Source of the DNA: Pseudoflavitalea sp. G-6-1-2
GTDB taxonomy: Bacteria > Bacteroidota > Bacteroidia > Chitinophagales > Chitinophagaceae
NCBI RefSeq assembly: GCF_012927185.1
Contig: NZ_JABBGB010000002.1
Coordinates: forward strand, 744,001-808,000
Length of the DNA: 64,000 nt
Direction of reading: 5' to 3'
Part shown: in pieces, positions 1 to 64,000 of the stretch
Layout of the letters: every line of letters begins with the position of its first letter
Numbering within the stretch: the stretch's first letter is position 1
Program-made: the position numbers and the translations under genes
Notes under the pieces: model-generated
Told to the model about the DNA's origin: nothing
The model's database searches: none
What the model saw: only the letters and a program-made list of their open reading frames with translations

Positions 1-1
1 G

Positions 2-1414
2 GCTGTAGTGGGCGCTTATGTGCCACTCCGTAACATTGCAGATCAGGCCTACTACATGGACGAAATGCGCGCAGACAACACGCATTACGAATTCAACGCC
101 AAAGACCGCGGTGGCGCTGGCTTTGAACAATTGGGCGATTTTACAGACAATGCACAAAACGGCGTTACGGGCGCCCGGTACAACCATGCGTATAGTGGCA
201 TACATCGCTGCAACACCATTCTCGACAGACTGGAAAAGATCAAATTTTCCATGGACGAAAAAGATAAAAAGCAAATCACTGGCGAAGCAAAAGCATTGCG
301 CGCACATTACTATTTCGATCTGGTTCGTCATTTCGGAAAAGTGCCGCTGCCGTTGCACGAACTGCTTTCGACCGATCCCAAACAGGTGTTTCTGCCACGT
401 ACCAGTGTAGACTCCGTGTACAATCAGATTGTTGCAGATTTCACAGATGCACTGAGCTTGCTCGAAGCACCTGAAGTTCCGTCTTCAGGCAGAATGAACA
501 AAGCCGTGGTAGCATGCGAACTCGGCCTGGTGTACATCACGCGTAAGCAATGGGATAAAGCAGTGCCGCTGTTGCAAAGTGTAACCGGCATGAAATACGA
601 TCTGTTGCCGAACTATCGCGACAACTTCGATCCTGCAAAGAAAGGCACCAATAAAGAAGCCATCTTCGAAGTGCAGTATAAATCGGGCACCGACGGACAA
701 CAGAGCATCTATCCTTATCGTTTTATGCCTGTAACGGATAGCAGCAAAGCCATGCTGGATATAGAGTTCAACAATCAGAACGGAGGATGGAACACCCCTA
801 CCGCCGACCTGATGAGACAGTACGAAGCCGACGACAAACGCATGAATGCCAGCATCGGATTCTTCGAAGGATATGTGGGCAGCAACGGCGTATTCAAAGT
901 AGAGAAACTGGTAACGGAAGATGCCAGAACCTACGTAACACCTCCGGGAAAAACATCGAGGGTGTTTATCAAGAAGTACTATTTCTACCCCTACAAGATA
1001 CCAGCGTACAATACAGATCAGAACTGGCCGGTATTCCGTCTCGGCGGCGTGTTGCTGTTGCTGGCAGAAGCTTTGAACGAAAACAACCAGAGCAGCGAAG
1101 CGCTCGCGCCGCTGAACCGGGTGAGGCAACGTGCCGGATTACTTACGCCCATCTCCAATACCGATCAGGCGCAGCTGCGTGACATCATAGCCAAAGAGCA
1201 GCGTCTCGAACTCGCATTCGAGAACTATCGCTGGCCCGATCTGGTGAGAACCGGTAAAGCCGCACAGGTGATGACGGCGCATGGTCTCGAAATGAAATCG
1301 CTCTACGGCTATCTTTCTGCTGATGCTTACAACGTAACGGAAAAGAAATACATTTATCCCATTCCAGCCCGTGAGATGCAGCAGAACCCTACCTGGACAC
1401 AAAATGATTATTGA
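2..1414 (+). CDS. SusD/RagB-family nutrient-binding outer-membrane lipoprotein (5' truncated)
   Basis: The frame is open to the window edge (GCT GTA GTG GGC), so the N-terminus with signal peptide and lipobox cysteine lies upstream. The 470 visible residues compare with about 480-600 for the family. Family hallmarks seen are ALRAHYYFDLVRHFGKVPL in the TPR-like half, a LLLAEALNE...LNRVRQRAGL segment, an EQRLELAFENYRWPDLVRTG segment and the closing IPAREMQQNPTWTQNDY, which is how SusD proteins usually end. SusD proteins sit on the cell surface and act as a lid for the SusC TonB-dependent pore. The SusC partner is expected just upstream. GH106 and GH28 enzymes follow directly, so a rhamnose/galacturonate-containing glycan is the likely ligand (inference). 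Confidence 0.93.
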   Translation, partial: AVVGAYVPLRNIADQAYYMDEMRADNTHYEFNAKDRGGAGFEQLGDFTDNAQNGVTGARYNHAYSGIHRCNTILDRLEKIKFSMDEKDKKQITGEAKALRAHYYFDLVRHFGKVPLPLHELLSTDPKQVFLPRTSVDSVYNQIVADFTDALSLLEAPEVPSSGRMNKAVVACELGLVYITRKQWDKAVPLLQSVTGMKYDLLPNYRDNFDPAKKGTNKEAIFEVQYKSGTDGQQSIYPYRFMPVTDSSKAMLDIEFNNQNGGWNTPTADLMRQYEADDKRMNASIGFFEGYVGSNGVFKVEKLVTEDARTYVTPPGKTSRVFIKKYYFYPYKIPAYNTDQNWPVFRLGGVLLLLAEALNENNQSSEALAPLNRVRQRAGLLTPISNTDQAQLRDIIAKEQRLELAFENYRWPDLVRTGKAAQVMTAHGLEMKSLYGYLSADAYNVTEKKYIYPIPAREMQQNPTWTQNDY

Positions 1415-1457
1415 TCCTCTATTTTGAAAATAATGACCTTGATAAGAACATGGTTGT

Positions 1458-1465
1458 TATATTTG
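1458..1465 (+). promoter_or_regulatory. Candidate Bacteroidota -7 element ahead of the GH106 gene
   Basis: TATATTTG matches the TAnnTTTG consensus exactly. A TTG lies at 1439-1441, 16 bases upstream, slightly closer than the usual 19-21. The element would start a transcript about 30 bases before the ATG at 1499. It lies inside a possible longer upstream reading frame (ATG at 1424), which argues for the 1499 start. It could give GH106 an internal promoter separate from susD. Confidence 0.35.
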
Positions 1466-1498
1466 GAAAAGCCAGCCCATAAACCCCCAATCAGACAG

Positions 1499-4351
1499 AT
1501 GAAACGCAGAACATTTTTATTGCAAGGCGGACTTCTTTCTACGGGATATGCACTGCTCAGCGCTTCCCCATCGTGGGCATCCACTTTATTACCAGCCGGC
1601 AAAGCCGGGAAGGATGAGCTCTATGAATTATTCAGAAATCCTCCCGCCATCTATCGCCCGTTCGTGCGCTGGTGGTGGAATGGCGATAAAGTGGAAAAAG
1701 CAGAACTGATCCGCGAACTGCATGTGATGAAAGAAGCGGGCATCGGCGGTATAGAAATCAATCCCATCAAATTCCCTGCCCTCGCAAACGATCTGGGCAA
1801 ACCTACACTTCGCTGGCTGAGTCCTGAATGGACAGATGCCCTCGAAGCCACCCTGAAAGAAGCGAAGCAGATAGGCCTCACCAGCGACCTCATCGTTGGC
1901 TCCGGATGGCCATTCGGAGCTGAATACCTCGAAGGAGAAGAACGTTGTCAATTGATGGTAATTGGTGCAAAAAAACTGGAAGGCCCGCTCGAATATGAAG
2001 TGTCGGAATTCGAAATGTTGAAAGAAGCAGACCCTACCCTGCAATCCCCCTTCGGCGGAAGAACGCTCGATATGGTGAGCCTCAAACTGGCTCCCGCAAA
2101 AATGAGCAGTCTAACCGAAGTGCGCGACCTGTCTCATCTTATCGGAAAACGCACTTACAAGATCGATATTCCCAAAGGCAAATGGGTGCTTTATGCGCAG
2201 GTGAAGATCACTGGTTTTATGGAAGTGATCAATGGCGCGCCCGGCGCTGAAGGTCCGGTGTTGAATCACTACGATGAAAAAGCAGTGAAGAAGTACCTCA
2301 ATCATATGACGGATTCCATTCAGAACAGAATGGGTCCATTATCGCCTTACATCCGCTCCTTCTTTGCCGACAGCATGGAGCAGGAAGGCGCCAACTGGAC
2401 GGCCGATATGGCGGCAGAATTTCAGAAACGACGCGGCTACGATCTCATGCCCTACTTCCCTTTTATGATGTTCAAAATAGGGAGCATGGGTAATGCTGTA
2501 GACTACGATTACGCTTCATCATTTACGCCTGACTTTATTGATGTTTTACAACGCGTTCGTTACGATTTCGATCTCACCAAATCTGAATTGCTCGAAGAAC
2601 GATTCATAAAAACATTTGTTGAATGGTGCCGTGAGAATAAAGTACGCTCGCGCGCGCAGGCATACGGCCGTGGCTACTTTCTGCTCGAAGGAAGCTTCGA
2701 CATAGACATACCGGAATGCGAAACATGGATCAAGAATGGCATCGGCGGACCGGTGCACGAAACCAATTACCGGATCGGCCGTGCAAATACCATGATCAAC
2801 AAATGGGTGTCGTCTGCAGCACACCTCAAAGGCAAACGACTGATCAGTTGCGAAGAGCTCACCAATACCGATATGGTGTTCAACGACACACTGGAGATAC
2901 AGAAAGTTGCCGGAGATCAGAGCACCATCTCAGGTGTTACGCACGCTGTCTTTCACGGATTCAATTATTCTCCGCCCGATGCACCATTTCCCGGATGGAT
3001 CAGATATGGCGCATACTTCAGCGAGCACAACACCTGGTGGCCGCATTTCAGAAAATTCACCGATTACAAGGCAAGGTTCTCTGCATTGTTTCAGCATGCA
3101 GATATGTTTGCAGACATCGCAGTGCTTCCTCCTGTGAACGATATGTGGAATATCTATTCAGCACAGAACGAACCATTCCCTACCATCACACATCCGGATT
3201 ATCTGGTGAATGTATGGGAAGCGATGCATCGCTGCGGCAATGGCTGCGATTATGTGAGCGATAAAGTGATCCGCGATGCGCAGATCAAAAACGGCCAACT
3301 GGTGTATGGGCCACGCTCCTGGCATACACTCGTATTGATTCAGGTAGAAAGAATAGACCCGGAGACCACTGCAAAGCTGCTGCAATTTGTACAGGCAGGC
3401 GGAAAGATCTTCTGCATTGAAACCATTCCGTACAAATCACTTGGCTTGAACAACTGGGAAGCGCGCGAACGCGAAGTGCAGTCGCATATTGCTCAGTTGA
3501 AGAATTACCCCGATCGGTTTGTATTCATCAGAAAACCGGAAAAAGATTTCACAGCCTGGTACAAGCAAATACAGCAGCAATACAATATCACGCCTTATGT
3601 GAAAGTGGATCAACCCACACAGTATGTAACGCAGGTGCGTTATCAGGGTGGCGACAAAGAGATGCTGCTTTTCATCAACTCCAACATGAACGAGAGCTTT
3701 GCCATGCCCGTAACTATAACACCGGAGCTGCTTCATAAAAAGCAGGCATGGGTATGGGATGCAGATACCGGCGCACGATACAGGATGGAGATCAGCGGTC
3801 AGTTCGATCTGAATTTGGGTCCGGCTGAAGCAAGACTGCTGGTATTCGACAAGGAGAAAAAAGGTAAGCCATACAAAGCGCCGGTGCTCAGCGGAACTGC
3901 TGCCACCGATATCCCTGCTGCATGGCAGGCCACCTTCAAACATATCGACGGAACAGAAAAAACGGTAACACTGCCTCAATTGAAAGACCTCAAAGAGCTT
4001 GCAGACTGGGTGAATTTTTCAGGAACGGTAACGTACAGAACAACCATTGATGTAACGGACAAATCGAAAGCGCAGTGGCTCAATCTCGGCAAAGTGCAGG
4101 GCGTCTCAACAGTTACCGTAAACGGAAAAGATGCCGGAACAAAATGGTATGGAAGAAGGATCTACGATCTCAGTGCATACCTTGTGCAAGGCAGCAACAC
4201 CATTGAAGTAGCCGTAGTAACTACCATGGGCAATTACATGAAAACACTCACCGATAACCCTGTTGCGCAGTACTGGACCAATTCGCCGAAGAAGAATCAG
4301 CCGATACAATCGATGGGACTGATTGGTCCGGTTACCTGTTATGGATCGTAA
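1499..4351 (+). CDS. GH106-family glycoside hydrolase (alpha-L-rhamnosidase type)
   Basis: This 950-residue secreted enzyme starts with MKRRTFLLQGG, a twin-arginine-like signal, followed by a hydrophobic stretch ending near PSWAS. I chose ATG 1499 over the in-frame ATG at 1424 because it starts at the signal peptide. The segment YRPFVRWWWNGD...ELHVMKEAGIGGIEI at the start of the mature protein is typical of GH106 catalytic barrels. FFADSMEQEG and LISCEELTNTD further on carry acidic residues of the kind used in the active site, but I did not assign the catalytic pair. A C-terminal jelly roll is suggested by LNLGKVQGVSTVTVNG. GH106 enzymes release L-rhamnose from rhamnogalacturonans. The position between susD and a GH28 gene supports a pectin-type locus. 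Confidence 0.85.
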   Translation: MKRRTFLLQGGLLSTGYALLSASPSWASTLLPAGKAGKDELYELFRNPPAIYRPFVRWWWNGDKVEKAELIRELHVMKEAGIGGIEINPIKFPALANDLGKPTLRWLSPEWTDALEATLKEAKQIGLTSDLIVGSGWPFGAEYLEGEERCQLMVIGAKKLEGPLEYEVSEFEMLKEADPTLQSPFGGRTLDMVSLKLAPAKMSSLTEVRDLSHLIGKRTYKIDIPKGKWVLYAQVKITGFMEVINGAPGAEGPVLNHYDEKAVKKYLNHMTDSIQNRMGPLSPYIRSFFADSMEQEGANWTADMAAEFQKRRGYDLMPYFPFMMFKIGSMGNAVDYDYASSFTPDFIDVLQRVRYDFDLTKSELLEERFIKTFVEWCRENKVRSRAQAYGRGYFLLEGSFDIDIPECETWIKNGIGGPVHETNYRIGRANTMINKWVSSAAHLKGKRLISCEELTNTDMVFNDTLEIQKVAGDQSTISGVTHAVFHGFNYSPPDAPFPGWIRYGAYFSEHNTWWPHFRKFTDYKARFSALFQHADMFADIAVLPPVNDMWNIYSAQNEPFPTITHPDYLVNVWEAMHRCGNGCDYVSDKVIRDAQIKNGQLVYGPRSWHTLVLIQVERIDPETTAKLLQFVQAGGKIFCIETIPYKSLGLNNWEAREREVQSHIAQLKNYPDRFVFIRKPEKDFTAWYKQIQQQYNITPYVKVDQPTQYVTQVRYQGGDKEMLLFINSNMNESFAMPVTITPELLHKKQAWVWDADTGARYRMEISGQFDLNLGPAEARLLVFDKEKKGKPYKAPVLSGTAATDIPAAWQATFKHIDGTEKTVTLPQLKDLKELADWVNFSGTVTYRTTIDVTDKSKAQWLNLGKVQGVSTVTVNGKDAGTKWYGRRIYDLSAYLVQGSNTIEVAVVTTMGNYMKTLTDNPVAQYWTNSPKKNQPIQSMGLIGPVTCYGS

Positions 4352-4384
4352 ACCATCATCCAATAACATTCAACCTTGCTGCAT

Positions 4385-5854
4385 ATGAACATACAACGCA
4401 TTCCGGTACTGCTGATACTGCTGGTGACGATGTTCACGGCAACAGCGAAAGACTACCCTGCTTCGCTCTTCGGCATTCGCTCAGACGGCGTAACGCTGAA
4501 TACACGGAGCATTCAGTATGCCATCGATTATATCAGCAAGCAAGGCGGAGGGCGGCTTGTATTCTATGTGGGCCGTTATCTTACCGGCTCCATTCATATG
4601 CGATCGGATGTAACTATTCATCTCAACGAAGGCGCCACACTTGTTGGTTCTCTCAACCCATTCGATTATGATAAGAATGGCTGGACGGCCCTCATCTTTG
4701 CGCGTGATGTACAAAATATCGGCATCACAGGTTTGGGCGTGATAGATGGACAAGGCCGCCAACTCGCCTTCAATGTTGTTGACATCATACAAAAAGGATT
4801 GTTGAAAGATCCTTTCCGGTACGACAGACCCGAAGCGGATGCAAGAGCCGTGATACTCAACTTCAGCAACTGCGAAAATGTAACGATGCGCCGCGTAACC
4901 CTCCGCAATTCGGCCAGCTGGGTGCAGGTGTATGAGCAATGCAGCAACCTCACACTCGACAGCATTCATGTAGACAGTAAAGCCTATTGGAACAACGACG
5001 GCATCGATATAGTGGATTGCGAAAAAGTGCGCATCACCAACTGTTATGTAGATTCCGACGACGACGGCATATGCATCAAATCGCATACACCCGGCAAAGC
5101 AAACAGGGATATCGAGATCAGGAACAATACCATCCGTTCATCGGCCAATGGCATCAAGTTCGGAACGGCAACGCAGGGAGGATTCAGCAATATCCGCATC
5201 ATCAATAACCGGGTGTTCGACACTTATCGTTCTGCAATAACACTGGCGTCGGTGGATGGTGGGTATGTAGAGCATGTCGTTGTGGATAGTTTATATGCCA
5301 CCACAACAGGCAATGCAATATTCCTGCGCATCGGAGAGCGGATCAACAACAGAAAAGGGAGGATGGAAAACATTACCATCAGCAATCTGTATTGCGAAGT
5401 GCCACAAACCAAGCCAGATGCGGGTTACGAGTATGAGGGACCTTATGAGGATATGCCGCGGAATATTTCACCGGCGGGCATTGTGGGATTACCCGATGCC
5501 ATGATCAGCAATATCACACTCAGCAATATCACCATTAAATATCCGGGTGGCGGCAATCCGTTGTTTGCAAAAGTTGGATTGGATGAGCTGAATAAAGTGC
5601 CGGAGAAAATTACGGGCTATCCGGAATTCTCCATGTTCGGAGAGCTGCCTGCATGGGGTTTGTATGTGCGCCATGCTAAGAACATCAAAGTGAATAACCT
5701 GGTGCTGATTGCGGACAAGAAAGATTATCGTGCTGCGATTGTATTGGACGATGTGCATGATTCATCTTTCACCGGCATGGATATAAAAGAAGCTGGTGCA
5801 AAGAGCAGGAAGCCTCTGCACCAGCATCAAAGTAAAAACATTACAACCAAATAA
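4385..5854 (+). CDS. GH28-type (polygalacturonase-like) right-handed beta-helix enzyme
   Basis: The product has 489 residues with a Sec signal (MNIQRIPVLLILLVTMFTATA). ATG 4385 is preferred to an in-frame TTG nine bases earlier because the signal peptide begins there. The mature protein opens FGIRSDGVTLNT and AIDYISKQGGGRLVF, a standard GH28 start. The GH28 active-site strands are present as YWNNDGIDI (NTD equivalent), DSDDDGICIKS (DD motif) and NGIKFGT. The GHG motif of classical polygalacturonases is not seen, as is common in Bacteroidota exo-acting or rhamnogalacturonan-type members. It follows the GH106 gene by 33 bases and is probably co-transcribed. The likely substrate is a galacturonide linkage in pectin; the exact linkage cannot be told from sequence. 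Confidence 0.85.
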   Translation: MNIQRIPVLLILLVTMFTATAKDYPASLFGIRSDGVTLNTRSIQYAIDYISKQGGGRLVFYVGRYLTGSIHMRSDVTIHLNEGATLVGSLNPFDYDKNGWTALIFARDVQNIGITGLGVIDGQGRQLAFNVVDIIQKGLLKDPFRYDRPEADARAVILNFSNCENVTMRRVTLRNSASWVQVYEQCSNLTLDSIHVDSKAYWNNDGIDIVDCEKVRITNCYVDSDDDGICIKSHTPGKANRDIEIRNNTIRSSANGIKFGTATQGGFSNIRIINNRVFDTYRSAITLASVDGGYVEHVVVDSLYATTTGNAIFLRIGERINNRKGRMENITISNLYCEVPQTKPDAGYEYEGPYEDMPRNISPAGIVGLPDAMISNITLSNITIKYPGGGNPLFAKVGLDELNKVPEKITGYPEFSMFGELPAWGLYVRHAKNIKVNNLVLIADKKDYRAAIVLDDVHDSSFTGMDIKEAGAKSRKPLHQHQSKNITTK

Positions 5855-5860
5855 CAGAAA

Positions 5861-5880
5861 AGTGTGCGTTGATGCACATT
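5861..5880. terminator. Weak hairpin between convergent genes
   Basis: AGTGTGC and GCACATT pair (one G-U) around a 6-base loop, followed on the plus strand by ATTTAG. It fills the 28-base gap between the GH28 stop (5854) and the stop of the minus-strand gene ending at 5883. It is a candidate bidirectional terminator. The U-tract is poor. Confidence 0.35.
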
Positions 5881-5882
5881 AT

Positions 5883-6995
5883 TTAGCGAAGCAGGATTTT
5901 TTCTCTGCGCACATCTCCGGATTTGCTTTGCATGCTAACCACGTGCAATCCTTTCGCATAGTTTCCTGCAGGAATTACAATGAGGTTACCGCCGGTATTG
6001 AGTGAGTGGGAAGCCTTGTACACAGTGTTGCCACCTGCGCCTACAACAGAGATCACTACATTCTGCTGAGCAGGTGATTGCACCTGAATGCGGATGCTGT
6101 TGCCTGCTGCGTTCACTCTCCACTCATTGGAGCGAAGCGCTTCCACTCTTATCAGATTTGAAAATGTAGCATAGCCATTGAGATCGATCTGTCTCAGGCG
6201 ATAGATGTTTGCGCCGCTGGTGGATGCTTTATTATCGGTGTAGCTGTAGTCGATTGGCAGACTGCTATTGCCGTCAGGCGCTTTTGAATACACCAGACCC
6301 AATGTTTCCCAGTTGCTGCCGGCAGCAGAACGTTGCACTTCAAAACCTTTGTTGTTCTGTTCGCTGGCAGTTCTCCAGTTTAACCTGATACCGGAGCCTT
6401 CTGCAAAACCGGTAAAGCCCTTCAAGGTAACCGGCAGCAGTACATTGGTGCTGGGATAACCAGTAATGGTACAACCTCCATTGGAAGTATATCCCAGACC
6501 AGGAAATACAATATTGATTGGAGTATACCCATTGGCGAATGCAGGATCGCAACCACCAGCATTGCAGACAGTAGGCAATGTAATTGAACTGGTTCCCGTA
6601 GTGATGGAATGATCTACTGCGTCGATCTTCATTCCTGAAACACAGTTGATAGATCCCGTGATGTAGATCTTAGCTCCGTCCAGTATTTCGATAGTTCCCG
6701 ACCCGTTGAATGAACCGGAGAATCTGAAGTTTACATTCTCCGCAATACGCAGGGTTCCATCCACTGCCAGTGAATTGATATTGGCATTGGTACAGCCACC
6801 GGGCCAGTTGGAAGTGGCTCCCATACAAAAATCGGAAGTGATGCAAAGCACTTGTCCGGCCGGAATAGTAAATGTGCCTGCCGGTGCTGCCAACAGATCT
6901 GCCTGTGTAAGCGTACAGGCCTGTGAAAATGTTTTAACGGGTACTGACAATGTGGCCAACAGTAAGGCCCAAACGAAAGTGTAGTTTTTTCGCAT
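5883..6995 (-). CDS. Secreted protein with T9SS C-terminal sorting domain, unknown function
   Basis: The 370-residue protein has a Sec signal (MRKNYTFVWALLLATLSVPVKTFSQ). The mature N-terminal half, about residues 26-185, is rich in Cys, Gly and Thr/Ser, with repeated short beta-strand patterns (SLAVDGTLRIAENVNF, SGTIEILDGAKIYITGSI) that suggest a small beta-solenoid. The middle (VTLKGFTGFAEGSGIRLNWRT, NKGFEVQRS, YRLRQIDLNG) is a fibronectin-III-like linker very common just before T9SS tails. The last 80 residues look like a type A sorting domain. It is therefore probably exported to the cell surface or medium. No catalytic motif is visible. It is transcribed away from the sigma-factor operon. 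Confidence 0.75.
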   Translation of the reverse strand: MRKNYTFVWALLLATLSVPVKTFSQACTLTQADLLAAPAGTFTIPAGQVLCITSDFCMGATSNWPGGCTNANINSLAVDGTLRIAENVNFRFSGSFNGSGTIEILDGAKIYITGSINCVSGMKIDAVDHSITTGTSSITLPTVCNAGGCDPAFANGYTPINIVFPGLGYTSNGGCTITGYPSTNVLLPVTLKGFTGFAEGSGIRLNWRTASEQNNKGFEVQRSAAGSNWETLGLVYSKAPDGNSSLPIDYSYTDNKASTSGANIYRLRQIDLNGYATFSNLIRVEALRSNEWRVNAAGNSIRIQVQSPAQQNVVISVVGAGGNTVYKASHSLNTGGNLIVIPAGNYAKGLHVVSMQSKSGDVRREKILLR

Positions 6996-7108
6996 AAATG
7001 TGTGTTTTCCTGAACAATTGAATGAATAGGATCGGGAGGTGGTGTTAGACAGGAAAGACTTAACGGAACCAGCGTGAGTTTTGGGGAGAGGAATCAGGTA
7101 TTTGAATG

Positions 7109-7138
7109 CAAAGATATGGGTTTTATATTATATTCAAT
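7109..7138 (-). promoter_or_regulatory. Bacteroidota promoter for the T9SS protein gene
   Basis: Read on the minus strand, ATTG (7138-7135), an 18-base spacer and TATCTTTG (7116-7109) fit the TTTG-N19-TAnnTTTG promoter consensus of Bacteroidota. Transcription would start near 7104, giving a leader of about 109 bases before the ATG at 6995. Confidence 0.55.
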
Positions 7139-7228
7139 CTTAAGCACATATGAAGTTTTTGCAGTTTAGGCAACCGTTTGCGGGGATTGACCGTTGCTAA
7201 AAATTGTTCTGCCAATTGAAATAAATTG

Positions 7229-7236
7229 TACTTTGG
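7229..7236 (+). promoter_or_regulatory. Possible -7 element of the ECF sigma gene
   Basis: TACTTTGG differs from TAnnTTTG at one position. A TTG at 7204-7206 lies 22 bases upstream. The predicted transcript would begin only a few bases before the GTG at 7248. Listed as weak. Confidence 0.25.
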
Positions 7237-7247
7237 CAGTACTGCCT

Positions 7248-7820
7248 GTGAGTGCAATTACCCCACATAACGAACCCAACCATCACGAAGATGACGTTCA
7301 GGAACAGCTTTTTCAGGAGCTTTTCCGCGAATATGAGCATCGTCTTTATGTATTTGTGATGAAGGTGTTACGCTCCGATGCCACTGCCAAAGACATCATT
7401 CAGGATGTATTTCTCAAGCTCTGGACCATCCGCAATCAGCTTACCGAAATAGAGAATATCAACGCTTTTTTGTATCGGCTTACCGAAAACCGGGTGTACG
7501 ATCATCTGCGTGCTGCCGCCACACGCCAGGAGCACCGTCAGAAATTATGGCAGCAATTGCAGAAATCTCTCCACACCGAAACTGAAATGCTGGAGAAGAA
7601 AGAGTTCCATGGCATCATCCGCGAAGCCATCAATCAGCTTCCTCCACAGCGCAAGACTGTTTATCTGCTCAACAAGAATGAAGGACTGAAACAAAAAGAG
7701 ATCGCAGAGAAACTGCAGCTCTCCCCCAATACGGTACGCAATCATCTCGCGGAAGCCATCCGGCAGATAGGTTCCTATGTGAAGAAGAATATCAATGGAT
7801 TCTTCTCCTTCCTTCTCTAA
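7248..7820 (+). CDS. ECF-type RNA polymerase sigma factor (sigma-70 family)
   Basis: About 190 residues. Region 2 is seen as LFREYEHRLYVFVMKVLRSD and AKDIIQDVFLKLWTIR, and region 4 as AINQLPPQRKTVYLLNKNEG followed by the helix-turn-helix EIAEKLQLSPNTVRNHLAEA. The longest open frame begins at TTG 7194. I prefer GTG 7248 because the first 18 codons would add residues absent from the family and overlap a possible promoter. A FecR gene follows 67 bases downstream, then susC with an STN domain, the standard arrangement of trans-envelope signalling. The sigma factor probably drives the susC operon when the SusC transducer is loaded with ligand. Confidence 0.92.
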   Translation: MSAITPHNEPNHHEDDVQEQLFQELFREYEHRLYVFVMKVLRSDATAKDIIQDVFLKLWTIRNQLTEIENINAFLYRLTENRVYDHLRAAATRQEHRQKLWQQLQKSLHTETEMLEKKEFHGIIREAINQLPPQRKTVYLLNKNEGLKQKEIAEKLQLSPNTVRNHLAEAIRQIGSYVKKNINGFFSFLL

Positions 7821-7887
7821 ACTTCATTGGTAAAATTTTTTTTCAACCGCACTGGTAGATTTTATTCACTCATCCGTCTGATACGGT

Positions 7888-8883
7888 ATGACGAATAAAA
7901 CCGAGATCCTTTTCCAGAAGTTCATCGACGGAACCTGTACCGAACAGGAGTTCAATGAACTGATGGATCTATTGCAAACCAACCAGCATGAAGCGCCGGT
8001 ACGTGCCATGCTGCAAAAGGTTTATACCCAGATAGAGCAAACCATTCCATCACAAACATTTGTGGATTCGAGCGGAAGCCTCCGTCCAGAGCAGGTGGAA
8101 GAACCAGCACCGGCCATACGACCGGTGGTTCGCAACAATTTCACCAGAATTGCGGTGGCAGCCGTTACACTGCTGGTGGTATCGCTGATCACATGGGTAT
8201 TGATACCGCATGAAAAAGACCCCAAACATCCTGCATTGTCGCAGATTGTGAAACGCTCCACGGAGAAGAAAGAACTGCAACACCTTGTATTGCCCGATGG
8301 CACACAGGTGTGGCTGAATGCAGCGAGTGAGCTCACCTACCCTCCCGCATTCAATGGCAACAGCCGCGAAGTATATCTCACCGGAGAAGCATTCTTCGAT
8401 GTGAAACATGCGGAGAAGATCCCTTTCATCATCCACACCGGTAAAGTGGTGACGCGTGTACTGGGAACGGCTTTCAACATCCGCGCCTATCCCGATCAGA
8501 AATCGATCAGCGTGGAAGTGAAACGCGGAAAAGTAGAAGTGAGCAAAGCCAACAAAGTACTGGCAACACTTACACCGGGACAGGCAGTGCAGGTGCCATC
8601 ATCCGGCAAAGAAGCGGCGGTGAAGCAGGTGAAAGAAACGGAAGTAGCTGAATGGACAGAAGGCAAACTGCATTATCGCGATCAGCCGCTGAAAGAGATC
8701 ATCAGCGATCTCGAACGCACTTTCAATGTGGAGATAGAAGTGATGGATATCAGTCTGCTCGACGAACCTGTGAACACCACCATCGAAAAACAAAAAGGAA
8801 TTGAAGCGGCATTGCTGCAGTTCTGTGAACTCTATAAACTGAAACTGGAAAGAAACCAAACTAAGTTCATCATAAAAAAGTAA
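7888..8883 (+). CDS. FecR-family anti-sigma factor
   Basis: This 331-residue inner-membrane protein has a cytoplasmic N-terminus (LFQKFIDGTCTEQEFNELMDLL, about residues 8-30), one membrane helix near residues 86-107 (IAVAAVTLLVVSLITWVLI) and a periplasmic FecR domain. That domain is marked by LVLPDGTQVWLNAASELTYP, REVYLTGEAFFDV and VLGTAFNIRAY. The C-terminal region (LHYRDQPLKEIISDLERTFNVEIEV) is the DUF4974-type subdomain that contacts the STN domain of the outer-membrane transducer. It lies between the sigma gene and susC and should hold the sigma factor inactive until SusC signals. Confidence 0.94.
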   Translation: MTNKTEILFQKFIDGTCTEQEFNELMDLLQTNQHEAPVRAMLQKVYTQIEQTIPSQTFVDSSGSLRPEQVEEPAPAIRPVVRNNFTRIAVAAVTLLVVSLITWVLIPHEKDPKHPALSQIVKRSTEKKELQHLVLPDGTQVWLNAASELTYPPAFNGNSREVYLTGEAFFDVKHAEKIPFIIHTGKVVTRVLGTAFNIRAYPDQKSISVEVKRGKVEVSKANKVLATLTPGQAVQVPSSGKEAAVKQVKETEVAEWTEGKLHYRDQPLKEIISDLERTFNVEIEVMDISLLDEPVNTTIEKQKGIEAALLQFCELYKLKLERNQTKFIIKK

Positions 8884-8894
8884 GCAAAAAGAAA

Positions 8895-8920
8895 CCGTTA
8901 CCGGTGGCACCCGATAACGG
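8895..8920 (+). promoter_or_regulatory. Intercistronic hairpin between fecR and susC
   Basis: CCGTTA and TAACGG pair perfectly, and after one mismatch CGG and CCG extend the stem. Downstream comes CGGATGTTTTATT, a short T-rich run. The hairpin begins 12 bases after the fecR stop and could be a partial terminator or mRNA-stability element separating the regulatory genes from the highly expressed susCD part. Confidence 0.4.
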
Positions 8921-8968
8921 CGGATGTTTTATTAACCACTTTTTGAATTAACAAAACCAATCAAAGCT

Positions 8969-11900
8969 ATGTATTTATTGGCTTCCGGCAAAGGCCGGGG
9001 CAAGGTATCCGCCTTGTCCATCACTAACTGCTTCAACCCCAAACTGCTTATGCGTGTATCTCTGCTATCGGTAGCATTGATGGCCTGCCTGGTAACGCTC
9101 GCCGGCACCAGCTCAGGGCAAAGTGTTGAGAAGACCAGGGTTAAGGTCGAGTTCAAAAATCTATCTCTCCGGAAAGCATTGCATCAGCTGGAGCTCACAA
9201 CAGGCTTCAGTTTCACTTACCGGAGCATAGATGTAGACCGATCTGCCCCTGTAACTTATGAGACCAAAGACGCTTCATTGGCGGATGTGCTTGGCACAAT
9301 CCTTCAGGAGGCAGGACTTTATTATGTGCAGCGGGAAAACAACATCATTCTACGGAAAACAGAAACAACCGCAGACTCCACAGCAATGCCCGATTATCTT
9401 GCATTGTTTCTTCCCCGAACGGATACCATTCCGATGGTTACCATTACCGGCCGCGTACTGTCCAGCGAAAAGATCAGTGAACCAGTGCCCAATGCCAGCG
9501 TAACGGTGAAGGGCACCAAATACGGCACCAGCACGGATCCCGACGGAAACTTCAGCATCCGCATTCCTGCCAGATTCCGTGTACTCAGTTTTTCGCAGGT
9601 AGGTTTCGAACCGGTGGATGTTCGTGTAGAGAACGATGGTCCCATGAGCGTATCCATGAAACCACGCCCCATGGCCATGTCTGAAGTGATCACTACGGGT
9701 TTGTACAGAAGACCCAAGGAGAGTTTCACCGGAGCAGCCACTACCATCAGCGGCGACCAGATCCGCAGTGTAAATATGATGAACGCGCTGCAGGCGATCA
9801 AAGTGTTCGATCCTTCGATCCGCATTCCGGAGAACGTTCAGTTCGGAAGTGATCCCAACAGAATGCCGAATATCAACATCCGCGGTACCAACAACTTTCC
9901 GCAACAACAGGGTACCAGCACAGGCAGGCCATCAGCGCCTCCGTCCGGCGCGGATTTCATGGCCAGCTATTCTTACAACCCCAATCAGCCTATATTTATT
10001 CTCGATGGTTTTGAAGTAGCGCTTCAGAAGATCTACGATCTCGATGTGAACCGCATCTCTTCTTACACCATTCTCAAAGATGCCGCTGCTACATCCATGT
10101 ACGGATCGCGTGCCGCCAACGGCGTTATCATCGTAGATACCAAACAACCCGCTCCCGGCAAACTGCAGGTTTTCTACAGCGGTACCATGAATATGAGTGC
10201 ACCAGACTTATCGGTGTATCATCTGATGAACGCGCAGGAAAAACTGCAGGCAGAACAACTGGCCGGCATGTATTCGGATTATTCGGATCCCGGCGGAAAT
10301 AATGCAGACAGGGATGCTTACTATCGCCGTCTCCTCTCCTATCGCATGAGCAAAGTAGCTTCGGGAGTGAATACAGACTGGCTTTCCAAGCCACTGCGCA
10401 ACAGTCTCGGACAAACGCATTCACTTAATCTCGGAGGTGGAGATCAGAGTATCCGGTATGCACTCAATCTCTATTACAAATCGGATCCCGGTGTTATGAA
10501 AGGAAGCGCCCGCGATGTGTACACCGGCGACATGAGCCTCACCTATCGCTTCCGTGGATTGAATTTCCGCAATGCGATTTCCATTACCTACAACAAATCG
10601 AAGAACTCGCCTTACGGCAGCTTCGGCGATTACAGCAAACAAAACAATTACTGGAGCCCTTATGGCCCCAATGGTGAAGTGGTGAAAATTCTGGAGCAAT
10701 TCGAAGACGGAACCCAGTACACCAATCCGCTTTACAACGCCACACTCAATGTGATCGACAACAGCGAATACACGTTGCTCACCAACAATACGGAGCTGGA
10801 ATGGAATATGGGCCACGGTTTCCGCCTTACCGGAAGTCTCGGACTAACCAGACAGGTTGATGAAGGCAACGTTTTTCTTCCTGCCAACCATACCACTTTT
10901 GCCAAAGAGACCAATTACCTCAAAAGAGGATCATACGACCGCCGGTTCAGCAAATTCTTCAACTATCAGGCAAGGCTGAAACTGGAATACAGTCACCGCA
11001 TTGCAAATGGACAGCTGTACAACACCACACTGATAGAATCGAATCAGGCAACGAGAAACGCCACCACTATCCGCGTGGAAGGTTTTCCGCACGAGAAGCT
11101 CGATGAAATGCTTTTCGGAAACGGGTATCCCGTAAACTCAAAGCCCGGTGGATATGTTGATATTACCCGCCGAGTTTCGGCAGGCAACAATTTCAGCTAC
11201 AACTGGGATCAGCGTTATGTTGCAGAAGGCAGTCTTCGCTTCGACGGATCATCACAATTCGGCAGCAACAAACGTTATGCAGCATTCTGGAGCACAGGTG
11301 TTTCCTGGAACCTGCACAACGAAAAATTCATCGAGCAAATGCTTCCGCAGGTAAAGACACTTCGTGTGCGTGCAACAGTGGGCAGCACCGGTGATGATCG
11401 TTTCGCCACCAATCAGGCCATCACCACTTACCAATACTTTACCAGCAGCAACTTCCACGGAAGTCCGGGTTCTTACCTCACCAGTTATGGAAATGAAGAC
11501 CTTACCTGGCAGCAGGCCATCAAAAAGAACCTGGGTATCGATCTTGAAATGTTCGATGGCCGACTATCAATCCGCGCCAACGTCTACAACGAAACTACCA
11601 AAAGCCTTTTGCTGGATATCAATACACCGCCATCCGTTGGTGTAACCAGTTACAAAGAGAACGTAGGAAAACTGCAGAACAATGGTGTTGAAGCCAACCT
11701 GAATTTCGTACTCATTCAGCAACCTGAAAAAGCAATTAACTGGTCGGTTTTCGTGAATGGCACACACAATCGCACCAAGATTGTAGCCATCTCCAATGCA
11801 CTGAAAAAACTCAACGACCTCAACGATAAGAACAACGAGAATCAGCAGATACGTCCACAGTTCAGGTATGTGGAAGGATACAGCCCCAATGCCATCTGGG

Positions 11901-12484
11901 GAGTATGTTCGCTGGGCATCGACCCCAGCACAGGCAGAGAAGTATTTCTCGACAAGAACGGAAAGCCTTCACTGGTTTGGAATCCGGAAGATAAAGTGAT
12001 CATCGGAGATCCAACAGGTGGTGTATTCGGAAACTTCGGAACCAGTTTAAATTACAAGGATTTCACACTGGGCATATTCTGCAATTATCAGGTGGGTATC
12101 GATCAATACAATCAAACGCTGGCAGATCGTGTAGAGAATGTAGACCTGCGCTATCAGGCAGACAGAAGAGTGTTGTTAGACAGGTGGAAGAAACCGGGAG
12201 ATCAAACCTTCTTCAAAGGACTGGCAGATGAGAATGGCCGGTACATCAATGTAAAAACAAATGTGAGCAGCCGTTTTCTTCAGAGAAACAATTACATCAA
12301 CTTAGGCAGCATTTCACTCGGTTATCAGGTACCAGCCAATTTCACCAAAAGGATGAAGCTGGGCACAACAAGAGTAACCCTCATTGCCAATGAGATCACA
12401 CGCTGGGGAAATCTCGAAATGGAACGCGGGCTCGATTATCCGTTTGCACGCAATTTCACCCTCAACCTCACCAGTAATTTTTAA
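8969..12484 (+). CDS. SusC/RagA-family TonB-dependent outer-membrane transporter with STN signalling domain
   Basis: The 1171-residue protein has an export signal within residues 28-51 (LLMRVSLLSVALMACLVTLAG). An STN domain covers about 57-130 (VKVEFKNLSLRKALHQL...NNIILRK). A carboxypeptidase-D regulatory-like domain covers about 158-232 (ITGRVLSSEK...PDGNFSIRIP). The plug runs from about 238, with IRGTNNFPQQ, FILDGFEV and DAAATSMYGSRAANGVIIVDT, and is followed by a 22-strand-type barrel ending LNLTSNF. The STN domain plus the upstream ECF/FecR pair make it a signal transducer as well as an importer. The SusD partner starts 21 bases downstream. The ligand is unknown. The operon encodes no hydrolase, so a non-glycan cargo such as peptides or a metal chelate is possible. 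Confidence 0.95.
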   Translation: MYLLASGKGRGKVSALSITNCFNPKLLMRVSLLSVALMACLVTLAGTSSGQSVEKTRVKVEFKNLSLRKALHQLELTTGFSFTYRSIDVDRSAPVTYETKDASLADVLGTILQEAGLYYVQRENNIILRKTETTADSTAMPDYLALFLPRTDTIPMVTITGRVLSSEKISEPVPNASVTVKGTKYGTSTDPDGNFSIRIPARFRVLSFSQVGFEPVDVRVENDGPMSVSMKPRPMAMSEVITTGLYRRPKESFTGAATTISGDQIRSVNMMNALQAIKVFDPSIRIPENVQFGSDPNRMPNINIRGTNNFPQQQGTSTGRPSAPPSGADFMASYSYNPNQPIFILDGFEVALQKIYDLDVNRISSYTILKDAAATSMYGSRAANGVIIVDTKQPAPGKLQVFYSGTMNMSAPDLSVYHLMNAQEKLQAEQLAGMYSDYSDPGGNNADRDAYYRRLLSYRMSKVASGVNTDWLSKPLRNSLGQTHSLNLGGGDQSIRYALNLYYKSDPGVMKGSARDVYTGDMSLTYRFRGLNFRNAISITYNKSKNSPYGSFGDYSKQNNYWSPYGPNGEVVKILEQFEDGTQYTNPLYNATLNVIDNSEYTLLTNNTELEWNMGHGFRLTGSLGLTRQVDEGNVFLPANHTTFAKETNYLKRGSYDRRFSKFFNYQARLKLEYSHRIANGQLYNTTLIESNQATRNATTIRVEGFPHEKLDEMLFGNGYPVNSKPGGYVDITRRVSAGNNFSYNWDQRYVAEGSLRFDGSSQFGSNKRYAAFWSTGVSWNLHNEKFIEQMLPQVKTLRVRATVGSTGDDRFATNQAITTYQYFTSSNFHGSPGSYLTSYGNEDLTWQQAIKKNLGIDLEMFDGRLSIRANVYNETTKSLLLDINTPPSVGVTSYKENVGKLQNNGVEANLNFVLIQQPEKAINWSVFVNGTHNRTKIVAISNALKKLNDLNDKNNENQQIRPQFRYVEGYSPNAIWGVCSLGIDPSTGREVFLDKNGKPSLVWNPEDKVIIGDPTGGVFGNFGTSLNYKDFTLGIFCNYQVGIDQYNQTLADRVENVDLRYQADRRVLLDRWKKPGDQTFFKGLADENGRYINVKTNVSSRFLQRNNYINLGSISLGYQVPANFTKRMKLGTTRVTLIANEITRWGNLEMERGLDYPFARNFTLNLTSNF

Positions 12485-12504
12485 CAGCACAACGTAATTG
12501 AATC

Positions 12505-13950
12505 ATGAAATTGAAAACCATCATATATGCAGCAGCAGCGGTGATACTGATACTGCAAACCGGCTGCAAAAAATGGCTGGATGTGCAACCTAAAACACTG
12601 ATCAGCGAAAAGGCCCAGTTCTCTACAGAAGCGGGTTTCAAAGATGCCATGCTCGGTGTTTACATCAAACTTGCCGACCAGCGCACTTATGGCAGAAACC
12701 TCACTTTCGGATTTATCGATGTGGTGGGACAATGCTACAATATTCAAACTACAGATGAGAATTATGCGCAGGCCGTCAAGTTCAATTATATGGACGTGAA
12801 AACAAGGCCATATGTGGATAGCATCTGGTACGATATGTACGCCAATATCGCCAACGTAAATCAGATACTTCGTCATATCGACAGCAGCACTGTTATATTC
12901 ACCGGACGCATGAAAAACCAGATAAAGGGCGAAGCCCTTGCCATGCGTGCCTTTCTGCATTTCGATCTGCTGCGTCTCTTCGGAACAGCACCTGTTGTGA
13001 ACGGAGAAGCAAAATCGATTCCGTATGTAACCACCTTTGAAGTGAAGGTGTTTCCTGCACTTACGGTAAATCAGGTGATCGAAAAATGCCTGAACGATCT
13101 GGCACAGGCAGAGTCCCTTCTTGCCGAAGACAAAAGCATCACCAAAACCTACAACAGCAAAGATCTCTATCTGAGTTTCACCCGCCATCACATGAACTAC
13201 TGGGCAGTGAAAGGATTGGAGGCGCGCATCAATCTTTACAAAGGTGATAAGCCCAAAGCGCTGGAAGCAGCGAAGGCTGTGATCGATTTTCAGGCAGAAT
13301 ATCATCCGTTCGTTACATTGCAGGCAGCGTCTGCTACCTTCAACAGAGATTACACTTATTCGACAGAGCATCTGTTTGCAGTATTCCACTCCGGCCTGAA
13401 AGGCTTGTCCGACTTCTATTTCATGGGAAATGCACAAGGATCGGTTGCTACATTCTCCATGGCCGATGCTCATATGAAAGCGTTGTTCGAGCTGAGCAAT
13501 GGAGGAAGTTCGGATATTCGATACAACTACCTCATACTTGGTGCTGGCAATGGATTCTCCACCATCAAGTATAGCCAGGCGAATATCGTTTCAACAAATT
13601 CGGAATCGGATTATCTGCGCACACTTATTCCGCTTATCAGACTTTCCGAAATGTACTATATCGCTGCGGAAGCTGCGCCGGTTACAGCAGATGGCGTTGC
13701 ATACCTGAATGAGATCCGGGCCAAACGCGGACTGGTAGCGCTTGCTACAAACATTCCGGCTACAACGCTCGACACAGAATTGCGGAAAGAAATCAAGAAG
13801 GAGTGTTATGCAGAAGGACAGAATTTCTACTACTTCAAACGCAGGAATGCAGCGAAGATCTACAGAATAGACAACGGGCAAACATCTATGTCGCCCGGAT
13901 TCTATGTACTTCCCATACCTGATGCAGAAAAAGAATTCGGTCAATACTGA
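12505..13950 (+). CDS. SusD/RagB-family outer-membrane lipoprotein
   Basis: The 481-residue protein has a lipoprotein signal ending LILQTGC, with the lipidated cysteine at residue 21. KKWLDVQPKTLISE follows directly, as in most SusD proteins. The TPR-containing core includes IKGEALAMRAFLHFDLLRLFG, and a late RLSEMYYIAAEAAP...LNEIRAKRGL segment is the standard SusD C-terminal pattern. It pairs with the preceding SusC across a 21-base gap. DUF4843 and PKD-like lipoprotein genes follow, a conserved order in many Bacteroidota SusCD operons. Confidence 0.93.
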   Translation: MKLKTIIYAAAAVILILQTGCKKWLDVQPKTLISEKAQFSTEAGFKDAMLGVYIKLADQRTYGRNLTFGFIDVVGQCYNIQTTDENYAQAVKFNYMDVKTRPYVDSIWYDMYANIANVNQILRHIDSSTVIFTGRMKNQIKGEALAMRAFLHFDLLRLFGTAPVVNGEAKSIPYVTTFEVKVFPALTVNQVIEKCLNDLAQAESLLAEDKSITKTYNSKDLYLSFTRHHMNYWAVKGLEARINLYKGDKPKALEAAKAVIDFQAEYHPFVTLQAASATFNRDYTYSTEHLFAVFHSGLKGLSDFYFMGNAQGSVATFSMADAHMKALFELSNGGSSDIRYNYLILGAGNGFSTIKYSQANIVSTNSESDYLRTLIPLIRLSEMYYIAAEAAPVTADGVAYLNEIRAKRGLVALATNIPATTLDTELRKEIKKECYAEGQNFYYFKRRNAAKIYRIDNGQTSMSPGFYVLPIPDAEKEFGQY

Positions 13951-13967
13951 TCCTAAAAACGAGATAT

Positions 13968-14732
13968 ATGTCACCAAAAAAATATTCACTGTACATCATG
14001 CTTCTGGCGATGATGGCAGCAGGTATGGCTTCCTGTAAAAAAAGCAAGATGAAATCTTTCGATGAGCCCACCATGGTTCATTTCTATAAAGATCTGGCCA
14101 ATTACTTCAGAGACAGCAGTGTGTTCTCCTTTGCCATCTTTTCACCGGATCATCTGTACGATACCGTGAAGCTGCCCATACGCATTGCGGGGAACGCTGC
14201 CGACAAAGACAGGCAGGTAAAACTGCAGGCCGTAGCAGACAGCAGCAATGCAATAGCGGGAACCGATTATGCCTTCGGCAATGCCATTGTACATGCAGGC
14301 AGGTTCTTAGACACTGTGTATCTGATAGTGAAAAGAACACCCGAAATGAAAACGCAGGAGAAGAGATTGCTGCTCGAAATTGTGGCTTCAAACGATCTGC
14401 AACCTGGTGTTTACAATTCACCTGTAGGCTCGGGCAATAACGTGTATTCCGGCGCATCTGTGCGCATGCTGGTTAAGATCAACGATTTTCTCACCAAGCC
14501 GGGTAACTGGGACAATATGCTGGTGTACTTTTTCGGAGATTACAGTCAAAGGAAATACAAGTTCATCATCGAAAAAACAGGCAGGGCACAGTTTCCGGTA
14601 GGCGGCGGTCCCAACGACATCTCCTATGGTGAGATCTCTGCCATTCAGATCTTCCTGCGGCAGGCATTGCTCGATTACAACAAAGAGCACGGAGACATGA
14701 TAGACGAAAACGGAGGCATTGTGACCTTCTGA
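13968..14732 (+). CDS. DUF4843-type surface lipoprotein
   Basis: 254 residues. The signal peptide ends AAGMASC, with the lipobox cysteine at residue 23. The body (VKLPIRIAGNAADKDRQVKL, AGTDYAF, LLLEIVASNDLQPG) matches the DUF4843 family, which typically sits directly after susD in operons that also carry a PKD-like lipoprotein. DUF4843 proteins have no established enzymatic activity and are thought to be accessory surface lipoproteins of the SusCD complex. The gene begins 17 bases after the susD stop and is certainly in the same operon. Confidence 0.8.
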   Translation: MSPKKYSLYIMLLAMMAAGMASCKKSKMKSFDEPTMVHFYKDLANYFRDSSVFSFAIFSPDHLYDTVKLPIRIAGNAADKDRQVKLQAVADSSNAIAGTDYAFGNAIVHAGRFLDTVYLIVKRTPEMKTQEKRLLLEIVASNDLQPGVYNSPVGSGNNVYSGASVRMLVKINDFLTKPGNWDNMLVYFFGDYSQRKYKFIIEKTGRAQFPVGGGPNDISYGEISAIQIFLRQALLDYNKEHGDMIDENGGIVTF

Positions 14733-14760
14733 TGCATTTACACAGATCAAAAATATCATC

Positions 14761-16197
14761 ATGAAAATATTCAGACTCCTTTCCATCTGCCTGCTGCTGC
14801 TGGCCATGATGCAGGGTTGTTTAAAAGATAAAGGCAACTACACGTATCACGATATCAATAAAGTTGCCCTCGCCGGTTCGTTGCCAGACACGTTCAGAGT
14901 GAACGTGCAGGACTCACTGAGAATAGATATTCAGCTTTCGCAAACGATACCCAACAATGAAGGTCTCGAAATCGACTGGGTGTTCTACAAAGAGAGCTTG
15001 TCTACTTACCGCCGTCAGCTGGGACATAGCACCAGCCTGCGTGCGCTGATCACCGATGCGCCTTCTACCTACTCGCTCGATCTTTTTGTGAAAGACAAAA
15101 AGACCAATGTAAGCATGTACAAACGTTTTGTAGTGGAAGTAACCACCCCCTTCAATCAGGGATGGCTGGTACTGGAAGAATCCGGCGGACACAACGATGT
15201 GAGCATGATTTTGCCCAACAACACAGTAAGCCGCAACATCTATTCAAAAGCCAACAACAATCAGTTTCTGACGCCGGGCCAGGGTCGCATAGCGGTTTAT
15301 TCGCGAAGAGCCGATCAACTGATCTATGTGTTCACACCTCATAGCGGCAAAATGCTCAGTGTGGCAAACTTCACCACTACCCTGCCTTTCAGCAAATGGT
15401 TCTTTATTCCACCTTCGGCAGAAGAGCCGCAGGAGGTGTTTTCAAACAGCACGGAAGAACATTTGCTGAACAACGGAAAAGCTTATGGCATTTATCTGAT
15501 AACGCCCCCTCCGTATGCGTTTGGAGTAGCAACTCCGGGCGATTATTATCTGGCGCCATATCAGCTTTCTTCACAAAGAGGATTCATATTCTACGATACA
15601 GTTGCACAGCGTTTCTGGTACAGACCATCGAGCGATTTTTCGCTGGTGAACATCAACAGTTCTGGTCCTACCGATATCTGGAATCTCAACAAAGTAGACA
15701 AGCGACTGCTCTATGCGGGTATGGGTTCCGGCGAAACATTCAATGCCGTATTCGAAAGCAAAAACAGGGATTCCGCATTTGTACTTACAGGAACAAGTGC
15801 AGGAACACTCAGCAAAGCCAGCAGCGCAGACACACTGGCGGCGGGCCTTCCATTGCAATCGGCGAGTAACTATCTTTCATCGAGACTGGTGCAGCATATC
15901 TATTTCGCCAAAGACAATCAATTGTATCTCTGGGATATTCCTGCCAAAACACACAGGCTGCTGTACACATTCCCGGCAGGCACCAAAGTAAAGCGGATGA
16001 AGTGGCATTACAATCAGAAGAGCGGATCGGATCCGGACAACTATCGTGTGATGGCAGTAGCCACAGATGAGGGTGGCGAAGGAAAAGTCTATCTCTTCGG
16101 AACGGAAGCTACCGGCAACTTCGTCGACAATACGTATCGTTCTGTATTTTCCGGATTTGGCAAGATCAGCGATATCACTTACAAAACTCAACCCTAA
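14761..16197 (+). CDS. PKD-like family surface lipoprotein
   Basis: 478 residues with a lipoprotein signal ending LLAMMQGC (cysteine 20), followed by KDKGNYTYHDIN, the usual start of the PKD-like family seen downstream of DUF4843 genes. Residues about 30-130 form an Ig/PKD-like domain (LRIDIQLSQTIPNNEGLEIDWVFYK). The rest (GWLVLEESGGHNDVSMIL, LYAGMGSGE, LYLWDIPAKTHRLLYTF, VYLFGTEATG) has a repeating beta-strand pattern compatible with a beta-propeller. No catalytic residues can be named. Its constant association with SusCD suggests a cargo-capturing surface accessory protein (inference). Confidence 0.75.
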   Translation: MKIFRLLSICLLLLAMMQGCLKDKGNYTYHDINKVALAGSLPDTFRVNVQDSLRIDIQLSQTIPNNEGLEIDWVFYKESLSTYRRQLGHSTSLRALITDAPSTYSLDLFVKDKKTNVSMYKRFVVEVTTPFNQGWLVLEESGGHNDVSMILPNNTVSRNIYSKANNNQFLTPGQGRIAVYSRRADQLIYVFTPHSGKMLSVANFTTTLPFSKWFFIPPSAEEPQEVFSNSTEEHLLNNGKAYGIYLITPPPYAFGVATPGDYYLAPYQLSSQRGFIFYDTVAQRFWYRPSSDFSLVNINSSGPTDIWNLNKVDKRLLYAGMGSGETFNAVFESKNRDSAFVLTGTSAGTLSKASSADTLAAGLPLQSASNYLSSRLVQHIYFAKDNQLYLWDIPAKTHRLLYTFPAGTKVKRMKWHYNQKSGSDPDNYRVMAVATDEGGEGKVYLFGTEATGNFVDNTYRSVFSGFGKISDITYKTQP

Positions 16198-16209
16198 ACC
16201 ACCTATAAC

Positions 16210-16234
16210 ATCCGGATGCGCAATGCATCCGGAT
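16210..16234 (+). promoter_or_regulatory. Perfect intercistronic hairpin ahead of the tlpA-like gene
   Basis: ATCCGGATGC and GCATCCGGAT form a perfect 10-bp stem around the 5-base loop GCAAT, followed by TTTCTC. It lies in the 54-base gap between the PKD-like lipoprotein and the thioredoxin-like gene. With only a short T-run it may act as an attenuator or RNA-stability hairpin. The longer open frame (ATG 16216) would read through it, which favours ATG 16252 as the real start downstream. Confidence 0.5.
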
Positions 16235-16251
16235 TTCTCAACATTCAGATC

Positions 16252-17637
16252 ATGAAAAAACAAATCAGCTTATTGCTGCTGCTTGCAGCAGCAAGCCTGC
16301 ACAGTATTGCTCAAAAAACATCGCATGCACTGGTGCAGGGGAATTACAATAAACGATCAGCAAACAATGTTGTGTTGTACAAAGTTGTTGCCGGTACCAG
16401 ACAGGAATTCGCCAGCATGAAACTCAACGACAAAAAAGAGTTTGCATTTCAGGTGCCCTCTGTTGAAGCGGGTTACTATTATCTGGCGCAAGACCCAAAC
16501 AGAGGCGGCATCAGAATCTGGCTTTCGCCCGGAACACAGCTCCGGATGCAGGTTTCAGATACCGGCTATACTTTGCAATCAGCTTCGCCCGAAAACAACT
16601 TGCTGCACCAATGGGAGACCATGCGCATGCCAGTACGCGCAATGGGCAATAGTCTTTCGAACGACAACCCCAGACTGCGCAGCCTTTCAGACACGGGCAC
16701 TTATCATAGCTTCTTCCCTAAACTGCATGAATTGCTCGCGAATGCAGCCAGCTTCCGCAAACGCATCAATACCAGCAACAAGGCCTTTAACGATTTGCTT
16801 CGCTTTACCATCGATGCCGATGTGCAGCAGTCTGCGCTTCATTTTCTGCTGACGCCCAAATCGGCACATCCGACACCGGAAGAGCTGCCTGCTTATTACA
16901 GAGACGATGCACGTGGCAAACTGCTTGCCACAACAGCCATCTACCGGCTCGGAGAAGGACAATCCATTTTGCAGGATTACTCCATTCTTCCCATACTGCT
17001 TGGAAAGAAACCCGAAGAGAAAGCCGATATGCTCGACTGGAGTTTGCAACTGATCCCCAACGATACACTCAGAGGCGATATTGTAATCGGCAATCTGCAA
17101 CGCGCCAACAGCTTCGAAACAGTATTGGACAATACAGAAAAGTATGGCCGCTACATTCTTACTCCAGAACAGAAGCTTCAAAAAGAAGCGATATTCGATA
17201 AACTGGTAAAATACCAGAAAGGAGCACCTGCCTACAATTTCAATCTCGACGACATCAATGATAAAAAGGTTTCGCTGAAATCATTAGCCGGAAAAGTAGT
17301 GGTACTGGATGTATGGGCCACCTGGTGCGGGCCCTGCAAAGCAGAGATCCCACATCTCAAAAAACTTGAAGCAGCCATGCACGGAAAAGATGTGGTGTTC
17401 GTAAGCATCGGAACAGACAAACCTGCCGACAAAGAAAAGTGGAAGAAGTTTGTGCAGGACGAACAGCTCGGCGGTGTGCAGCTCTACGATCCTTCGGGAG
17501 CAGCGATACACAGTTACTACAAGATCCCCGGCATTCCAAGGTTCATGGTATTCGACAAGGCTGGAAAGATTGTATCAGCGGATGCACCCAGACCTTCCAC
17601 ACCGGAGTTGCAGAAAATGATTGAACAATATCTCTGA
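16252..17637 (+). CDS. TlpA-family thiol-disulfide oxidoreductase (exported thioredoxin-like protein)
   Basis: 461 residues with a Sec signal (MKKQISLLLLLAAASLHSIAQ). The N-terminal part resembles the DUF4369-type beta domain that often precedes TlpA domains in Bacteroidota. A helical middle region (about 110-310) follows, then a C-terminal thioredoxin fold with the redox motif WCGPC (W358-C362) inside VVVLDVWATWCGPCKAEIP, and the cis-proline region KIPGIPRFMVFDK. It probably acts in the periplasm as a thiol reductant or disulfide exchanger. As last gene of the SusCD operon, its job may be maturation of a cysteine-containing partner or reduction of imported cargo. The target is not evident. 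Confidence 0.9.
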   Translation: MKKQISLLLLLAAASLHSIAQKTSHALVQGNYNKRSANNVVLYKVVAGTRQEFASMKLNDKKEFAFQVPSVEAGYYYLAQDPNRGGIRIWLSPGTQLRMQVSDTGYTLQSASPENNLLHQWETMRMPVRAMGNSLSNDNPRLRSLSDTGTYHSFFPKLHELLANAASFRKRINTSNKAFNDLLRFTIDADVQQSALHFLLTPKSAHPTPEELPAYYRDDARGKLLATTAIYRLGEGQSILQDYSILPILLGKKPEEKADMLDWSLQLIPNDTLRGDIVIGNLQRANSFETVLDNTEKYGRYILTPEQKLQKEAIFDKLVKYQKGAPAYNFNLDDINDKKVSLKSLAGKVVVLDVWATWCGPCKAEIPHLKKLEAAMHGKDVVFVSIGTDKPADKEKWKKFVQDEQLGGVQLYDPSGAAIHSYYKIPGIPRFMVFDKAGKIVSADAPRPSTPELQKMIEQYL

Positions 17638-17683
17638 CCGCAGTATTTCTCATGTGGTGTTCACGCAGTTTTGGTTTATCAGC

Positions 17684-17720
17684 AACGGGGCGGCCTGCAA
17701 GGCAGGGCCCCGTTCTATTT
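17684..17720. terminator. Bidirectional terminator between the tlpA-like and GH28-like genes
   Basis: AACGGGGC (17684-17691) pairs with GCCCCGTT (17707-17714), and an inner CCTGC/GCAGG stem extends it. CTATTTTA follows on the plus strand. The element lies between convergent stop codons (17637 and 17715) and probably ends transcription in both directions. Confidence 0.7.
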
Positions 17721-19430
17721 TACGATTGCTTTTTTATCTGCTCCCCGCGTGTAAGTGATCTGTTGTGTGGCTTTGCGCAGATCGCCATTCTGTAACAAGA
17801 TGCCTTCGTTCGCATTTCCTTCGAGCTGAAGGAATACTTTGGCAGGGTTCAGCAACCGCGGAGAAGAAAGGAATATCTCTTTGCAATTGATGAAGCGCAA
17901 TGCAGACTCGGCCTCTTTGTCTGCCATCACCTGCAGTCCGCTGATGCTGGCATCCTGCACGTTATCCATCACAATGGCAGGGCGCAGATCTGGTTGATCG
18001 AATTCAAAACGCACATTATTCAGAGAGAGTCCTTTTACGTTTCTTGCATACAATCCATAAGCCGGCGGACCATAAGGCTCTTTGCCCCAAACGCCGAAAT
18101 ACTCGGAAGCGATAGTGGGAACATCTCGCTTGGCGGCCTGTGCAGCAGTTCCACCCCCGGCATAACGTACATGAATATCTGAGAACCGGATATTCTCCAG
18201 ATACACATTGTTCATGGCATTGAGCGTGATACAGGTATTATCCTCCCCCGGAAATGGCTTCACCACAAACGGTATCTCCGGATGATCGATGGGCCGCGTA
18301 ACCACCGTTGCCTGAATATTGCTGAACAAGATATTTCTTACGAAGGAGGCTTCGTTTGAGTTGGTTTTATTGTTTCTCGATTCGCCGCTGAAACCAATAC
18401 CGATTGGCCCGGTTACATTGCGCATGATGATATTGCTGAAGATGAAATTCTCCAGTTGTCCGCGTCCGGTGCTGATCTTGATGGGGCAACCGTAGGTCTC
18501 CATGATCACACAATTGGTAACGGTGATGTTCTGCGCCTTTCCGCCACCAAAGCGGAAGATGCTCCATCTGGTGCTGAATGTGCAGTTAGTGACTGTAATG
18601 AACTGATTGCTGCCGAAGAGCGCGCAGGCATCATCCTGACAAGCTACGTCGCAATTGGAAATGTGTACGTACTCGCTATCGTTGAAATGGAATCCATCAT
18701 TATTCCTATTCACCCGGTTATGAATGCGCAGTCCGTTGATCTGCATATTGGCGCAGTGCAGAATGCGGAAACAGTGATAGGCGCTGTTGGTGAAGAATGC
18801 ATCGCGCACAATAACGTGTTTGCATTTGTACAGGATCAGCAGGTGCGGGCGATCCATATTGCCGGGAATGCCATTGGGTCCGGTTCCGTCTCCCCTTCCG
18901 TTGTTGAAGGCCGCGCCATTACCGTCGATGGTACCCTGCCCTTCGATGCAGATCCTTTCAGCTTCTACGGCATAGAGCAGCACCATATTGCCGTTGCCGG
19001 GAGGCACTCCTTTTCCGGATGAATAGTGCGCTTTGGTTTTGCTGCCTACCAGTTTCCCTTTTGGAGAAAGATGCAGCGTAACAAAAGATTTCAGCTGAAG
19101 GGTGGCAATGAGAAAATCTCCTGCGGGAATCAGCACCACTCCTCCGTTGTTCTTATGGCAGTCGTCGATAGCGGCCTGCACTGCAGCTGTATCCAGTGTT
19201 TCGCCATCCCCTTTGGCGCCGTAATCGCGGATATTGTACACGGGAAGTGGCGATACGCCTGTATTTGAAGCAGCTGATACATGATGCGAAAGATTGTGAT
19301 CATTGGCAGAAGCCTCACTGGCGATGGCGGAAAGCCCTGCTATTCCTAATGCAGGAACTACCATTTTGCCAAACAACTGGCGGCGTGAAATCGGGTCTGG
19401 ATATTGCTGGGACATACAATCGGTTTCCAT
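17715..19430 (-). CDS. GH28-like beta-helix enzyme with Tat-type signal
   Basis: 571 residues. The N-terminus contains ISRRQLFGKMVVPALGIAGLS, a twin-arginine export signal. ATG 19430 is preceded at a suitable distance by AAAGGTGG, a Shine-Dalgarno-like stretch. ATG 19415 is an alternative. The mature protein begins YNIRDYGAKGDGETLDTAAVQAAI, the classic pectate-lyase/GH28 beta-helix opening. RNNDGFHF and CQDDACALF correspond to the NTD and DD catalytic strands of GH28, and RWSIFRFGG occupies the position of the third motif. It is probably a periplasmic galacturonidase-like enzyme. The substrate is uncertain. It stands alone, not in a SusCD operon, but could act with the GH106/GH28 pair at 1499-5854. 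Confidence 0.8.
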   Translation of the reverse strand: METDCMSQQYPDPISRRQLFGKMVVPALGIAGLSAIASEASANDHNLSHHVSAASNTGVSPLPVYNIRDYGAKGDGETLDTAAVQAAIDDCHKNNGGVVLIPAGDFLIATLQLKSFVTLHLSPKGKLVGSKTKAHYSSGKGVPPGNGNMVLLYAVEAERICIEGQGTIDGNGAAFNNGRGDGTGPNGIPGNMDRPHLLILYKCKHVIVRDAFFTNSAYHCFRILHCANMQINGLRIHNRVNRNNDGFHFNDSEYVHISNCDVACQDDACALFGSNQFITVTNCTFSTRWSIFRFGGGKAQNITVTNCVIMETYGCPIKISTGRGQLENFIFSNIIMRNVTGPIGIGFSGESRNNKTNSNEASFVRNILFSNIQATVVTRPIDHPEIPFVVKPFPGEDNTCITLNAMNNVYLENIRFSDIHVRYAGGGTAAQAAKRDVPTIASEYFGVWGKEPYGPPAYGLYARNVKGLSLNNVRFEFDQPDLRPAIVMDNVQDASISGLQVMADKEAESALRFINCKEIFLSSPRLLNPAKVFLQLEGNANEGILLQNGDLRKATQQITYTRGADKKAIVK

Positions 19431-19534
19431 AAATCTACCACCTTTCGCCGCCCTGGCACTGGCAAACCAATAAGTTATTTTGGCAAAGCCAGCCGGGCTG
19501 GATATTTTTAATGCTTCTATTCAACGGACGCAAC

Positions 19535-20773
19535 ATGAAGCAAACAGCAGTATGTATCATTGGAGCAGGACCATCAGGAGCGGCAGCAGCATTGCAATTA
19601 GCGCAATGGGGCATTCGGTGCATTGTGGTGGATAAGGCCACATTCCCGCGCGACAAGGTTTGTGGAGACGGACTGAGTGGCAAAGTGATCACGGCACTTA
19701 CGCGCATCGACCCGGCCATTGCAGAGCGATTGCAGCAATACCTCCACAAAGTGAACAGCTGGGGCGTAACATTCGTGTCGCCCGGAAGACTCAGCATGGA
19801 CGTGCCTTACAAGCCGAACTACAATACAACGGATGATCCTCCGATCGGATTTGTATGCAAGCGCATTCACTTCGATCAGTTCCTTGTTGATGAAATAAAA
19901 AGAAGACCGGAGATAGAATTCATCGAAGGTGTTTCGCTAGATCAGTATCAGCTTCAACCAGACGGCTATCTGCTGTCCGAAGCCGGCGGATCGTTTCAGG
20001 TAAAGGCAGATATGGTGATAGTGGCCAATGGCGCGCATTCATCTTTCACCAGGCATGTGGCGGGGTTCACTGTAGAGCCCGCACATCATATGGCAGGTGT
20101 ACGCGCGTATTACCAGGGCGTAACAGATCTGCATAAGGATAATTTCATCGAACTGCATTTTCTCAAATCATTCCTGCCCGGATACCTCTGGGTATTTCCG
20201 CTGCCGAATGGCGAAGCCAATGTTGGCATCGGCATGCTGAGCAGTGCCGTACGAAAAGACAAAGTGAATCTCAAACAATTGCTTACTGCAACACTCGAAC
20301 AGGACCCGATTCTGAAAGCGAGATTCAGCAACGCAAAAGCCATCACACCCATTGAAGGATATGGATTGCCACTCGGCAGCAAACGCAGACAGCTCGCAGG
20401 CGACCGTTATCTGCTTACAGGGGATGCTGCGTATCTGATAGATCCGTTTACAGGTGAAGGCATCGGTAATGGACTCTACACCGGCAGGATCGCTGCTGAA
20501 CATGCAGCCGCTGCACTGAAGGCCGGAAAGTTTGGAGCAGCAGAGCTGGCGCCATATACCGAGCATGTGTACAAAGTGCTGGGAGCGGAACTTTCGCTCA
20601 GTACAAAACTGCAACGCATGGTGCGCTACAAATGGCTTTTCAATATGCTGATGAAAATGGGAACACGCAACAAGCAGCTTCGCGAGCTGATCTCCTGCAT
20701 GTTCTACGAAGTGGATGTGCGGAAGAAACTGGCGAGTCCGATGTTCTACCTGAAGCTGCTGTTCAACAGGTAA
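19535..20773 (+). CDS. Geranylgeranyl-reductase-family FAD-dependent oxidoreductase
   Basis: 412 residues. ATG 19535 is chosen because it is followed directly by the FAD-binding strand KQTAVCIIGAGPSGAAAA (GxGxxG). DKVCGDGLSG, PGYLWVFPLPNGEANVGIGM (the YxWxFP...NVG signature of the family) and LTGDAAYLIDPFTGEGIGNGL (FAD-ribityl motif) are all present. Family members reduce isoprenoid double bonds in quinones or lipids, or act as halogenase-like flavoproteins. In Bacteroidota a role in menaquinone or lipid modification is plausible but not shown. It has no operon partner: its stop lies 13 bases from the convergent metalloprotease gene. Confidence 0.88.
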   Translation: MKQTAVCIIGAGPSGAAAALQLAQWGIRCIVVDKATFPRDKVCGDGLSGKVITALTRIDPAIAERLQQYLHKVNSWGVTFVSPGRLSMDVPYKPNYNTTDDPPIGFVCKRIHFDQFLVDEIKRRPEIEFIEGVSLDQYQLQPDGYLLSEAGGSFQVKADMVIVANGAHSSFTRHVAGFTVEPAHHMAGVRAYYQGVTDLHKDNFIELHFLKSFLPGYLWVFPLPNGEANVGIGMLSSAVRKDKVNLKQLLTATLEQDPILKARFSNAKAITPIEGYGLPLGSKRRQLAGDRYLLTGDAAYLIDPFTGEGIGNGLYTGRIAAEHAAAALKAGKFGAAELAPYTEHVYKVLGAELSLSTKLQRMVRYKWLFNMLMKMGTRNKQLRELISCMFYEVDVRKKLASPMFYLKLLFNR

Positions 20774-20786
20774 CAGTCGTTTTCAA

Positions 20787-21476
20787 TCAATCTGCTGTAA
20801 GTGGTTTCCTGATCAGCTCTACAACTCCTTCAGGAATGTATTTCAGCTTCATCGTGTCGCGCGCGAATTTCATGATGGTGCGCATGCAGGAGAGCGTTAC
20901 TTTCCGACTACTGTTTTCTGCACTTTCAACCATCACCCCACCATCTTCATGCTTAGCTCCGAGCGAATGACCGATTTCGTGTGCAATAACCACCACGTCC
21001 AGCTTTCGTGATTCTTTTATGGTAATATCATAGTAACCATCTGTATTTCCTGCTACGCCATTTCCCAATACATCATCATGCACTACAGCCAGCAGGTTAT
21101 TGTCTCCGGGCCTTCTTCCTTCCATCCATCGCTTACCATTGAGCTTCAATCGTTCTGCCGATGGATCTTTCACCGGCAGCACTTTCAGCGCAAAGCAGAT
21201 GATATACTCTTTAATGCCGGCAGAATCTTTTGCAGGCACAAGTCTGAATTTTCCGGATTGATTGTTCCAGAAATTAATGCCGGTATCAGCTGCCGCAATG
21301 GAAGCCCGGTCATCTACTGAAACCAGATAATTGGCGGTAAGATCGATGTAGTGATTTCCGCTGGAATCAATACGGAAAACAGCGGTAAAATTACCGGGAT
21401 GTGAGGCAGGTGCAAACGTTGACTTATATGCATAACTGTTCACAGTCAGCAATGCAACCAGGATAAGGTATTGCAT
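20787..21476 (-). CDS. Small secreted zinc metalloprotease (metzincin, matrixin-like)
   Basis: 229 residues with a short signal peptide (MQYLILVALLTVNSYA). The zinc-binding motif HEIGHSLGAKH lies at residues 166-176, giving HExxHxxGxxH with a third histidine ligand. A Met-turn candidate (GGVMVE, M182) follows closely. The N-terminal half contains the strand pattern of matrixin/astacin catalytic domains (FRIDSSGNHYIDLT, INFWNNQSGKFRLV). No propeptide cysteine switch and no T9SS tail are seen, so it is probably periplasmic or released by another route. The substrate is unknown. The terminal 50 residues are basic and unassigned. Confidence 0.8.
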   Translation of the reverse strand: MQYLILVALLTVNSYAYKSTFAPASHPGNFTAVFRIDSSGNHYIDLTANYLVSVDDRASIAAADTGINFWNNQSGKFRLVPAKDSAGIKEYIICFALKVLPVKDPSAERLKLNGKRWMEGRRPGDNNLLAVVHDDVLGNGVAGNTDGYYDITIKESRKLDVVVIAHEIGHSLGAKHEDGGVMVESAENSSRKVTLSCMRTIMKFARDTMKLKYIPEGVVELIRKPLTAD

Positions 21477-21888
21477 AAAGCTGTCGAATGGTTAATGGTT
21501 TACTGCGATGGGGCAGCAGAGTAGCAACAGGCTAAACGCCTGCAAATGCAGAGGGAGTAAATGGTCGAACGGCAAGTGGCTATTCAGATGTAAACAGTGG
21601 AACACGCTCCTGTTCCGCGTTGCAGAGGGATGATGCGGTTAATTCAGCCAGGTTGCCTTTGCAGCTTTATGAGGTAAGTAGATGAAAAGAATGTAGCTGT
21701 ATATGCTTTCGGGTAGTACTATGAATATACGAATTATCTCTGTAACCCCTCAGTAATCGGCCAGAAATTTGGGTGCATGTGAAAAAATAGACTTTCATCA
21801 AGATTGGAATTATCAGATCAGCATTAACCCAAAAAAGAAAGGGATGCACCCGCGAGGATGCATCCCTTCTCTTTTGCATGAAAGTGAT
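21477..21888. other. Gene-free interval (412 bases)
   Basis: The stretch lies between the start of the metalloprotease gene and the stop of the GH5 gene, both on the minus strand. I find no coding frame with family features. It holds the strong terminator of the polysaccharide operon at its right end and presumably the metalloprotease promoter, although no exact TAnnTTTG element was recognised. Confidence 0.6.
21833..21868 (-). terminator. Strong rho-independent terminator of the six-gene secreted-enzyme operon
   Basis: On the minus strand AAGGGATGCA and TGCATCCCTT form a perfect 10-bp stem around a 10-base loop, followed by TCTTTTTT. It begins 20 bases beyond the GH5 stop (21889). It marks the end of the minus-strand operon that starts at 37569. 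Confidence 0.85.
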
Positions 21889-24537
21889 TTATTCTTTCAC
21901 CAGTTTTCTGGTAGTTACTTTTCCATCGATATTCATTCTCATGAGGTACACACCTGTGCCACCTCCTGCCGGTTTGAACTCATAGCGGTGATTACCTGCA
22001 TTGAGTTTATTGTTCACCAGTATGGCTACTCTGCGACCAGTAACGTCGAACACGCTGATTTCTGCCTGTGCAGCTTTAGCGAGATAGAAAGTTACGGTGC
22101 TGCTGCCACGGAATGGATTCGGATAAGTGCTCAGTTTGAACTGCTCAATCTCTTTTGCACTCATCAGATCGGCCTGGTCGGCCATGAGTGCAGCAGCAGT
22201 CTGGATCTTCACTTCGGTGTAGCTGTTCCATGCATTCACACTGTTGCCATGCCCTACGATGCGAACATATTTTCCGGTAACCGGAGTGAAGGTGAATGTT
22301 TCGAGTGCAGTGGATGATCCGCTGCTCACGCGGCCAGTGGCAGCTGTGGTCCAGTTGGTGCCATCATTGCCTACGAGCACGTCGAATGTAGAAGTGCGGG
22401 AAGCGCCATTGTAGAAAGCGATCTGCACACCGGTTACACTTACAGAAGTGCTACCTAAGCAGAACTGTATCCACTGGCCATCTCCGCTTGCACTCCAGCG
22501 GGTGCTGAGATTATTGTCGAGCACATTTGCAGGTACATTGCCATCGTCGCCGCTGGCGGTTACAGCATTACATGCAGGAGGCGCTGCCACTGTGATGTTC
22601 ACAGCAGTGCTGGTAGTGCTGGCATTGCCGTTGTCTGTTGCTTTGGCTGTAAGCGTGTAACTGCCTGCTGCCACATTGCTCCATGAATATGCATAAGGAG
22701 AGGATGTTGCTTCGCCGAGTTTAGTAGCACCGTTGAAGAACTCCACTTTGGAAATGGTTCCGTCGGTATCAGCAGCCGTAGCAGTGATGTTCACTGAAGC
22801 AGGTGCTGTAAAGCTGGCATTGTTTGCAGGTGAAGTAATGCTCACTGTTGGTGCAACATTGCCTGTGGTCTGATTGATTTTTACTTCGGTGTAACTGTTC
22901 CAGGCATTTACGCTGTTGCCATGGCCAACGATGCGAACGTATTTGCCGGTAACAGGAGTGAAGTTGAATGTTTCGAGATTCAATGAAGTGCCGCTGCTGA
23001 CGCGGTTGGTGGCGGCGGTTGTCCAGTTAACACCATCATTGCCTACCAGTACATCGAAGCTGGATGTACGTGTATTGCCGCTGTAGAATGCAATCTGTAC
23101 ACCGGTGATGCTGGCGGCATTACCGAGACAGAACTGAATCCACTGTCCATTGCCGCTGGCGCTCCAGCGCGTAGCGAGGTTATTGTCGAGAACGTTTGCT
23201 GCCACGTTGCCATCATCACCACTGCTTGATACAGCATCGCAGCCCGGAGCTGCTGTAACACTGATGCTCACAGCCGCACTCGTAGTGGTGAGATTGCTGT
23301 TGTCGGTTGCTTTTGCAGTGAGTGAATAGGTACCTACACCTACATTATTCCAGGTGTAAGTAAACGGAGCAGTGGTAGCCTCTCCGAGTTTAGTTGCACC
23401 ATTGAAGAATTCCACTTTGCTGATAGTGCCGTCGGCATCGGTTGCATTGGCATTGATCACTACAGATGCGGGAGCAATAAAGCTCGCACCAGGTGCGGGT
23501 GATGTAATGCTTACAGTTGGGCTGCCCGCACCACCGGGGAAATCATCGGCGGGGAATTTTATTTTGTCGCGTATCCATACACCCGCCGGTTTGAGACTGG
23601 CTACAGTCCAGGGACCATTAGGGCAGGTACCATCTTTCCAGACAGCGCCGGAACGGAAGTCGTCGGAGAAATTCCAGTTGATCCAGCTGATCTTTTTGGT
23701 ACGCATCAGATCGATATACTGTTGTGTTCTGGTGAAGTTGTTAGGGCCATCACCTGAAGCAAGCTGTGTACCGAACTCGGTAACAAATACAGGAAGACGA
23801 TCAGAAGCCCAATCCAGTTCGTTGAGGTATTCAGTTCCGTGATCACCTGCATAGAAGTGGAAAGTGTACATGATGTTGGTGAAGTTGAGCGGACTGCTTA
23901 CAATGTCCTGCGCAGATCTTCCATCGGAGATTCCCATACTGGCCCATGCGTGCGTACCAACGAGAATCGGTGCATCCGGATCGATGGCACGGATCACAGG
24001 GATCACCTGATTTGCATAATTCTTGATGGTTGCCCAGCTTACGCCATTGGGCTCATTACAGATGTCGTACAGCACATTTGTTTTGTTCTTATGTGCGTTG
24101 GCCATTGCTGTAAAAAATGTTTTTGCTCTTGCCGTGTTGTAGTTGGGATCGCCGGGATCGAGCTGGTGGAAGTCGATGATCGCATACATTCCTCTTGCTG
24201 TAACGGCCTCCACAATGGTGTTCACCATGTTGGTGAATTTGGTGGGATCACTTTCGTAACCGCCATCCTGCACATACATTGAGATACGCAATGCGTCTGC
24301 TTCCCAGTCGTTGGCCAATACATCGAGTGTGGCATCTTTGAGACAGTCGCCCCAGGGATACCAGTTCAACCCGTGCGTACTCATCCCTCTAAGCTGGATA
24401 GGATTTCCGTACTGGTTGCACAATTTCAAACCGATCACCTGCAACTGCCCGTTCTTTTGCAAGGGCGTTTGCGCTGTTGCCGTCATGCTCACACAGAGCA
24501 GCAACAAACCTGCTAATAACCGTGTAAATTTTCTCAT
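21889..24537 (-). CDS. Modular T9SS-secreted GH5 cellulase with two Ig-like and two discoidin modules
   Basis: 882 residues. The signal peptide is about 1-22. The GH5 catalytic domain spans about 28-325, with LRGMSTHGLNWYPWG typical of subfamily 2 endoglucanases, acid/base E162 (CNEPNG) and nucleophile E254 (FVTEFGT). Then come an Ig-like domain (339-428), a discoidin/F5-8C module (433-554), a second Ig-like domain (562-650), a second discoidin module (656-778) and a T9SS type A sorting domain (about 799-882, with STYPNPFRGSSTVTFYL and the closing KLVKE). The predicted activity is endo-beta-1,4-glucan cleavage outside the cell. The discoidin modules may bind glycans. It is the last gene of the operon, 70 bases after the dehydrogenase gene. 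Confidence 0.92.
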   Translation of the reverse strand: MRKFTRLLAGLLLLCVSMTATAQTPLQKNGQLQVIGLKLCNQYGNPIQLRGMSTHGLNWYPWGDCLKDATLDVLANDWEADALRISMYVQDGGYESDPTKFTNMVNTIVEAVTARGMYAIIDFHQLDPGDPNYNTARAKTFFTAMANAHKNKTNVLYDICNEPNGVSWATIKNYANQVIPVIRAIDPDAPILVGTHAWASMGISDGRSAQDIVSSPLNFTNIMYTFHFYAGDHGTEYLNELDWASDRLPVFVTEFGTQLASGDGPNNFTRTQQYIDLMRTKKISWINWNFSDDFRSGAVWKDGTCPNGPWTVASLKPAGVWIRDKIKFPADDFPGGAGSPTVSITSPAPGASFIAPASVVINANATDADGTISKVEFFNGATKLGEATTAPFTYTWNNVGVGTYSLTAKATDNSNLTTTSAAVSISVTAAPGCDAVSSSGDDGNVAANVLDNNLATRWSASGNGQWIQFCLGNAASITGVQIAFYSGNTRTSSFDVLVGNDGVNWTTAATNRVSSGTSLNLETFNFTPVTGKYVRIVGHGNSVNAWNSYTEVKINQTTGNVAPTVSITSPANNASFTAPASVNITATAADTDGTISKVEFFNGATKLGEATSSPYAYSWSNVAAGSYTLTAKATDNGNASTTSTAVNITVAAPPACNAVTASGDDGNVPANVLDNNLSTRWSASGDGQWIQFCLGSTSVSVTGVQIAFYNGASRTSTFDVLVGNDGTNWTTAATGRVSSGSSTALETFTFTPVTGKYVRIVGHGNSVNAWNSYTEVKIQTAAALMADQADLMSAKEIEQFKLSTYPNPFRGSSTVTFYLAKAAQAEISVFDVTGRRVAILVNNKLNAGNHRYEFKPAGGGTGVYLMRMNIDGKVTTRKLVKE

Positions 24538-24567
24538 GGGATAAAATTGTTTGTGTTTTTTAATAGG

Positions 24568-24591
24568 GGCAGAGCCTGGAAAGGCCCTGCC
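24568..24591 (-). promoter_or_regulatory. Intercistronic hairpin upstream of the GH5 gene
   Basis: GGCAGAGCC (24568-24576) and GGCCCTGCC (24583-24591) pair with one mismatch around a 6-base loop. No U-tract follows on the minus strand, so it is more likely an mRNA processing or stability element than a terminator. Confidence 0.4.
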
Positions 24592-24607
24592 AATTGTGAT
24601 TGACTGC

Positions 24608-27600
24608 TTATTCTCTCAGCAGTTTCTTTGTGACAACTTTTCCGTCGAAAGTCATCTTGATTATGTAAATGCCTGTTGCATTGTTTGTAGGGGAAAACAC
24701 GAGTTTATGATTGCCGGCATTGAGTTTACCATTTGCAAGTACCGCTACCCTTCTGCCTGTGATATCGAATACGCTTACTTCTGTCTGCGTTGCTTTACCG
24801 AGGTAGAAAGTAATGGTGCTGTTGCCACTGAACGGATTGGGATAAGTGCTCAGTCTGAATTTCTCAGCTGCTGCTTCTGAGAGATCGGTTGGATCCGTCA
24901 TCAGTGCAGTGCCGGTCTGGATCTTCACTTCGGTATAGCTGTTCCAGAGGTTCACGCTGTTGCCGTGACCAACGATGCGAACATATTTTCCGGTAACCGG
25001 TGTGAAGGTGAATGTTTCGAGTGCGGTGGTTGTGCCGCTGCTTACGCGGTTGGTGGCGGCGGTTGTCCAGTTAACACCATCATTGCCTACGAGAACATCG
25101 AAGGTGGAAGTTCTGGTGTTGCCGTTGTAGAATGCAATCTGCACGCCTGTTACGCTTACCGGAGTGCTGCCCAGGCAGAACTGGATCCACTGACCATTGC
25201 CGCTGGCGCTCCAACGTGTTGCGAGATTGTTATCGAGAACATTGGCGGCTACGTTGCCATCATCACCACTCGATGTAACAGGATTGCATGCCGGCGGGTT
25301 ATTCACCGTGATGCTCACTGCGGATGAAGTAGTTACTGCACTCTGATTATCGGTTGCAACGGCAGTGAGTGAGTAGGTTCCTGCTGCAACGTTGGTCCAG
25401 CTGTATTCATAAGGAGCAACAAGGTCCTCGCCGAGTTTGGTGCTTCCATTGTAGAACTCCACTTTGCTGATAGTTCCATCAGCATCCGATGCATTGGCTG
25501 TGATGTTCACGGTTGCAGGAGACGTATAGGTTGAACCGCTGGTGGGCGCAGTGATGCTTACAATCGGATTTGCATTGCCACCAGATACGAGGAATGCCAG
25601 TTGTGGCGGATTGGAAGCCGCTTCCTTCGAATTCCAGAACACACGCGGATCGTGGGCTACAAGGCTTTTCAGCGCTAAGGAAATTTTCTTTCTTCCTGCC
25701 GCGATCTCGCTCTTCACATAATTGGTAACATCCCAGCTGATGTAGGAATAAGCTGTGTTTCCTACTGCTGCCGTAGTGAGTTCGGTAGCGCTGGTTGCAG
25801 GTTTGTTATTCCAGGTGAGTGTAGATTCACTCCATGTTGTGTTGGCAACGGAGTACACACCAGTGAGCACAGATGGTACGGTGGTGAGATCCACTTTTCC
25901 ATAAACGCGCAGTGTAACGTTATCGATGTTTCCTGTGATGCTGGTAGCATCGAACATCAGATAGGCTTCGCGGGCATTGTTGAGCTGACCCGATGGAGAC
26001 ACTTTGGTGATCAACAAGGTCGGATCAGTGGTGCCATGCGTGATAGCTGCATTGGTTCCGTCTCTCACATAAGCATCGTTGGTTGGTGTGAGATTAACCG
26101 GTGCCGGCGCTACGCGATAATGCGCAGTGAAAGTGGTATCGTTATCGCTGAGTGTTACAAACTGCGATGCTGCACCACCCTGGCTCCAATGATCGAATAC
26201 ATAGGTGGTACCTCCTACTGTTTGAGGAGAAACAGCCGATACCTGCCTTTGCATCTTAGACACTACCTCTGTGGTGTATGGAGTAGTGAACGGAACAGCA
26301 TCCAGCGTTACCTGCAAACCTGCAGGCTGTGTCTGCAAAGTGAGGTTGGAAGTGATCGGGAATACTTCAACATACGAAGTATCGATCACACCCTGAGAAT
26401 CTTCCACCGACATATAAATGCGATACCACACATTGGTTTCGTTGTGCTCTGCAAGATCTGCAATGAAGTTGCCTGCTGCCACTCCATTGGGAACCGCTGG
26501 TCCGGGGTGTGTATGCGTGGCATGATGGAAGGCGATCCACCATTTATATTTTGCAACCGGAATGGTACCATCTTCAGGATCGGTGCCGGTTCCGGAGAAA
26601 CTGATCTGATCGCCGGAGCGGAACAGTGTTCCGTTAGCCGGACTGGTAATAGTTGCAGTCGGAGCCTGACTGATAGTGAGCGTGGCGTTGTTGCTGGTTA
26701 CGCTGCCAACACTATTGGTCACTACCACATTGTATGTACCTGCATCGGTAGTTTGTGCATTATTGATGGTATAGCTGGCACTGGTTGCACCAGAAATATT
26801 GGTAGTGCCTTTGCGCCACTGGAAGGTGGGAGCCGGACTGCCGGATACAGACACCGTGAATGTAGCGGAGCCGCCAACTACAGCCACCTGATTGGCTGGT
26901 TGTGTTGTAATGATCGGTGCACTGGTTCCACCAGCATACACTATTTTGTAAACAGTGTTATTGCCAAGACGCAGATAGTAAAGATTACCATCAGGCCCCT
27001 GTTTGATACATACGTTATCCTGACTCAGACTCGTACCGAAGCCGGTACGTGTTGCGCCGGTGCTGGGTGTGATGTAATCGATCCACGCACCGCAATAATC
27101 GAGAAAGAAATATTTTCCATTGTAGGTAGAAGGATAATTGCTGATAGCTCCATTGAAGAAGGTACCGCCATTGATGGCACAGCCTTGTCCGTTTGGCGGA
27201 GGGTCCGTTCTGTTGGTGGAATACACATAGATGGGATTGGTGAAGCCGGTACAACCGCTTGTACACATCCCTTCTTTGGTAGGCCATCCGAAATTCTTAC
27301 CGCCGGTTGTGGCATCGTTGATCTCTTCCCATGTGGCATTGCCCACATCGTTCACCAATAATTTTCCGCTGACAGGATCTACTGCAATGGTGAAAGGATT
27401 GCGCAGGCCATAAGCCCAGATGCGGCTGCGTTGTGCCCCTCCGGTGAATGGGTTGCCGGCAGGCACCGTTCCGTCTGTGTTGATGCGAAGGATCTTGCCG
27501 AGATAGGAATCGAGATCCTGAGAGTTGGATCCCACCTGGTTCTCACCAACAGCAACAAATAATTTACCATCGCTGCCGAAGGCTAATCCCCCTCCGTTGT

Positions 27601-28051
27601 GATAGATGCCATTGAGGGTAGGCATATCGAGCAGCGCAGTTTCACCGGTTGCGAGATCATTAGATCCCAATGTGAAACGGCTTACCCTGTTGTGTGGCCC
27701 GCTGGTGTGCGTGTAATAAATGTAGATGTAATTGTTGGTAGCGAAGTTGGGGTCTACCGCTACCCCGATCAATCCACGTTCTCCATCGGTGTTTACGGAT
27801 AATGTAATGGCGGGTGTGGAAAGTAAAGAACCGTTTTTGATCACTCTGAGCTGGCCTCCTTTCTGGCAGACCAGAATTCTGTTGTCGGGAGTGAAGGCCA
27901 TGGATGTGGGAGTGGTTACTCCCGTTGCAACCTGAACGCGCGTAAAATTGGTTGGCAATGTTTGTCCATGCGCGTAATGGAAAAGCATTGCAAAAACAAA
28001 GCAGCATAGCATTAGCAGCCGCCTCGTTGTGAGGTTATTCCCTTTTTTCAT
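24608..28051 (-). CDS. Modular T9SS-secreted PQQ-type glucose/sorbosone dehydrogenase
   Basis: 1147 residues. Signal about 1-29. The six-bladed beta-propeller of the GSDH family spans about 33-372. NGIYHNGGGLAFGSDGKLFVAVGE contains the catalytic-type histidine H151 and WAYGLRNPF contains R217, both hallmarks of soluble PQQ glucose dehydrogenases. Next come an I-set Ig domain (377-460), an Ig/PKD-like region (462-560), a short beta repeat (570-648), a CBM96/DNRLRE-like module (652-823), another Ig-like domain (828-916), a discoidin module (921-1045) and a T9SS tail (1066-1147). It probably oxidises aldoses or oligosaccharide ends at the cell surface, using PQQ. The electron acceptor is unknown. 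The setting among polysaccharide lyases is unusual. Confidence 0.88.
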   Translation of the reverse strand: MKKGNNLTTRRLLMLCCFVFAMLFHYAHGQTLPTNFTRVQVATGVTTPTSMAFTPDNRILVCQKGGQLRVIKNGSLLSTPAITLSVNTDGERGLIGVAVDPNFATNNYIYIYYTHTSGPHNRVSRFTLGSNDLATGETALLDMPTLNGIYHNGGGLAFGSDGKLFVAVGENQVGSNSQDLDSYLGKILRINTDGTVPAGNPFTGGAQRSRIWAYGLRNPFTIAVDPVSGKLLVNDVGNATWEEINDATTGGKNFGWPTKEGMCTSGCTGFTNPIYVYSTNRTDPPPNGQGCAINGGTFFNGAISNYPSTYNGKYFFLDYCGAWIDYITPSTGATRTGFGTSLSQDNVCIKQGPDGNLYYLRLGNNTVYKIVYAGGTSAPIITTQPANQVAVVGGSATFTVSVSGSPAPTFQWRKGTTNISGATSASYTINNAQTTDAGTYNVVVTNSVGSVTSNNATLTISQAPTATITSPANGTLFRSGDQISFSGTGTDPEDGTIPVAKYKWWIAFHHATHTHPGPAVPNGVAAGNFIADLAEHNETNVWYRIYMSVEDSQGVIDTSYVEVFPITSNLTLQTQPAGLQVTLDAVPFTTPYTTEVVSKMQRQVSAVSPQTVGGTTYVFDHWSQGGAASQFVTLSDNDTTFTAHYRVAPAPVNLTPTNDAYVRDGTNAAITHGTTDPTLLITKVSPSGQLNNAREAYLMFDATSITGNIDNVTLRVYGKVDLTTVPSVLTGVYSVANTTWSESTLTWNNKPATSATELTTAAVGNTAYSYISWDVTNYVKSEIAAGRKKISLALKSLVAHDPRVFWNSKEAASNPPQLAFLVSGGNANPIVSITAPTSGSTYTSPATVNITANASDADGTISKVEFYNGSTKLGEDLVAPYEYSWTNVAAGTYSLTAVATDNQSAVTTSSAVSITVNNPPACNPVTSSGDDGNVAANVLDNNLATRWSASGNGQWIQFCLGSTPVSVTGVQIAFYNGNTRTSTFDVLVGNDGVNWTTAATNRVSSGTTTALETFTFTPVTGKYVRIVGHGNSVNLWNSYTEVKIQTGTALMTDPTDLSEAAAEKFRLSTYPNPFSGNSTITFYLGKATQTEVSVFDITGRRVAVLANGKLNAGNHKLVFSPTNNATGIYIIKMTFDGKVVTKKLLRE

Positions 28052-28078
28052 AAAAGATAGGTTTGATATAAGGAGTTA

Positions 28079-28108
28079 ACAGCGCCGAACTTCCGTCCGA
28101 CGCTGTTT
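28079..28108 (-). promoter_or_regulatory. Intercistronic hairpin upstream of the dehydrogenase gene
   Basis: AACAGCG (28079-28085) and CGCTGTT (28102-28108) pair perfectly around a 16-base interior that can pair further. There is no U-tract. It is a candidate RNA-processing or stabilising element in the 73-base gap after the long PL6 gene. Confidence 0.35.
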
Positions 28109-28124
28109 AAATGTTCTGTACAGT

Positions 28125-30902
28125 TTATTCCTGCATCATACGGTGCGTTGTTACTTTTCCATTGTTCACCAACCTGAGCAGGTAAATTCCTTTTGCTTTT
28201 GCTGTTGGTGTGAATACGGTTTTATGTTCTCCGGCCGACAGGTATCCGTTCACGAGTACTGCCACTTTTCTTCCAGCCATATCAAATACAGAGAGCTCGG
28301 TTTGTCCGGCATTTTGTACACTGAAGCTGATATTGCTGCTGAGGTGGAATGGATTCGGGAAACTGCGGATGCCGGTTTTGATGGCTGTTGCTTTTTCAGC
28401 AGCAGTTTCGGCTGTCATCATCAGCGCTCCTCCGGTTTGAATTCTTACTTCGGTGTAGCTGTTCCAGAGATTAACGCTATTGCCATGACCAACGATGCGT
28501 ACATATTTTGCGCTCACAGGTGTGATGGCAAATGATTCAAGCGCAGTGCTGGTGCCGCTGCTCACTACGCCGGATGCCGCGGTGGTCCAGCTGGTTCCGT
28601 TGGTGCTTACCAGAATATCGAATGTAGAAGTTCGAACGTTGCCACTCAGAAATGCAATCTGCACACCGCTAACGGTAGTTGCATTTTCGAGACAGAACTG
28701 GATCCACTGACCATCTCCACTGGCAGACCAGCGGGTGCTGTAATTGTTATCGAGTACGTTAGCTGCAACGTTGCCATCATCTGCACTTGCAACTGCGGGT
28801 GTACATGCATTCACTGTAATGTTTACTGACGATGAAGTGGTGGTAGCACTGCCATTGTCGGTTGCTTTTGCAGTGAGTGTGTATGAACCCGCTGTAACGC
28901 CCGTCCAGTTTAAGGTGTAGGGCGATGTAAGCGCCTCCCCTATTTTGGTTGCTCCGTTGAAGAATTCAACCTTGCTTACTGTGCCATCAGCATCTGCTGC
29001 TGTTGCAGTGATGCTCACAGATGCAGTGGATGTATAACTTGCTCCGCTTGTTGGTGATGTGATGCTCACGGTTGGAGCCACATTGCCGCTTCCTCCCTGC
29101 ATGATCACCACTTCGGTGTAGCTGTTCCAGAGATTGGCGCTGTTGCCATGACCAACGATGCGGATGTATTTTGCATTTACTGTTGGGAAGGTGAATGTTT
29201 CGAGTGCAGTAGAGGTACCGCTGCTGGTGCGACCGGTTGCAACGGTGGTCCAGCTGGTGCCATTATTGCCTGCAAGAATATCGAATGTTGAACTGCGTGT
29301 ATTGCCGCTGTAGAATGCAATCTGAACGCCATTTACTGCAACTGTATCGGTAAGACAGAACTGAATCCATTCTCCGTCGCCGCTGGCAGACCAGCGTGTA
29401 GCGAGGTCGCCGTCGAGTACGTTTGCAGGTACGTTGCCATCATCTTTGCTCGCGCTTGCGGGCACGCAGGTTGGTGTAACAGGACCGGAAGGCGCTGCAT
29501 TTGGACCTACCATCGCTGGTGAAAGTATCTGAGCATTCACTGTTGCAGAGGATACTTCATCGGCACCGATATCGAATGTGCCTGTACGTGCCTGTCCATC
29601 CATATCCACATTGGCCCATGCGAAAGAACCTGTACCTGCGTTGATGGCAGGGCTGCCGCTTTGCAGGTGGAAAGTACCTGTTGCATCGCGCGCGAGCAAT
29701 GGATTGGTATTGGTGTAACCGCTGGATGGCATAGAACCTGCTCCACCGGTCTGATAAGTGATATTGTTGCTCCAGGTTCCGCTGTACGGCCCTGTAATGC
29801 TTGCAGAAACTCCACCTCCCTGAATGATATTGTTCGCAAATGTGGTGGATGTTGAACCGAGGCCACTTGCTCTGTTATCCTGTTTGTAGTTATTGGTATT
29901 GTTCACAAGCGTATTGTAAACAATGAGAGTGCGGTCTGGTCTGTCGTGCGACGTAAGCGGCGCACCATCTGCCACTTCCCCATCTCCGTTTCCGATGTTG
30001 ATGGCAACACTGCAGTCTTCGTAGTGGTTGCTGTAGATCTTGTGATCGTCCCCGAATATGCGTAAGCCGGGCGTATTGAGGAAGTAGTTGCCGTACACTT
30101 CGCAACGGTTGCCATGGCGCAGGGTGAACTGAGCCGGACAGTTGCGGATAGTGTTGTAGCGTACGGTCAACTGTGATGCTTTTACAGACAGCAGTTCGTT
30201 CTCACCGGCGCAATCCTCAAATAAATTGTATTCGAATTTGCTGTCGGTATTGGAAAGACTATATCCGCTGAGACCATACTGAATAGTTTCATTTCCGTTG
30301 CCGGTTTGTACTGGCTGATTTTTGAAGTAGTTGTGGTGAATCCAGTGGCGCTGTGAGATCTGACTTCCTGATCCACGTACGATGATGAACTTGCCCAGAC
30401 CAGTCTTATTCTGGAATGTACAATAAGCCACTTCCTGATCACTTCCGTTGAGTTCAAAATAATCACCATCTCCGGGACACTGAAACAGACACTGCAATAC
30501 ACGGATGAAGCTGGTGCCTCCATTCAGTTTCGATTTCTGTCCGGCATGTGTGAATTTGAAACCGATGATCTCGACATACTTGGCCGGACTATTCACTACA
30601 AAACCATTGGATCCTTTGATCTCCACACCCAACACAGATTGCGCTTTGATAACGATGTGTTGTGCAGCCGTACCCTGTTTATTGATTGTAACATCTGCAC
30701 TGGTGGTATACACGCCATTGGCCAGCACAATGGTATCGCCTGCGCTGGCATTGTTGATAGCTGTCTGCAGTGCAGACAATGAACTTACATTAATGGTAGC
30801 TGCATAAGCCGGAGCAATGCCTGCAACAAGCAGGAGCGCTACCAGTGTACGCAGTTTTTTCAATTGGCATTTCATTTGAATTTTAGTAATCGTTTTTTTC
30901 AT
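28125..30902 (-). CDS. PL6-family polysaccharide lyase with discoidin/Ig modules and T9SS tail
   Basis: 925 residues from ATG 30902. This start aligns residue for residue with that of the neighbouring paralogue, and a longer frame to 30941 adds 13 unneeded residues. Signal about 1-35. The PL6 beta-helix spans about 36-465. ENELLSVKAS and FTLRHGNRCEVYGNYFL carry the catalytic pair K241 and R262, 21 residues apart exactly as in chondroitinase B (K250/R271). Discoidin (479-601), Ig-like (609-698), discoidin (700-822) and a T9SS sorting domain (846-925) follow. PL6 enzymes cleave alginate (MG-rich or general) or dermatan sulfate by beta-elimination. Alginate is favoured here because CBM96-like modules are nearby. 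It is secreted to the cell surface. Confidence 0.9.
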   Translation of the reverse strand: MKKTITKIQMKCQLKKLRTLVALLLVAGIAPAYAATINVSSLSALQTAINNASAGDTIVLANGVYTTSADVTINKQGTAAQHIVIKAQSVLGVEIKGSNGFVVNSPAKYVEIIGFKFTHAGQKSKLNGGTSFIRVLQCLFQCPGDGDYFELNGSDQEVAYCTFQNKTGLGKFIIVRGSGSQISQRHWIHHNYFKNQPVQTGNGNETIQYGLSGYSLSNTDSKFEYNLFEDCAGENELLSVKASQLTVRYNTIRNCPAQFTLRHGNRCEVYGNYFLNTPGLRIFGDDHKIYSNHYEDCSVAINIGNGDGEVADGAPLTSHDRPDRTLIVYNTLVNNTNNYKQDNRASGLGSTSTTFANNIIQGGGVSASITGPYSGTWSNNITYQTGGAGSMPSSGYTNTNPLLARDATGTFHLQSGSPAINAGTGSFAWANVDMDGQARTGTFDIGADEVSSATVNAQILSPAMVGPNAAPSGPVTPTCVPASASKDDGNVPANVLDGDLATRWSASGDGEWIQFCLTDTVAVNGVQIAFYSGNTRSSTFDILAGNNGTSWTTVATGRTSSGTSTALETFTFPTVNAKYIRIVGHGNSANLWNSYTEVVIMQGGSGNVAPTVSITSPTSGASYTSTASVSITATAADADGTVSKVEFFNGATKIGEALTSPYTLNWTGVTAGSYTLTAKATDNGSATTTSSSVNITVNACTPAVASADDGNVAANVLDNNYSTRWSASGDGQWIQFCLENATTVSGVQIAFLSGNVRTSTFDILVSTNGTSWTTAASGVVSSGTSTALESFAITPVSAKYVRIVGHGNSVNLWNSYTEVRIQTGGALMMTAETAAEKATAIKTGIRSFPNPFHLSSNISFSVQNAGQTELSVFDMAGRKVAVLVNGYLSAGEHKTVFTPTAKAKGIYLLRLVNNGKVTTHRMMQE

Positions 30903-30959
30903 GTTGACTATGTTTGGTGATGCAAAAGATTGACAACTCAAACAGGGTACGTCTAATGG

Positions 30960-32375
30960 TTATTTAGCGTCGGGCCCCACCATCGATGGAGCGAGTAATT
31001 GTGCTTTGATTGTTGCATTGGAAACTTCATCTGCACCGATATCGAACGGTCCTTTGCGTGGCTGCCCGTCCATATCGGAAACTGCAAAAACAAATGATCC
31101 CGTGCCTGCGTCGATAGCTGCACTGCCTTTCTTCAAATGGAATGTGCCGCTTGCATCGCGCACCAGTTGCGGGTTTGTCTCATTGAAACTGCTTGCGGGC
31201 ATATCGCCAATTCCATTGGTCTGATAGATGATATTGTTGCTCCAGACCCCATTGGTGTATGGCCCTGTGATGCTCGCCGCAGGTCCGCCACCCTGTATGA
31301 TGTTATTGGCAAAAGTGGTGGCAACGGACCCCAGTCCGTTTTTTCTGTTGCCCTGCACATAGTTGGTGATATTGTTCACGAGTGTATTGTACACCACGAA
31401 ATTTCTATCGGGTCTGTCGTGCGATGTGAGTGGCGCTCCGTCTGCCACTTCCGCGCCGCCATTGCCCATGTTGATGGCAACACTGCATGCCTCGAAGTAA
31501 TTGCCGTAGATCTTGTGATCATCACCGAAGATGCGCAGTCCGGGTGTATTGAGAAAGTAATTGCCATACACTTCGCAACGGTTGCCATGACGAAGTGTGA
31601 ACTGCGCAGGACAGTTGCGGATGGTATTGTAACGTACCGTCAGCTGCGATGCTTTCACAGACAGCAATTCGTTTTCACCGGCACATTCTTCGAACAGATT
31701 GTACTCCACAATGCTGTTGGTATTGGAGAGACTAAACCCACTCAACCCAAACTGAATGGTTTCATTTCCATTGCCGGTTTGCTGTGCCTGTTTGTAGAAA
31801 TAGTTGTGATGAATATGGAGACGTTCAGCGATCTGGCTTCCCGTTCCCCGCACGATAATGAATTTCCCCAACGAGTTCTTGTTCTGAAAAGTGCAGTGAT
31901 CCACTTCCTGATCGGATCCGTTGATCAACAGGTAATCGCCATTGCCCGTTGTCTGGTACAGGTTCTGCGTTAGTCGGATAAAGCTGCTGCCTGCGTTCAG
32001 CGCAGCCGAAGATGATGCATGGGTAAACTTAAATCCTTTGATGATGATATGCTTTGCCGGGCTGTTAACAATAAACCCCTGCGTACCGCTGATTTCCGCG
32101 CCCAGTATGCTTTGCGCCTGAATGGTGATGGGCTTTGCAGCCGTACCCTGCCGGTCGATGGTAATGGCTTCGGTACTGGTGTACACGCCATCGGCCAGGG
32201 TGATCACATCACCGGCATTGGCATTGCTGATAGCCGACTGCAATGCCGGCAACGAATTCACTTTAATGTCGGCCGCAACTGCGGAACTCATAGCGCTAAC
32301 CAGCAAAAGCAACATGCATGTGCGTCCTTTTTGGAACTGGCTTTTCAGAGAAGATTTGATCGGTGTTCTTTTCAT
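30960..32375 (-). CDS. PL6-family polysaccharide lyase, single-domain paralogue without T9SS tail
   Basis: 471 residues: signal about 1-35, then only the PL6 beta-helix. Catalytic-type residues K241 and R262 fall at the same numbers as in the downstream paralogue, and the stretch from CAGENELLSVKAS to GDDHKIY is nearly identical. The protein stops right after LLAPSMVGPDAK, exactly where the paralogue runs on into its first discoidin module. Without a sorting domain it should remain periplasmic, or use another export route. The likely division of labour is surface depolymerisation by the long form and periplasmic oligosaccharide cleavage by this form. It is separated from the paralogue by 57 bases and from the upstream gene by 31. 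Confidence 0.88.
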   Translation of the reverse strand: MKRTPIKSSLKSQFQKGRTCMLLLLVSAMSSAVAADIKVNSLPALQSAISNANAGDVITLADGVYTSTEAITIDRQGTAAKPITIQAQSILGAEISGTQGFIVNSPAKHIIIKGFKFTHASSSAALNAGSSFIRLTQNLYQTTGNGDYLLINGSDQEVDHCTFQNKNSLGKFIIVRGTGSQIAERLHIHHNYFYKQAQQTGNGNETIQFGLSGFSLSNTNSIVEYNLFEECAGENELLSVKASQLTVRYNTIRNCPAQFTLRHGNRCEVYGNYFLNTPGLRIFGDDHKIYGNYFEACSVAINMGNGGAEVADGAPLTSHDRPDRNFVVYNTLVNNITNYVQGNRKNGLGSVATTFANNIIQGGGPAASITGPYTNGVWSNNIIYQTNGIGDMPASSFNETNPQLVRDASGTFHLKKGSAAIDAGTGSFVFAVSDMDGQPRKGPFDIGADEVSNATIKAQLLAPSMVGPDAK

Positions 32376-32406
32376 TTTGAATGTTGATTATAAAATGCAA
32401 ACCAGC

Positions 32407-35184
32407 CTATTCATGCAGGATGCGAAGCAGTTCGGTTTTCCCGTCTGCTTTGAACGAAATGATATAGAGCTGTGTACCTTTTCCTGATGGAGTAAACCGG
32501 AATCTGTGATTGCCTGCTGCAAGCACACCCTGATGCAGTGTAGCCACTCTTCTTCCACTCATATCGTACACTACCACCTGCGCCATGCCGGCTTTCTTCA
32601 TGGTTATGTTCACTGAACTTGTGCCGCGGAATGGATTCGGAGAAACCGCCATAACCGGTGTTGTTTTTTCAGTGACAACGGCCGGCAACGATGTTATCTG
32701 TTGCTGCTGCCCAGTGCTGATGAGCAACTGCGGCGGATTGGAACCCGCTTCGGATGAATTCCAGAAGATGCGCGGATCGTGCGCAACCAGGCTCTTCATC
32801 GCAAAGGCAATATTGGTTCTGCCTGCAGTAAGTTCTGCATTCACGTAATTGGTTACGTCGAATGAATAGTAAGCGTATGCGGTGTTGTTTACAGTAACGG
32901 TATCGAGTGCTGCTCCGGTGGCAGGCTTGTTGTTCCAGGTAAGTGCATTTTCCGTCCAGCTGGTATTGCTTACGGCATAGGCAGCTACGGGCACAGTGGG
33001 CACTGTGGTGAGATCCACTTTTCCGTACACGCGCAGTGTTGCTGAAGTAACCAAACCACTGGTACCTGTTGCATTGAAACGGAGGTATGCCTCGCGGGCA
33101 TTGTTCAGCTGACCTGCGGGCGAAACTTTTGTAATGAGCAATGTTGAATCGGTAGTACCATGGGTGATGGCCGCATTGGAACCATCACGCACATAAGCAT
33201 CGTGCAATGGCAGGTACGTGTACTGCTGTGCACCGGTCGGCACTTTCACTTCGGTGTAGCTGTTCCAGAGATTCACGCTGTTGCCATGACCTACAATGCG
33301 AACGTATTTTGCAGAAACGGCAGGGAAAGAAAATGTTTCGAGGTTCAGCGAGGTGCCGCTGCTGACGCGGCCTGCAGCTACGGTGGTGAAATTGGTTCCG
33401 TCGTTGCCCACGAGTATATCGAAAGTGGATGTGCGGGTATTGCCACTGTAAAATGCAATCTGCACGCTGCTGAAAGTGAGTGTATCGCTGAGGCAGAGTT
33501 GAATCCATTGTCCGTCTCCGTTATGGCTCCAGCGGGTATTCAGGTTATTGTCGAGCACATTGGCGGCAACATTTCCATCATCCCCACTGGCAGTGGCTGG
33601 CACGCAGGTGGGCGTGGTGATATTCAGCCGATCCTGCAATTGCTGCACGTAGAGGCTTTGCGGAGGAACAAAATTTCCGATGCTCTCCCAGATGCCGGGA
33701 TCACCGTTCTGATAGTTGCCATCGGCTGTTACATCACCTTTGCATCCGATAGCCCAGTTGAAGTGTTGCGGAGGCATCTGAACAATGATCTTTCTTCCGC
33801 CGGTCACGTTCCAGAATACGCATTGCGCACCTGCCCATCCGTGGCCGGTACCGGAAGCACGGCGGTTCTGCACGTTGATATCGAGATTGCCGATCACATT
33901 ATCGAGCAGCAGACCAGTGGCCCATCTGTGGTGTGGACCAATATCGGCATGCATATCATCGGCCTTGCAATTCACGAATGCATTAGGACCTGCAGTGGTG
34001 GATCCTGTTACAAAATCGTGGCGGCCATTGCGCGTATAACAGTCTTTGAATAAGGCGAGTTGTCCGTTGCAGTTGAATGAATATCTTCTTCCGCCCGTGA
34101 GCTGCGAAACAGGATCGATGTTCTTGCAATTGAGTACAGAAATGTTCACACCCCAGTCGAGTACATGAACAGCCGAATATCCGAATGAATAGAATTCGCA
34201 GTCGCGTACCCATCCATGGCGGGCGTTGTTGAATGAAATGGCCGTCCAGCCGTGGTTTTCATCGGTAGCGCTGGCGTAGGTAGATGAGAAACGGATATTC
34301 TCTACACCGATGTTCTCGATATGATTCCAGGTGTACTTGTAGATGTACGCATCTTTGAGTGCAGCATCCACTGGATCTACAACAGGCGCATCGATGGTGA
34401 TATTGTTGCCGCTGATGGCAGTGATCTTTCTGATGTAGTTCATGTTGTAAGCAGCGGGCGTCCAGCCATACTGTGCCATATCGAGCAAAGTGATCCAGGC
34501 AGCTTTGGGTTCCACTCTGAAAATGATCTCATCCCCTACTGCAAAAGACGAGGCGGACTGCACAGCAAAAGTCTGAACGCCTGTAGCCACATAAGCGGTA
34601 GTTACTTTGGTTCGGGAGCCGCTGACTTCAACCGGACCTCCCGTTCCTTTGATATCGAAGAGTGTATGTTGCGCAGTTTTTGTTGCAATCAGCCTGGTAT
34701 CGGCAGCTCCGCTGCCCTCACCTCTGATGACGATACCACCAGCATTGATGCTGATGGTATTGCTGATATTGTATTCCCCTTTTTTGAGAAGGATGGCGCC
34801 GCGGAATCCATTCGATCCCAGCGGCAGTGCGGCCACTTCATCCACTGCTGCCTGAATCTGTGTGAGGTTATCGCCAGACACTGCATTGAGCGTCTTGACA
34901 ACGGGAATGGTTGGTATCGCTTCGTTACCGAAGCGATAACCGACCATGCTGAAATCGGGAATGCGATTGCCTTTGGCATCAGGCGTATACTGCAGTTTGC
35001 CATTTGATCCGAATCCTACCCACGAAGACGTTCCGGTCTGCGCATGCGCCTGAATGTTAGTGAAAAATATGATGGTAATGAATGAAAATAATAACAGCCT
35101 GTTGCTGGCTTTCAGAATACCTGAAGCAGCAGTGATGGTTGGCTGCTTTCGGCAGCCATTTGGTTTGGTTGGGCTGAATTTCAT
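32407..35184 (-). CDS. T9SS-secreted beta-helix protein with discoidin and CBM96-like modules, unassigned catalytic family
   Basis: 925 residues. A long N-region precedes the signal helix at about 29-48 (LLLFSFITIIFFTNIQAHAQ). Residues about 50-522 form a right-handed beta-helix: GAILLKKGEYNISNTISI and GGIVIRGEGSG resemble pectate-lyase-superfamily openings. The later segment VLDWGVNISVLNC, NGRHDFVTGSTTAGPNAF and HADIGPHHRWATGLLLDNV is rich in His, Arg and Asp and could be the active groove. I cannot place it in a numbered PL or GH family. A discoidin module (527-648), a CBM96/DNRLRE-like module (655-823) and a T9SS tail (845-925) follow. By context it is a surface polysaccharide-cleaving enzyme (inference). 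Confidence 0.75.
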   Translation of the reverse strand: MKFSPTKPNGCRKQPTITAASGILKASNRLLLFSFITIIFFTNIQAHAQTGTSSWVGFGSNGKLQYTPDAKGNRIPDFSMVGYRFGNEAIPTIPVVKTLNAVSGDNLTQIQAAVDEVAALPLGSNGFRGAILLKKGEYNISNTISINAGGIVIRGEGSGAADTRLIATKTAQHTLFDIKGTGGPVEVSGSRTKVTTAYVATGVQTFAVQSASSFAVGDEIIFRVEPKAAWITLLDMAQYGWTPAAYNMNYIRKITAISGNNITIDAPVVDPVDAALKDAYIYKYTWNHIENIGVENIRFSSTYASATDENHGWTAISFNNARHGWVRDCEFYSFGYSAVHVLDWGVNISVLNCKNIDPVSQLTGGRRYSFNCNGQLALFKDCYTRNGRHDFVTGSTTAGPNAFVNCKADDMHADIGPHHRWATGLLLDNVIGNLDINVQNRRASGTGHGWAGAQCVFWNVTGGRKIIVQMPPQHFNWAIGCKGDVTADGNYQNGDPGIWESIGNFVPPQSLYVQQLQDRLNITTPTCVPATASGDDGNVAANVLDNNLNTRWSHNGDGQWIQLCLSDTLTFSSVQIAFYSGNTRTSTFDILVGNDGTNFTTVAAGRVSSGTSLNLETFSFPAVSAKYVRIVGHGNSVNLWNSYTEVKVPTGAQQYTYLPLHDAYVRDGSNAAITHGTTDSTLLITKVSPAGQLNNAREAYLRFNATGTSGLVTSATLRVYGKVDLTTVPTVPVAAYAVSNTSWTENALTWNNKPATGAALDTVTVNNTAYAYYSFDVTNYVNAELTAGRTNIAFAMKSLVAHDPRIFWNSSEAGSNPPQLLISTGQQQQITSLPAVVTEKTTPVMAVSPNPFRGTSSVNITMKKAGMAQVVVYDMSGRRVATLHQGVLAAGNHRFRFTPSGKGTQLYIISFKADGKTELLRILHE

Positions 35185-35226
35185 ATCGCAATCGTTTTAG
35201 GAAAAGGTTAAGGTTAGATGGAATGC

Positions 35227-37569
35227 TTACTCCTGCTGAACTTTGGCAGAGGTGGTTTTTCCATTATGTATCAACCGGAGGATATAGATACCAGTTCCTT
35301 TTCCACCGGAGTTGAAGCGTACATTGTGTTCTCCTGCATTCAGTTTTGCATTCACCAGAACAGCCACCTGTTTGCCTTGCAGATCGAATACTGCGAGGTG
35401 TGTTTGTCCGGCTTCGGGCAACTGGAAATACACCACACCTGTTCCTTTGAATGGATTCGGTTGCATGCGGATGCTGGCAGATTTCCGGAGTGATGCAGTA
35501 TGCTGAGATTCTATTGCAGCACTGTTGCCTGCAAGAGCGGATGTTGTATTCACCACCAGTTGAGGCGGATTGCTGCCGAACTCTTTGGAGTTCCAGAATA
35601 CGCGCGGATCGTGAGCGGTAAGGCTCTTCATCGCAAATGAAACTTTATTGCGCGAAGCTGCCAGCTCACTTTGCACATAGCTGGTTACATCCCAGGTGAT
35701 ATAGGCATATGCAGCATTGGTAACAGTATTTGTATCGAGACCGGCACCGGAAGCAGGTTTATTGTTCCAGGTAAGTGCAGATTCACTCCAGGTAGTGTTG
35801 GCAACGGCATACACGCCGATGGGCACACTGGGAACGGTAGTGAGATCGATTTTCCCGTACACACGAAGCGTAGCATTGCTCACAGATCCGCTAACAGAGC
35901 TGAGATCGAAACGCAGGTAAGATTCACGTGCATTGTTCAGCTGACCAGACGGAGAGAGTTTGGTGATCAGCAGTGTAGGATCGGTTGTACCATGAGTGAT
36001 GGCCCCATTTGTTCCATCGCGCACATATGCATCCGCTTCGGGCGTAAGTGTGAAAGTGCCACCGCCGGAGGATCCTGTCTGGATCTTTACTTCGGTATAA
36101 CTGTTCCATAGATTCACGCTGTTGCCATGTCCAACGATGCGAACATATTTTCCGTTAACGGGTGTAAAAGTGAATGTTTCGAGGGCGGTGGATGTGCCAC
36201 TGCTGACTTTACCGGCTGCGGCGGTAGTCCAGTTGGTGCCATCATTTCCTACCAGTACATCGAAAGTGGAAGTGCGTGTATTTCCATTGTAGAAGGCGAT
36301 CTGTACTCCGGTTACGTTTGCGGCAGAACCTAAGCAGAACTGGATCCACTGTCCATCGCCACTGGCGCTCCATCTTGTAGCGAGATTATTATCGAGCACA
36401 TTGGCTGCAACATTGCCATCATCGCCACTCGCAATAACGGGCGGACAGGTAGGTGGCGCTGTTACGCTGATGTTCACAGCAGTGCTGGTAGTGCTTGCGT
36501 TGCCATTGTCGGTTGCTTTGGCAGTAATGGTGTAACTGCCTGCGGCAACATTGCTCCAGCTGAATTCAAAAGGAGCAGCGAGGTCTTCACCGAGTTTGGT
36601 GCTTCCGTTGAAGAACTCCACTTTGCTGACGGTACCATCAGCATCGGCAGCATTGGCAGTGATGTTCACAGTAGCAGGAGCAGTGAAAGTGGCGTTATTG
36701 GCAGGAGAAGTAATTGAAACGGTTGGAGGTGTATTGGGTGTTCCGATATCGCTGGGACAAAGATCAGCGCTGGTTTCCGATACGCAGAAATCAGCGAAGC
36801 GAACCTGTTCGTCGCGGAGCACATCATCCTTACCACGATACACACCCCATTTGGGACGATTAACGTTACCGCCTGTTCTCCACATATCGAGTGAGTTATT
36901 GCTGTAAGAAAGCAGGGTGGCGCCATCGCTCATTCTTCTGAGTGTGATCTCAAAACTACCTGCACTGCCTTCAGCACTTTTGTATTTCACGTAAGCCTCC
37001 ACCCACTGTCCTTTGAACGGAGCGAGATCCACTTCTTTTACAGTGCCGAGTCCACCAGGATCGGAACCTGTACTGTGGATGATCTGCATTTTTTCGGGGC
37101 TGCCTGCACGTGGTGTGATGGTGATCAGCGGTGCGCCTGCATCGCCATCGATGGCTTTGATCTGAAAGATATGTGTGAATCGGCTGCTGGGAATAAAACC
37201 TGCATCCAGTTTGAATTTCCAACGATAATAGGCGGTTTCACCAAGTGTGTGTTTGAGTTCTTCGGGAGAGCCGTTATCGCCTTTTATCTCCATGCGCACA
37301 CGGTCGAAGTTCTGGCAACGGTCGTTATCCTCCACCGGATGGCTGTGGAATACGAACACATATTTGTTGAGGGTATTGTCGAATACTTCGGTAACGTGCC
37401 GGCCGAAAGAGCCGTGCACACATTCGGGGTTTTCCACCCCGAATCCAAGGCCTTCAATCAATTCATACGTATTACCTGGTCCGTCTGCACTCAGCTTGAT
37501 CTGAGCGAGCGATCGGTTAGCTGTAACCGAGAACAACAGGGTAAATGCAGCAATGTAAAGATGTTTCAT
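35227..37569 (-). CDS. T9SS-secreted jelly-roll polysaccharide-lyase-like protein with Ig, discoidin and CBM96-like modules
   Basis: 780 residues from ATG 37569, which is followed by a signal peptide (MKHLYIAAFTLLFSVTANRSLAQ). An in-frame start eight codons earlier is less likely. The first domain (about 24-272) has DRVRMEIKGDNG, AYYRWKFKLD, SRFTHIFQIKA, PLITITPRAG, GQWVEAYVKYK and RPKWGVYRGKDD, the strand pattern of beta-jelly-roll lyases such as the heparin-lyase-I-like group (PF14099-like). The exact PL family is not certain. Then Ig-like (281-370), discoidin (375-496), CBM96-like (505-674) and a T9SS tail (about 700-780). It is the first gene of the operon. Confidence 0.78.
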   Translation of the reverse strand: MKHLYIAAFTLLFSVTANRSLAQIKLSADGPGNTYELIEGLGFGVENPECVHGSFGRHVTEVFDNTLNKYVFVFHSHPVEDNDRCQNFDRVRMEIKGDNGSPEELKHTLGETAYYRWKFKLDAGFIPSSRFTHIFQIKAIDGDAGAPLITITPRAGSPEKMQIIHSTGSDPGGLGTVKEVDLAPFKGQWVEAYVKYKSAEGSAGSFEITLRRMSDGATLLSYSNNSLDMWRTGGNVNRPKWGVYRGKDDVLRDEQVRFADFCVSETSADLCPSDIGTPNTPPTVSITSPANNATFTAPATVNITANAADADGTVSKVEFFNGSTKLGEDLAAPFEFSWSNVAAGSYTITAKATDNGNASTTSTAVNISVTAPPTCPPVIASGDDGNVAANVLDNNLATRWSASGDGQWIQFCLGSAANVTGVQIAFYNGNTRTSTFDVLVGNDGTNWTTAAAGKVSSGTSTALETFTFTPVNGKYVRIVGHGNSVNLWNSYTEVKIQTGSSGGGTFTLTPEADAYVRDGTNGAITHGTTDPTLLITKLSPSGQLNNARESYLRFDLSSVSGSVSNATLRVYGKIDLTTVPSVPIGVYAVANTTWSESALTWNNKPASGAGLDTNTVTNAAYAYITWDVTSYVQSELAASRNKVSFAMKSLTAHDPRVFWNSKEFGSNPPQLVVNTTSALAGNSAAIESQHTASLRKSASIRMQPNPFKGTGVVYFQLPEAGQTHLAVFDLQGKQVAVLVNAKLNAGEHNVRFNSGGKGTGIYILRLIHNGKTTSAKVQQE

Positions 37570-38046
37570 CTGATAATGTTTAATTGTGATCATTCATGGC
37601 GTTACATCCCGCCAATAAAATGGCAGGCACACCCACGGTATGGGTAGTTTATAATGGGGGGAGTTGCTAAGAAACAGTGCATCGGAATAATGCATCAATC
37701 ACAATGAAACGTGAAACAAAAAACCAGACAGCACATACACCAGAGGGAGCGTATCAGCGGGAAAGAGACCCTGTCTGGCATATGTGAAATAAATATTTTA
37801 TTGGTTGAAAATTGCTATGGAGATTAACCGACTACTAAGCTATTTTAGCATGCCAATGTTAAGCCCTAACGGGGAAGCACAGTGTTGATAGTAAATACCG
37901 CATAGCCTCCGCTTCGTATTAAATTTATTTGGCATTTAACGGATAGCCACGTAAATTTAGAGGAACCCTTACAGTTGCATAATCCCCTTTACCGCTCCCC
38001 TGCCTTTTTGCCGACACAAAGCATTTACTTCATCAAACCATATAGC
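37570..38046. other. Divergent gene-free interval (477 bases)
   Basis: This AT-rich spacer separates the start of the six-gene operon (minus) from the HdeD-like gene (plus) and should contain both promoters. I found no exact TAnnTTTG facing the operon. TAAATTTA at 37951-37958 is a near match facing HdeD. An 8-bp inverted repeat, CCAGACAG (37724-37731) and CTGTCTGG (37771-37778), lies about 155 bases upstream of the operon start and might be a regulator site. No gene is supported. Confidence 0.5.
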
Positions 38047-38586
38047 ATGAACCGATTTTTCAGTGAATACTGGTGGATATTTCTGCTAAGAGGAATTTTT
38101 GGGGTGATACTGGGCCTGCTGGCCTTGTTTATGCCGGGCGTTACATTTACCACCCTCATCATTTTTCTGGGTGCCTATCTCCTGATCGATGGGATATTTT
38201 CGATAGTAGCGGCCATCAATGCCCGCAAAACAATGGATAACTGGGGTTGGTACCTGGCATCGGGACTGCTGGGCATTATTGTGGGGCTACTTACATTCCG
38301 CAATCCCTTTGCAACGGCATTGGCGCTGCTCTACCTCATTGCCTTCTGGGTATTGATAGCCGGCATTGTAGAAATAGTGATGGCCATCCGGCTCCGCAAA
38401 GAGATCAAAGGAGAGGGTTGGTACATCGTTGGCGGGTTGCTCACCATCATCTTTGGCATACTCATTCTGGTGAATCCCATCGCGGGAGCATTAACGCTTA
38501 CCATGATCTTCGGCATCTATGCACTGATCTTCGGCATTATGCTCATCTATCTTTCCTTACAGCTGAAGAAGCGGAAAACCCATTAA
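38047..38586 (+). CDS. HdeD/DUF308-family integral membrane protein
   Basis: 180 residues from ATG 38047 (MNRFFSEYWWIFLLRG). The longer open frame has no family similarity before that point. Six hydrophobic helices are visible as three repeated pairs, with ILGLLALFMPGVT, IVGLLTFRNPFATA and IFGILILVNPIAGALT as the repeated turn. This internal threefold repeat (G-x-L-x-x-x-x-P) is typical of HdeD-like DUF308 proteins, whose E. coli namesake supports acid resistance. The molecular role is unknown. It stands alone. Confidence 0.9.
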   Translation: MNRFFSEYWWIFLLRGIFGVILGLLALFMPGVTFTTLIIFLGAYLLIDGIFSIVAAINARKTMDNWGWYLASGLLGIIVGLLTFRNPFATALALLYLIAFWVLIAGIVEIVMAIRLRKEIKGEGWYIVGGLLTIIFGILILVNPIAGALTLTMIFGIYALIFGIMLIYLSLQLKKRKTH

Positions 38587-38590
38587 AAAA

Positions 38591-38605
38591 TACCATTAAA
38601 TGGTA
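38591..38605. repeat. 15-base near-perfect palindrome
   Basis: TACCATT-A-AATGGTA lies 5 bases after the HdeD stop and 35 bases before the -7 element of the next gene. It could be an operator or a weak hairpin. It lacks a T-run after it on the plus strand. Confidence 0.4.
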
Positions 38606-38639
38606 TGGAACTCAATGGCTCAATATGCGCGCCATTCCC

Positions 38640-38647
38640 TATTTTTG
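38640..38647 (+). promoter_or_regulatory. -7 promoter element of the SDR gene
   Basis: TATTTTTG fits TAnnTTTG exactly and would start transcription about 13 bases before ATG 38665. No clear -33 TTTG is seen at the expected distance. Confidence 0.45.
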
Positions 38648-38664
38648 TGGCATAAACAAAGGTC

Positions 38665-39471
38665 ATGTCGCTTTTAAAAGATAAGGTTGTAGTTATAACA
38701 GGCGGTAGCGATGGAATAGGCAGAGCGCTGGTGGAAGCATTTATTGAACAGGGGGCACGGGTAGCAACCTGTGGCCGCAACTATGATAAACTGTATACAC
38801 TTCAGTTGGAGCATACGAATGTGATGCTTCATACGATGGCCTGTGACATTTCCCACGAAAACGATGCAAAGCGTTTTATCGAATCCACCATCAAAACATT
38901 TGGCGGCATCGACATTCTCATCAACAATGCCGGCATCAGCATGCGGGCTCTTTTCAATGATACGGACCTCGATGTTATTCGTCAGGTGATGGACATCAAC
39001 TTTTACGGAGCCGTTTACTGCACCAAGTACGCACTGCCCAGCATTCTCGAAAGACAGGGAACTGTGGTGGGTGTATCCTCCATTGCAGGTTACCGCGGTC
39101 TTCCGGGCAGAACGGCTTATTCGGCTTCCAAATTCGCCCTTCAGGGATGGATGGAAGCGCTCCGCACCGAAATGCTGCATACCGGCGTTCACGTAATGTG
39201 GGTTTGCCCTGGTTTCACGGCTTCCAATATCCGCCATGCGGCGCTCGACAGCGAGGGTAAGGCAAGAGGTGAATCAACCATGGAAGAAGGAAAAATGATG
39301 ACAGCCGAGGAATGTGCCCAACATATTCTAAGAGCCGTGGAAAAGAGAAAACGTACCCTGGTGCTAACGTCAACAGGCAAGCGTACAGTGTTCCTGAACC
39401 GCTTCTTTCCTTCACTGGCCGACAAGCTTGTGCATAAGTTCTATTTCAAAAACGGAGAACTGGTCAAATAA
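38665..39471 (+). CDS. SDR-family NAD(P)-dependent oxidoreductase
   Basis: 268 residues. The nucleotide-binding motif TGGSDGIG (TGxxxGxG), the structural NNAG, catalytic S in VSSIAGYRG and the YSASK catalytic Tyr/Lys are all present. The closing region (TVFLNRFFPSLADKLVHKFYF) is hydrophobic and could associate with membranes, as in SDRs similar to 11-beta-hydroxysteroid or 3-ketosphinganine reductases. The substrate cannot be told. A SAM hydroxide adenosyltransferase gene follows after 21 bases and is probably co-transcribed. Confidence 0.9.
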   Translation: MSLLKDKVVVITGGSDGIGRALVEAFIEQGARVATCGRNYDKLYTLQLEHTNVMLHTMACDISHENDAKRFIESTIKTFGGIDILINNAGISMRALFNDTDLDVIRQVMDINFYGAVYCTKYALPSILERQGTVVGVSSIAGYRGLPGRTAYSASKFALQGWMEALRTEMLHTGVHVMWVCPGFTASNIRHAALDSEGKARGESTMEEGKMMTAEECAQHILRAVEKRKRTLVLTSTGKRTVFLNRFFPSLADKLVHKFYFKNGELVK

Positions 39472-39492
39472 TTCAATCGTCGATACTCAACA

Positions 39493-40308
39493 ATGGCTAT
39501 TATTACCCTCACATCTGATATAGGTCAGCAGGATTACCTCGTGGGGGCAGTAAAAGGACAGCTATTGCAGGTGAATACCGCCTTCAATCTCATCGACATC
39601 AGCCATAACATATCGCCTTTCAACTATCCGCAGGCGGCCTATGTATGCCGCAATGCCATCAAGAATTTCCCCCCTCTCTCCTTCCACATCCTTCTGGTGA
39701 ACCTCTTCGAGAAGAAACCGGAGCATCTGCTTCTTGCCTATCATCAGGATCAGTACATTCTCTGTGCCGACAATGGTCTCCTCACCATGATACTCGAAGA
39801 CAAGCCCGAAATGGTGATCGGCCTTGAGCTCGACAAATCTGCCATCCGCAACACGCTCTATTGCGCGCGTGTAATGGGCGAAGCCATTCAGCAGCTGCAT
39901 CAGGGTACCAGCATTCTTCAGATCGGAACGCCCGATATCACCATCACCGAAAAGAACCATTTGCGTCCTCTTCTCGGCGAAAACTGGATCGAAGGACAGA
40001 TCATCTTCATCGACAATTTCGAGAACATCATCGTGAACATCACGCGCGAGCAATTCGAAATGCAGCGTCGCGGCCGCAGTTTCAAGATCGTATTCAAGCG
40101 CAACGAAACCATCTCCACCATTGCCGAGAGTTATGCCGACGTACCGGAAGGCGAAAAGCTCGCGCTCTTCAACTCGGCTGGCTATCTTGAGATCTCCATC
40201 AACAAAGGCAATGCAGCCGGACTCTTTGGTCTCCAGGGCTTCACCGAGCAAAATGCCTCCATGCAGAACCGCCTCTTCTATCAAACCGTGCGCGTATTCT
40301 TCGAGTAG
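39493..40308 (+). CDS. S-adenosyl-L-methionine hydrolase (SAM hydroxide adenosyltransferase, DUF62 family)
   Basis: 271 residues. ITLTSDIGQQDYLVGAVKG and FNLIDISHNISPFN form the N-terminal signature, and ILCADNGLLTMIL the middle one. The C-terminal domain (WIEGQIIFIDNFENIIVNI) completes the fluorinase/chlorinase-like fold. The common, non-halogenating members hydrolyse SAM to adenosine and methionine. I see no sign of the extra loop typical of fluorinases. The role in the cell is probably SAM turnover. Short gap to the SDR gene upstream. Confidence 0.88.
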   Translation: MAIITLTSDIGQQDYLVGAVKGQLLQVNTAFNLIDISHNISPFNYPQAAYVCRNAIKNFPPLSFHILLVNLFEKKPEHLLLAYHQDQYILCADNGLLTMILEDKPEMVIGLELDKSAIRNTLYCARVMGEAIQQLHQGTSILQIGTPDITITEKNHLRPLLGENWIEGQIIFIDNFENIIVNITREQFEMQRRGRSFKIVFKRNETISTIAESYADVPEGEKLALFNSAGYLEISINKGNAAGLFGLQGFTEQNASMQNRLFYQTVRVFFE

Positions 40309-40637
40309 CATTTGCCAGGAGCTGTTTTATTCTTCCAACGGGTTTCAGCCTATTTTCAGCCATTATTCAGCCTATTTTCAGCGTATTTCAGGGGGAAGTC
40401 AGCCATTAACCAGCCATTAATCTGCCCATAACCTGCACTTCCATTGCCTCATAAATCGATTTTCGTCTCCATACTTCAACAGTTCTATCAGAACCATACT
40501 GCATTCAAAAATTCATGGACTCACAAAGCCCGCCGAAGACTTCACGCCGTTGCACCTTCACCTCCTCTCACCCACCCATCATGCGGCGGGATACTGACAA
40601 ACTACCAGTCTCCCGAAAGTTGCACCTTCAGCGGCTA

Positions 40638-40792
40638 CGGCCGGGTCGGGCATATGGCCGGTCGGCCTTAAAATCTGTGGGTTAGGCCCCACCTTTATTC
40701 TATCGCCCAAACCCTCAGTACCCATGCTGCCCGGAGCCACAACAGTGCCGGGCAGATTTTTCAGCCGCCCAGCCATATGCCCGATCCGGCCG
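40638..40792. repeat. 155-base imperfect palindrome with nested hairpin
   Basis: The left arm 40638-40658 pairs with 40772-40792 at 20 of 21 positions. In the same register 40660-40666 pairs with 40764-40770 with one mismatch, and 40670-40677 (AAAATCTG) with 40753-40760 (CAGATTTT). A smaller hairpin, TGCCCGG (40728-40734) with CCGGGCA (40748-40754), is nested inside and competes with the inner pairing. It could be a decayed inverted-repeat element, a structured RNA or a repetitive palindromic unit. Confidence 0.65.
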
Positions 40793-40919
40793 CAAAAAAT
40801 AAATCCCAAAACTCAACCAGTCACGCCACTTATCCACAAATCACAAAACCTCTACATATATCCTCTGACCGCCTTACATTTAATCTTTTATCCCGCTGGC
40901 ATTAATAATTTGCTTCCCC

Positions 40920-40927
40920 TATATTTG
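40920..40927 (+). promoter_or_regulatory. -7 promoter element of the GT117 gene
   Basis: TATATTTG matches TAnnTTTG exactly. The transcript would start near 40932, about 21 bases before ATG 40953. The -33 box is not clear. Confidence 0.5.
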
Positions 40928-40952
40928 CCAAGTTTTAAAACTTAAAAACATT

Positions 40953-43900
40953 ATGAATTTCAACCGGGTAAATAACATCGTAGGTTGGATAGTCTGTCTG
41001 ATTGCATGCACTGTGTACATCATGACCATGGAACCGACCGGCAGTTTCTGGGACTGCGGCGAGTTCGTATCCAGCGCATACAAATTGCAGATCCCCCACC
41101 CACCGGGCGCCCCTCTCTTTGTGCTCTTAGGTAGATTCTTCATCATCCTCTTTGGCGATGATCCCGCTAATGCCGCCAGGGGCGTGAATTTCATGAATGC
41201 CATAGCCAGCGGTTTCACCATCCTCTTCCTCTTCTGGACCATTACGCACTTTGCGCGCAAGATTGTTCAGAAAGGTGGAGAAGCGCTCAACAACAGTCAG
41301 CTTTTCATTGCAATGGCTGCTGGTGTGGTTGGTGCACTCGCTTATACTTTCTCCGATTCTTTCTGGTACAGCGCCGTTGAAGGTGAGGTTTATGCCCTCT
41401 CTTCTCTCTTCACTGCTCTCGTTTTCTGGGCCATCCTGAAATGGGAGCATGAAGTGGACAACGAAAGCACAACAGACGGACATAAATTCTCACGTGCCGA
41501 CCGCTGGATCATCTTCATCTTCTTCATGATGGGATTGTCTATCGGCGTTCACCTGCTGAACCTCCTTACCATCCCTGCGATCGTACTGGTGTACTACTTC
41601 AAACGCTACAAGATCACCAAATGGGGAACCTTCTTCGCCTTCCTCACAGGCTGTGTAATCACAGGTGTGGTGCAGGTAGTGGTGATCCAGTGGAGCATCC
41701 GCGGTGCCGGTTCATTCGATATCTTCTTCGTAAATGAACTGGGCATGCCTTTCTTCGTAGGTTTCGGCATCTATTTCGGATTGCTGGCCCTGCTGCTGAT
41801 TGCCGGACTGCGTTTCACGGATGCCGGTATTCAGAAGTTCACTTTGTTCCCTGTATGGCTCTGTGCTATCATTCTGCTGTTCTGCTTCCCTTTCATCAAG
41901 AGTGGCAAAACATTCTTCCTGCTGCTGATTCTGCTGGCAGCGGTTGTATACGGATGTTATGCGTACAGAACAAAGATCTCCAGCTTCCTCCGCATCGGCG
42001 TATGGAGCACCATCTTCATCATTCTCGGTTATTCAACATATTTCACCACGCTGGTTCGTTCATCTGCCAATCCTTCAGTGGATATGTACAATGTGGACAA
42101 TCCCGTGAGCCTTACCGGTTACCTGAGCCGCGATCAGTATGGCGACTGGCCTATTCTGTACGGTCCGGATTTCGTTTACCGTTCTCCCTACATCACTGCA
42201 GGTGATCTGTATGCGAAAGGCACCGACAAATATGAAGCAGTAGGCAAGATCCGCAAACAGGATTACAGCGCTGCTCCAACAGAAGAGGACAAAAACGCGA
42301 TCCTCCGCGACCATCCGGATTGGAATGTAGACAAGATAGGACCGCATATCTTCCCGCGCATGTACGACAACGGCAACGAGCGCAATCAGGAATATGTGTA
42401 CCGCAATTTCGGCGGACTTGCCAATGACGAACAACCTACGTTCGGCAGCAATATCAGGTACTTTGCCGACTACCAGTTCCGCTGGATGTACTGGCGCTAT
42501 TTCATGTGGAATTTCGCCGGCAAGCAGAACGATCTGCAGGGCTTCGGCAATCCACGCGATGGCAACTGGAACAGCGGTCTCACTTTTGTTGACAAGATCT
42601 TTGGCCATGGCACACCAGATGTACTGCCTGCAACCGCCGGATCGGCCAACAAAGCCAACAACAAATTATTCTTCCTGCCATTCATACTCGGCATCATCGG
42701 TTTCGTATTCCAGCTGAACAGAACCAGGAAAGATTTCCTCGTGAACTTCCTCCTGTTCTTCTTCACCGGTTTTGCCATTGTGATCTACCTCAACCAGGCC
42801 GGTTATCAGCCGCGTGAGCGTGACTACGCTTATGTGGGATCGTTCTACGCATTTGCTGTATGGATTGGTCTTGGTGTGATCTGGGTGAAAGAAGCGCTGG
42901 AGAAATTCGTTTCTTCAACAGTATCCGGATATGTTGCCTTTGCTGTTACGCTCCTCGCAGTGCCTGTTCTGATGGCATCACAGGAGTGGGACGATCACGA
43001 TCGCAGCAAGAAAGAACTGGCGCGCGACCTCGGTAAAGATTATCTGGAGAGCTGCGCACCAAACGCCATCCTGCTTTCATTCGGTGATAACGATACCTAC
43101 CCTCTCTGGTATACGCAGGAAGTGGAAGGTGTTCGCAAAGATCTCCGCGTAATCAACTACAGCCTGTTGGGAACAGACTGGTACATCAACCAGCTCCGCT
43201 ACAAACTCAACCAAAGTGCACCTGCCGATGTGATCTTCACAGCAGATCAGATCCAGGGCAACAAACGCGATATCGTATTCACGGCCGATTACCTGCGCCG
43301 CGGCGGATTCAGCAATCTGCTGGCAGGATATGATCCCAATCAATATTACGATCTCTACACCATCCTCAAGAATGTAACGGCCAGCGATGCGCCTAACTTA
43401 CAGGTAAGGATGTCTGAAGATGAAACCACCAGCTTCCTCCCATCCAACAAAGTAACCATCCCTGTGGATGTGGAAGCAGCACGTGCGTCGCTGAAACTCA
43501 ATCCCGGCGACACCATCGTTAGCCAGCTGAAACTCGATATCAAAAAGCCATACCTCCAGAAAAATGATCTGGCAGTACTGGCGCTGATCGCAGCCAACAA
43601 CTGGAAACGCCCTATCTACTTCACTTCTACACAGGAGCTCGAAGAACTGGGACTGGAAAAATATGCACGCATGGAAGGTCTCAGCTACAGACTGGTGCCA
43701 ATTGAAAATTCTCAGATCGGAACTGATGATTCTTACGTGAACATCATGACCAAATTCGTGTACGGCGGAGCCAATAAGCCCGGTGTTTATTATGATGAAG
43801 AAAATCGCCGTCATATCAACAGCATCCGTCAGGCACATGCATTCCTCGGACTGCATCTCGCAGAGAATGGCCAAAAAGACTCTGCGCGCAAAGTGCTGAA

Positions 43901-44342
43901 GAAATACGACGATAACGTGCTCGAAGAAAATGTACCGTATGGCATGACCTCCAACAGAGGCAACTTCCATAACAGGGTAACCATGACCTTCCTGCTGGCA
44001 GCTTATCGTTCAGAAGATTTCGCACTCGCTGCAAAAGTGAACAAGAGCCTAAAGTCTGATCTCGAACAACAACTGAGCTACTACCGTTCACTCGGTACCG
44101 GCATGTCCAACGAACAGATGGCGATGGAAGCGATGAACATCATGAATGCCAAAGGCGGCAATCTTTCGGACAAACAGTTCGATTTTGCCAACGACATTCT
44201 CTCTTCTTTCCAGATGCTGAGTCAGATCGGCGAATGGGAGAAGCAGTTCAAGCCAGGTGGCAAAAAGAGCGGAGCGGCAGAACATGCAGCTGACAGCCTT
44301 GCGAAGCCGGAAGCAGCACCGATCGATACAACAAAACCATAA
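40953..44342 (+). CDS. GT117/DUF2723-family membrane protein (putative protein O-mannosyltransferase type)
   Basis: 1129 residues. The N-terminal DUF2723 domain begins [20 protein letters not shown], followed by [24 protein letters not shown], where the D-C-G-E-F motif and the HPPGAP loop are the family signature and the acidic residue is the probable catalytic base. About 12 membrane helices run to residue 660. [17 protein letters not shown] is another conserved element. The C-terminal third is soluble and periplasmic ([32 protein letters not shown]). The family is a GT-C glycosyltransferase group proposed to transfer sugars from lipid carriers to exported proteins. It is monocistronic with its own terminator. 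Confidence 0.88.
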   Translation: [1129 protein letters not shown]

Positions 44343-44372
44343 GCAGGCGAAGCCTCTTAACAATGGATAAAC

Positions 44373-44405
44373 AAAGCGCTCCCTCACCGGAGCGCTTTTC
44401 TTTTT
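44373..44405 (+). terminator. Rho-independent terminator of the GT117 gene
   Basis: AAAGCGCTCC (44373-44382) and GGAGCGCTTT (44389-44398) form a perfect 10-bp stem with a 6-base loop, followed by TCTTTTT. It starts 31 bases after the stop codon. Confidence 0.85.
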
Positions 44406-44554
44406 GGCACAAAACACAGAGCCTCAGCCATCCACCTTCCCGGCCTTCAAAAACAATTCAGCCTGTATTTTGTAATTAGATGTGGCCGGCCACAGTATTC
44501 CCGAAATATCCTTAAATTGAGGGTACTGTGATCGTTGCCACTTAAATAATTGTG

Positions 44555-45652
44555 ATGATAGGATTCAGGTTCAATAAATTCGATCCCAACCAGCAGGGCA
44601 AGAGCAGGTTCGACCAGTTGCTGGATGCATTTATGCAACTCCTCACCTACACCAATGGTGATGTGAGCGAGGCGTTGAGCTGGATGAATCAGCTCGACAA
44701 AGAATACGAACTCACGGATAAGGAATATGGCATGGGCGACTTCATCGAAGACCTGCGCGATAAAGGGTATATCCAGGAGAACAATGCCAGCGGAGAGATC
44801 TCCATAACGCCCAAAACAGAACAGGGCATCCGCAAACGTTCACTCGAAGAGATCTTCGGCAAACTCAAAAAAACAAAACAGGGCGATCACCATAGTTTCA
44901 AACCCGGACAGGGAGATGAACAAAATCCCGAAACGCGTCCGTTTCAGTTTGGCGATATGCTCGAACAGATCGATTTCACAGCCAGCATCCGCAATGCACA
45001 GATCAATCACGGCATCGAGCGGTTCAATATGCAGGAAGATGATCTCTCTATCCGCGAAACAGATTTCAAGGCACAGACATCCACCGTGCTGATGATAGAT
45101 ATTTCGCACTCCATGATATTGTATGGAGAAGACCGCATCACCCCTGCCAAAAAAGTGGCGATGGCCCTCAGCGAGCTGATCACCACCAAGTATCCGAAAG
45201 ACACCATCGATATAGTGGTATTCGGCAATGATGCATGGCCGGTGGAGATCAAAGATCTTCCCTACCTTCAGGTGGGACCTTATCACACCAATACGGTAGC
45301 CGGTCTCGAACTGGCGATGGACATATTGCGCCGGAGAAAAAATCCGAACAAGCAGATATTCATGATCACAGATGGAAAGCCCACCTGTCTCAAAACAGGC
45401 AAACGTTACTACAAAAACAGTTACGGGCTCGACAGAAAGATTACCAGCCGCTGCCTCAATCTGGCAGCACAATGCAAGAAGCTCAAGATACCGATCACCA
45501 CATTCATGATTGCTACAGACCCTTATCTGCAAAGGTTTGTACAGGAGTTCACTGAAACCAATAACGGAAAAGCATTCTTCGCTTCGCTCGACAGACTGGG
45601 TGCATTTATTTTCCGGGACTTCGAGAGCGGCAAAAGAAAAACAGTTTACTGA
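44555..45652 (+). CDS. VWA-domain protein paired with an AAA+ ATPase
   Basis: 365 residues. The open frame starts at GTG 44552 and the next codon is ATG 44555, which I take as the start. The N-terminal half (about 1-165) is a helical region with many charged residues. The C-terminal half is a von Willebrand A domain with a MIDAS motif DISHSM (DxSxS), and the metal-site acidic/Thr residues are supplied further on (HTNTVAGLE, FMITDGKPT). Proteins of this type work with the MoxR/magnesium-chelatase-like ATPase encoded 73 bases downstream, as chaperone or metal-insertion pairs. The client is unknown. Confidence 0.85.
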   Translation: MIGFRFNKFDPNQQGKSRFDQLLDAFMQLLTYTNGDVSEALSWMNQLDKEYELTDKEYGMGDFIEDLRDKGYIQENNASGEISITPKTEQGIRKRSLEEIFGKLKKTKQGDHHSFKPGQGDEQNPETRPFQFGDMLEQIDFTASIRNAQINHGIERFNMQEDDLSIRETDFKAQTSTVLMIDISHSMILYGEDRITPAKKVAMALSELITTKYPKDTIDIVVFGNDAWPVEIKDLPYLQVGPYHTNTVAGLELAMDILRRRKNPNKQIFMITDGKPTCLKTGKRYYKNSYGLDRKITSRCLNLAAQCKKLKIPITTFMIATDPYLQRFVQEFTETNNGKAFFASLDRLGAFIFRDFESGKRKTVY

Positions 45653-45725
45653 TCGGCCATCAACGCATAGAATTATTCCAACAAATTAAAACCGGAAGGC
45701 TATCCATCTTCCCCTCACAGCGGTA

Positions 45726-47252
45726 ATGAAACACAACAATATCACAACACTCAAACAACTGAAAGCCAGCGGCTATAAATCGCGTTCCGTAAAAGACGAG
45801 ATACGAGCCAACCTCCTTGGCAAACTGAAAAAGCAGGAACAGACCTTCAATGGCATTCTCGGCTATGAAGACACTGTTGTTCCTGATGTAGAGCGGGCGC
45901 TGCTTTCGAGGCATAACATTCTCTTCCTCGGATTGCGCGGACAGGCAAAGACACGTATGGCGAGGCAGATGACCGAGTTGCTGGACGAATATATTCCCGT
46001 GATCGCAGGCAGTGAGATCAACGATGATCCGCTCAACCCCATCAGCAAATATTCCATCGATCTGATTGCTGCGCATGGCGACGATACGCCCATTCAATGG
46101 CTGCACCGCAGTCAGCGTTACGGCGAAAAACTCGCCACACCAGACGTGAGCGTAGCGGATCTGATCGGCGATATCGATCCCATCAAAGCAGCCAATCTGC
46201 GACTGAATTTCTCGGACGAACAGGTGATCCACTACGGCATCATCCCGCGCAGCAACCGCGGCATTTTCGTGATCAACGAGGTACCCGATCTGCAGGCCCG
46301 CATTCAGGTGGCGCTGTTCAACATACTCGAAGAAGGCGATATCCAGATCCGCGGTTTCAAACTCCGCATGCCGCTGGACATTCTGTTCGTATTCACTGCT
46401 AACCCGGAAGACTATACGAACCGGGGCGCCATTGTTACGCCACTCAAGGATCGTATCGAAAGCCAGATACTCACGCACTATCCGAAGAATATCGATACAG
46501 CGCTGGCCATCACGGAGCAGGAAGCAGACATCCTCCCCGACCAGTCGAACCTTGTTGAGATCAGCGATCTGCTGAAACGGCTGGTAGAGCAGATTGCCTT
46601 CGAGGCGCGCGGCAGCGAACTGGTAGACAAAAAGAGCGGTGTATCGGCACGTCTCAGCATTTCCGCGCTGGAGAATGCCATCAGTGCAGCCGAGCGACGT
46701 GCCGTGCTCAATAAAGAAAAACAAACACAGGTGTGGGTGTCCGATATGGTGGGTGTGATACCGAGCATCACCGGAAAGATAGAACTGGTATACGAAGGCG
46801 AGCAGGAAGGTCCGTATCAGGTGGCTATGAACCTGCTGGAACGCGCTATCCGCAGCCAGTTCATCAATTACTTCCCTAATCCTGAAACACTGAAGAAAAA
46901 GCGTACACAGGCGCAGCAGGAAGAGAATCCATACCGCAGCATTCAATCGTGGTTCGATAAAGGCAATACCCTCGATCTGCTGCTGAATGTGAAAGACGAT
47001 CAAAAGATACAGCAACTCTACAAGGTAGATGGCCTGCATGCACTGGTGAAAAAATTCTTCAAGAATGCCAATGAACGCGAAGCGGCATTGCTGATGGAAT
47101 TTGTACTGCACGGATTATCGGCTTTCTCGATGATCAGCAAGAAGATTGTGGAGAATAAGATCGAGTTCAAAGACCTGATGGGAAGCATGCTGAATCTCGG
47201 CAACACTACTTCTTTTTCGGATGAAGAGTTCGACAGCGAAGATTTCAATTAA
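45726..47252 (+). CDS. Magnesium-chelatase/MoxR-like AAA+ ATPase
   Basis: 508 residues. Walker A is present as FLGLRGQAKTRM: the usual GxxGxGKT reads GLRGQAKT, with Ala replacing the third Gly. Walker B is IFVINEVPDL with an NE in place of DE. Sensor I lies in LDILFVFTANPEDYTNRG and an arginine finger is likely in LKDRIESQI. These variations are consistent along the protein, so it is probably active. The C-terminal 150 residues include a lid domain and an acidic tail (SDEEFDSEDF). It forms a two-gene unit with the VWA protein and is followed by a strong terminator. Confidence 0.87.
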   Translation: MKHNNITTLKQLKASGYKSRSVKDEIRANLLGKLKKQEQTFNGILGYEDTVVPDVERALLSRHNILFLGLRGQAKTRMARQMTELLDEYIPVIAGSEINDDPLNPISKYSIDLIAAHGDDTPIQWLHRSQRYGEKLATPDVSVADLIGDIDPIKAANLRLNFSDEQVIHYGIIPRSNRGIFVINEVPDLQARIQVALFNILEEGDIQIRGFKLRMPLDILFVFTANPEDYTNRGAIVTPLKDRIESQILTHYPKNIDTALAITEQEADILPDQSNLVEISDLLKRLVEQIAFEARGSELVDKKSGVSARLSISALENAISAAERRAVLNKEKQTQVWVSDMVGVIPSITGKIELVYEGEQEGPYQVAMNLLERAIRSQFINYFPNPETLKKKRTQAQQEENPYRSIQSWFDKGNTLDLLLNVKDDQKIQQLYKVDGLHALVKKFFKNANEREAALLMEFVLHGLSAFSMISKKIVENKIEFKDLMGSMLNLGNTTSFSDEEFDSEDFN

Positions 47253-47271
47253 GTACTGTCAGTAACATAAC

Positions 47272-47307
47272 AAAAGGCGATCCGCATATTTTGCAGGATC
47301 GCCTTTT
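47272..47307. terminator. Bidirectional terminator between the AAA+ ATPase and murB genes
   Basis: AAAAGGCGATCC (47272-47283) and GGATCGCCTTTT (47296-47307) form a perfect 12-bp stem with a 12-base loop. A-tract and T-tract flank it on both sides, so it works in both directions for the convergent genes ending at 47252 and 47325. Confidence 0.88.
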
Positions 47308-47324
47308 GCATTGATATCTTTCAA

Positions 47325-48335
47325 TCAGATGATGTTCACTTCGCGTTCGAGTTCCACACCGAATTTATTTTGCACACTGTCTACGATCTCTGTACTCAGC
47401 TCGTAGATCTCGGCGCCGGTGGCATTACCATAATTCACTAAAACCAGCGCCTGCTTTGCATGACAGCCGGCATCGCCTCTGCGGAATCCTTTCCATCCGC
47501 ATTGTTCGATGAGCCATCCGGCAGCGAGCTTCACAGATCCGTCGGGATTATTGTATCCGACAATACCTTCAAAATTTTGCTTCAGCTGTTGAAACTGAGC
47601 AGCAGGTATGGAAGGATTTTTGAAGAAACTCCCCGCATTGCCGATCACAGCAGGATCGGGCAGTTTGCTTCGGCGGATATTGATCACAGCTTGCGATACT
47701 GCCGCAATGCTCAATTCCTTTACGCCCATTTTCTCCAACTCCTGTTCGATGGCGCCATAGCTGGTATTGAATTTCGGTTGTTTCCTCAGCCGGAATACCA
47801 CATTCAGTATCACGTACTGATCTTTCAGCTGACGCTTGAACACGCTTTCGCGGTATCCGAAACCACAATCGTTATTGGAAAATGTGCGGGTTGTTTTTTC
47901 GTTCCAGTGCCAGGCTTCGAGTTCTTCAAATACATCTTTTACTTCCACGCCGTAGGCGCCGATATTCTGCATGGGGCTTGCTCCTACATTGCCCGGAATG
48001 AGGCTGAGATTCTCCACGCCGGCCCATCCTCTGCTGATGGCAGTCTGCACAAACCCGTGCCAGTTCTCCCCTGCTCCCACTTTTACGTAGTAGTATTCGT
48101 CGGTTTCGTCGATTAATTCAATGCCGGTCAATTCATTTTTCAACACCCATCCGTTGAAGTCGCGGGTAAGCAGCATATTGCTTCCTCCTCCTAACACAAG
48201 TCTGGGGCTGCTTTCAGACAAAGCCGTCAATTCCTGCAGTTCGTCCACTGTTCCAAATGTGGAAAACTGCCTTGCCTGGGCGTCAATGCCCATAGTGTTG
48301 TATTGCCTGAGTGAAATATTTTGCTGAATTTGCAT
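47325..48335 (-). CDS. murB: UDP-N-acetylenolpyruvoylglucosamine reductase
   Basis: 336 residues from ATG 48335 (MQIQQNISLRQYNTMGID). The longer frame to 48401 would overlap the divergent gene and lacks similarity. The FAD-binding region is seen as RLVLGGGSNMLLT, VENLSLIPGNVGASPMQNIGAYG, CGFGYRESVFK (the Tyr and Arg of the active site) and GNAGSFFKNP (catalytic Ser). The length and YRESVFK loop fit type I (E. coli-like) MurB. It makes UDP-MurNAc with NADPH in cytoplasmic peptidoglycan synthesis. Its start lies 31 bases from the start of the divergent NAD(P)-binding protein gene. Confidence 0.95.
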   Translation of the reverse strand: MQIQQNISLRQYNTMGIDAQARQFSTFGTVDELQELTALSESSPRLVLGGGSNMLLTRDFNGWVLKNELTGIELIDETDEYYYVKVGAGENWHGFVQTAISRGWAGVENLSLIPGNVGASPMQNIGAYGVEVKDVFEELEAWHWNEKTTRTFSNNDCGFGYRESVFKRQLKDQYVILNVVFRLRKQPKFNTSYGAIEQELEKMGVKELSIAAVSQAVINIRRSKLPDPAVIGNAGSFFKNPSIPAAQFQQLKQNFEGIVGYNNPDGSVKLAAGWLIEQCGWKGFRRGDAGCHAKQALVLVNYGNATGAEIYELSTEIVDSVQNKFGVELEREVNII

Positions 48336-48366
48336 AAAGCTGTGTTGGTAGCAAAATAACGAAATT

Positions 48367-49023
48367 ATGCAAAGACAAACAGCAGTGGTTCTCGGCGCCA
48401 CCGGAATGGTCGGCGGAATTTTATTGCAGCAGCTCCTTCAGAACGATCAGTTCAGCACTGTAAGAATACTGGTGCGGCATCCTCTGCACTTTCAACATCC
48501 CAAACTGGAAATAAAACAGGTGAACTTCAACGACGCCGAAAGCTTTGAAGACACCCTCGGCGATGGCGATGTACTATTCTGCTGTGTAGGTACCACTCAG
48601 AAACGCGTGAATAACGATAAGACAGCCTACCGTAAAGTAGATTACGATATTCCTGTTACAGCTGCGCAGCTTGCTGCCAAACATCATTTCAGTAAGTACC
48701 TGCTTATTTCTGCAGTTGGCGCCAGTCCTAATTCAGGCAATTTCTATCTGCAACTGAAAGGATCTGTGGAAGAAGATATCAGCACACTTCCTTTCGACAG
48801 TATTCATATTTTCAGACCATCCCTGCTGCTCGGCCATCGCAATGAAAAACGCAGTGCGGAAAAACTGATGCAAGCTGTACTGCCTGCTCTTAGCTGGATG
48901 ATGATTGGTCCTATGCGCAAGTACCGCCCGATCGAAGCCGGCAAAGTGGCGGAAGCCATGGTGAATGCAGCACTCTCCGACAGCAAAGGGCTGCAGGTGT
49001 ATGAGTATGATAAAATGAAATGA
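48367..49023 (+). CDS. NAD(P)H-binding Rossmann protein (atypical SDR, HTATIP2/CC3-like)
   Basis: 218 residues. The N-terminal VVLGATGMVGGILLQQLL is an atypical SDR nucleotide-binding motif (GATGxxG). FCCVGTTQKRV and YLLISAVGASPNSGNFYLQLKGSVEE follow. The latter has the K of the YxxxK-like site (YLQLK) and a closing IFRPSLLLG. This layout is that of the HTATIP2/TIP30-like group of extended oxidoreductases. The substrate is unknown. It shares a short divergent promoter region with murB. Confidence 0.85.
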   Translation: MQRQTAVVLGATGMVGGILLQQLLQNDQFSTVRILVRHPLHFQHPKLEIKQVNFNDAESFEDTLGDGDVLFCCVGTTQKRVNNDKTAYRKVDYDIPVTAAQLAAKHHFSKYLLISAVGASPNSGNFYLQLKGSVEEDISTLPFDSIHIFRPSLLLGHRNEKRSAEKLMQAVLPALSWMMIGPMRKYRPIEAGKVAEAMVNAALSDSKGLQVYEYDKMK

Positions 49024-49039
49024 TTGGAGAAAAAGATTC

Positions 49040-51490
49040 TTACTGCGTATCCACATCAGGAATAATCACCACCGACCGGAAACGCTTATCATTATGCAGC
49101 ACCGCAATCTGATCCTGTATCTGCTGCTTGCATCGCGAAATGAGTGCCGTATCCTTCGGCAATTTGAACATCAGCTCCATCAGATATTGATTGCGCACAC
49201 GGTTCACCACAGGCTCTGCCGGACCAACCATATACTGTCCGAACTGCGGTTTCAGATATTCTGCCAGCTGCTTCGCTGCGCCATTCACCAGATCCTTCGA
49301 CTTGTTCCTGAACGTAAGCAGTATGATCCGCGAGAATGGCGGGTACATAAATTGCCGCCTCGCTTCTATCTCCGTTTTGAAGAATGCCGGATAATTGTGT
49401 TGCTGCACGTAATGCAGCACAGGATGCGCCATCTGCGATACCTGGATCATCACATGGCCTTCGCCATCCTTCCTTCCTGCACGCCCGCTCACCTGTTCCA
49501 TCAATTGAAAGGCCCGTTCATTCACACGGAAATCGGCGAAGCTGAGCAGACTGTCAGCATCGAGCACACCCACGAGATTCACGTTCTCGAAGTCGAGCCC
49601 CTTCACCACCATCTGCGTTCCTACGAGCACCTGAATGCGCTGCTGTTCGAATTGCTGAATGAGGTTGTCGTGTGCAGTTTTTCCGCGAACGCTGTCGATA
49701 TCCATCCGCGCCACTTTCACGCCGGGCAATTGCTCTTCGAGATGTTCTTCGATACGCTCGGTACCGAAATTCTGCTGAAGAAAATGGTGATTGCCGCAAG
49801 CCTGACAAGTGTACACCAACGGATACACTGTTCCGCAGTAATGGCAATGCAGTTTATTGGTGTTCTTGTGGAAGTTGAGACTAACATCACAGAACTTGCA
49901 TTGCGGTATCCAGCCGCAGGTCTGGCAGACCTGATACGGCGAATAGCCGCGTCTGTTCTGGAATAAGATCACCTGCTTGCCTGCTTCGAGCGATCGCTGG
50001 ATCGCTGTTTTGAGATCAGGTGTGAGGATCACTTTTTCCTTATTGGTCTTCGGAGTTTTCTTGATGTCTATCAGTTCGATGGTAGGCATCTTCACACCAC
50101 CGAATCTTTCGCTGAGTTCTACGAATCCGTATTTCTGTTGCTGCGCGTTGTAATAGCTTTCAACAGAAGGCGTGGCACTGCCGAGCAGCACGCGCGCTTT
50201 GAATAACGATGCGTAATATATCGCTGCGTCGCGCGCATTGTAGCGCGGTGCGGGTTCGTGTTGTTTGTAACTGGGATCGTGTTCTTCATCCACCACCACC
50301 AATCCGAGATCGGAAAATGGAAGGAATAAGGATGATCTTGCACCGAGCACTACTTTCAGTTCTCCGTTCTTCACTTTATTCCATATCTCGATGCGTTCGT
50401 TCTGATTGAATTTGCTGTGATAAATGCCGATGTATCCGCCGAAATGCTTTTGCAGCCTGCGGATGATCTGGCTGGTGAGTGCGATCTCCGGAAGCAGGTA
50501 CAACACTTGTTGCCCCTGCCGGATCACTTTTTCGATCAACTTCACGTACACCTGCGTTTTGCCGCTGGCGGTTACTCCATGCAATAAGGTGACTGCTTTC
50601 TGATCGAAGGATTCCACTACTTTTTCGTAGGCTTCCTGCTGTGCAGCTGTGAGCGTAAAATCGATGGTGATATTTTGCGGCAGATAGAGTAACCGATCTA
50701 TGTTTCGTTTCTCCAGCCAGAGAATGTTCTTATCCACCAAACCTTTCAGCTGCGAATCGGAGGCGCCGCTTTTTTTCAGCAGTTCCGATTTGGTTACTTC
50801 TCCTACCGTCTTTTGCAGGTGGAGATAACTGAGCAGCAGCTCCATCTGCTTTTCGGCGCGCTGCAGTTTTTTGTCTTCGTTGAGCAGCTGCGCCAACGCC
50901 TCTTCATCATCGTAGGCAACGTTGAGCTGAACAAAAGTTTCTTTCTTGGGCGAATAAGTTTCTTTCAGCGCTTCCCAAACCATGCAGACCTTCTTTTCGA
51001 TGAGTCTCTTGATAACGGGATAAACGTGCGATGAATCGAGTATCTGCTGTACCTCCGGTACTTTGAGTTCTTTTCTGATGAGCAATGCTTCGGCAACAAG
51101 GTATTCGTCGTGATCGAGTGCGGAGAAATCCTCTCCGTATTCTTCGCTGAACACGATGGTGGTTTCGCTGCTGAGTTTGAAATGCGAAGGCAATGCAGCC
51201 GCCATCACTTCACCTTCGGAGCACATATAGTATTGTGCAATCCAGTTCCAGAGTGAGAGCTGATGATCGAAGATGATGGGCTCCACATCGAGCACGTTCA
51301 GTATTTCTTTCGGCTCGAATGCCTGCGGCATTATATCGTGGATGGCACGGATAACACCTGCGTACTTTTTGTTCTTGCCCAGCACCACTTCTACACGAAC
51401 ACCCGGACGCACCTGATCTCTGAACCGTTCGGGTACACTCCAGGTATAATTCCTGGGCAGGGCCAATGGTATGATTACTTCTGCAAACAA
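49040..51490 (-). CDS. priA: Primosomal replication-restart helicase PriA
   Basis: 816 residues. The N-terminal DNA-binding domain opens FAEVIIPLALPRNYTW. The helicase core has Walker A LLHGVTASGKTQVY, the DEEH box VVVDEEHDPSYKQ, and later motifs LVGTQMVVKGLDF and QVSGRAGR. Between them sit eight zinc-binding cysteines (CQTCGWIPQCKFC...CHYCGTVYPLVYTCQACG). No ATG precedes the conserved start, so translation must begin at TTG 51490. An exact -7 element lies only six bases upstream. PriA reloads the replicative helicase at stalled forks. Confidence 0.95.
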   Translation of the reverse strand: MFAEVIIPLALPRNYTWSVPERFRDQVRPGVRVEVVLGKNKKYAGVIRAIHDIMPQAFEPKEILNVLDVEPIIFDHQLSLWNWIAQYYMCSEGEVMAAALPSHFKLSSETTIVFSEEYGEDFSALDHDEYLVAEALLIRKELKVPEVQQILDSSHVYPVIKRLIEKKVCMVWEALKETYSPKKETFVQLNVAYDDEEALAQLLNEDKKLQRAEKQMELLLSYLHLQKTVGEVTKSELLKKSGASDSQLKGLVDKNILWLEKRNIDRLLYLPQNITIDFTLTAAQQEAYEKVVESFDQKAVTLLHGVTASGKTQVYVKLIEKVIRQGQQVLYLLPEIALTSQIIRRLQKHFGGYIGIYHSKFNQNERIEIWNKVKNGELKVVLGARSSLFLPFSDLGLVVVDEEHDPSYKQHEPAPRYNARDAAIYYASLFKARVLLGSATPSVESYYNAQQQKYGFVELSERFGGVKMPTIELIDIKKTPKTNKEKVILTPDLKTAIQRSLEAGKQVILFQNRRGYSPYQVCQTCGWIPQCKFCDVSLNFHKNTNKLHCHYCGTVYPLVYTCQACGNHHFLQQNFGTERIEEHLEEQLPGVKVARMDIDSVRGKTAHDNLIQQFEQQRIQVLVGTQMVVKGLDFENVNLVGVLDADSLLSFADFRVNERAFQLMEQVSGRAGRKDGEGHVMIQVSQMAHPVLHYVQQHNYPAFFKTEIEARRQFMYPPFSRIILLTFRNKSKDLVNGAAKQLAEYLKPQFGQYMVGPAEPVVNRVRNQYLMELMFKLPKDTALISRCKQQIQDQIAVLHNDKRFRSVVIIPDVDTQ

Positions 51491-51495
51491 GAGAT

Positions 51496-51503
51496 CAAAT
51501 GTA
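51496..51503 (-). promoter_or_regulatory. -7 promoter element immediately before priA
   Basis: TACATTTG on the minus strand fits TAnnTTTG exactly and ends 6 bases before the TTG start at 51490. The predicted transcript begins almost at the start codon, implying a leaderless or near-leaderless mRNA. Confidence 0.4.
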
Positions 51504-51521
51504 AGTCAGATCATCGGGTTT

Positions 51522-52280
51522 TCAACTGATCCAGTCCGCCTTGTATTTCCGGAGGGCATCTTCCATGAGATTGAATACGCGCTCTTTGAGTATGGACACA
51601 TCTTTCGACGTTAACCCTTCTACCGGAACGGGTGGGAGAAATATGCTGCGCGAACGGCCGGGATTGAGCGATACAATGCTTTTGTAGTGCTGTCTCGCAT
51701 AAGTATCCAGAAAAAGCACAGGTTTGATGGGCGTTTGCGTTTCGATGGCAATTTTGAATGCACCGTCGTAGAAACTGCGCAACGGCTGATGTGTTTCATT
51801 GAAAGTGCCTTCGGGGAATATGAAGATGGATATGCCTTTGTGAATGGCAGACTTGAGTATGCGTACACTCTTTGCCCTGTTCTCCGCACTGCTGCGATCT
51901 ACTGTTACTGCTGCATTGCGGTAGATGAATCCGAATACAGGCACTTTGCTCATTTCGGCTTTGGCCAGAATGCGCACCGGTTGCCGAACCGTTTTCACAA
52001 TAACAGGAATATCGAGATAGGAAATATGATTGGCAACGAAGATGAACTGCTGCTTTTTATCATGCGGAACTTCAAAGATATTCTTATGCCGGATGCCGAT
52101 CAGAAAGAACCATACATCGGCCCAGAAGGCGCATGCGCGATAAATAAAATTACCTCCTTTTATCTTTCCGAAGAAGGATGCTACGATCACAACCGGAAAA
52201 ACCAGCAACATCAGCAACACGAATGTGATGCATGCATAGAGGAAGTAGAGGCCTTTAATGGGTAATAACAAATACTTCAT
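51522..52280 (-). CDS. 1-acyl-sn-glycerol-3-phosphate acyltransferase (PlsC family)
   Basis: 252 residues. Two N-terminal hydrophobic segments (about 1-45) anchor it in the inner membrane. Acyltransferase block I is NHISYLDIP (HxxxxD, written H-I-S-Y-L-D), block II is AAVTVDRSS and block III FPEGTFNE. The family transfers an acyl chain to lysophosphatidate in phospholipid synthesis. Some members acylate ornithine or glycine lipids in Bacteroidota. The gene lies 31 bases upstream of priA in the same direction and they may be co-transcribed, although priA appears to have its own promoter. Confidence 0.9.
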   Translation of the reverse strand: MKYLLLPIKGLYFLYACITFVLLMLLVFPVVIVASFFGKIKGGNFIYRACAFWADVWFFLIGIRHKNIFEVPHDKKQQFIFVANHISYLDIPVIVKTVRQPVRILAKAEMSKVPVFGFIYRNAAVTVDRSSAENRAKSVRILKSAIHKGISIFIFPEGTFNETHQPLRSFYDGAFKIAIETQTPIKPVLFLDTYARQHYKSIVSLNPGRSRSIFLPPVPVEGLTSKDVSILKERVFNLMEDALRKYKADWIS

Positions 52281-52355
52281 CAGGGTAGAAAGCGTAAATA
52301 TAATATTCGTGTACCAGAATGCGTAACCGCTTCGGGCCTTTACCCTTGTTTTAAC

Positions 52356-52871
52356 TTATTTGCAATCACATGGCCATTCGGTATCGAGGTCTATTACGGT
52401 GATCACCACCATTCCGCGGTCCGATGGAGCAAAAATGATGCGCACTTCCTGCCCATCTCTGGTCCGGCCTTCGAGTGCGTATTTGGGATCTGGGCGGGCG
52501 GCCGGTTCCGACTTGCGTTCGTTGATGCGGCCGTTTTGCAGAATCTCACGCACTTCGTCCTCATCGATATGGCGGCAGCCCATGCGGCAACGGGCATGTT
52601 TAGTGAAAATGAGTTGTCCGGGGCGGTTGCGGTCGAATCCGGGAATGCGGGTTGGCTCATCACTGGGTGGGCGTGATGGATCCCGGCGACCGGTGTCGTT
52701 GTTCCGGTAGCGCTCCTGCTTTGCCCTGATAGCCCTTTCCGCCTGTCGGATCACCTGCTCCTGCCGGGCCTCTTCCCCCTGCTTTTTGTTGCGGTACTTC
52801 ACATATACGGTGATTATCAGGCTGGCAAGCACCAGCAGCACTACATAGATCCTGCTCTGATTGGTTCTCAT
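52356..52871 (-). CDS. Membrane-anchored DUF4258-domain protein
   Basis: 171 residues from ATG 52871. An N-terminal membrane helix (IYVVLLVLASLIITVYV, about 8-24) is followed by a charged, probably coiled or disordered region (EARQEQVIRQAERAIRAKQE). The C-terminal DUF4258 domain has TKHARCRMGCRHIDEDEVREIL, where the H-A-R-x-R-M pattern and following E are typical, and VRIIFAPSDRGMVVITVIDL. The DUF4258 fold is related to RelE/BrnT-like toxins. The membrane anchor and lack of an antitoxin partner make toxin activity unlikely here. The function is unknown. Confidence 0.8.
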   Translation of the reverse strand: MRTNQSRIYVVLLVLASLIITVYVKYRNKKQGEEARQEQVIRQAERAIRAKQERYRNNDTGRRDPSRPPSDEPTRIPGFDRNRPGQLIFTKHARCRMGCRHIDEDEVREILQNGRINERKSEPAARPDPKYALEGRTRDGQEVRIIFAPSDRGMVVITVIDLDTEWPCDCK

Positions 52872-52914
52872 TCCCACTATTTTGTGCAATTTAACGGCAA
52901 AACGTAAACTATCC

Positions 52915-52922
52915 TATCTTTG
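52915..52922 (+). promoter_or_regulatory. -7 promoter element of mtaB
   Basis: TATCTTTG fits TAnnTTTG exactly and ends 7 bases before ATG 52930. The leader would be only about 3 bases. It supports the 52930 start over the in-frame ATG at 52861. Confidence 0.5.
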
Positions 52923-52929
52923 CGCCCTG

Positions 52930-54204
52930 ATGGAAACAAAAAGAACAGTGGCATTTCATACGTTGGGTTGCAAACTCAATTTCTCCGAGACCTCTACCCT
53001 GGCAAGACAGCTGGAAAATGAAGGATTCGAGAAACGGGCGTTCGACGACCTCGCAGACGTGTATGTGATCAACACCTGTTCCGTTACCGAGAATGCCGAT
53101 AAGGAGTGCCGCCATCTGGTACGCCGCATTCAGCGTAAAGCCCCCGAAAGTCTGGTGGTGATCACCGGATGTTACGCCCAGCTGAAACCAAAGGAGATCG
53201 CTGAGATCCCCGGTGTGGACCTGGTGCTGGGAGCCGCTGAGAAATTCAATATCGGCCATCACCTCAAAGAGCTCACCAAAGGGAATTCCGCACTCATCTG
53301 CAGCTGCGATATCGAAGAAGTGAGCGGATTCAACTCGTCTTACAGCGCCAACGACCGCACCCGCACCTTCATGAAAGTGCAGGACGGATGCGATTACAAC
53401 TGTTCTTTCTGCACCATTCCCATGGCCCGCGGCAAGAGCCGTAGCGACAGTATAGAAAATGTAGTGAAACACGCAACGCGCCTCGCATCCGAAGGTGTGA
53501 AAGAAATAGTGCTCACGGGCGTAAACCTCGGCGATTTCGGCAAGGGCCCCGATGGCGACAAAAAACACGAAGAAGACTTCTTTCAGCTGGTGAAAGCGCT
53601 CGACGAAGTGGAAGGCATTCAGCGTTACAGAATTTCCTCGATCGAACCGAACCTGCTCACCAATGAGATCATCGAACACGTAGCCAACAGCAACAAGTTC
53701 ATGCCTCATTTCCATATTCCGCTGCAAAGCGGTAGCAACCGCATACTCGGACTGATGCGCCGCCGCTACAAACGCGAGCTCTATGCCGAACGCGTGCAGC
53801 TGATCAAAACCCTGATGCCACATTGCGCCATCGGAGTTGACGTAATCGTTGGATTCCCCGGCGAAACGGCTGAAGATTTCAAAGAAACATTCGACTTCCT
53901 CCATTCACTCGACATATCTTATCTCCACGTGTTCACGTACTCGGAAAGAGACAACACAAAGGCGCTGGAAATTACGCCTGTGGTGCCCATCGAAGTAAGG
54001 CATGAGCGCAACAAGAGCCTCCGTAACCTGAGTTACATGAAAATGCAGTACTTCACCCAACTTCATGCGGGTCAGACACGTAAAGTATTATTTGAGAAGT
54101 TCGACCACAGCGGCATGATGGAAGGATATACCGACAACTACATCAAGGTAACCACTCCGCACCGTGCAGAATGGGCCAACCAGATTGTAGAATGGACCCT
54201 CTAA
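52930..54204 (+). CDS. mtaB: tRNA (N6-threonylcarbamoyladenosine(37)-C2)-methylthiotransferase
   Basis: 424 residues. The N-terminal UPF0004 domain has cysteines in TLGCKLNFSE, INTCSVTENAD and ITGCYAQL for the auxiliary iron-sulfur cluster. The radical-SAM motif is DGCDYNCSFCTIP (CxxxCxxC), followed by EIVLTGVNLGDFG. The C-terminal region (GQTRKVLFEKFDHSGMMEGYTDNYIKV) is a TRAM-like tRNA-binding domain. The GCKLN pattern and DYNCSFCTIP loop fit MtaB rather than MiaB or RimO. It adds a methylthio group to t6A37 in tRNAs decoding ANN codons. Confidence 0.93.
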   Translation: METKRTVAFHTLGCKLNFSETSTLARQLENEGFEKRAFDDLADVYVINTCSVTENADKECRHLVRRIQRKAPESLVVITGCYAQLKPKEIAEIPGVDLVLGAAEKFNIGHHLKELTKGNSALICSCDIEEVSGFNSSYSANDRTRTFMKVQDGCDYNCSFCTIPMARGKSRSDSIENVVKHATRLASEGVKEIVLTGVNLGDFGKGPDGDKKHEEDFFQLVKALDEVEGIQRYRISSIEPNLLTNEIIEHVANSNKFMPHFHIPLQSGSNRILGLMRRRYKRELYAERVQLIKTLMPHCAIGVDVIVGFPGETAEDFKETFDFLHSLDISYLHVFTYSERDNTKALEITPVVPIEVRHERNKSLRNLSYMKMQYFTQLHAGQTRKVLFEKFDHSGMMEGYTDNYIKVTTPHRAEWANQIVEWTL

Positions 54205-54253
54205 ACAGGCATATTCAACCTTTTGCTGCTATTTACTGTTATATTTCTCAGAC

Positions 54254-54544
54254 ATGAAGAAATACCAGGTGACGATACAATTTGAGATGGACGATGATTT
54301 TACTTCCCTGGTCCCCTCCCACCGTGTATACATCAATACATTGATCGAGAAAGGGATCATTGATCAGTATGTGGTAAGCATGGAATCGCAGCGCATATGG
54401 ATCACTTTCACAGCAGAAGAGAAAGAGGATGTAGACAGCTACCTCACCCAATCCCCCCTCTACAGATACTGGGACTATGAGATCGACGAATTGTTTGTGG
54501 TGGACGGTCAGCATTACCGCCTGCCCGCACTTCGCCTCAATTAG
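54254..54544 (+). CDS. Small conserved protein, YciI-like (ferredoxin-fold dimer type)
   Basis: 96 residues. The pattern KKYQVTIQFEMDDDFTSLVPSHRVYINTLIEKG, then YVVSMESQRIWITFTAEEKEDVDSYLTQSPL and YEIDELFVV resembles the alpha-beta muconolactone-isomerase/YciI fold. No catalytic residue can be named. ATG 54254 begins 49 bases after the mtaB stop. The stop codon overlaps that of the convergent gene by 4 bases. Confidence 0.65.
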   Translation: MKKYQVTIQFEMDDDFTSLVPSHRVYINTLIEKGIIDQYVVSMESQRIWITFTAEEKEDVDSYLTQSPLYRYWDYEIDELFVVDGQHYRLPALRLN

Positions 54545-55101
54545 TACACCAGCATGTATTTGTAGTATGCCGGGAACTCGCGCAGGAGATACAGGATATC
54601 TTTTCCGAAATAACTGCGCGAATGATCTCCATATACTTTTTTCACACCCAGTTTCTGAAGAATATACTTACATCTCAGTACATGGAACCAACTAGACACA
54701 GCCACCGCTGATTCGTATTTCAGCTGCTGATTCGCCTCCACAAAATTCTTAGCCGTGAGATAACTGTTGTTGCCGAGATTGTCTGTGATGATATCCGCAA
54801 CCGGCACTCCCTGTTGAATAAGGTAATTGCGCATGGCGTCTCCTTCGGGATATCCGGAATCGCCGATGCCTCCGCTGACGAAGATCTTTTTCACCTGATG
54901 ATTGTTGTAAAGATGCAGCGCAGCATCTACCCTTCCACGCAGCCAGGGAGAAAGGGTTCCATCCTTATACACTTCATTGCCTAAAACGATGGCTACATCT
55001 GCTTTCCCGTCGAATGAGCGAAGCCCCACTATTGCAGCGATGCTGCAATGCACTGCAACCCATAACACCAGCAGTTGCAGTACGCGTTTGATCCATTTCA
55101 T
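54541..55101 (-). CDS. YdcF/SanA-like DUF218 membrane-anchored protein
   Basis: 186 residues. An N-terminal membrane helix (VLQLLVLWVAVHCSIAAIVGL) is followed by the DUF218 domain: ADVAIVLGNEVYKDGTLSPWLRGRVDAAL, KIFVSGGIGDSGYPEGDAMRNYL and NNSYLTAKNF, then AVSSWFHVLRCKYILQKLG. The invariant acidic and Ser/Thr residues of the family are present. E. coli relatives are YdcF (binds SAM) and SanA (envelope barrier). Here the role is probably envelope-related but unproven. ATG overlaps the stop of the upstream tag gene (TAATG), indicating translational coupling. Confidence 0.87.
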   Translation of the reverse strand: MKWIKRVLQLLVLWVAVHCSIAAIVGLRSFDGKADVAIVLGNEVYKDGTLSPWLRGRVDAALHLYNNHQVKKIFVSGGIGDSGYPEGDAMRNYLIQQGVPVADIITDNLGNNSYLTAKNFVEANQQLKYESAVAVSSWFHVLRCKYILQKLGVKKVYGDHSRSYFGKDILYLLREFPAYYKYMLVY

Positions 55102-55667
55102 TATTTCTTCTTCTTGATTTGAGCCCAGGCGGGTTTTTGTTTCAGCACTTTTTTGTGAATGGCGCAGGTGTCGATATGCGCACCGGGAAGATAGCCCGTA
55201 CTCATGAGAAATTCATTGACGATTTCTCCACCGGTGAATACGAATGTTTTTTTGAAGAGCTTCATCCATTCTTCTTTTGTCATGGGATGATGCGCATCGA
55301 GCCATCTCTCAAACGATCCAAACTCCTTTTGCAGCGTTTTGATTCGTTTGGCATTTTCGATGGCAGCATTCACTTTGAGTTTATTGCGGATGATGCCGGC
55401 ATCTTCCAGTAAGGCAGCTATTTTCTTTTCGGAGTAGCGGCTCACTTTGTCGATATCGAAATTATCGTAGGCTGCAAAGAAATTATCTTTTTTACGAAGG
55501 ATGGTGATCCAGCTCAGTCCGGCCTGATTGATTTCGAGCACCAGCCGGGCAAAGAGTTCATTATCGTTGTGAATAGGAAATCCGTATTCGTTGTCGTGGT
55601 AATGGATATTCGGGTTACCCGCTTCCATTCCGCTCACTGCCTGGCAATAACTGCTCGGTTTGATCAT
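55101..55667 (-). CDS. tag: DNA-3-methyladenine glycosylase I
   Basis: 188 residues from ATG 55667. The longer frame starts at a TTG inside the -7 element, so ATG 55667 is the likely start. IHYHDNEYGFPIHNDNELFARLVLEINQAGLSWITIL carries the catalytic Glu and the aromatic pocket of Tag. ERWLDAHH and FKKTFVFTGGEIVNEFLMSTGYLPGAHIDTC follow. The zinc ligands are partly retained (His and the late Cys). The enzyme removes 3-methyladenine from alkylated DNA. It is coupled to the DUF218 gene downstream. Confidence 0.92.
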   Translation of the reverse strand: MIKPSSYCQAVSGMEAGNPNIHYHDNEYGFPIHNDNELFARLVLEINQAGLSWITILRKKDNFFAAYDNFDIDKVSRYSEKKIAALLEDAGIIRNKLKVNAAIENAKRIKTLQKEFGSFERWLDAHHPMTKEEWMKLFKKTFVFTGGEIVNEFLMSTGYLPGAHIDTCAIHKKVLKQKPAWAQIKKKK

Positions 55668-56043
55668 TGGGTTTTCTGAATTTGCGTTCAAAGTTAATCG
55701 GTTCTTTCCCAGCTGCCGGAAGAGATTTGTGAAATGTCAATCGCTGATCATACAGGGCTGGCTGTCAGGCATCAAGTTACCGGATTTCTTTATTGAGCGT
55801 TTAATGCCGCCCATTTTTTTATGCAGAAATATTAGTACCTTTTTCCTGTAATTGTACGAGGCAATTCTCCGCAACACCTTATCCTTAGGGCAATTCCTGA
55901 CTATGACCCGCATTTCCGTACCCTGCCCAGTGCAGGAGATGCGACATTTATTTACAAAAAGCCGAAAACTAAAGGTTAGCAATAACCGTAAATGGTTAGA
56001 TGTCAATCCGGAATCGACCGGCATCACACCACAAATCAGCGCT
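55668..56043. other. Divergent interval (376 bases) between tag and the receiver-PAS-kinase gene
   Basis: It contains the tag promoter on the left. On the right the kinase frame is open from 55852, but the first 64 codons have no receiver-domain similarity. A short inverted repeat GGTTA/TAACC occurs at 55974-55987. I see no independent gene. Confidence 0.5.
55689..55696 (-). promoter_or_regulatory. -7 promoter element of tag
   Basis: TAACTTTG on the minus strand fits TAnnTTTG exactly. Transcription would begin near 55684, 17 bases before ATG 55667. Confidence 0.5.
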
Positions 56044-57468
56044 ATGATCAATTCTACGCATCCGCTTCATATCCTCGTAATTGAAGATAGTCAGAGCGAC
56101 TTTTACCTGTTTAATGAATACCTGAGACTAACGAAGCTGCCCGTTCAGACCCTGCAACACGCCCAAAGCCTGGCCGAAGCCATTACGCTTGTGCAGGATT
56201 TTCAACCAGACCTTATTTTTCTCGATCTTACCCTTCCCGACAGTGAGGGGGCTGCCACTTTTACGCAGCTGCATCAGCAGGCTTCTCATATTTCCATTAT
56301 CGTACTCAGCGGTCTCGACGACAAACAGATTGCCCTTCAAACCATTACCGAAGGTGCACAGGATTACCTGATGAAAGGCGAGTTCGACGAGAAACTGCTC
56401 ACCAAAACCATCATGTACAGCCTTGAGCGGAAAAAAATATTGCAGCACGTGGTGGAGAACTACGAACGCTACAACACCATCATCAAAGCTACCAACGATA
56501 CCATCTGGGAATGGAACCTCAACGATCATAAGATCACCTGGAACGATGGTATCACCAATACTTTCGGTTATCCTGCCTCGAAAGTGCAACCGACAACGGC
56601 CTGGCATCACAAGAACATCCATCCGGACGACCGGGAGCGGGTGCTCACCAAAATTGCCAGCTGCCTCAGCGACGGCATCAGCCAGTGGGAAGAAGAATAC
56701 CGCTATCTCGGAGCAGACGGCAGCTACCGTTTTGTGTACGACCGTGGCTATATTCTGAAATCGGAACACAAACCCTATGGCATGATCGGCGCTATGCTCG
56801 ATATCACCGAACGCAAGAGAAAGCAGGAAGAACAGATAGAAACGCAGAAACTGATCACCCGCATCACCATTCAAACGCAGGAGCAGGAAAGAAGGGATAT
56901 AGGACTGGAGCTGCACGACAATATCAACCAGATACTCGCCACTGCCAAGCTCTGCGTGGATATGGCCATCAACGAAGAAGATATCAGCAAAGAACTGCTG
57001 TACAAAAGCTACGACAGCATTTCGAAAGCCATCAATGAGATAAGAAGTTTATCCAAGAATCTGGTACCGCCTTCACTGGGCGATATCGGGCTGAAGGAAG
57101 CCCTGCTGGAGATGATCGAGAACATGAGCGTATCGCAGGGACTGAAGATCAAGATCAGGGCAAATGATCCGCATGTGGAGAGTCTCAGCAACAACAAGAA
57201 GCTGATCATTTACCGCATTGTGCAGGAGCAGGTGAACAATATCGTAAAACATGCAAGGGCCAGCCTTGCAGAAATAGAACTGAAAACAGATCAGCAGTTC
57301 ACCCGTCTCACAATAAAAGACAATGGTATCGGATTTGATCCACGCAAAAAAGGGAAAGGCATTGGTTTACACAACATCATGAGCCGTGTTGAGATGCAGA
57401 ACGGCGAAATGGAGATCATCAGCGCTCCCGGTGAGGGATGTACGCTGAAGATTGTGATGCCGCTCTGA
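56044..57468 (+). CDS. Receiver-PAS-histidine kinase hybrid (HisKA_3/NarL-type kinase)
   Basis: 474 residues from ATG 56044 (MINSTHPLHILVIEDSQSDF). A longer frame to 55852 is open but lacks domain similarity. The N-terminal receiver (about 8-125) has the acidic pocket IEDS and phospho-acceptor D61 (FLDLTLP). A PAS domain (about 140-255) includes HPDDRERV and ends in DITERKRKQEEQ. The HisKA_3 dimerisation region has ERRDIGLELHDNINQILA with H291. The HATPase is seen in IVQEQVNNIVKHA, DNGIGFDP and GIGLHNI. It has no membrane segment, so it is cytoplasmic and can take phosphate at its own receiver. It is convergent with the following receiver gene (stops abut). Confidence 0.9.
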   Translation: MINSTHPLHILVIEDSQSDFYLFNEYLRLTKLPVQTLQHAQSLAEAITLVQDFQPDLIFLDLTLPDSEGAATFTQLHQQASHISIIVLSGLDDKQIALQTITEGAQDYLMKGEFDEKLLTKTIMYSLERKKILQHVVENYERYNTIIKATNDTIWEWNLNDHKITWNDGITNTFGYPASKVQPTTAWHHKNIHPDDRERVLTKIASCLSDGISQWEEEYRYLGADGSYRFVYDRGYILKSEHKPYGMIGAMLDITERKRKQEEQIETQKLITRITIQTQEQERRDIGLELHDNINQILATAKLCVDMAINEEDISKELLYKSYDSISKAINEIRSLSKNLVPPSLGDIGLKEALLEMIENMSVSQGLKIKIRANDPHVESLSNNKKLIIYRIVQEQVNNIVKHARASLAEIELKTDQQFTRLTIKDNGIGFDPRKKGKGIGLHNIMSRVEMQNGEMEIISAPGEGCTLKIVMPL

Positions 57469-57894
57469 TCAGAATTTCTCCGGGAAGTGCTGGTGCAGAA
57501 CATCCATCAGCATTTCCGTTGTGAGAGGTTTGTTTCTGAACTCCGCAATCAGTCCATGGTTGCGGGCTTTCACTTCATCTTCCGGATTATAAGAGGTGGT
57601 GAGCATTACCACAATTACCCTGGCTTTTTGAGCAGGTGTGAGTTTCTGGTATTCTTCCAGAAATTCCCAACCGTCCATAGCAGGCATGTTGATGTCGAGA
57701 AAGATGAGGTCGGGCGTAGAGCCTGAGCCTGCCACTTCTTCGATCTCAGTGGTAAGGTATTCAAGGGCATCGGGTGCGCTTTGTTCTACCTGAACATTTT
57801 CTGCGCACTCCGCTTCTTCGATGATCAGTTTGTTCAGAAAGTTGGTTGGTTCATCGTCGTCGATCAATAGGATGCAGTTCAATTTTCGTCTCAT
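57469..57894 (-). CDS. Single-domain response regulator (receiver only)
   Basis: 141 residues. CILLIDDDEPTNFLNKLII gives the acidic triad, D67 in DLIFLDINMPAMDGWEFL is the phospho-acceptor, VVMLTTSYNPED holds the switch Thr/Ser and EFRNKPLT the conserved Lys. The spacing resembles Rcp1-like receivers that partner with PAS/phytochrome-type kinases. No output domain is present. It begins 2 bases after the stop of the upstream membrane kinase, so the two are co-transcribed and probably form a phosphorelay pair. Confidence 0.92.
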   Translation of the reverse strand: MRRKLNCILLIDDDEPTNFLNKLIIEEAECAENVQVEQSAPDALEYLTTEIEEVAGSGSTPDLIFLDINMPAMDGWEFLEEYQKLTPAQKARVIVVMLTTSYNPEDEVKARNHGLIAEFRNKPLTTEMLMDVLHQHFPEKF

Positions 57895-57896
57895 AA

Positions 57897-59453
57897 TTAC
57901 TGTATTTCTGAAATCGTAAAGAAAAAGGTGCAGCCTTCGTTCTGTGCAGACTCTACCCAGATCTTCCCTCCGTGCAGTTCTACTATTTTTTTACAGTTCG
58001 CAAGGCCGATGCCGGTTCCTTCGTATTCGGTTCGTTTGTGCAGTCGCTGAAATAACACAAACACTTTTTCGTGATAGGCAGGATTGATGCCTATGCCATT
58101 ATCTTTGAATGAAAAGACCCAATGTCCGTTTTCTCTCAGGGCGCCTACCCTGATATCCGGACTGATGCCCGGTTTTCTGAATTTGAGTGAATTACTGATC
58201 AGGTTCTGAAAGAGCTGTTTCAATTCAACTTTGTAAGCATTCACAGTTGGCAGCGATTCGCATTGAACAGCCGCATTGTTTTCTCTGATGCTCTGATCCA
58301 GATCTCCTACCACATCCTGCAGCAGCTCGTTGCAATCTACTTCTACCAGTTCTTTCTCCCTGCCGATTCTCGAATAGTCGAGCAGGTTGGTGATCAGTAC
58401 CTTCATACGATCCGAGCTCTGATGAATGAAATCGAGGTATTGATCCGCTGTTTCATCCATCTGCCCGTGATATCTTTTCCGCAGGAGATCCACAAAAGCC
58501 GAAGTGGTTCTGAGGGGTTCCTGCAGGTCGTGCGAAGCTACGTAAGCAAATGTTTCCAGCTCACGGTTTTTTCGCTCCAGTTCTTCGGTGCGTTGCTGTA
58601 CCTTTTTTTCCAATGAGCTGTTGGCTTCCCGGATCTCTTTTTCCATTCTCTTCTTTTCCGATACATCCCGGATCGCTGCGATGAGCAGCAGGCCATCTTC
58701 TGTTTGCAATGGGCTGAGACTGATCTCGATGGGAAACTCCGGTTCCCCTGCCCGCTTGCCGAAACATTCTATTCTGTCTACCTGTGTAGTGTTTCCGTCT
58801 GTATTGGCGGCTGCACTGGTTCTGATAATTCCCAGCAGCCTGTCGAAACTGCTCAGCATCAGCTGGTCGATGCTTTTGCCGATCATGGTTTCGCGGTTCA
58901 GTCCGAACATCTTTTCGGTTTGCGCATTCACCAGCTGCACCGTTCCGTTGCCATCCATTATCACCATACAATCCGGAGCCACTTCGAGCAGGGTCCTGAA
59001 TTTATCTTCTGCTTTCTCTCTCTGCTGTATTTCCGCTTCCAGCTGCGACGATGTTCTGAGTTTGATGGCCAGCGGCATCAGCTTTATCAGATATACTACA
59101 GTGGTCCAACTGATCAATCCTGTAATGAGCCGCATCAGTGCTCCTAACCTGTATGCAGGATACCAGAAGGAGAGCGCATCGAATAAATGCGTTGCTCCAC
59201 AGGCACATATGAAACCTGCAAAAAGGAAATAGAGCCGGAAAAATCTTGCGTCGTGTCTTCTGGAAATGTAGCGTATGATGATCAGCGGAATCGCAAAATA
59301 GGCTGACCAGACCAATAAATCGCTTATGATGAAGAGCCACCCATGAAAATCGGTCCATTTTCCACAATACCAGCGGGGTGGCCAATCAGATGTATCCAGT
59401 AATTTTTCAAAGAATTCGATCACCTGGTGCATATGGGTAATGATTGTAACCAT
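57897..59453 (-). CDS. ETR1-like (ethylene-receptor-type) membrane histidine kinase with PAS domain
   Basis: 518 residues from ATG 59453. The frame opens at TTG 59462. Three membrane helices (about 38-65, 70-95, 104-130) contain IISDLLVWSAYFAIPL and FICACGATHLFDAL. The residues D45, Y52, I55, P56, I82, C85 and H89 correspond to D25, Y32, I35, P36, I62, C65 and H69 of Arabidopsis ETR1, all with a constant offset of 20. In ETR1, C65 and H69 bind the copper ion that holds ethylene. A PAS domain (about 148-270), a coiled coil, an HisKA domain with H308 (ASHDLQEPL) and an HATPase (NLISNSLKF, DNGIGINP, GTGIGLANCK) follow. The likely partner is the adjacent receiver. Confidence 0.88.
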   Translation of the reverse strand: MVTIITHMHQVIEFFEKLLDTSDWPPRWYCGKWTDFHGWLFIISDLLVWSAYFAIPLIIIRYISRRHDARFFRLYFLFAGFICACGATHLFDALSFWYPAYRLGALMRLITGLISWTTVVYLIKLMPLAIKLRTSSQLEAEIQQREKAEDKFRTLLEVAPDCMVIMDGNGTVQLVNAQTEKMFGLNRETMIGKSIDQLMLSSFDRLLGIIRTSAAANTDGNTTQVDRIECFGKRAGEPEFPIEISLSPLQTEDGLLLIAAIRDVSEKKRMEKEIREANSSLEKKVQQRTEELERKNRELETFAYVASHDLQEPLRTTSAFVDLLRKRYHGQMDETADQYLDFIHQSSDRMKVLITNLLDYSRIGREKELVEVDCNELLQDVVGDLDQSIRENNAAVQCESLPTVNAYKVELKQLFQNLISNSLKFRKPGISPDIRVGALRENGHWVFSFKDNGIGINPAYHEKVFVLFQRLHKRTEYEGTGIGLANCKKIVELHGGKIWVESAQNEGCTFFFTISEIQ

Positions 59454-59694
59454 CCATTGCAACCCCTTCAGGTATGGATATGCATAGGATGTAGGCCTTT
59501 AAAGTTACAATCATTTTTTTTTATTTATCAAGTGAAGGGAATTAAGATGATTCATATAAATTTTATTCATATTTATTTGACATAACGCAATGTTTCAGAA
59601 ACGACGCATCACTCAATTTATTGCAACCACTGCGGGTATATGGTTTATGGGGTAACTTGCAGGCCTAACCTGTATCACAAAAAAATTCACTGGT

Positions 59695-60795
59695 ATGAAA
59701 TGGCATAATAAAGTCACTTCATTGCTCAACATAACCTATCCGGCGGTGCAAGCTCCGATGCTGGGCATTACCACACCGGCCATGGTAGCGGCCATCTCAA
59801 ATGCGGGCGGGCTGGGGTCTCTGCCTGTAGGCGGACTCTCACCCGATCAGACCCTGGCGCTGATCAGGGAAGTGAAAGCGCTCACCAACAAGCCATTTGC
59901 AGTAAACTTATTTGCACATACGATACCAACCGTAGATCAGGTTGCCTTCGGCGCCATGAAAGAATTTCTCACAGCCTTTGCAGCTGAGCATGGCATTGCC
60001 TATGTGCCACCGGTACCGGGGCAGCTGAGATACTATACATATCATGATCAGATAGAGATACTGATCAGCGAAAAAATTCCCGTAGTGAGTTTCACCTTCG
60101 GCATACCCGAAGACGATCATATAGCCGATCTCAAGAATCGCGGAGCGCGGCTGATCGGCACAGCTACCTGCGTAGAAGAGGCATTGCTGCTCGATAATAA
60201 GTTTGTAGACATCATCACGGCACAAGGCTCGGAAGCTGGTGGACACCGGGGCACTTTCCTCACGGAAGGCAGTCCTCCGATGATCGGAACCATGAGCCTG
60301 GTGCCGCAGCTGGCAGACGCCATCCGCAGACCCATACTCGCCGCCGGCGGCATCTGCGACGGAAGTACCATGATGGCGGCAATGATGCTCGGCGCACAGG
60401 GCGTTCAGATCGGAAGCGCCTTTCTCGTGTGCAACGAAAGTTCGGCGCCCAACGCACACAAACACCGCATTCAGAATGCAGCATCGAACGAAGCCGTGTT
60501 AACGAAGAACCTCTCAGGAAGATGGGCCAGAGGAATTGAAACCAAACTGATGCGCGCAATCAGTGCATCAGGCATTGCCACACTGCCCTACCCTGTTCAG
60601 CAAAGTCTCACAGCGCCGATTCGCAGTTTTGCACAGCAGCACGATCTGCCGGATTATCAGACCATGTGGGCCGGACAATCGGCATCTCGGGCAGTAAGAA
60701 GGCCTGCGGCTGCTATCTTTCAATCGATACTGGAACAGGCGCAGGCCGCGTTTGAGCAGGTGGAAAAACATGTGCAGGTGCGGGACAGAGACTAG
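59695..60795 (+). CDS. Nitronate monooxygenase (2-nitropropane dioxygenase family)
   Basis: 366 residues. A TIM-barrel FMN enzyme with YPAVQAPMLGITTPAMVAAISNAGGLGSLP at the N-terminus, AQGSEAGGHRGTF as the FMN-phosphate/catalytic-His segment and ILAAGGICDGSTMMAAMMLGAQGVQIGSAFLV near the end. These motifs fit class I nitronate monooxygenases. It oxidises toxic alkyl nitronates such as propionate-3-nitronate, made by some plants and fungi. It is transcribed alone. Its stop (TAG) overlaps the convergent stop of the SMP-30-like gene in CTAG. Confidence 0.9.
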   Translation: MKWHNKVTSLLNITYPAVQAPMLGITTPAMVAAISNAGGLGSLPVGGLSPDQTLALIREVKALTNKPFAVNLFAHTIPTVDQVAFGAMKEFLTAFAAEHGIAYVPPVPGQLRYYTYHDQIEILISEKIPVVSFTFGIPEDDHIADLKNRGARLIGTATCVEEALLLDNKFVDIITAQGSEAGGHRGTFLTEGSPPMIGTMSLVPQLADAIRRPILAAGGICDGSTMMAAMMLGAQGVQIGSAFLVCNESSAPNAHKHRIQNAASNEAVLTKNLSGRWARGIETKLMRAISASGIATLPYPVQQSLTAPIRSFAQQHDLPDYQTMWAGQSASRAVRRPAAAIFQSILEQAQAAFEQVEKHVQVRDRD

Positions 60796-61649
60796 AAAGA
60801 ATACGTGAACATCTTCCCTTCCAGCAATGCAGGAATGAATACCTTCTTTTGTTTTGCATCGAAATAAAAATCAGCAGGACCACCTATTGCAGGCAATTCA
60901 ATTTTGGAAGAAAAGCTGTTCTGAAGATCGATCTTCCACAAAGATCCTGCTGCATGGTCCATTGCACTCCATTCAGAAACCAGCAATGTATGATCGTTCA
61001 GTAAAGCCAATCCGTCGAATGCTCCACCAATAGCGCCAATAGCTTCATAAACAGGTTTGTTGTCGCTCCATGTGATCACACCCAATACGCCTGCTTTCAA
61101 ATCTTCAAAAACAAAACTGCAGGTATAGAGTTTCTTACGCTTTGCATCGTAACAGATACCATTTGCGCCTTTCACGTTTGCGATGGTTGTTACTGCTTCG
61201 GTATTCAGATCTACTTCGATGATGCTTCCCGGAACGGTTTCGGATAAGAACAAAGTATGATCATTCTTCACTTCCAGATCATTGGCAAAACTTACGTTCT
61301 GCTTAGCGAGATCAATTTCTTTTACTTTATTGCCGGTAGACAATTCAATGCCTACAATGCGATCGATATCCGCTACATACAACACACCTTTGATGATGGC
61401 AGTGCCCTTAGGTGCGTTCAGTATTTCTTTGGTGATATTTGCTTCGATGATATCACCGTTAAGACTGAGTTTGCTGATGCTGCCATCACCGTCTTTCGCA
61501 ACAGGCTCCAGTTTTTTTCCAATGTTGGTTACGTAAAGAAATTTCCCGTCGGAGATAATGCTCTCAGGATTGGCAAGGCCATTGCTCTGTTGCGCTGCAG
61601 CAAACGAAACAGCAAACGCACATGCAAGAAATGCGACTATTCTTTTCAT
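60792..61649 (-). CDS. Exported SMP-30/NHL-type beta-propeller protein
   Basis: 285 residues from ATG 61649 with a Sec signal (MKRIVAFLACAFAVSFAAAQ). The in-frame TTG at 61670 lies inside the -7 element and is unlikely to be the start. The mature protein repeats propeller-blade patterns (NPESIISDGKFLYVTNIG, KGVLYVADIDRIVGIEL, FANDLEVKNDHTLFLSE, GICYDAKRKKLYTCSF), typical of SMP-30/gluconolactonase-like or NHL proteins. The acidic calcium ligands of true lactonases are only partly recognisable, so activity is uncertain. It is probably periplasmic. An AraC-type regulator gene lies 81 bases upstream in the same direction. Confidence 0.78.
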   Translation of the reverse strand: MKRIVAFLACAFAVSFAAAQQSNGLANPESIISDGKFLYVTNIGKKLEPVAKDGDGSISKLSLNGDIIEANITKEILNAPKGTAIIKGVLYVADIDRIVGIELSTGNKVKEIDLAKQNVSFANDLEVKNDHTLFLSETVPGSIIEVDLNTEAVTTIANVKGANGICYDAKRKKLYTCSFVFEDLKAGVLGVITWSDNKPVYEAIGAIGGAFDGLALLNDHTLLVSEWSAMDHAAGSLWKIDLQNSFSSKIELPAIGGPADFYFDAKQKKVFIPALLEGKMFTYSF

Positions 61650-61652
61650 CGT

Positions 61653-61678
61653 AGATAATTTATACAGCAAAATTATCT
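61653..61678 (-). promoter_or_regulatory. Inverted repeat overlapping the -7 element of the SMP-30-like gene
   Basis: AGATAATTT (61653-61661) and AAATTATCT (61670-61678) are perfect 9-base inverted repeats with an 8-base spacer. The -7 element TAATTTTG (61675-61668, minus strand) fits TAnnTTTG and lies within the right arm. The transcript would start near 61663, inside the repeat. The position fits a repressor operator, or a short 5' hairpin. Confidence 0.5.
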
Positions 61679-61730
61679 GCGATCAAAAACCGCCGGTAAC
61701 GGTATCAGCTCAGATGATGTTTATTCCGGC

Positions 61731-62591
61731 TCAGTTTACAGCAATTCCTACTCTGCTGAGTTGCGGAGTGGCTCCGTATTTCTCTTTGAAGATCCTGATG
61801 AAGTGGGAAGTATTCTCAAAACCACATTCCATGGCTATTTCAGTCACCTGCATTCCGGAGTGAAGCAATAGTGTTCGTGCATGTTCGAGTCGCTGATCGT
61901 TGATCCATTTTTTGGGAGCGCATTGAAAATGCTGCTGAAAATCGCGCTTGAACGAAGCAAGACTGCGATGCGAAAGTTTCGCCAGTTCTTCGAGTGTAAC
62001 CGGTTGCAGCAGATGGGTTCGTACAATGAATTCTATATCGGGTTTGCCGAAGGCAATGTTCTGCAGAAATGCGAGTATCTGTTCTTTGCATTCACCTGCA
62101 AGCAGCAGCAACAGCAGCTCCTGCTGTTTGAGTTGCAGAATAGCATCGAGGCGTTGTATGGGTTGATGAAAGAATCCGGTGAACTGAATTTTGAAATCAT
62201 CCAGCAGTTCGTTGGTGGGCACCACCATCAATTCCTTTGATGCCGGAGGTTCTGTTACATGCAGTTGATGTGCAAGCAGGAATCTCTTTACAAAATCATC
62301 CGTCAGAAACAACACCAATGCCTCAAATGGCTGATCGGCCAGCACTACTTCAGATGTTACGTAGATGCCTCTTTTGAGAATCAGCAATTGTCCTTCAGTG
62401 GCTTTCACCGTGTTGTTGCCGAAATACATCATCTTCTCTCCCTTCAGTACAAAAACGAATGTATGATCGGTCATGAATCCGTTTTTCTTACTGGTGGAAT
62501 GCATCAGCTTGATCTTCGCAACGGGCGTATCGCCCATATGCAGCATTACATCCGGATGATCTTTGAGCGTTTCAGGCAACCTGTACAGCAT
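61731..62591 (-). CDS. AraC-family transcriptional regulator (cupin sensor plus HTH)
   Basis: 286 residues. The N-terminal part (about 1-170) has the beta-barrel pattern of an AraC sensor domain (FVFVLKGEKMMYFGNNTVKATEGQLLIL). The C-terminal part has two helix-turn-helix motifs: TLEELAKLSHRSLASFKRDFQQHF and the closing VTEIAMECGFENTSHFIRIFKEKYG. The ligand is unknown. The gene lies directly upstream of the SMP-30-like gene, which has an inverted repeat over its promoter and may be its target. Confidence 0.9.
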   Translation of the reverse strand: MLYRLPETLKDHPDVMLHMGDTPVAKIKLMHSTSKKNGFMTDHTFVFVLKGEKMMYFGNNTVKATEGQLLILKRGIYVTSEVVLADQPFEALVLFLTDDFVKRFLLAHQLHVTEPPASKELMVVPTNELLDDFKIQFTGFFHQPIQRLDAILQLKQQELLLLLLAGECKEQILAFLQNIAFGKPDIEFIVRTHLLQPVTLEELAKLSHRSLASFKRDFQQHFQCAPKKWINDQRLEHARTLLLHSGMQVTEIAMECGFENTSHFIRIFKEKYGATPQLSRVGIAVN

Positions 62592-62633
62592 ACTGCAAAG
62601 ATAGTTGCAGCAGCGGGTATTTGCAATGAGGCA

Positions 62634-63248
62634 TCAGGCTACGGCGCGTGCCGCTTTTCTTTTCTCATTGCAGGGGATACATTCTGCATTTGCTTCGAAA
62701 CTGCGGGGAACAAAACAACGCAGATAAGCCAACGCTTCTCTGATATGTTCTCTGATGGTATTCTTAGAAACATTCAGCATGGCGGCGATCTCTTCGTTGC
62801 TCAGTCCTTTGAGACGGCTGAGTTTGAACACCTCTTTCCTTTTTTCGGGAAGCGATTCGATGCCTTTATGCAAAATGGAATGCAGTTCTTTCAGTTCAAT
62901 TTCAGATTCGGGTTCGGCCCAAAGTTCCTGTGCAGGATCGGCAGCAACCACAGACAAACCAGTTTTCTTTTTCTTCAGTTGGTTATACATTCTGTTCTTC
63001 GTAACCACATATACAAAACCGGGGAAGTTCTGCATTCCTGCCAGCTTCTCGCGGAACATCCAGATACTCATAAAAACATCCTGCGCTACTTCCTCTGCCT
63101 TCCTCTCATCTTTCACTGTCCGTGCCAGATGGAGATTGATGAGCGAAGCATATCGCGCAACGATCTGCGAAAACGCCTGCTGGTCGCCCTTTGCAATGCG
63201 TGCGAGCAGTTCCTGTTCATCAGCCGGATGGATATTTGTAGTTATCAT
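62634..63248 (-). CDS. ECF-type RNA polymerase sigma factor
   Basis: 204 residues. Region 2 is IAKGDQQAFSQIVARYASLIN and AEEVAQDVFMSIW. Region 4 is IESLPEKRKEVFKLSRLKGLSNEEIAAMLNVSKNTIREHI. A Cys-containing tail follows (ECIPCNEKRKAARAVA). Unlike the sigma gene at 7248, no FecR or SusCD genes follow. The neighbouring AraC gene lies 42 bases beyond its stop in the same direction. Its signal and target are unknown. It diverges from the Lrp-type regulator gene. Confidence 0.9.
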   Translation of the reverse strand: MITTNIHPADEQELLARIAKGDQQAFSQIVARYASLINLHLARTVKDERKAEEVAQDVFMSIWMFREKLAGMQNFPGFVYVVTKNRMYNQLKKKKTGLSVVAADPAQELWAEPESEIELKELHSILHKGIESLPEKRKEVFKLSRLKGLSNEEIAAMLNVSKNTIREHIREALAYLRCFVPRSFEANAECIPCNEKRKAARAVA

Positions 63249-63405
63249 GTAGCTCCGTATTAATTGATATAAAATTGTGGAATCACTTTATTTTATCCAA
63301 TACAGAGCGCAAATCGCCGTAAATTTTATGGATTAATGCCTAATAATTGTATTTTTATCCGGAATTAAGTACACAAACATCCCCAAACCTTTACTTTTTT
63401 TCAAT

Positions 63406-63873
63406 ATGGCCCAGGAAGAATTAGACCCGTTAGACATCAGAATATTGCGTTTGGTGCAACGGGATGCCTCACTCACCCATAAAGAGATCGCTGCCGAACT
63501 GGGCAAATCTGTGGCCACCGTTCACGAACGGATAAGGCGATTGAAAGAACAGGGATTCATCAAAAAGATCGTGGCGATACTCGACAGAAAGAAGATCGAT
63601 AAAAGTCTGATTGCATTTTCGCAGGTGCTGCTGCACAATCACACGGCGGAGACGCTGGCAACTTTTGAAAGGGAAGTGAGCAAATTCCCCGAAGTGATGG
63701 AGTGTTTTCAGATGACGGGCACCTTCGATTTTATTCTGCGCATTGCCACCAGTGATATGGATGCGTATCACGATTTTTACCGCAATAAACTGGCCAGGCT
63801 GCCCAATATTACTACAGTGCAGAGTTTTTTTGTATTGAGTGAAACGAAGAGTGTAACGGCCTATCCTATTTAG
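63406..63873 (+). CDS. Lrp/AsnC-family transcriptional regulator
   Basis: 155 residues. The N-terminal HTH is LDPLDIRILRLVQRDASLTHKEIAAELGKSVATVHERIRRLKEQGFI. The C-terminal RAM-type domain has VAILDRKKIDKSLIAFSQVLL, FPEVMECFQMTGTFDFILRIATSDMDAYHDFY and LPNITTVQSFFVLSE. It is a typical feast/famine-type dimeric regulator binding an amino acid or other small metabolite. The divergent ECF gene starts 157 bases away. Confidence 0.93.
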   Translation: MAQEELDPLDIRILRLVQRDASLTHKEIAAELGKSVATVHERIRRLKEQGFIKKIVAILDRKKIDKSLIAFSQVLLHNHTAETLATFEREVSKFPEVMECFQMTGTFDFILRIATSDMDAYHDFYRNKLARLPNITTVQSFFVLSETKSVTAYPI

Positions 63874-63890
63874 GTGCAGGAGTAGCTCTT

Positions 63891-64000
63891 CTAATCGACG
63901 GAGTTATTGAATTTAAGGGAATGTAAAAAAGCTTTTGCCCATTCAATATCATCCTGATGTTGTACTGAAGCCACACAAATAAGAATATGATCCAGCGCAA
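63891..64000 (-). CDS. C-terminal end of an unidentified protein cut by the window edge
   Basis: On the minus strand one frame reads ALDHILICVASVQHQDDIEW followed by AKAFLHSLKFNNSVD and a stop at 63891-63893. The composition (hydrophobic strand, acidic turn, amphipathic helix) looks like a real protein end. The other minus-strand frames are less convincing. The rest of the gene lies to the right of the window. The stop sits 18 bases from the stop of the convergent Lrp gene. Confidence 0.45.
   Translation of the reverse strand, partial: ALDHILICVASVQHQDDIEWAKAFLHSLKFNNSVD

Follow-up and report, generated by a model that had tools for sequence, protein, structure and literature searches.

A Pseudoflavitalea histidine kinase with an ETR1-type membrane domain, a probable ethylene receptor

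A 64,000-nucleotide stretch of the Pseudoflavitalea sp. G-6-1-2 genome (the window) codes for a sensor histidine kinase that, judged on its sequence, is probably a Cu(I)-dependent ethylene (olefin) receptor of the ETR1 type. Ethylene sensing is probable because the membrane domain is of the same family as that of ETR1 and retains the residues for copper and ethylene. The kinase shares its layout with AzoEtr1 from Azospirillum brasilense and thus belongs to an already known receptor type. The first-pass annotation had described a histidine kinase with a complete ETR1-type ethylene-binding signature, and both the Pfam match and the seven matched residues bear this out; to it we add the minus-strand orientation of the gene, a partner response regulator, and the change of ETR1 K91 to arginine in helix 3. 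We give roughly even weight to a broader proposal, that a deep Bacteroidota branch of these receptors perceives plant or soil ethylene through a module of kinase, response regulator, and REC-PAS-kinase, with arginine at the output position, and that the phylum also evolved copper-pump fusions and receptor-like proteins lacking the full copper site.

The kinase and its membrane domain

The gene is a 518-codon frame on the minus strand (Table 1) coding for a two-component kinase, with a HisKA domain carrying an H-box, an HATPase_c domain, and an adjoining response regulator. Most relatives begin at the position of M8 when aligned, and the start may therefore lie at 59432; this alters the numbering only, and the binding residues are the same either way. 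All 25 NCBIfam families listed for the kinase (of 83) score under their own cut-offs, and a scan for promoters and terminators gave no signal in clear excess over shuffled sequences.

Table 1. Features of the kinase locus, and frames of related copper-ATPase fusions
Feature	Coordinates	Strand	Basis
Sensor histidine kinase gene, ETR1_N-PAS-HisKA-HATPase_c; 518 aa (511 aa if start is 59432)	57897..59453	minus	ORF and Pfam
ETR1_N domain, residues 37-132, three hydrophobic helices	59058..59345	minus	Pfam; whole-genome match at same place
D45 (ETR1 D25)	59319..59321	minus	Alignment, pattern
C85 to H89 (ETR1 C65, H69), putative Cu(I) ligands	59187..59201	minus	Alignment, pattern; ETR1 role from PMC6586836
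R108, place of ETR1 K91, helix 3, predicted D25 partner	59130..59132	minus	Alignment
PAS domain, residues about 160-266	58656..58976	minus	Pfam
HisKA dimerization and phospho-acceptor domain, residues 299-364, H308 in SHDLQEP	58362..58559	minus	Pfam, motif
HATPase_c catalytic domain, residues 409-515, N- and G-box motifs	57909..58229	minus	Pfam, motifs
Single-domain response regulator, 141 aa, probable phospho-acceptor D67 (from sequence)	57469..57894	minus	Pfam
REC-PAS-HisKA_3-HATPase gene, convergent; start codon uncertain, REC from residue 74	55852..57468	plus	Pfam
Copper-type ATPase fused to ETR1_N, frames in related loci	L145:295-4995; L190:2439-6680; L191:71-3772; also L161, L173		

The Pfam search of the kinase matches ETR1_N (PF25487) at 101 bits (E 4.7e-29) against a cut-off of 27, which excludes chance as the source of the match, and this gene is the sole ETR1_N match in the whole genome (E 1.0e-29; 6.1 Mb, 99.95% complete). 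Placement in an unrelated family by a profile search had been named beforehand as a possible refutation; the domain falls in PF25487. Residues D45, Y52, I55, P56, I82, C85, and H89 align without gaps with the seven ETR1 residues D25, Y32, I35, P36, I62, C65, and H69, and the constant offset of 20 from ETR1 claimed earlier holds (13 if the start is 59432). The pattern D-x6-Y-x2-I-P-x25-I-x2-C-x3-H begins at kinase residue 45, its single occurrence in the six frames of the window, and at residue 25 of ETR1. These seven ETR1 residues are a requirement for ethylene binding (PMC11819568; PMC6586836), C65 and H69 are those that hold Cu(I) (PMC6586836), and K91 has a predicted bond to D25 and a role in output (PMC11819568). 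The basic partner of D25 on helix 3 is present here as R108, with the same charge but a different residue (K91 in ETR1, K98 in AzoEtr1).

Three transmembrane helices are predicted, from hydropathy and from a moderate-confidence model. The whole protein has exactly three hydropathy peaks (19-residue windows from 42, 76, and 105), and AlphaFold2, run with 14 sequences, places long helices at residues 35-64, 71-95, and 99-135 after an N-terminal helix (2-18), in a model of mediocre quality (mean pLDDT 74.7, pTM 0.53). The domain has no sequence match in the PDB at E <= 1; a search by fold gives 20 matches at E <= 10 and none at E <= 0.001.

Gene neighborhood and distribution

A gap of 2 bases separates the kinase stop codon from the response regulator gene that follows it, an operon-like pairing, and since the regulator lacks an output domain, it presumably acts by protein contact. 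The convergent REC-PAS-kinase beyond it could, speculatively, be a further phospho-target. The arrangement is conserved among the closest 15 loci (the window, five others of the genus, and nine of Niastella, Paraflavitalea, and kin), which together with L126 form one group in a quick tree of 112 rows (SH-aLRT 86). A regulator homolog lies downstream of the kinase in all 15 loci, window included, with 54-83% identity in the 14 nonwindow loci and at a distance of 133-641 bases in four Niastella loci (L052, L054, L055, and L056). The convergent gene follows the regulator in 13 of the 15, again counting the window (66-87% identity); the two loci without it are L005, whose contig stops 342 bases past the kinase, and L054, whose contig stops 1424 bases past it. 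Among five further loci compared at E <= 1e-20 (L060, L118, L119, L126, and L134), L060 alone has a regulator match and L118 alone a weak match to the convergent gene, and a same-strand receiver frame, recognized with a looser receiver profile, adjoins the kinase in all five.

The first 37600 positions of the window code for polysaccharide functions (SusD, GH106, two GH28, GH5, two chondroitinase-B-like, and three CBM96), of which the GH106, GH28, GH5, CBM96, and SusD genes make it likely that pectin and further plant polymers are degraded; the earlier remark that the organism carries pectin-degrading genes is thus confirmed by two GH28, GH106, and GH5. No copper gene was found in the 10 neighbors scanned or in the 18 larger window frames. 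The genome has no ACC deaminase match over the curated cut-off, and hence gave no further indication of ethylene biology; one weak match under the cut-off was rejected, and 6 of 14 control genomes give such matches too. Four copper ATPases in the genome exceed the cut-off, a count that is uninformative because 13 of the 14 control genomes pass it as well.

Counting ETR1_N matches at E <= 0.001, all six genomes of the genus carry an ETR1_N kinase, and the domain is present in 51/294 genomes of the family Chitinophagaceae (49 over the cut-off) and in 21/395 of a draw from the phylum. Draws from Cyanobacteriota and Planctomycetota gave 32/98 (31 over the cut-off) and 9/99, the class of genome G470 gave 11/391 (9 over the cut-off), and the 14 control genomes gave none. 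The closest named relatives are in Pseudoflavitalea rhizosphaerae (L053), a Pseudobacter metagenome-assembled genome (L059), and Niastella, Pseudoflavitalea and Pseudobacter both being Chitinophagaceae genera. A domain-only query found 18 plasmid records with the domain, A. brasilense Sp7 among them; a whole-protein plasmid query was dropped, its 3973 records being swamped by generic kinases.

Variation among relatives of the domain

We surveyed residues in 111 distinct fetched domains plus ETR1, 112 rows in all, drawn from 173 frames with a match in a six-frame profile search. Duplicates and partial domains were dropped, the latter including L160, L169, L037/L146, and the broken L080, and over-cut-off places in family genomes G266, G202, G249, and G147:C29 lie outside the survey. 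All seven residues are identical to those of ETR1 in 82/111 domains, spread over Bacteroidota, Planctomycetota, Cyanobacteriota, and Pseudomonadota. The full set is kept in 6/6 domains of the genus, 24/43 of other Chitinophagaceae, 17/23 of other Bacteroidota, 10/10 of Planctomycetota, 5/6 of Pseudomonadota (from 6 of the 18 plasmid records), and 20/23 of Cyanobacteriota, a figure that leans to good matches, the rows being the best place of the best 20 of 32 genomes. C85 and H89 are invariant in 14/14 aligned rows, the window included.

The N-terminal motif is of two main types. RWxCG is found in the genus (6/6), other Chitinophagaceae (35/43), other Bacteroidota (8/23), Planctomycetota (7/10), and one cyanobacterial contig; PHGxC is found in Cyanobacteriota (22/23), Pseudomonadota (6/6), other Bacteroidota (12/23), and Planctomycetota (1/10). 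The cyanobacterial contig (L064, Brasilonema bromeliae, cov_3.12) has the lone RWxCG domain among the cyanobacterial loci fetched and groups with a planctomycete (96, quick tree), and we therefore regard it as contamination or transfer. We also note L122 (genome G220), where ETR1_N is on a 232-aa frame in which no other Pfam domains were found.

The ETR1 K91 position is arginine in 6/6 domains of the genus. Over the 112 domains, residues 25 and 91 are acid and basic in 96, acid and other in 4, other and basic in 3, and other and other in 9, with D/K, D/R, N/L, N/D, and S/D among the combinations seen. This covariation has a Fisher p of 2.6e-8 with kinship ignored, and a kinship-aware test of pairs, with 3 one way, 0 the other, and 3 showing no difference, is not significant (p 0.25). 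It is thus suggestive only that the two residues vary together, with the charge pair seemingly exchanged or lost as a whole, a pattern that the pairing predicted for ETR1 (PMC11819568) would lead one to expect.

A careful tree of 84 rows, for which 28 rows had been removed manually (near-duplicates and long branches among them), has a branch with 100/97 support that separates the RWxCG Bacteroidota, including the window, from ETR1, AzoEtr1 (L065), other Pseudomonadota, Cyanobacteriota, Planctomycetota, and the PHGxC Bacteroidota. The tree rests on a short domain, and ETR1 sits at the end of a long branch. The kinase's domain is therefore not on the side of the experimentally tested receptors ETR1 and AzoEtr1 in this tree, SynEtr1 being outside the set. 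When all 112 rows are included in the quick tree, the RWxCG planctomycetes and L064 join the window's side (96) with ETR1 and AzoEtr1 still apart, and both branchings are compatible with one unrooted order. The literature searched, which was mostly without subscription papers, yielded no experiments on proteins from the window's side of the tree, and Bacteroidota homologs may have been mentioned in print earlier.

Two kinds of relative depart from the usual layout. Five Bacteroidota genomes of three families (f35, f56, and f31) carry a copper-type P-type ATPase fused to ETR1_N. Three of them come from the 80 genomes of f35, and the other two (G964 and G1167) from the class of G470, where 9 genomes exceed the cut-off. 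The NCBIfam copper-translocating ATPase family TIGR01511 scores 512-568 bits in L145, L161, L190, and L191 (cut-off 397), and the fifth, L173, at a contig end, has CPC, DKTGT, and C-G-x-x-H motifs in one frame. By Pfam, L145 and L190 have HMA, ATPase, ETR1_N, PAS, HisKA, and HATPase domains; L161 is near-identical to L145 and also matches a histidine kinase, and L191 has HMA, ATPase, and ETR1_N with a PAS match under the cut-off only. In all five, C65/H69 are conserved and the 25/91 pair is N25/D91, which puts the acid on helix 3, and the ATPase fusion with the ligands kept links the domain to copper. Titles and abstract openings of the literature searched contain no such fusion.

The second kind lacks the full copper site. 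C65 or H69 is replaced in 11/111 fetched domains, 10 of them in Chitinophagaceae, and the fold thus serves also without a full copper site. Eight of these Chitinophagaceae domains (L129, L132, L135-L138, L140, and L141) form a clade (SH-aLRT 98, quick tree) in which H69 is Y or F in 8/8 and C65 is S or T in 4/8. Their frames are short (343-365 aa), and L129, L136, and L141 have ETR1_N and HisKA over the Pfam cut-offs and no HATPase found. Frames downstream of the eight have no match to the window's kinase, a query that would miss distant kinase types. From their sequences, the eight resemble receptors that lack both a full copper site and an ATPase domain.

Proposed function and comparison with known receptors

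In the mechanism we propose, C85 and H89 of helix 2 would hold Cu(I) in the membrane, and the copper would bind ethylene. D45 of helix 1 would position H89 and pair with R108 of helix 3, which may relay this change onward to the PAS domain and the kinase; H308 would then be autophosphorylated and donate its phosphate to the regulator at D67. By analogy with Azospirillum, the physiological role is perhaps in attachment or growth near plants.

Other functions can be imagined for such a domain. It is unlikely that the kinase is a copper(I) sensor, with C85 and H89 reporting membrane or periplasmic Cu(I) and ethylene an incidental ligand: the copper-type ATPase fusions in five Bacteroidota genomes of three families, in which the Cu(I) ligands are kept, favor this reading, but the fused domains sit across from the window's group (L145 in both trees, L161 in the quick tree) and have N25/D91 rather than D25/R91, the neighbors and window frames scanned contain no copper gene, and Y52, I55, P56, and I82, which ETR1 needs for ethylene besides the ligands, are retained as well. 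Cu(I) centers bind several pi-acceptor ligands, and a different small pi-acid (another alkene, CO, or an isocyanide from soil microbes) acting through the same copper site would be consistent with the separate grouping of the domain, its RWxCG in place of PHGxC, its R108, and a relative in Pleomorphovibrio with the species name marinus (L061), though that one has N25/L91; identity with ETR1 at seven positions argues against this, and we consider it quite unlikely. Least credible is that the domain is kept merely as a membrane anchor while the PAS domain reads the ligand, which would fit the persistence of ten Chitinophagaceae domains that lack C65 or H69, but is at odds with seven residues invariant throughout the genus (6/6) and with C85 and H89 present in all 14 aligned rows, the window included.

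If the kinase is an ethylene receptor and does bind ethylene, hormone sensing of this kind would be shown for a phylum found near plant roots, and in an organism that also has genes for pectin degradation; structural and mechanistic work could then turn to a second deep branch of these receptors. Were the broader proposal true, one phylum would offer natural tests of how copper is supplied to receptors and of how D25-K91 couples binding to output. With the copper-ATPase fusions, the loading of copper, a step that PMC6656775 describes as largely unknown, would become testable in one polypeptide.

The first-pass annotation had placed ethylene receptors in plants and Synechocystis. Both placements stand, but the limit to these two does not, since AzoEtr1 of A. 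brasilense was shown in 2025 to bind 14C-ethylene, and Rhizophagus irregularis is also named for ethylene receptors (PMC11819568). AzoEtr1 (strain Sp7) shares with the Pseudoflavitalea kinase the ETR1_N-PAS-HisKA-HATPase order at a similar length (525 aa versus 518 aa), the seven binding residues, and a single-domain response regulator gene just downstream, although the AzoEtr1 kinase and regulator genes overlap (PMC11819568) and here there is a 2-base gap. The two proteins are 25% identical over 512 columns (E 8e-40). AzoEtr1, however, has PHGxC and lysine at ETR1 position 91, where the kinase here has RWxCG and arginine, and lies on the opposite side of the domain tree.

Arabidopsis ETR1 has in common with the kinase the three-helix domain with D25, Y32, I35, P36, I62, C65, and H69. 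It differs in having GAF in place of PAS, a receiver domain of its own, and N-terminal C4/C6 disulfides (PMC6586836), and in having K91 where the kinase has R108, with three residues fewer here between the H69 and K91 positions. Synechocystis SynEtr1 and the cyanobacterial receptors share the domain family and kinase signaling through a response regulator (PMC11819568), whereas the cyanobacterial domains compared, mostly the best per genome and excluding SynEtr1 itself, have PHGxC in 22/23 against RWxCG here.

The plant copper ATPase RAN1 is an interaction partner of ETR1 and is believed to supply it with copper (PMC6656775). The Bacteroidota fusions are, by analogy, an echo of RAN1-ETR1: a copper P-type ATPase serves the receptor in plants, and these relatives carry both in one protein, whereas the kinase here is unfused and the nearby frames scanned contain no copper ATPase gene.
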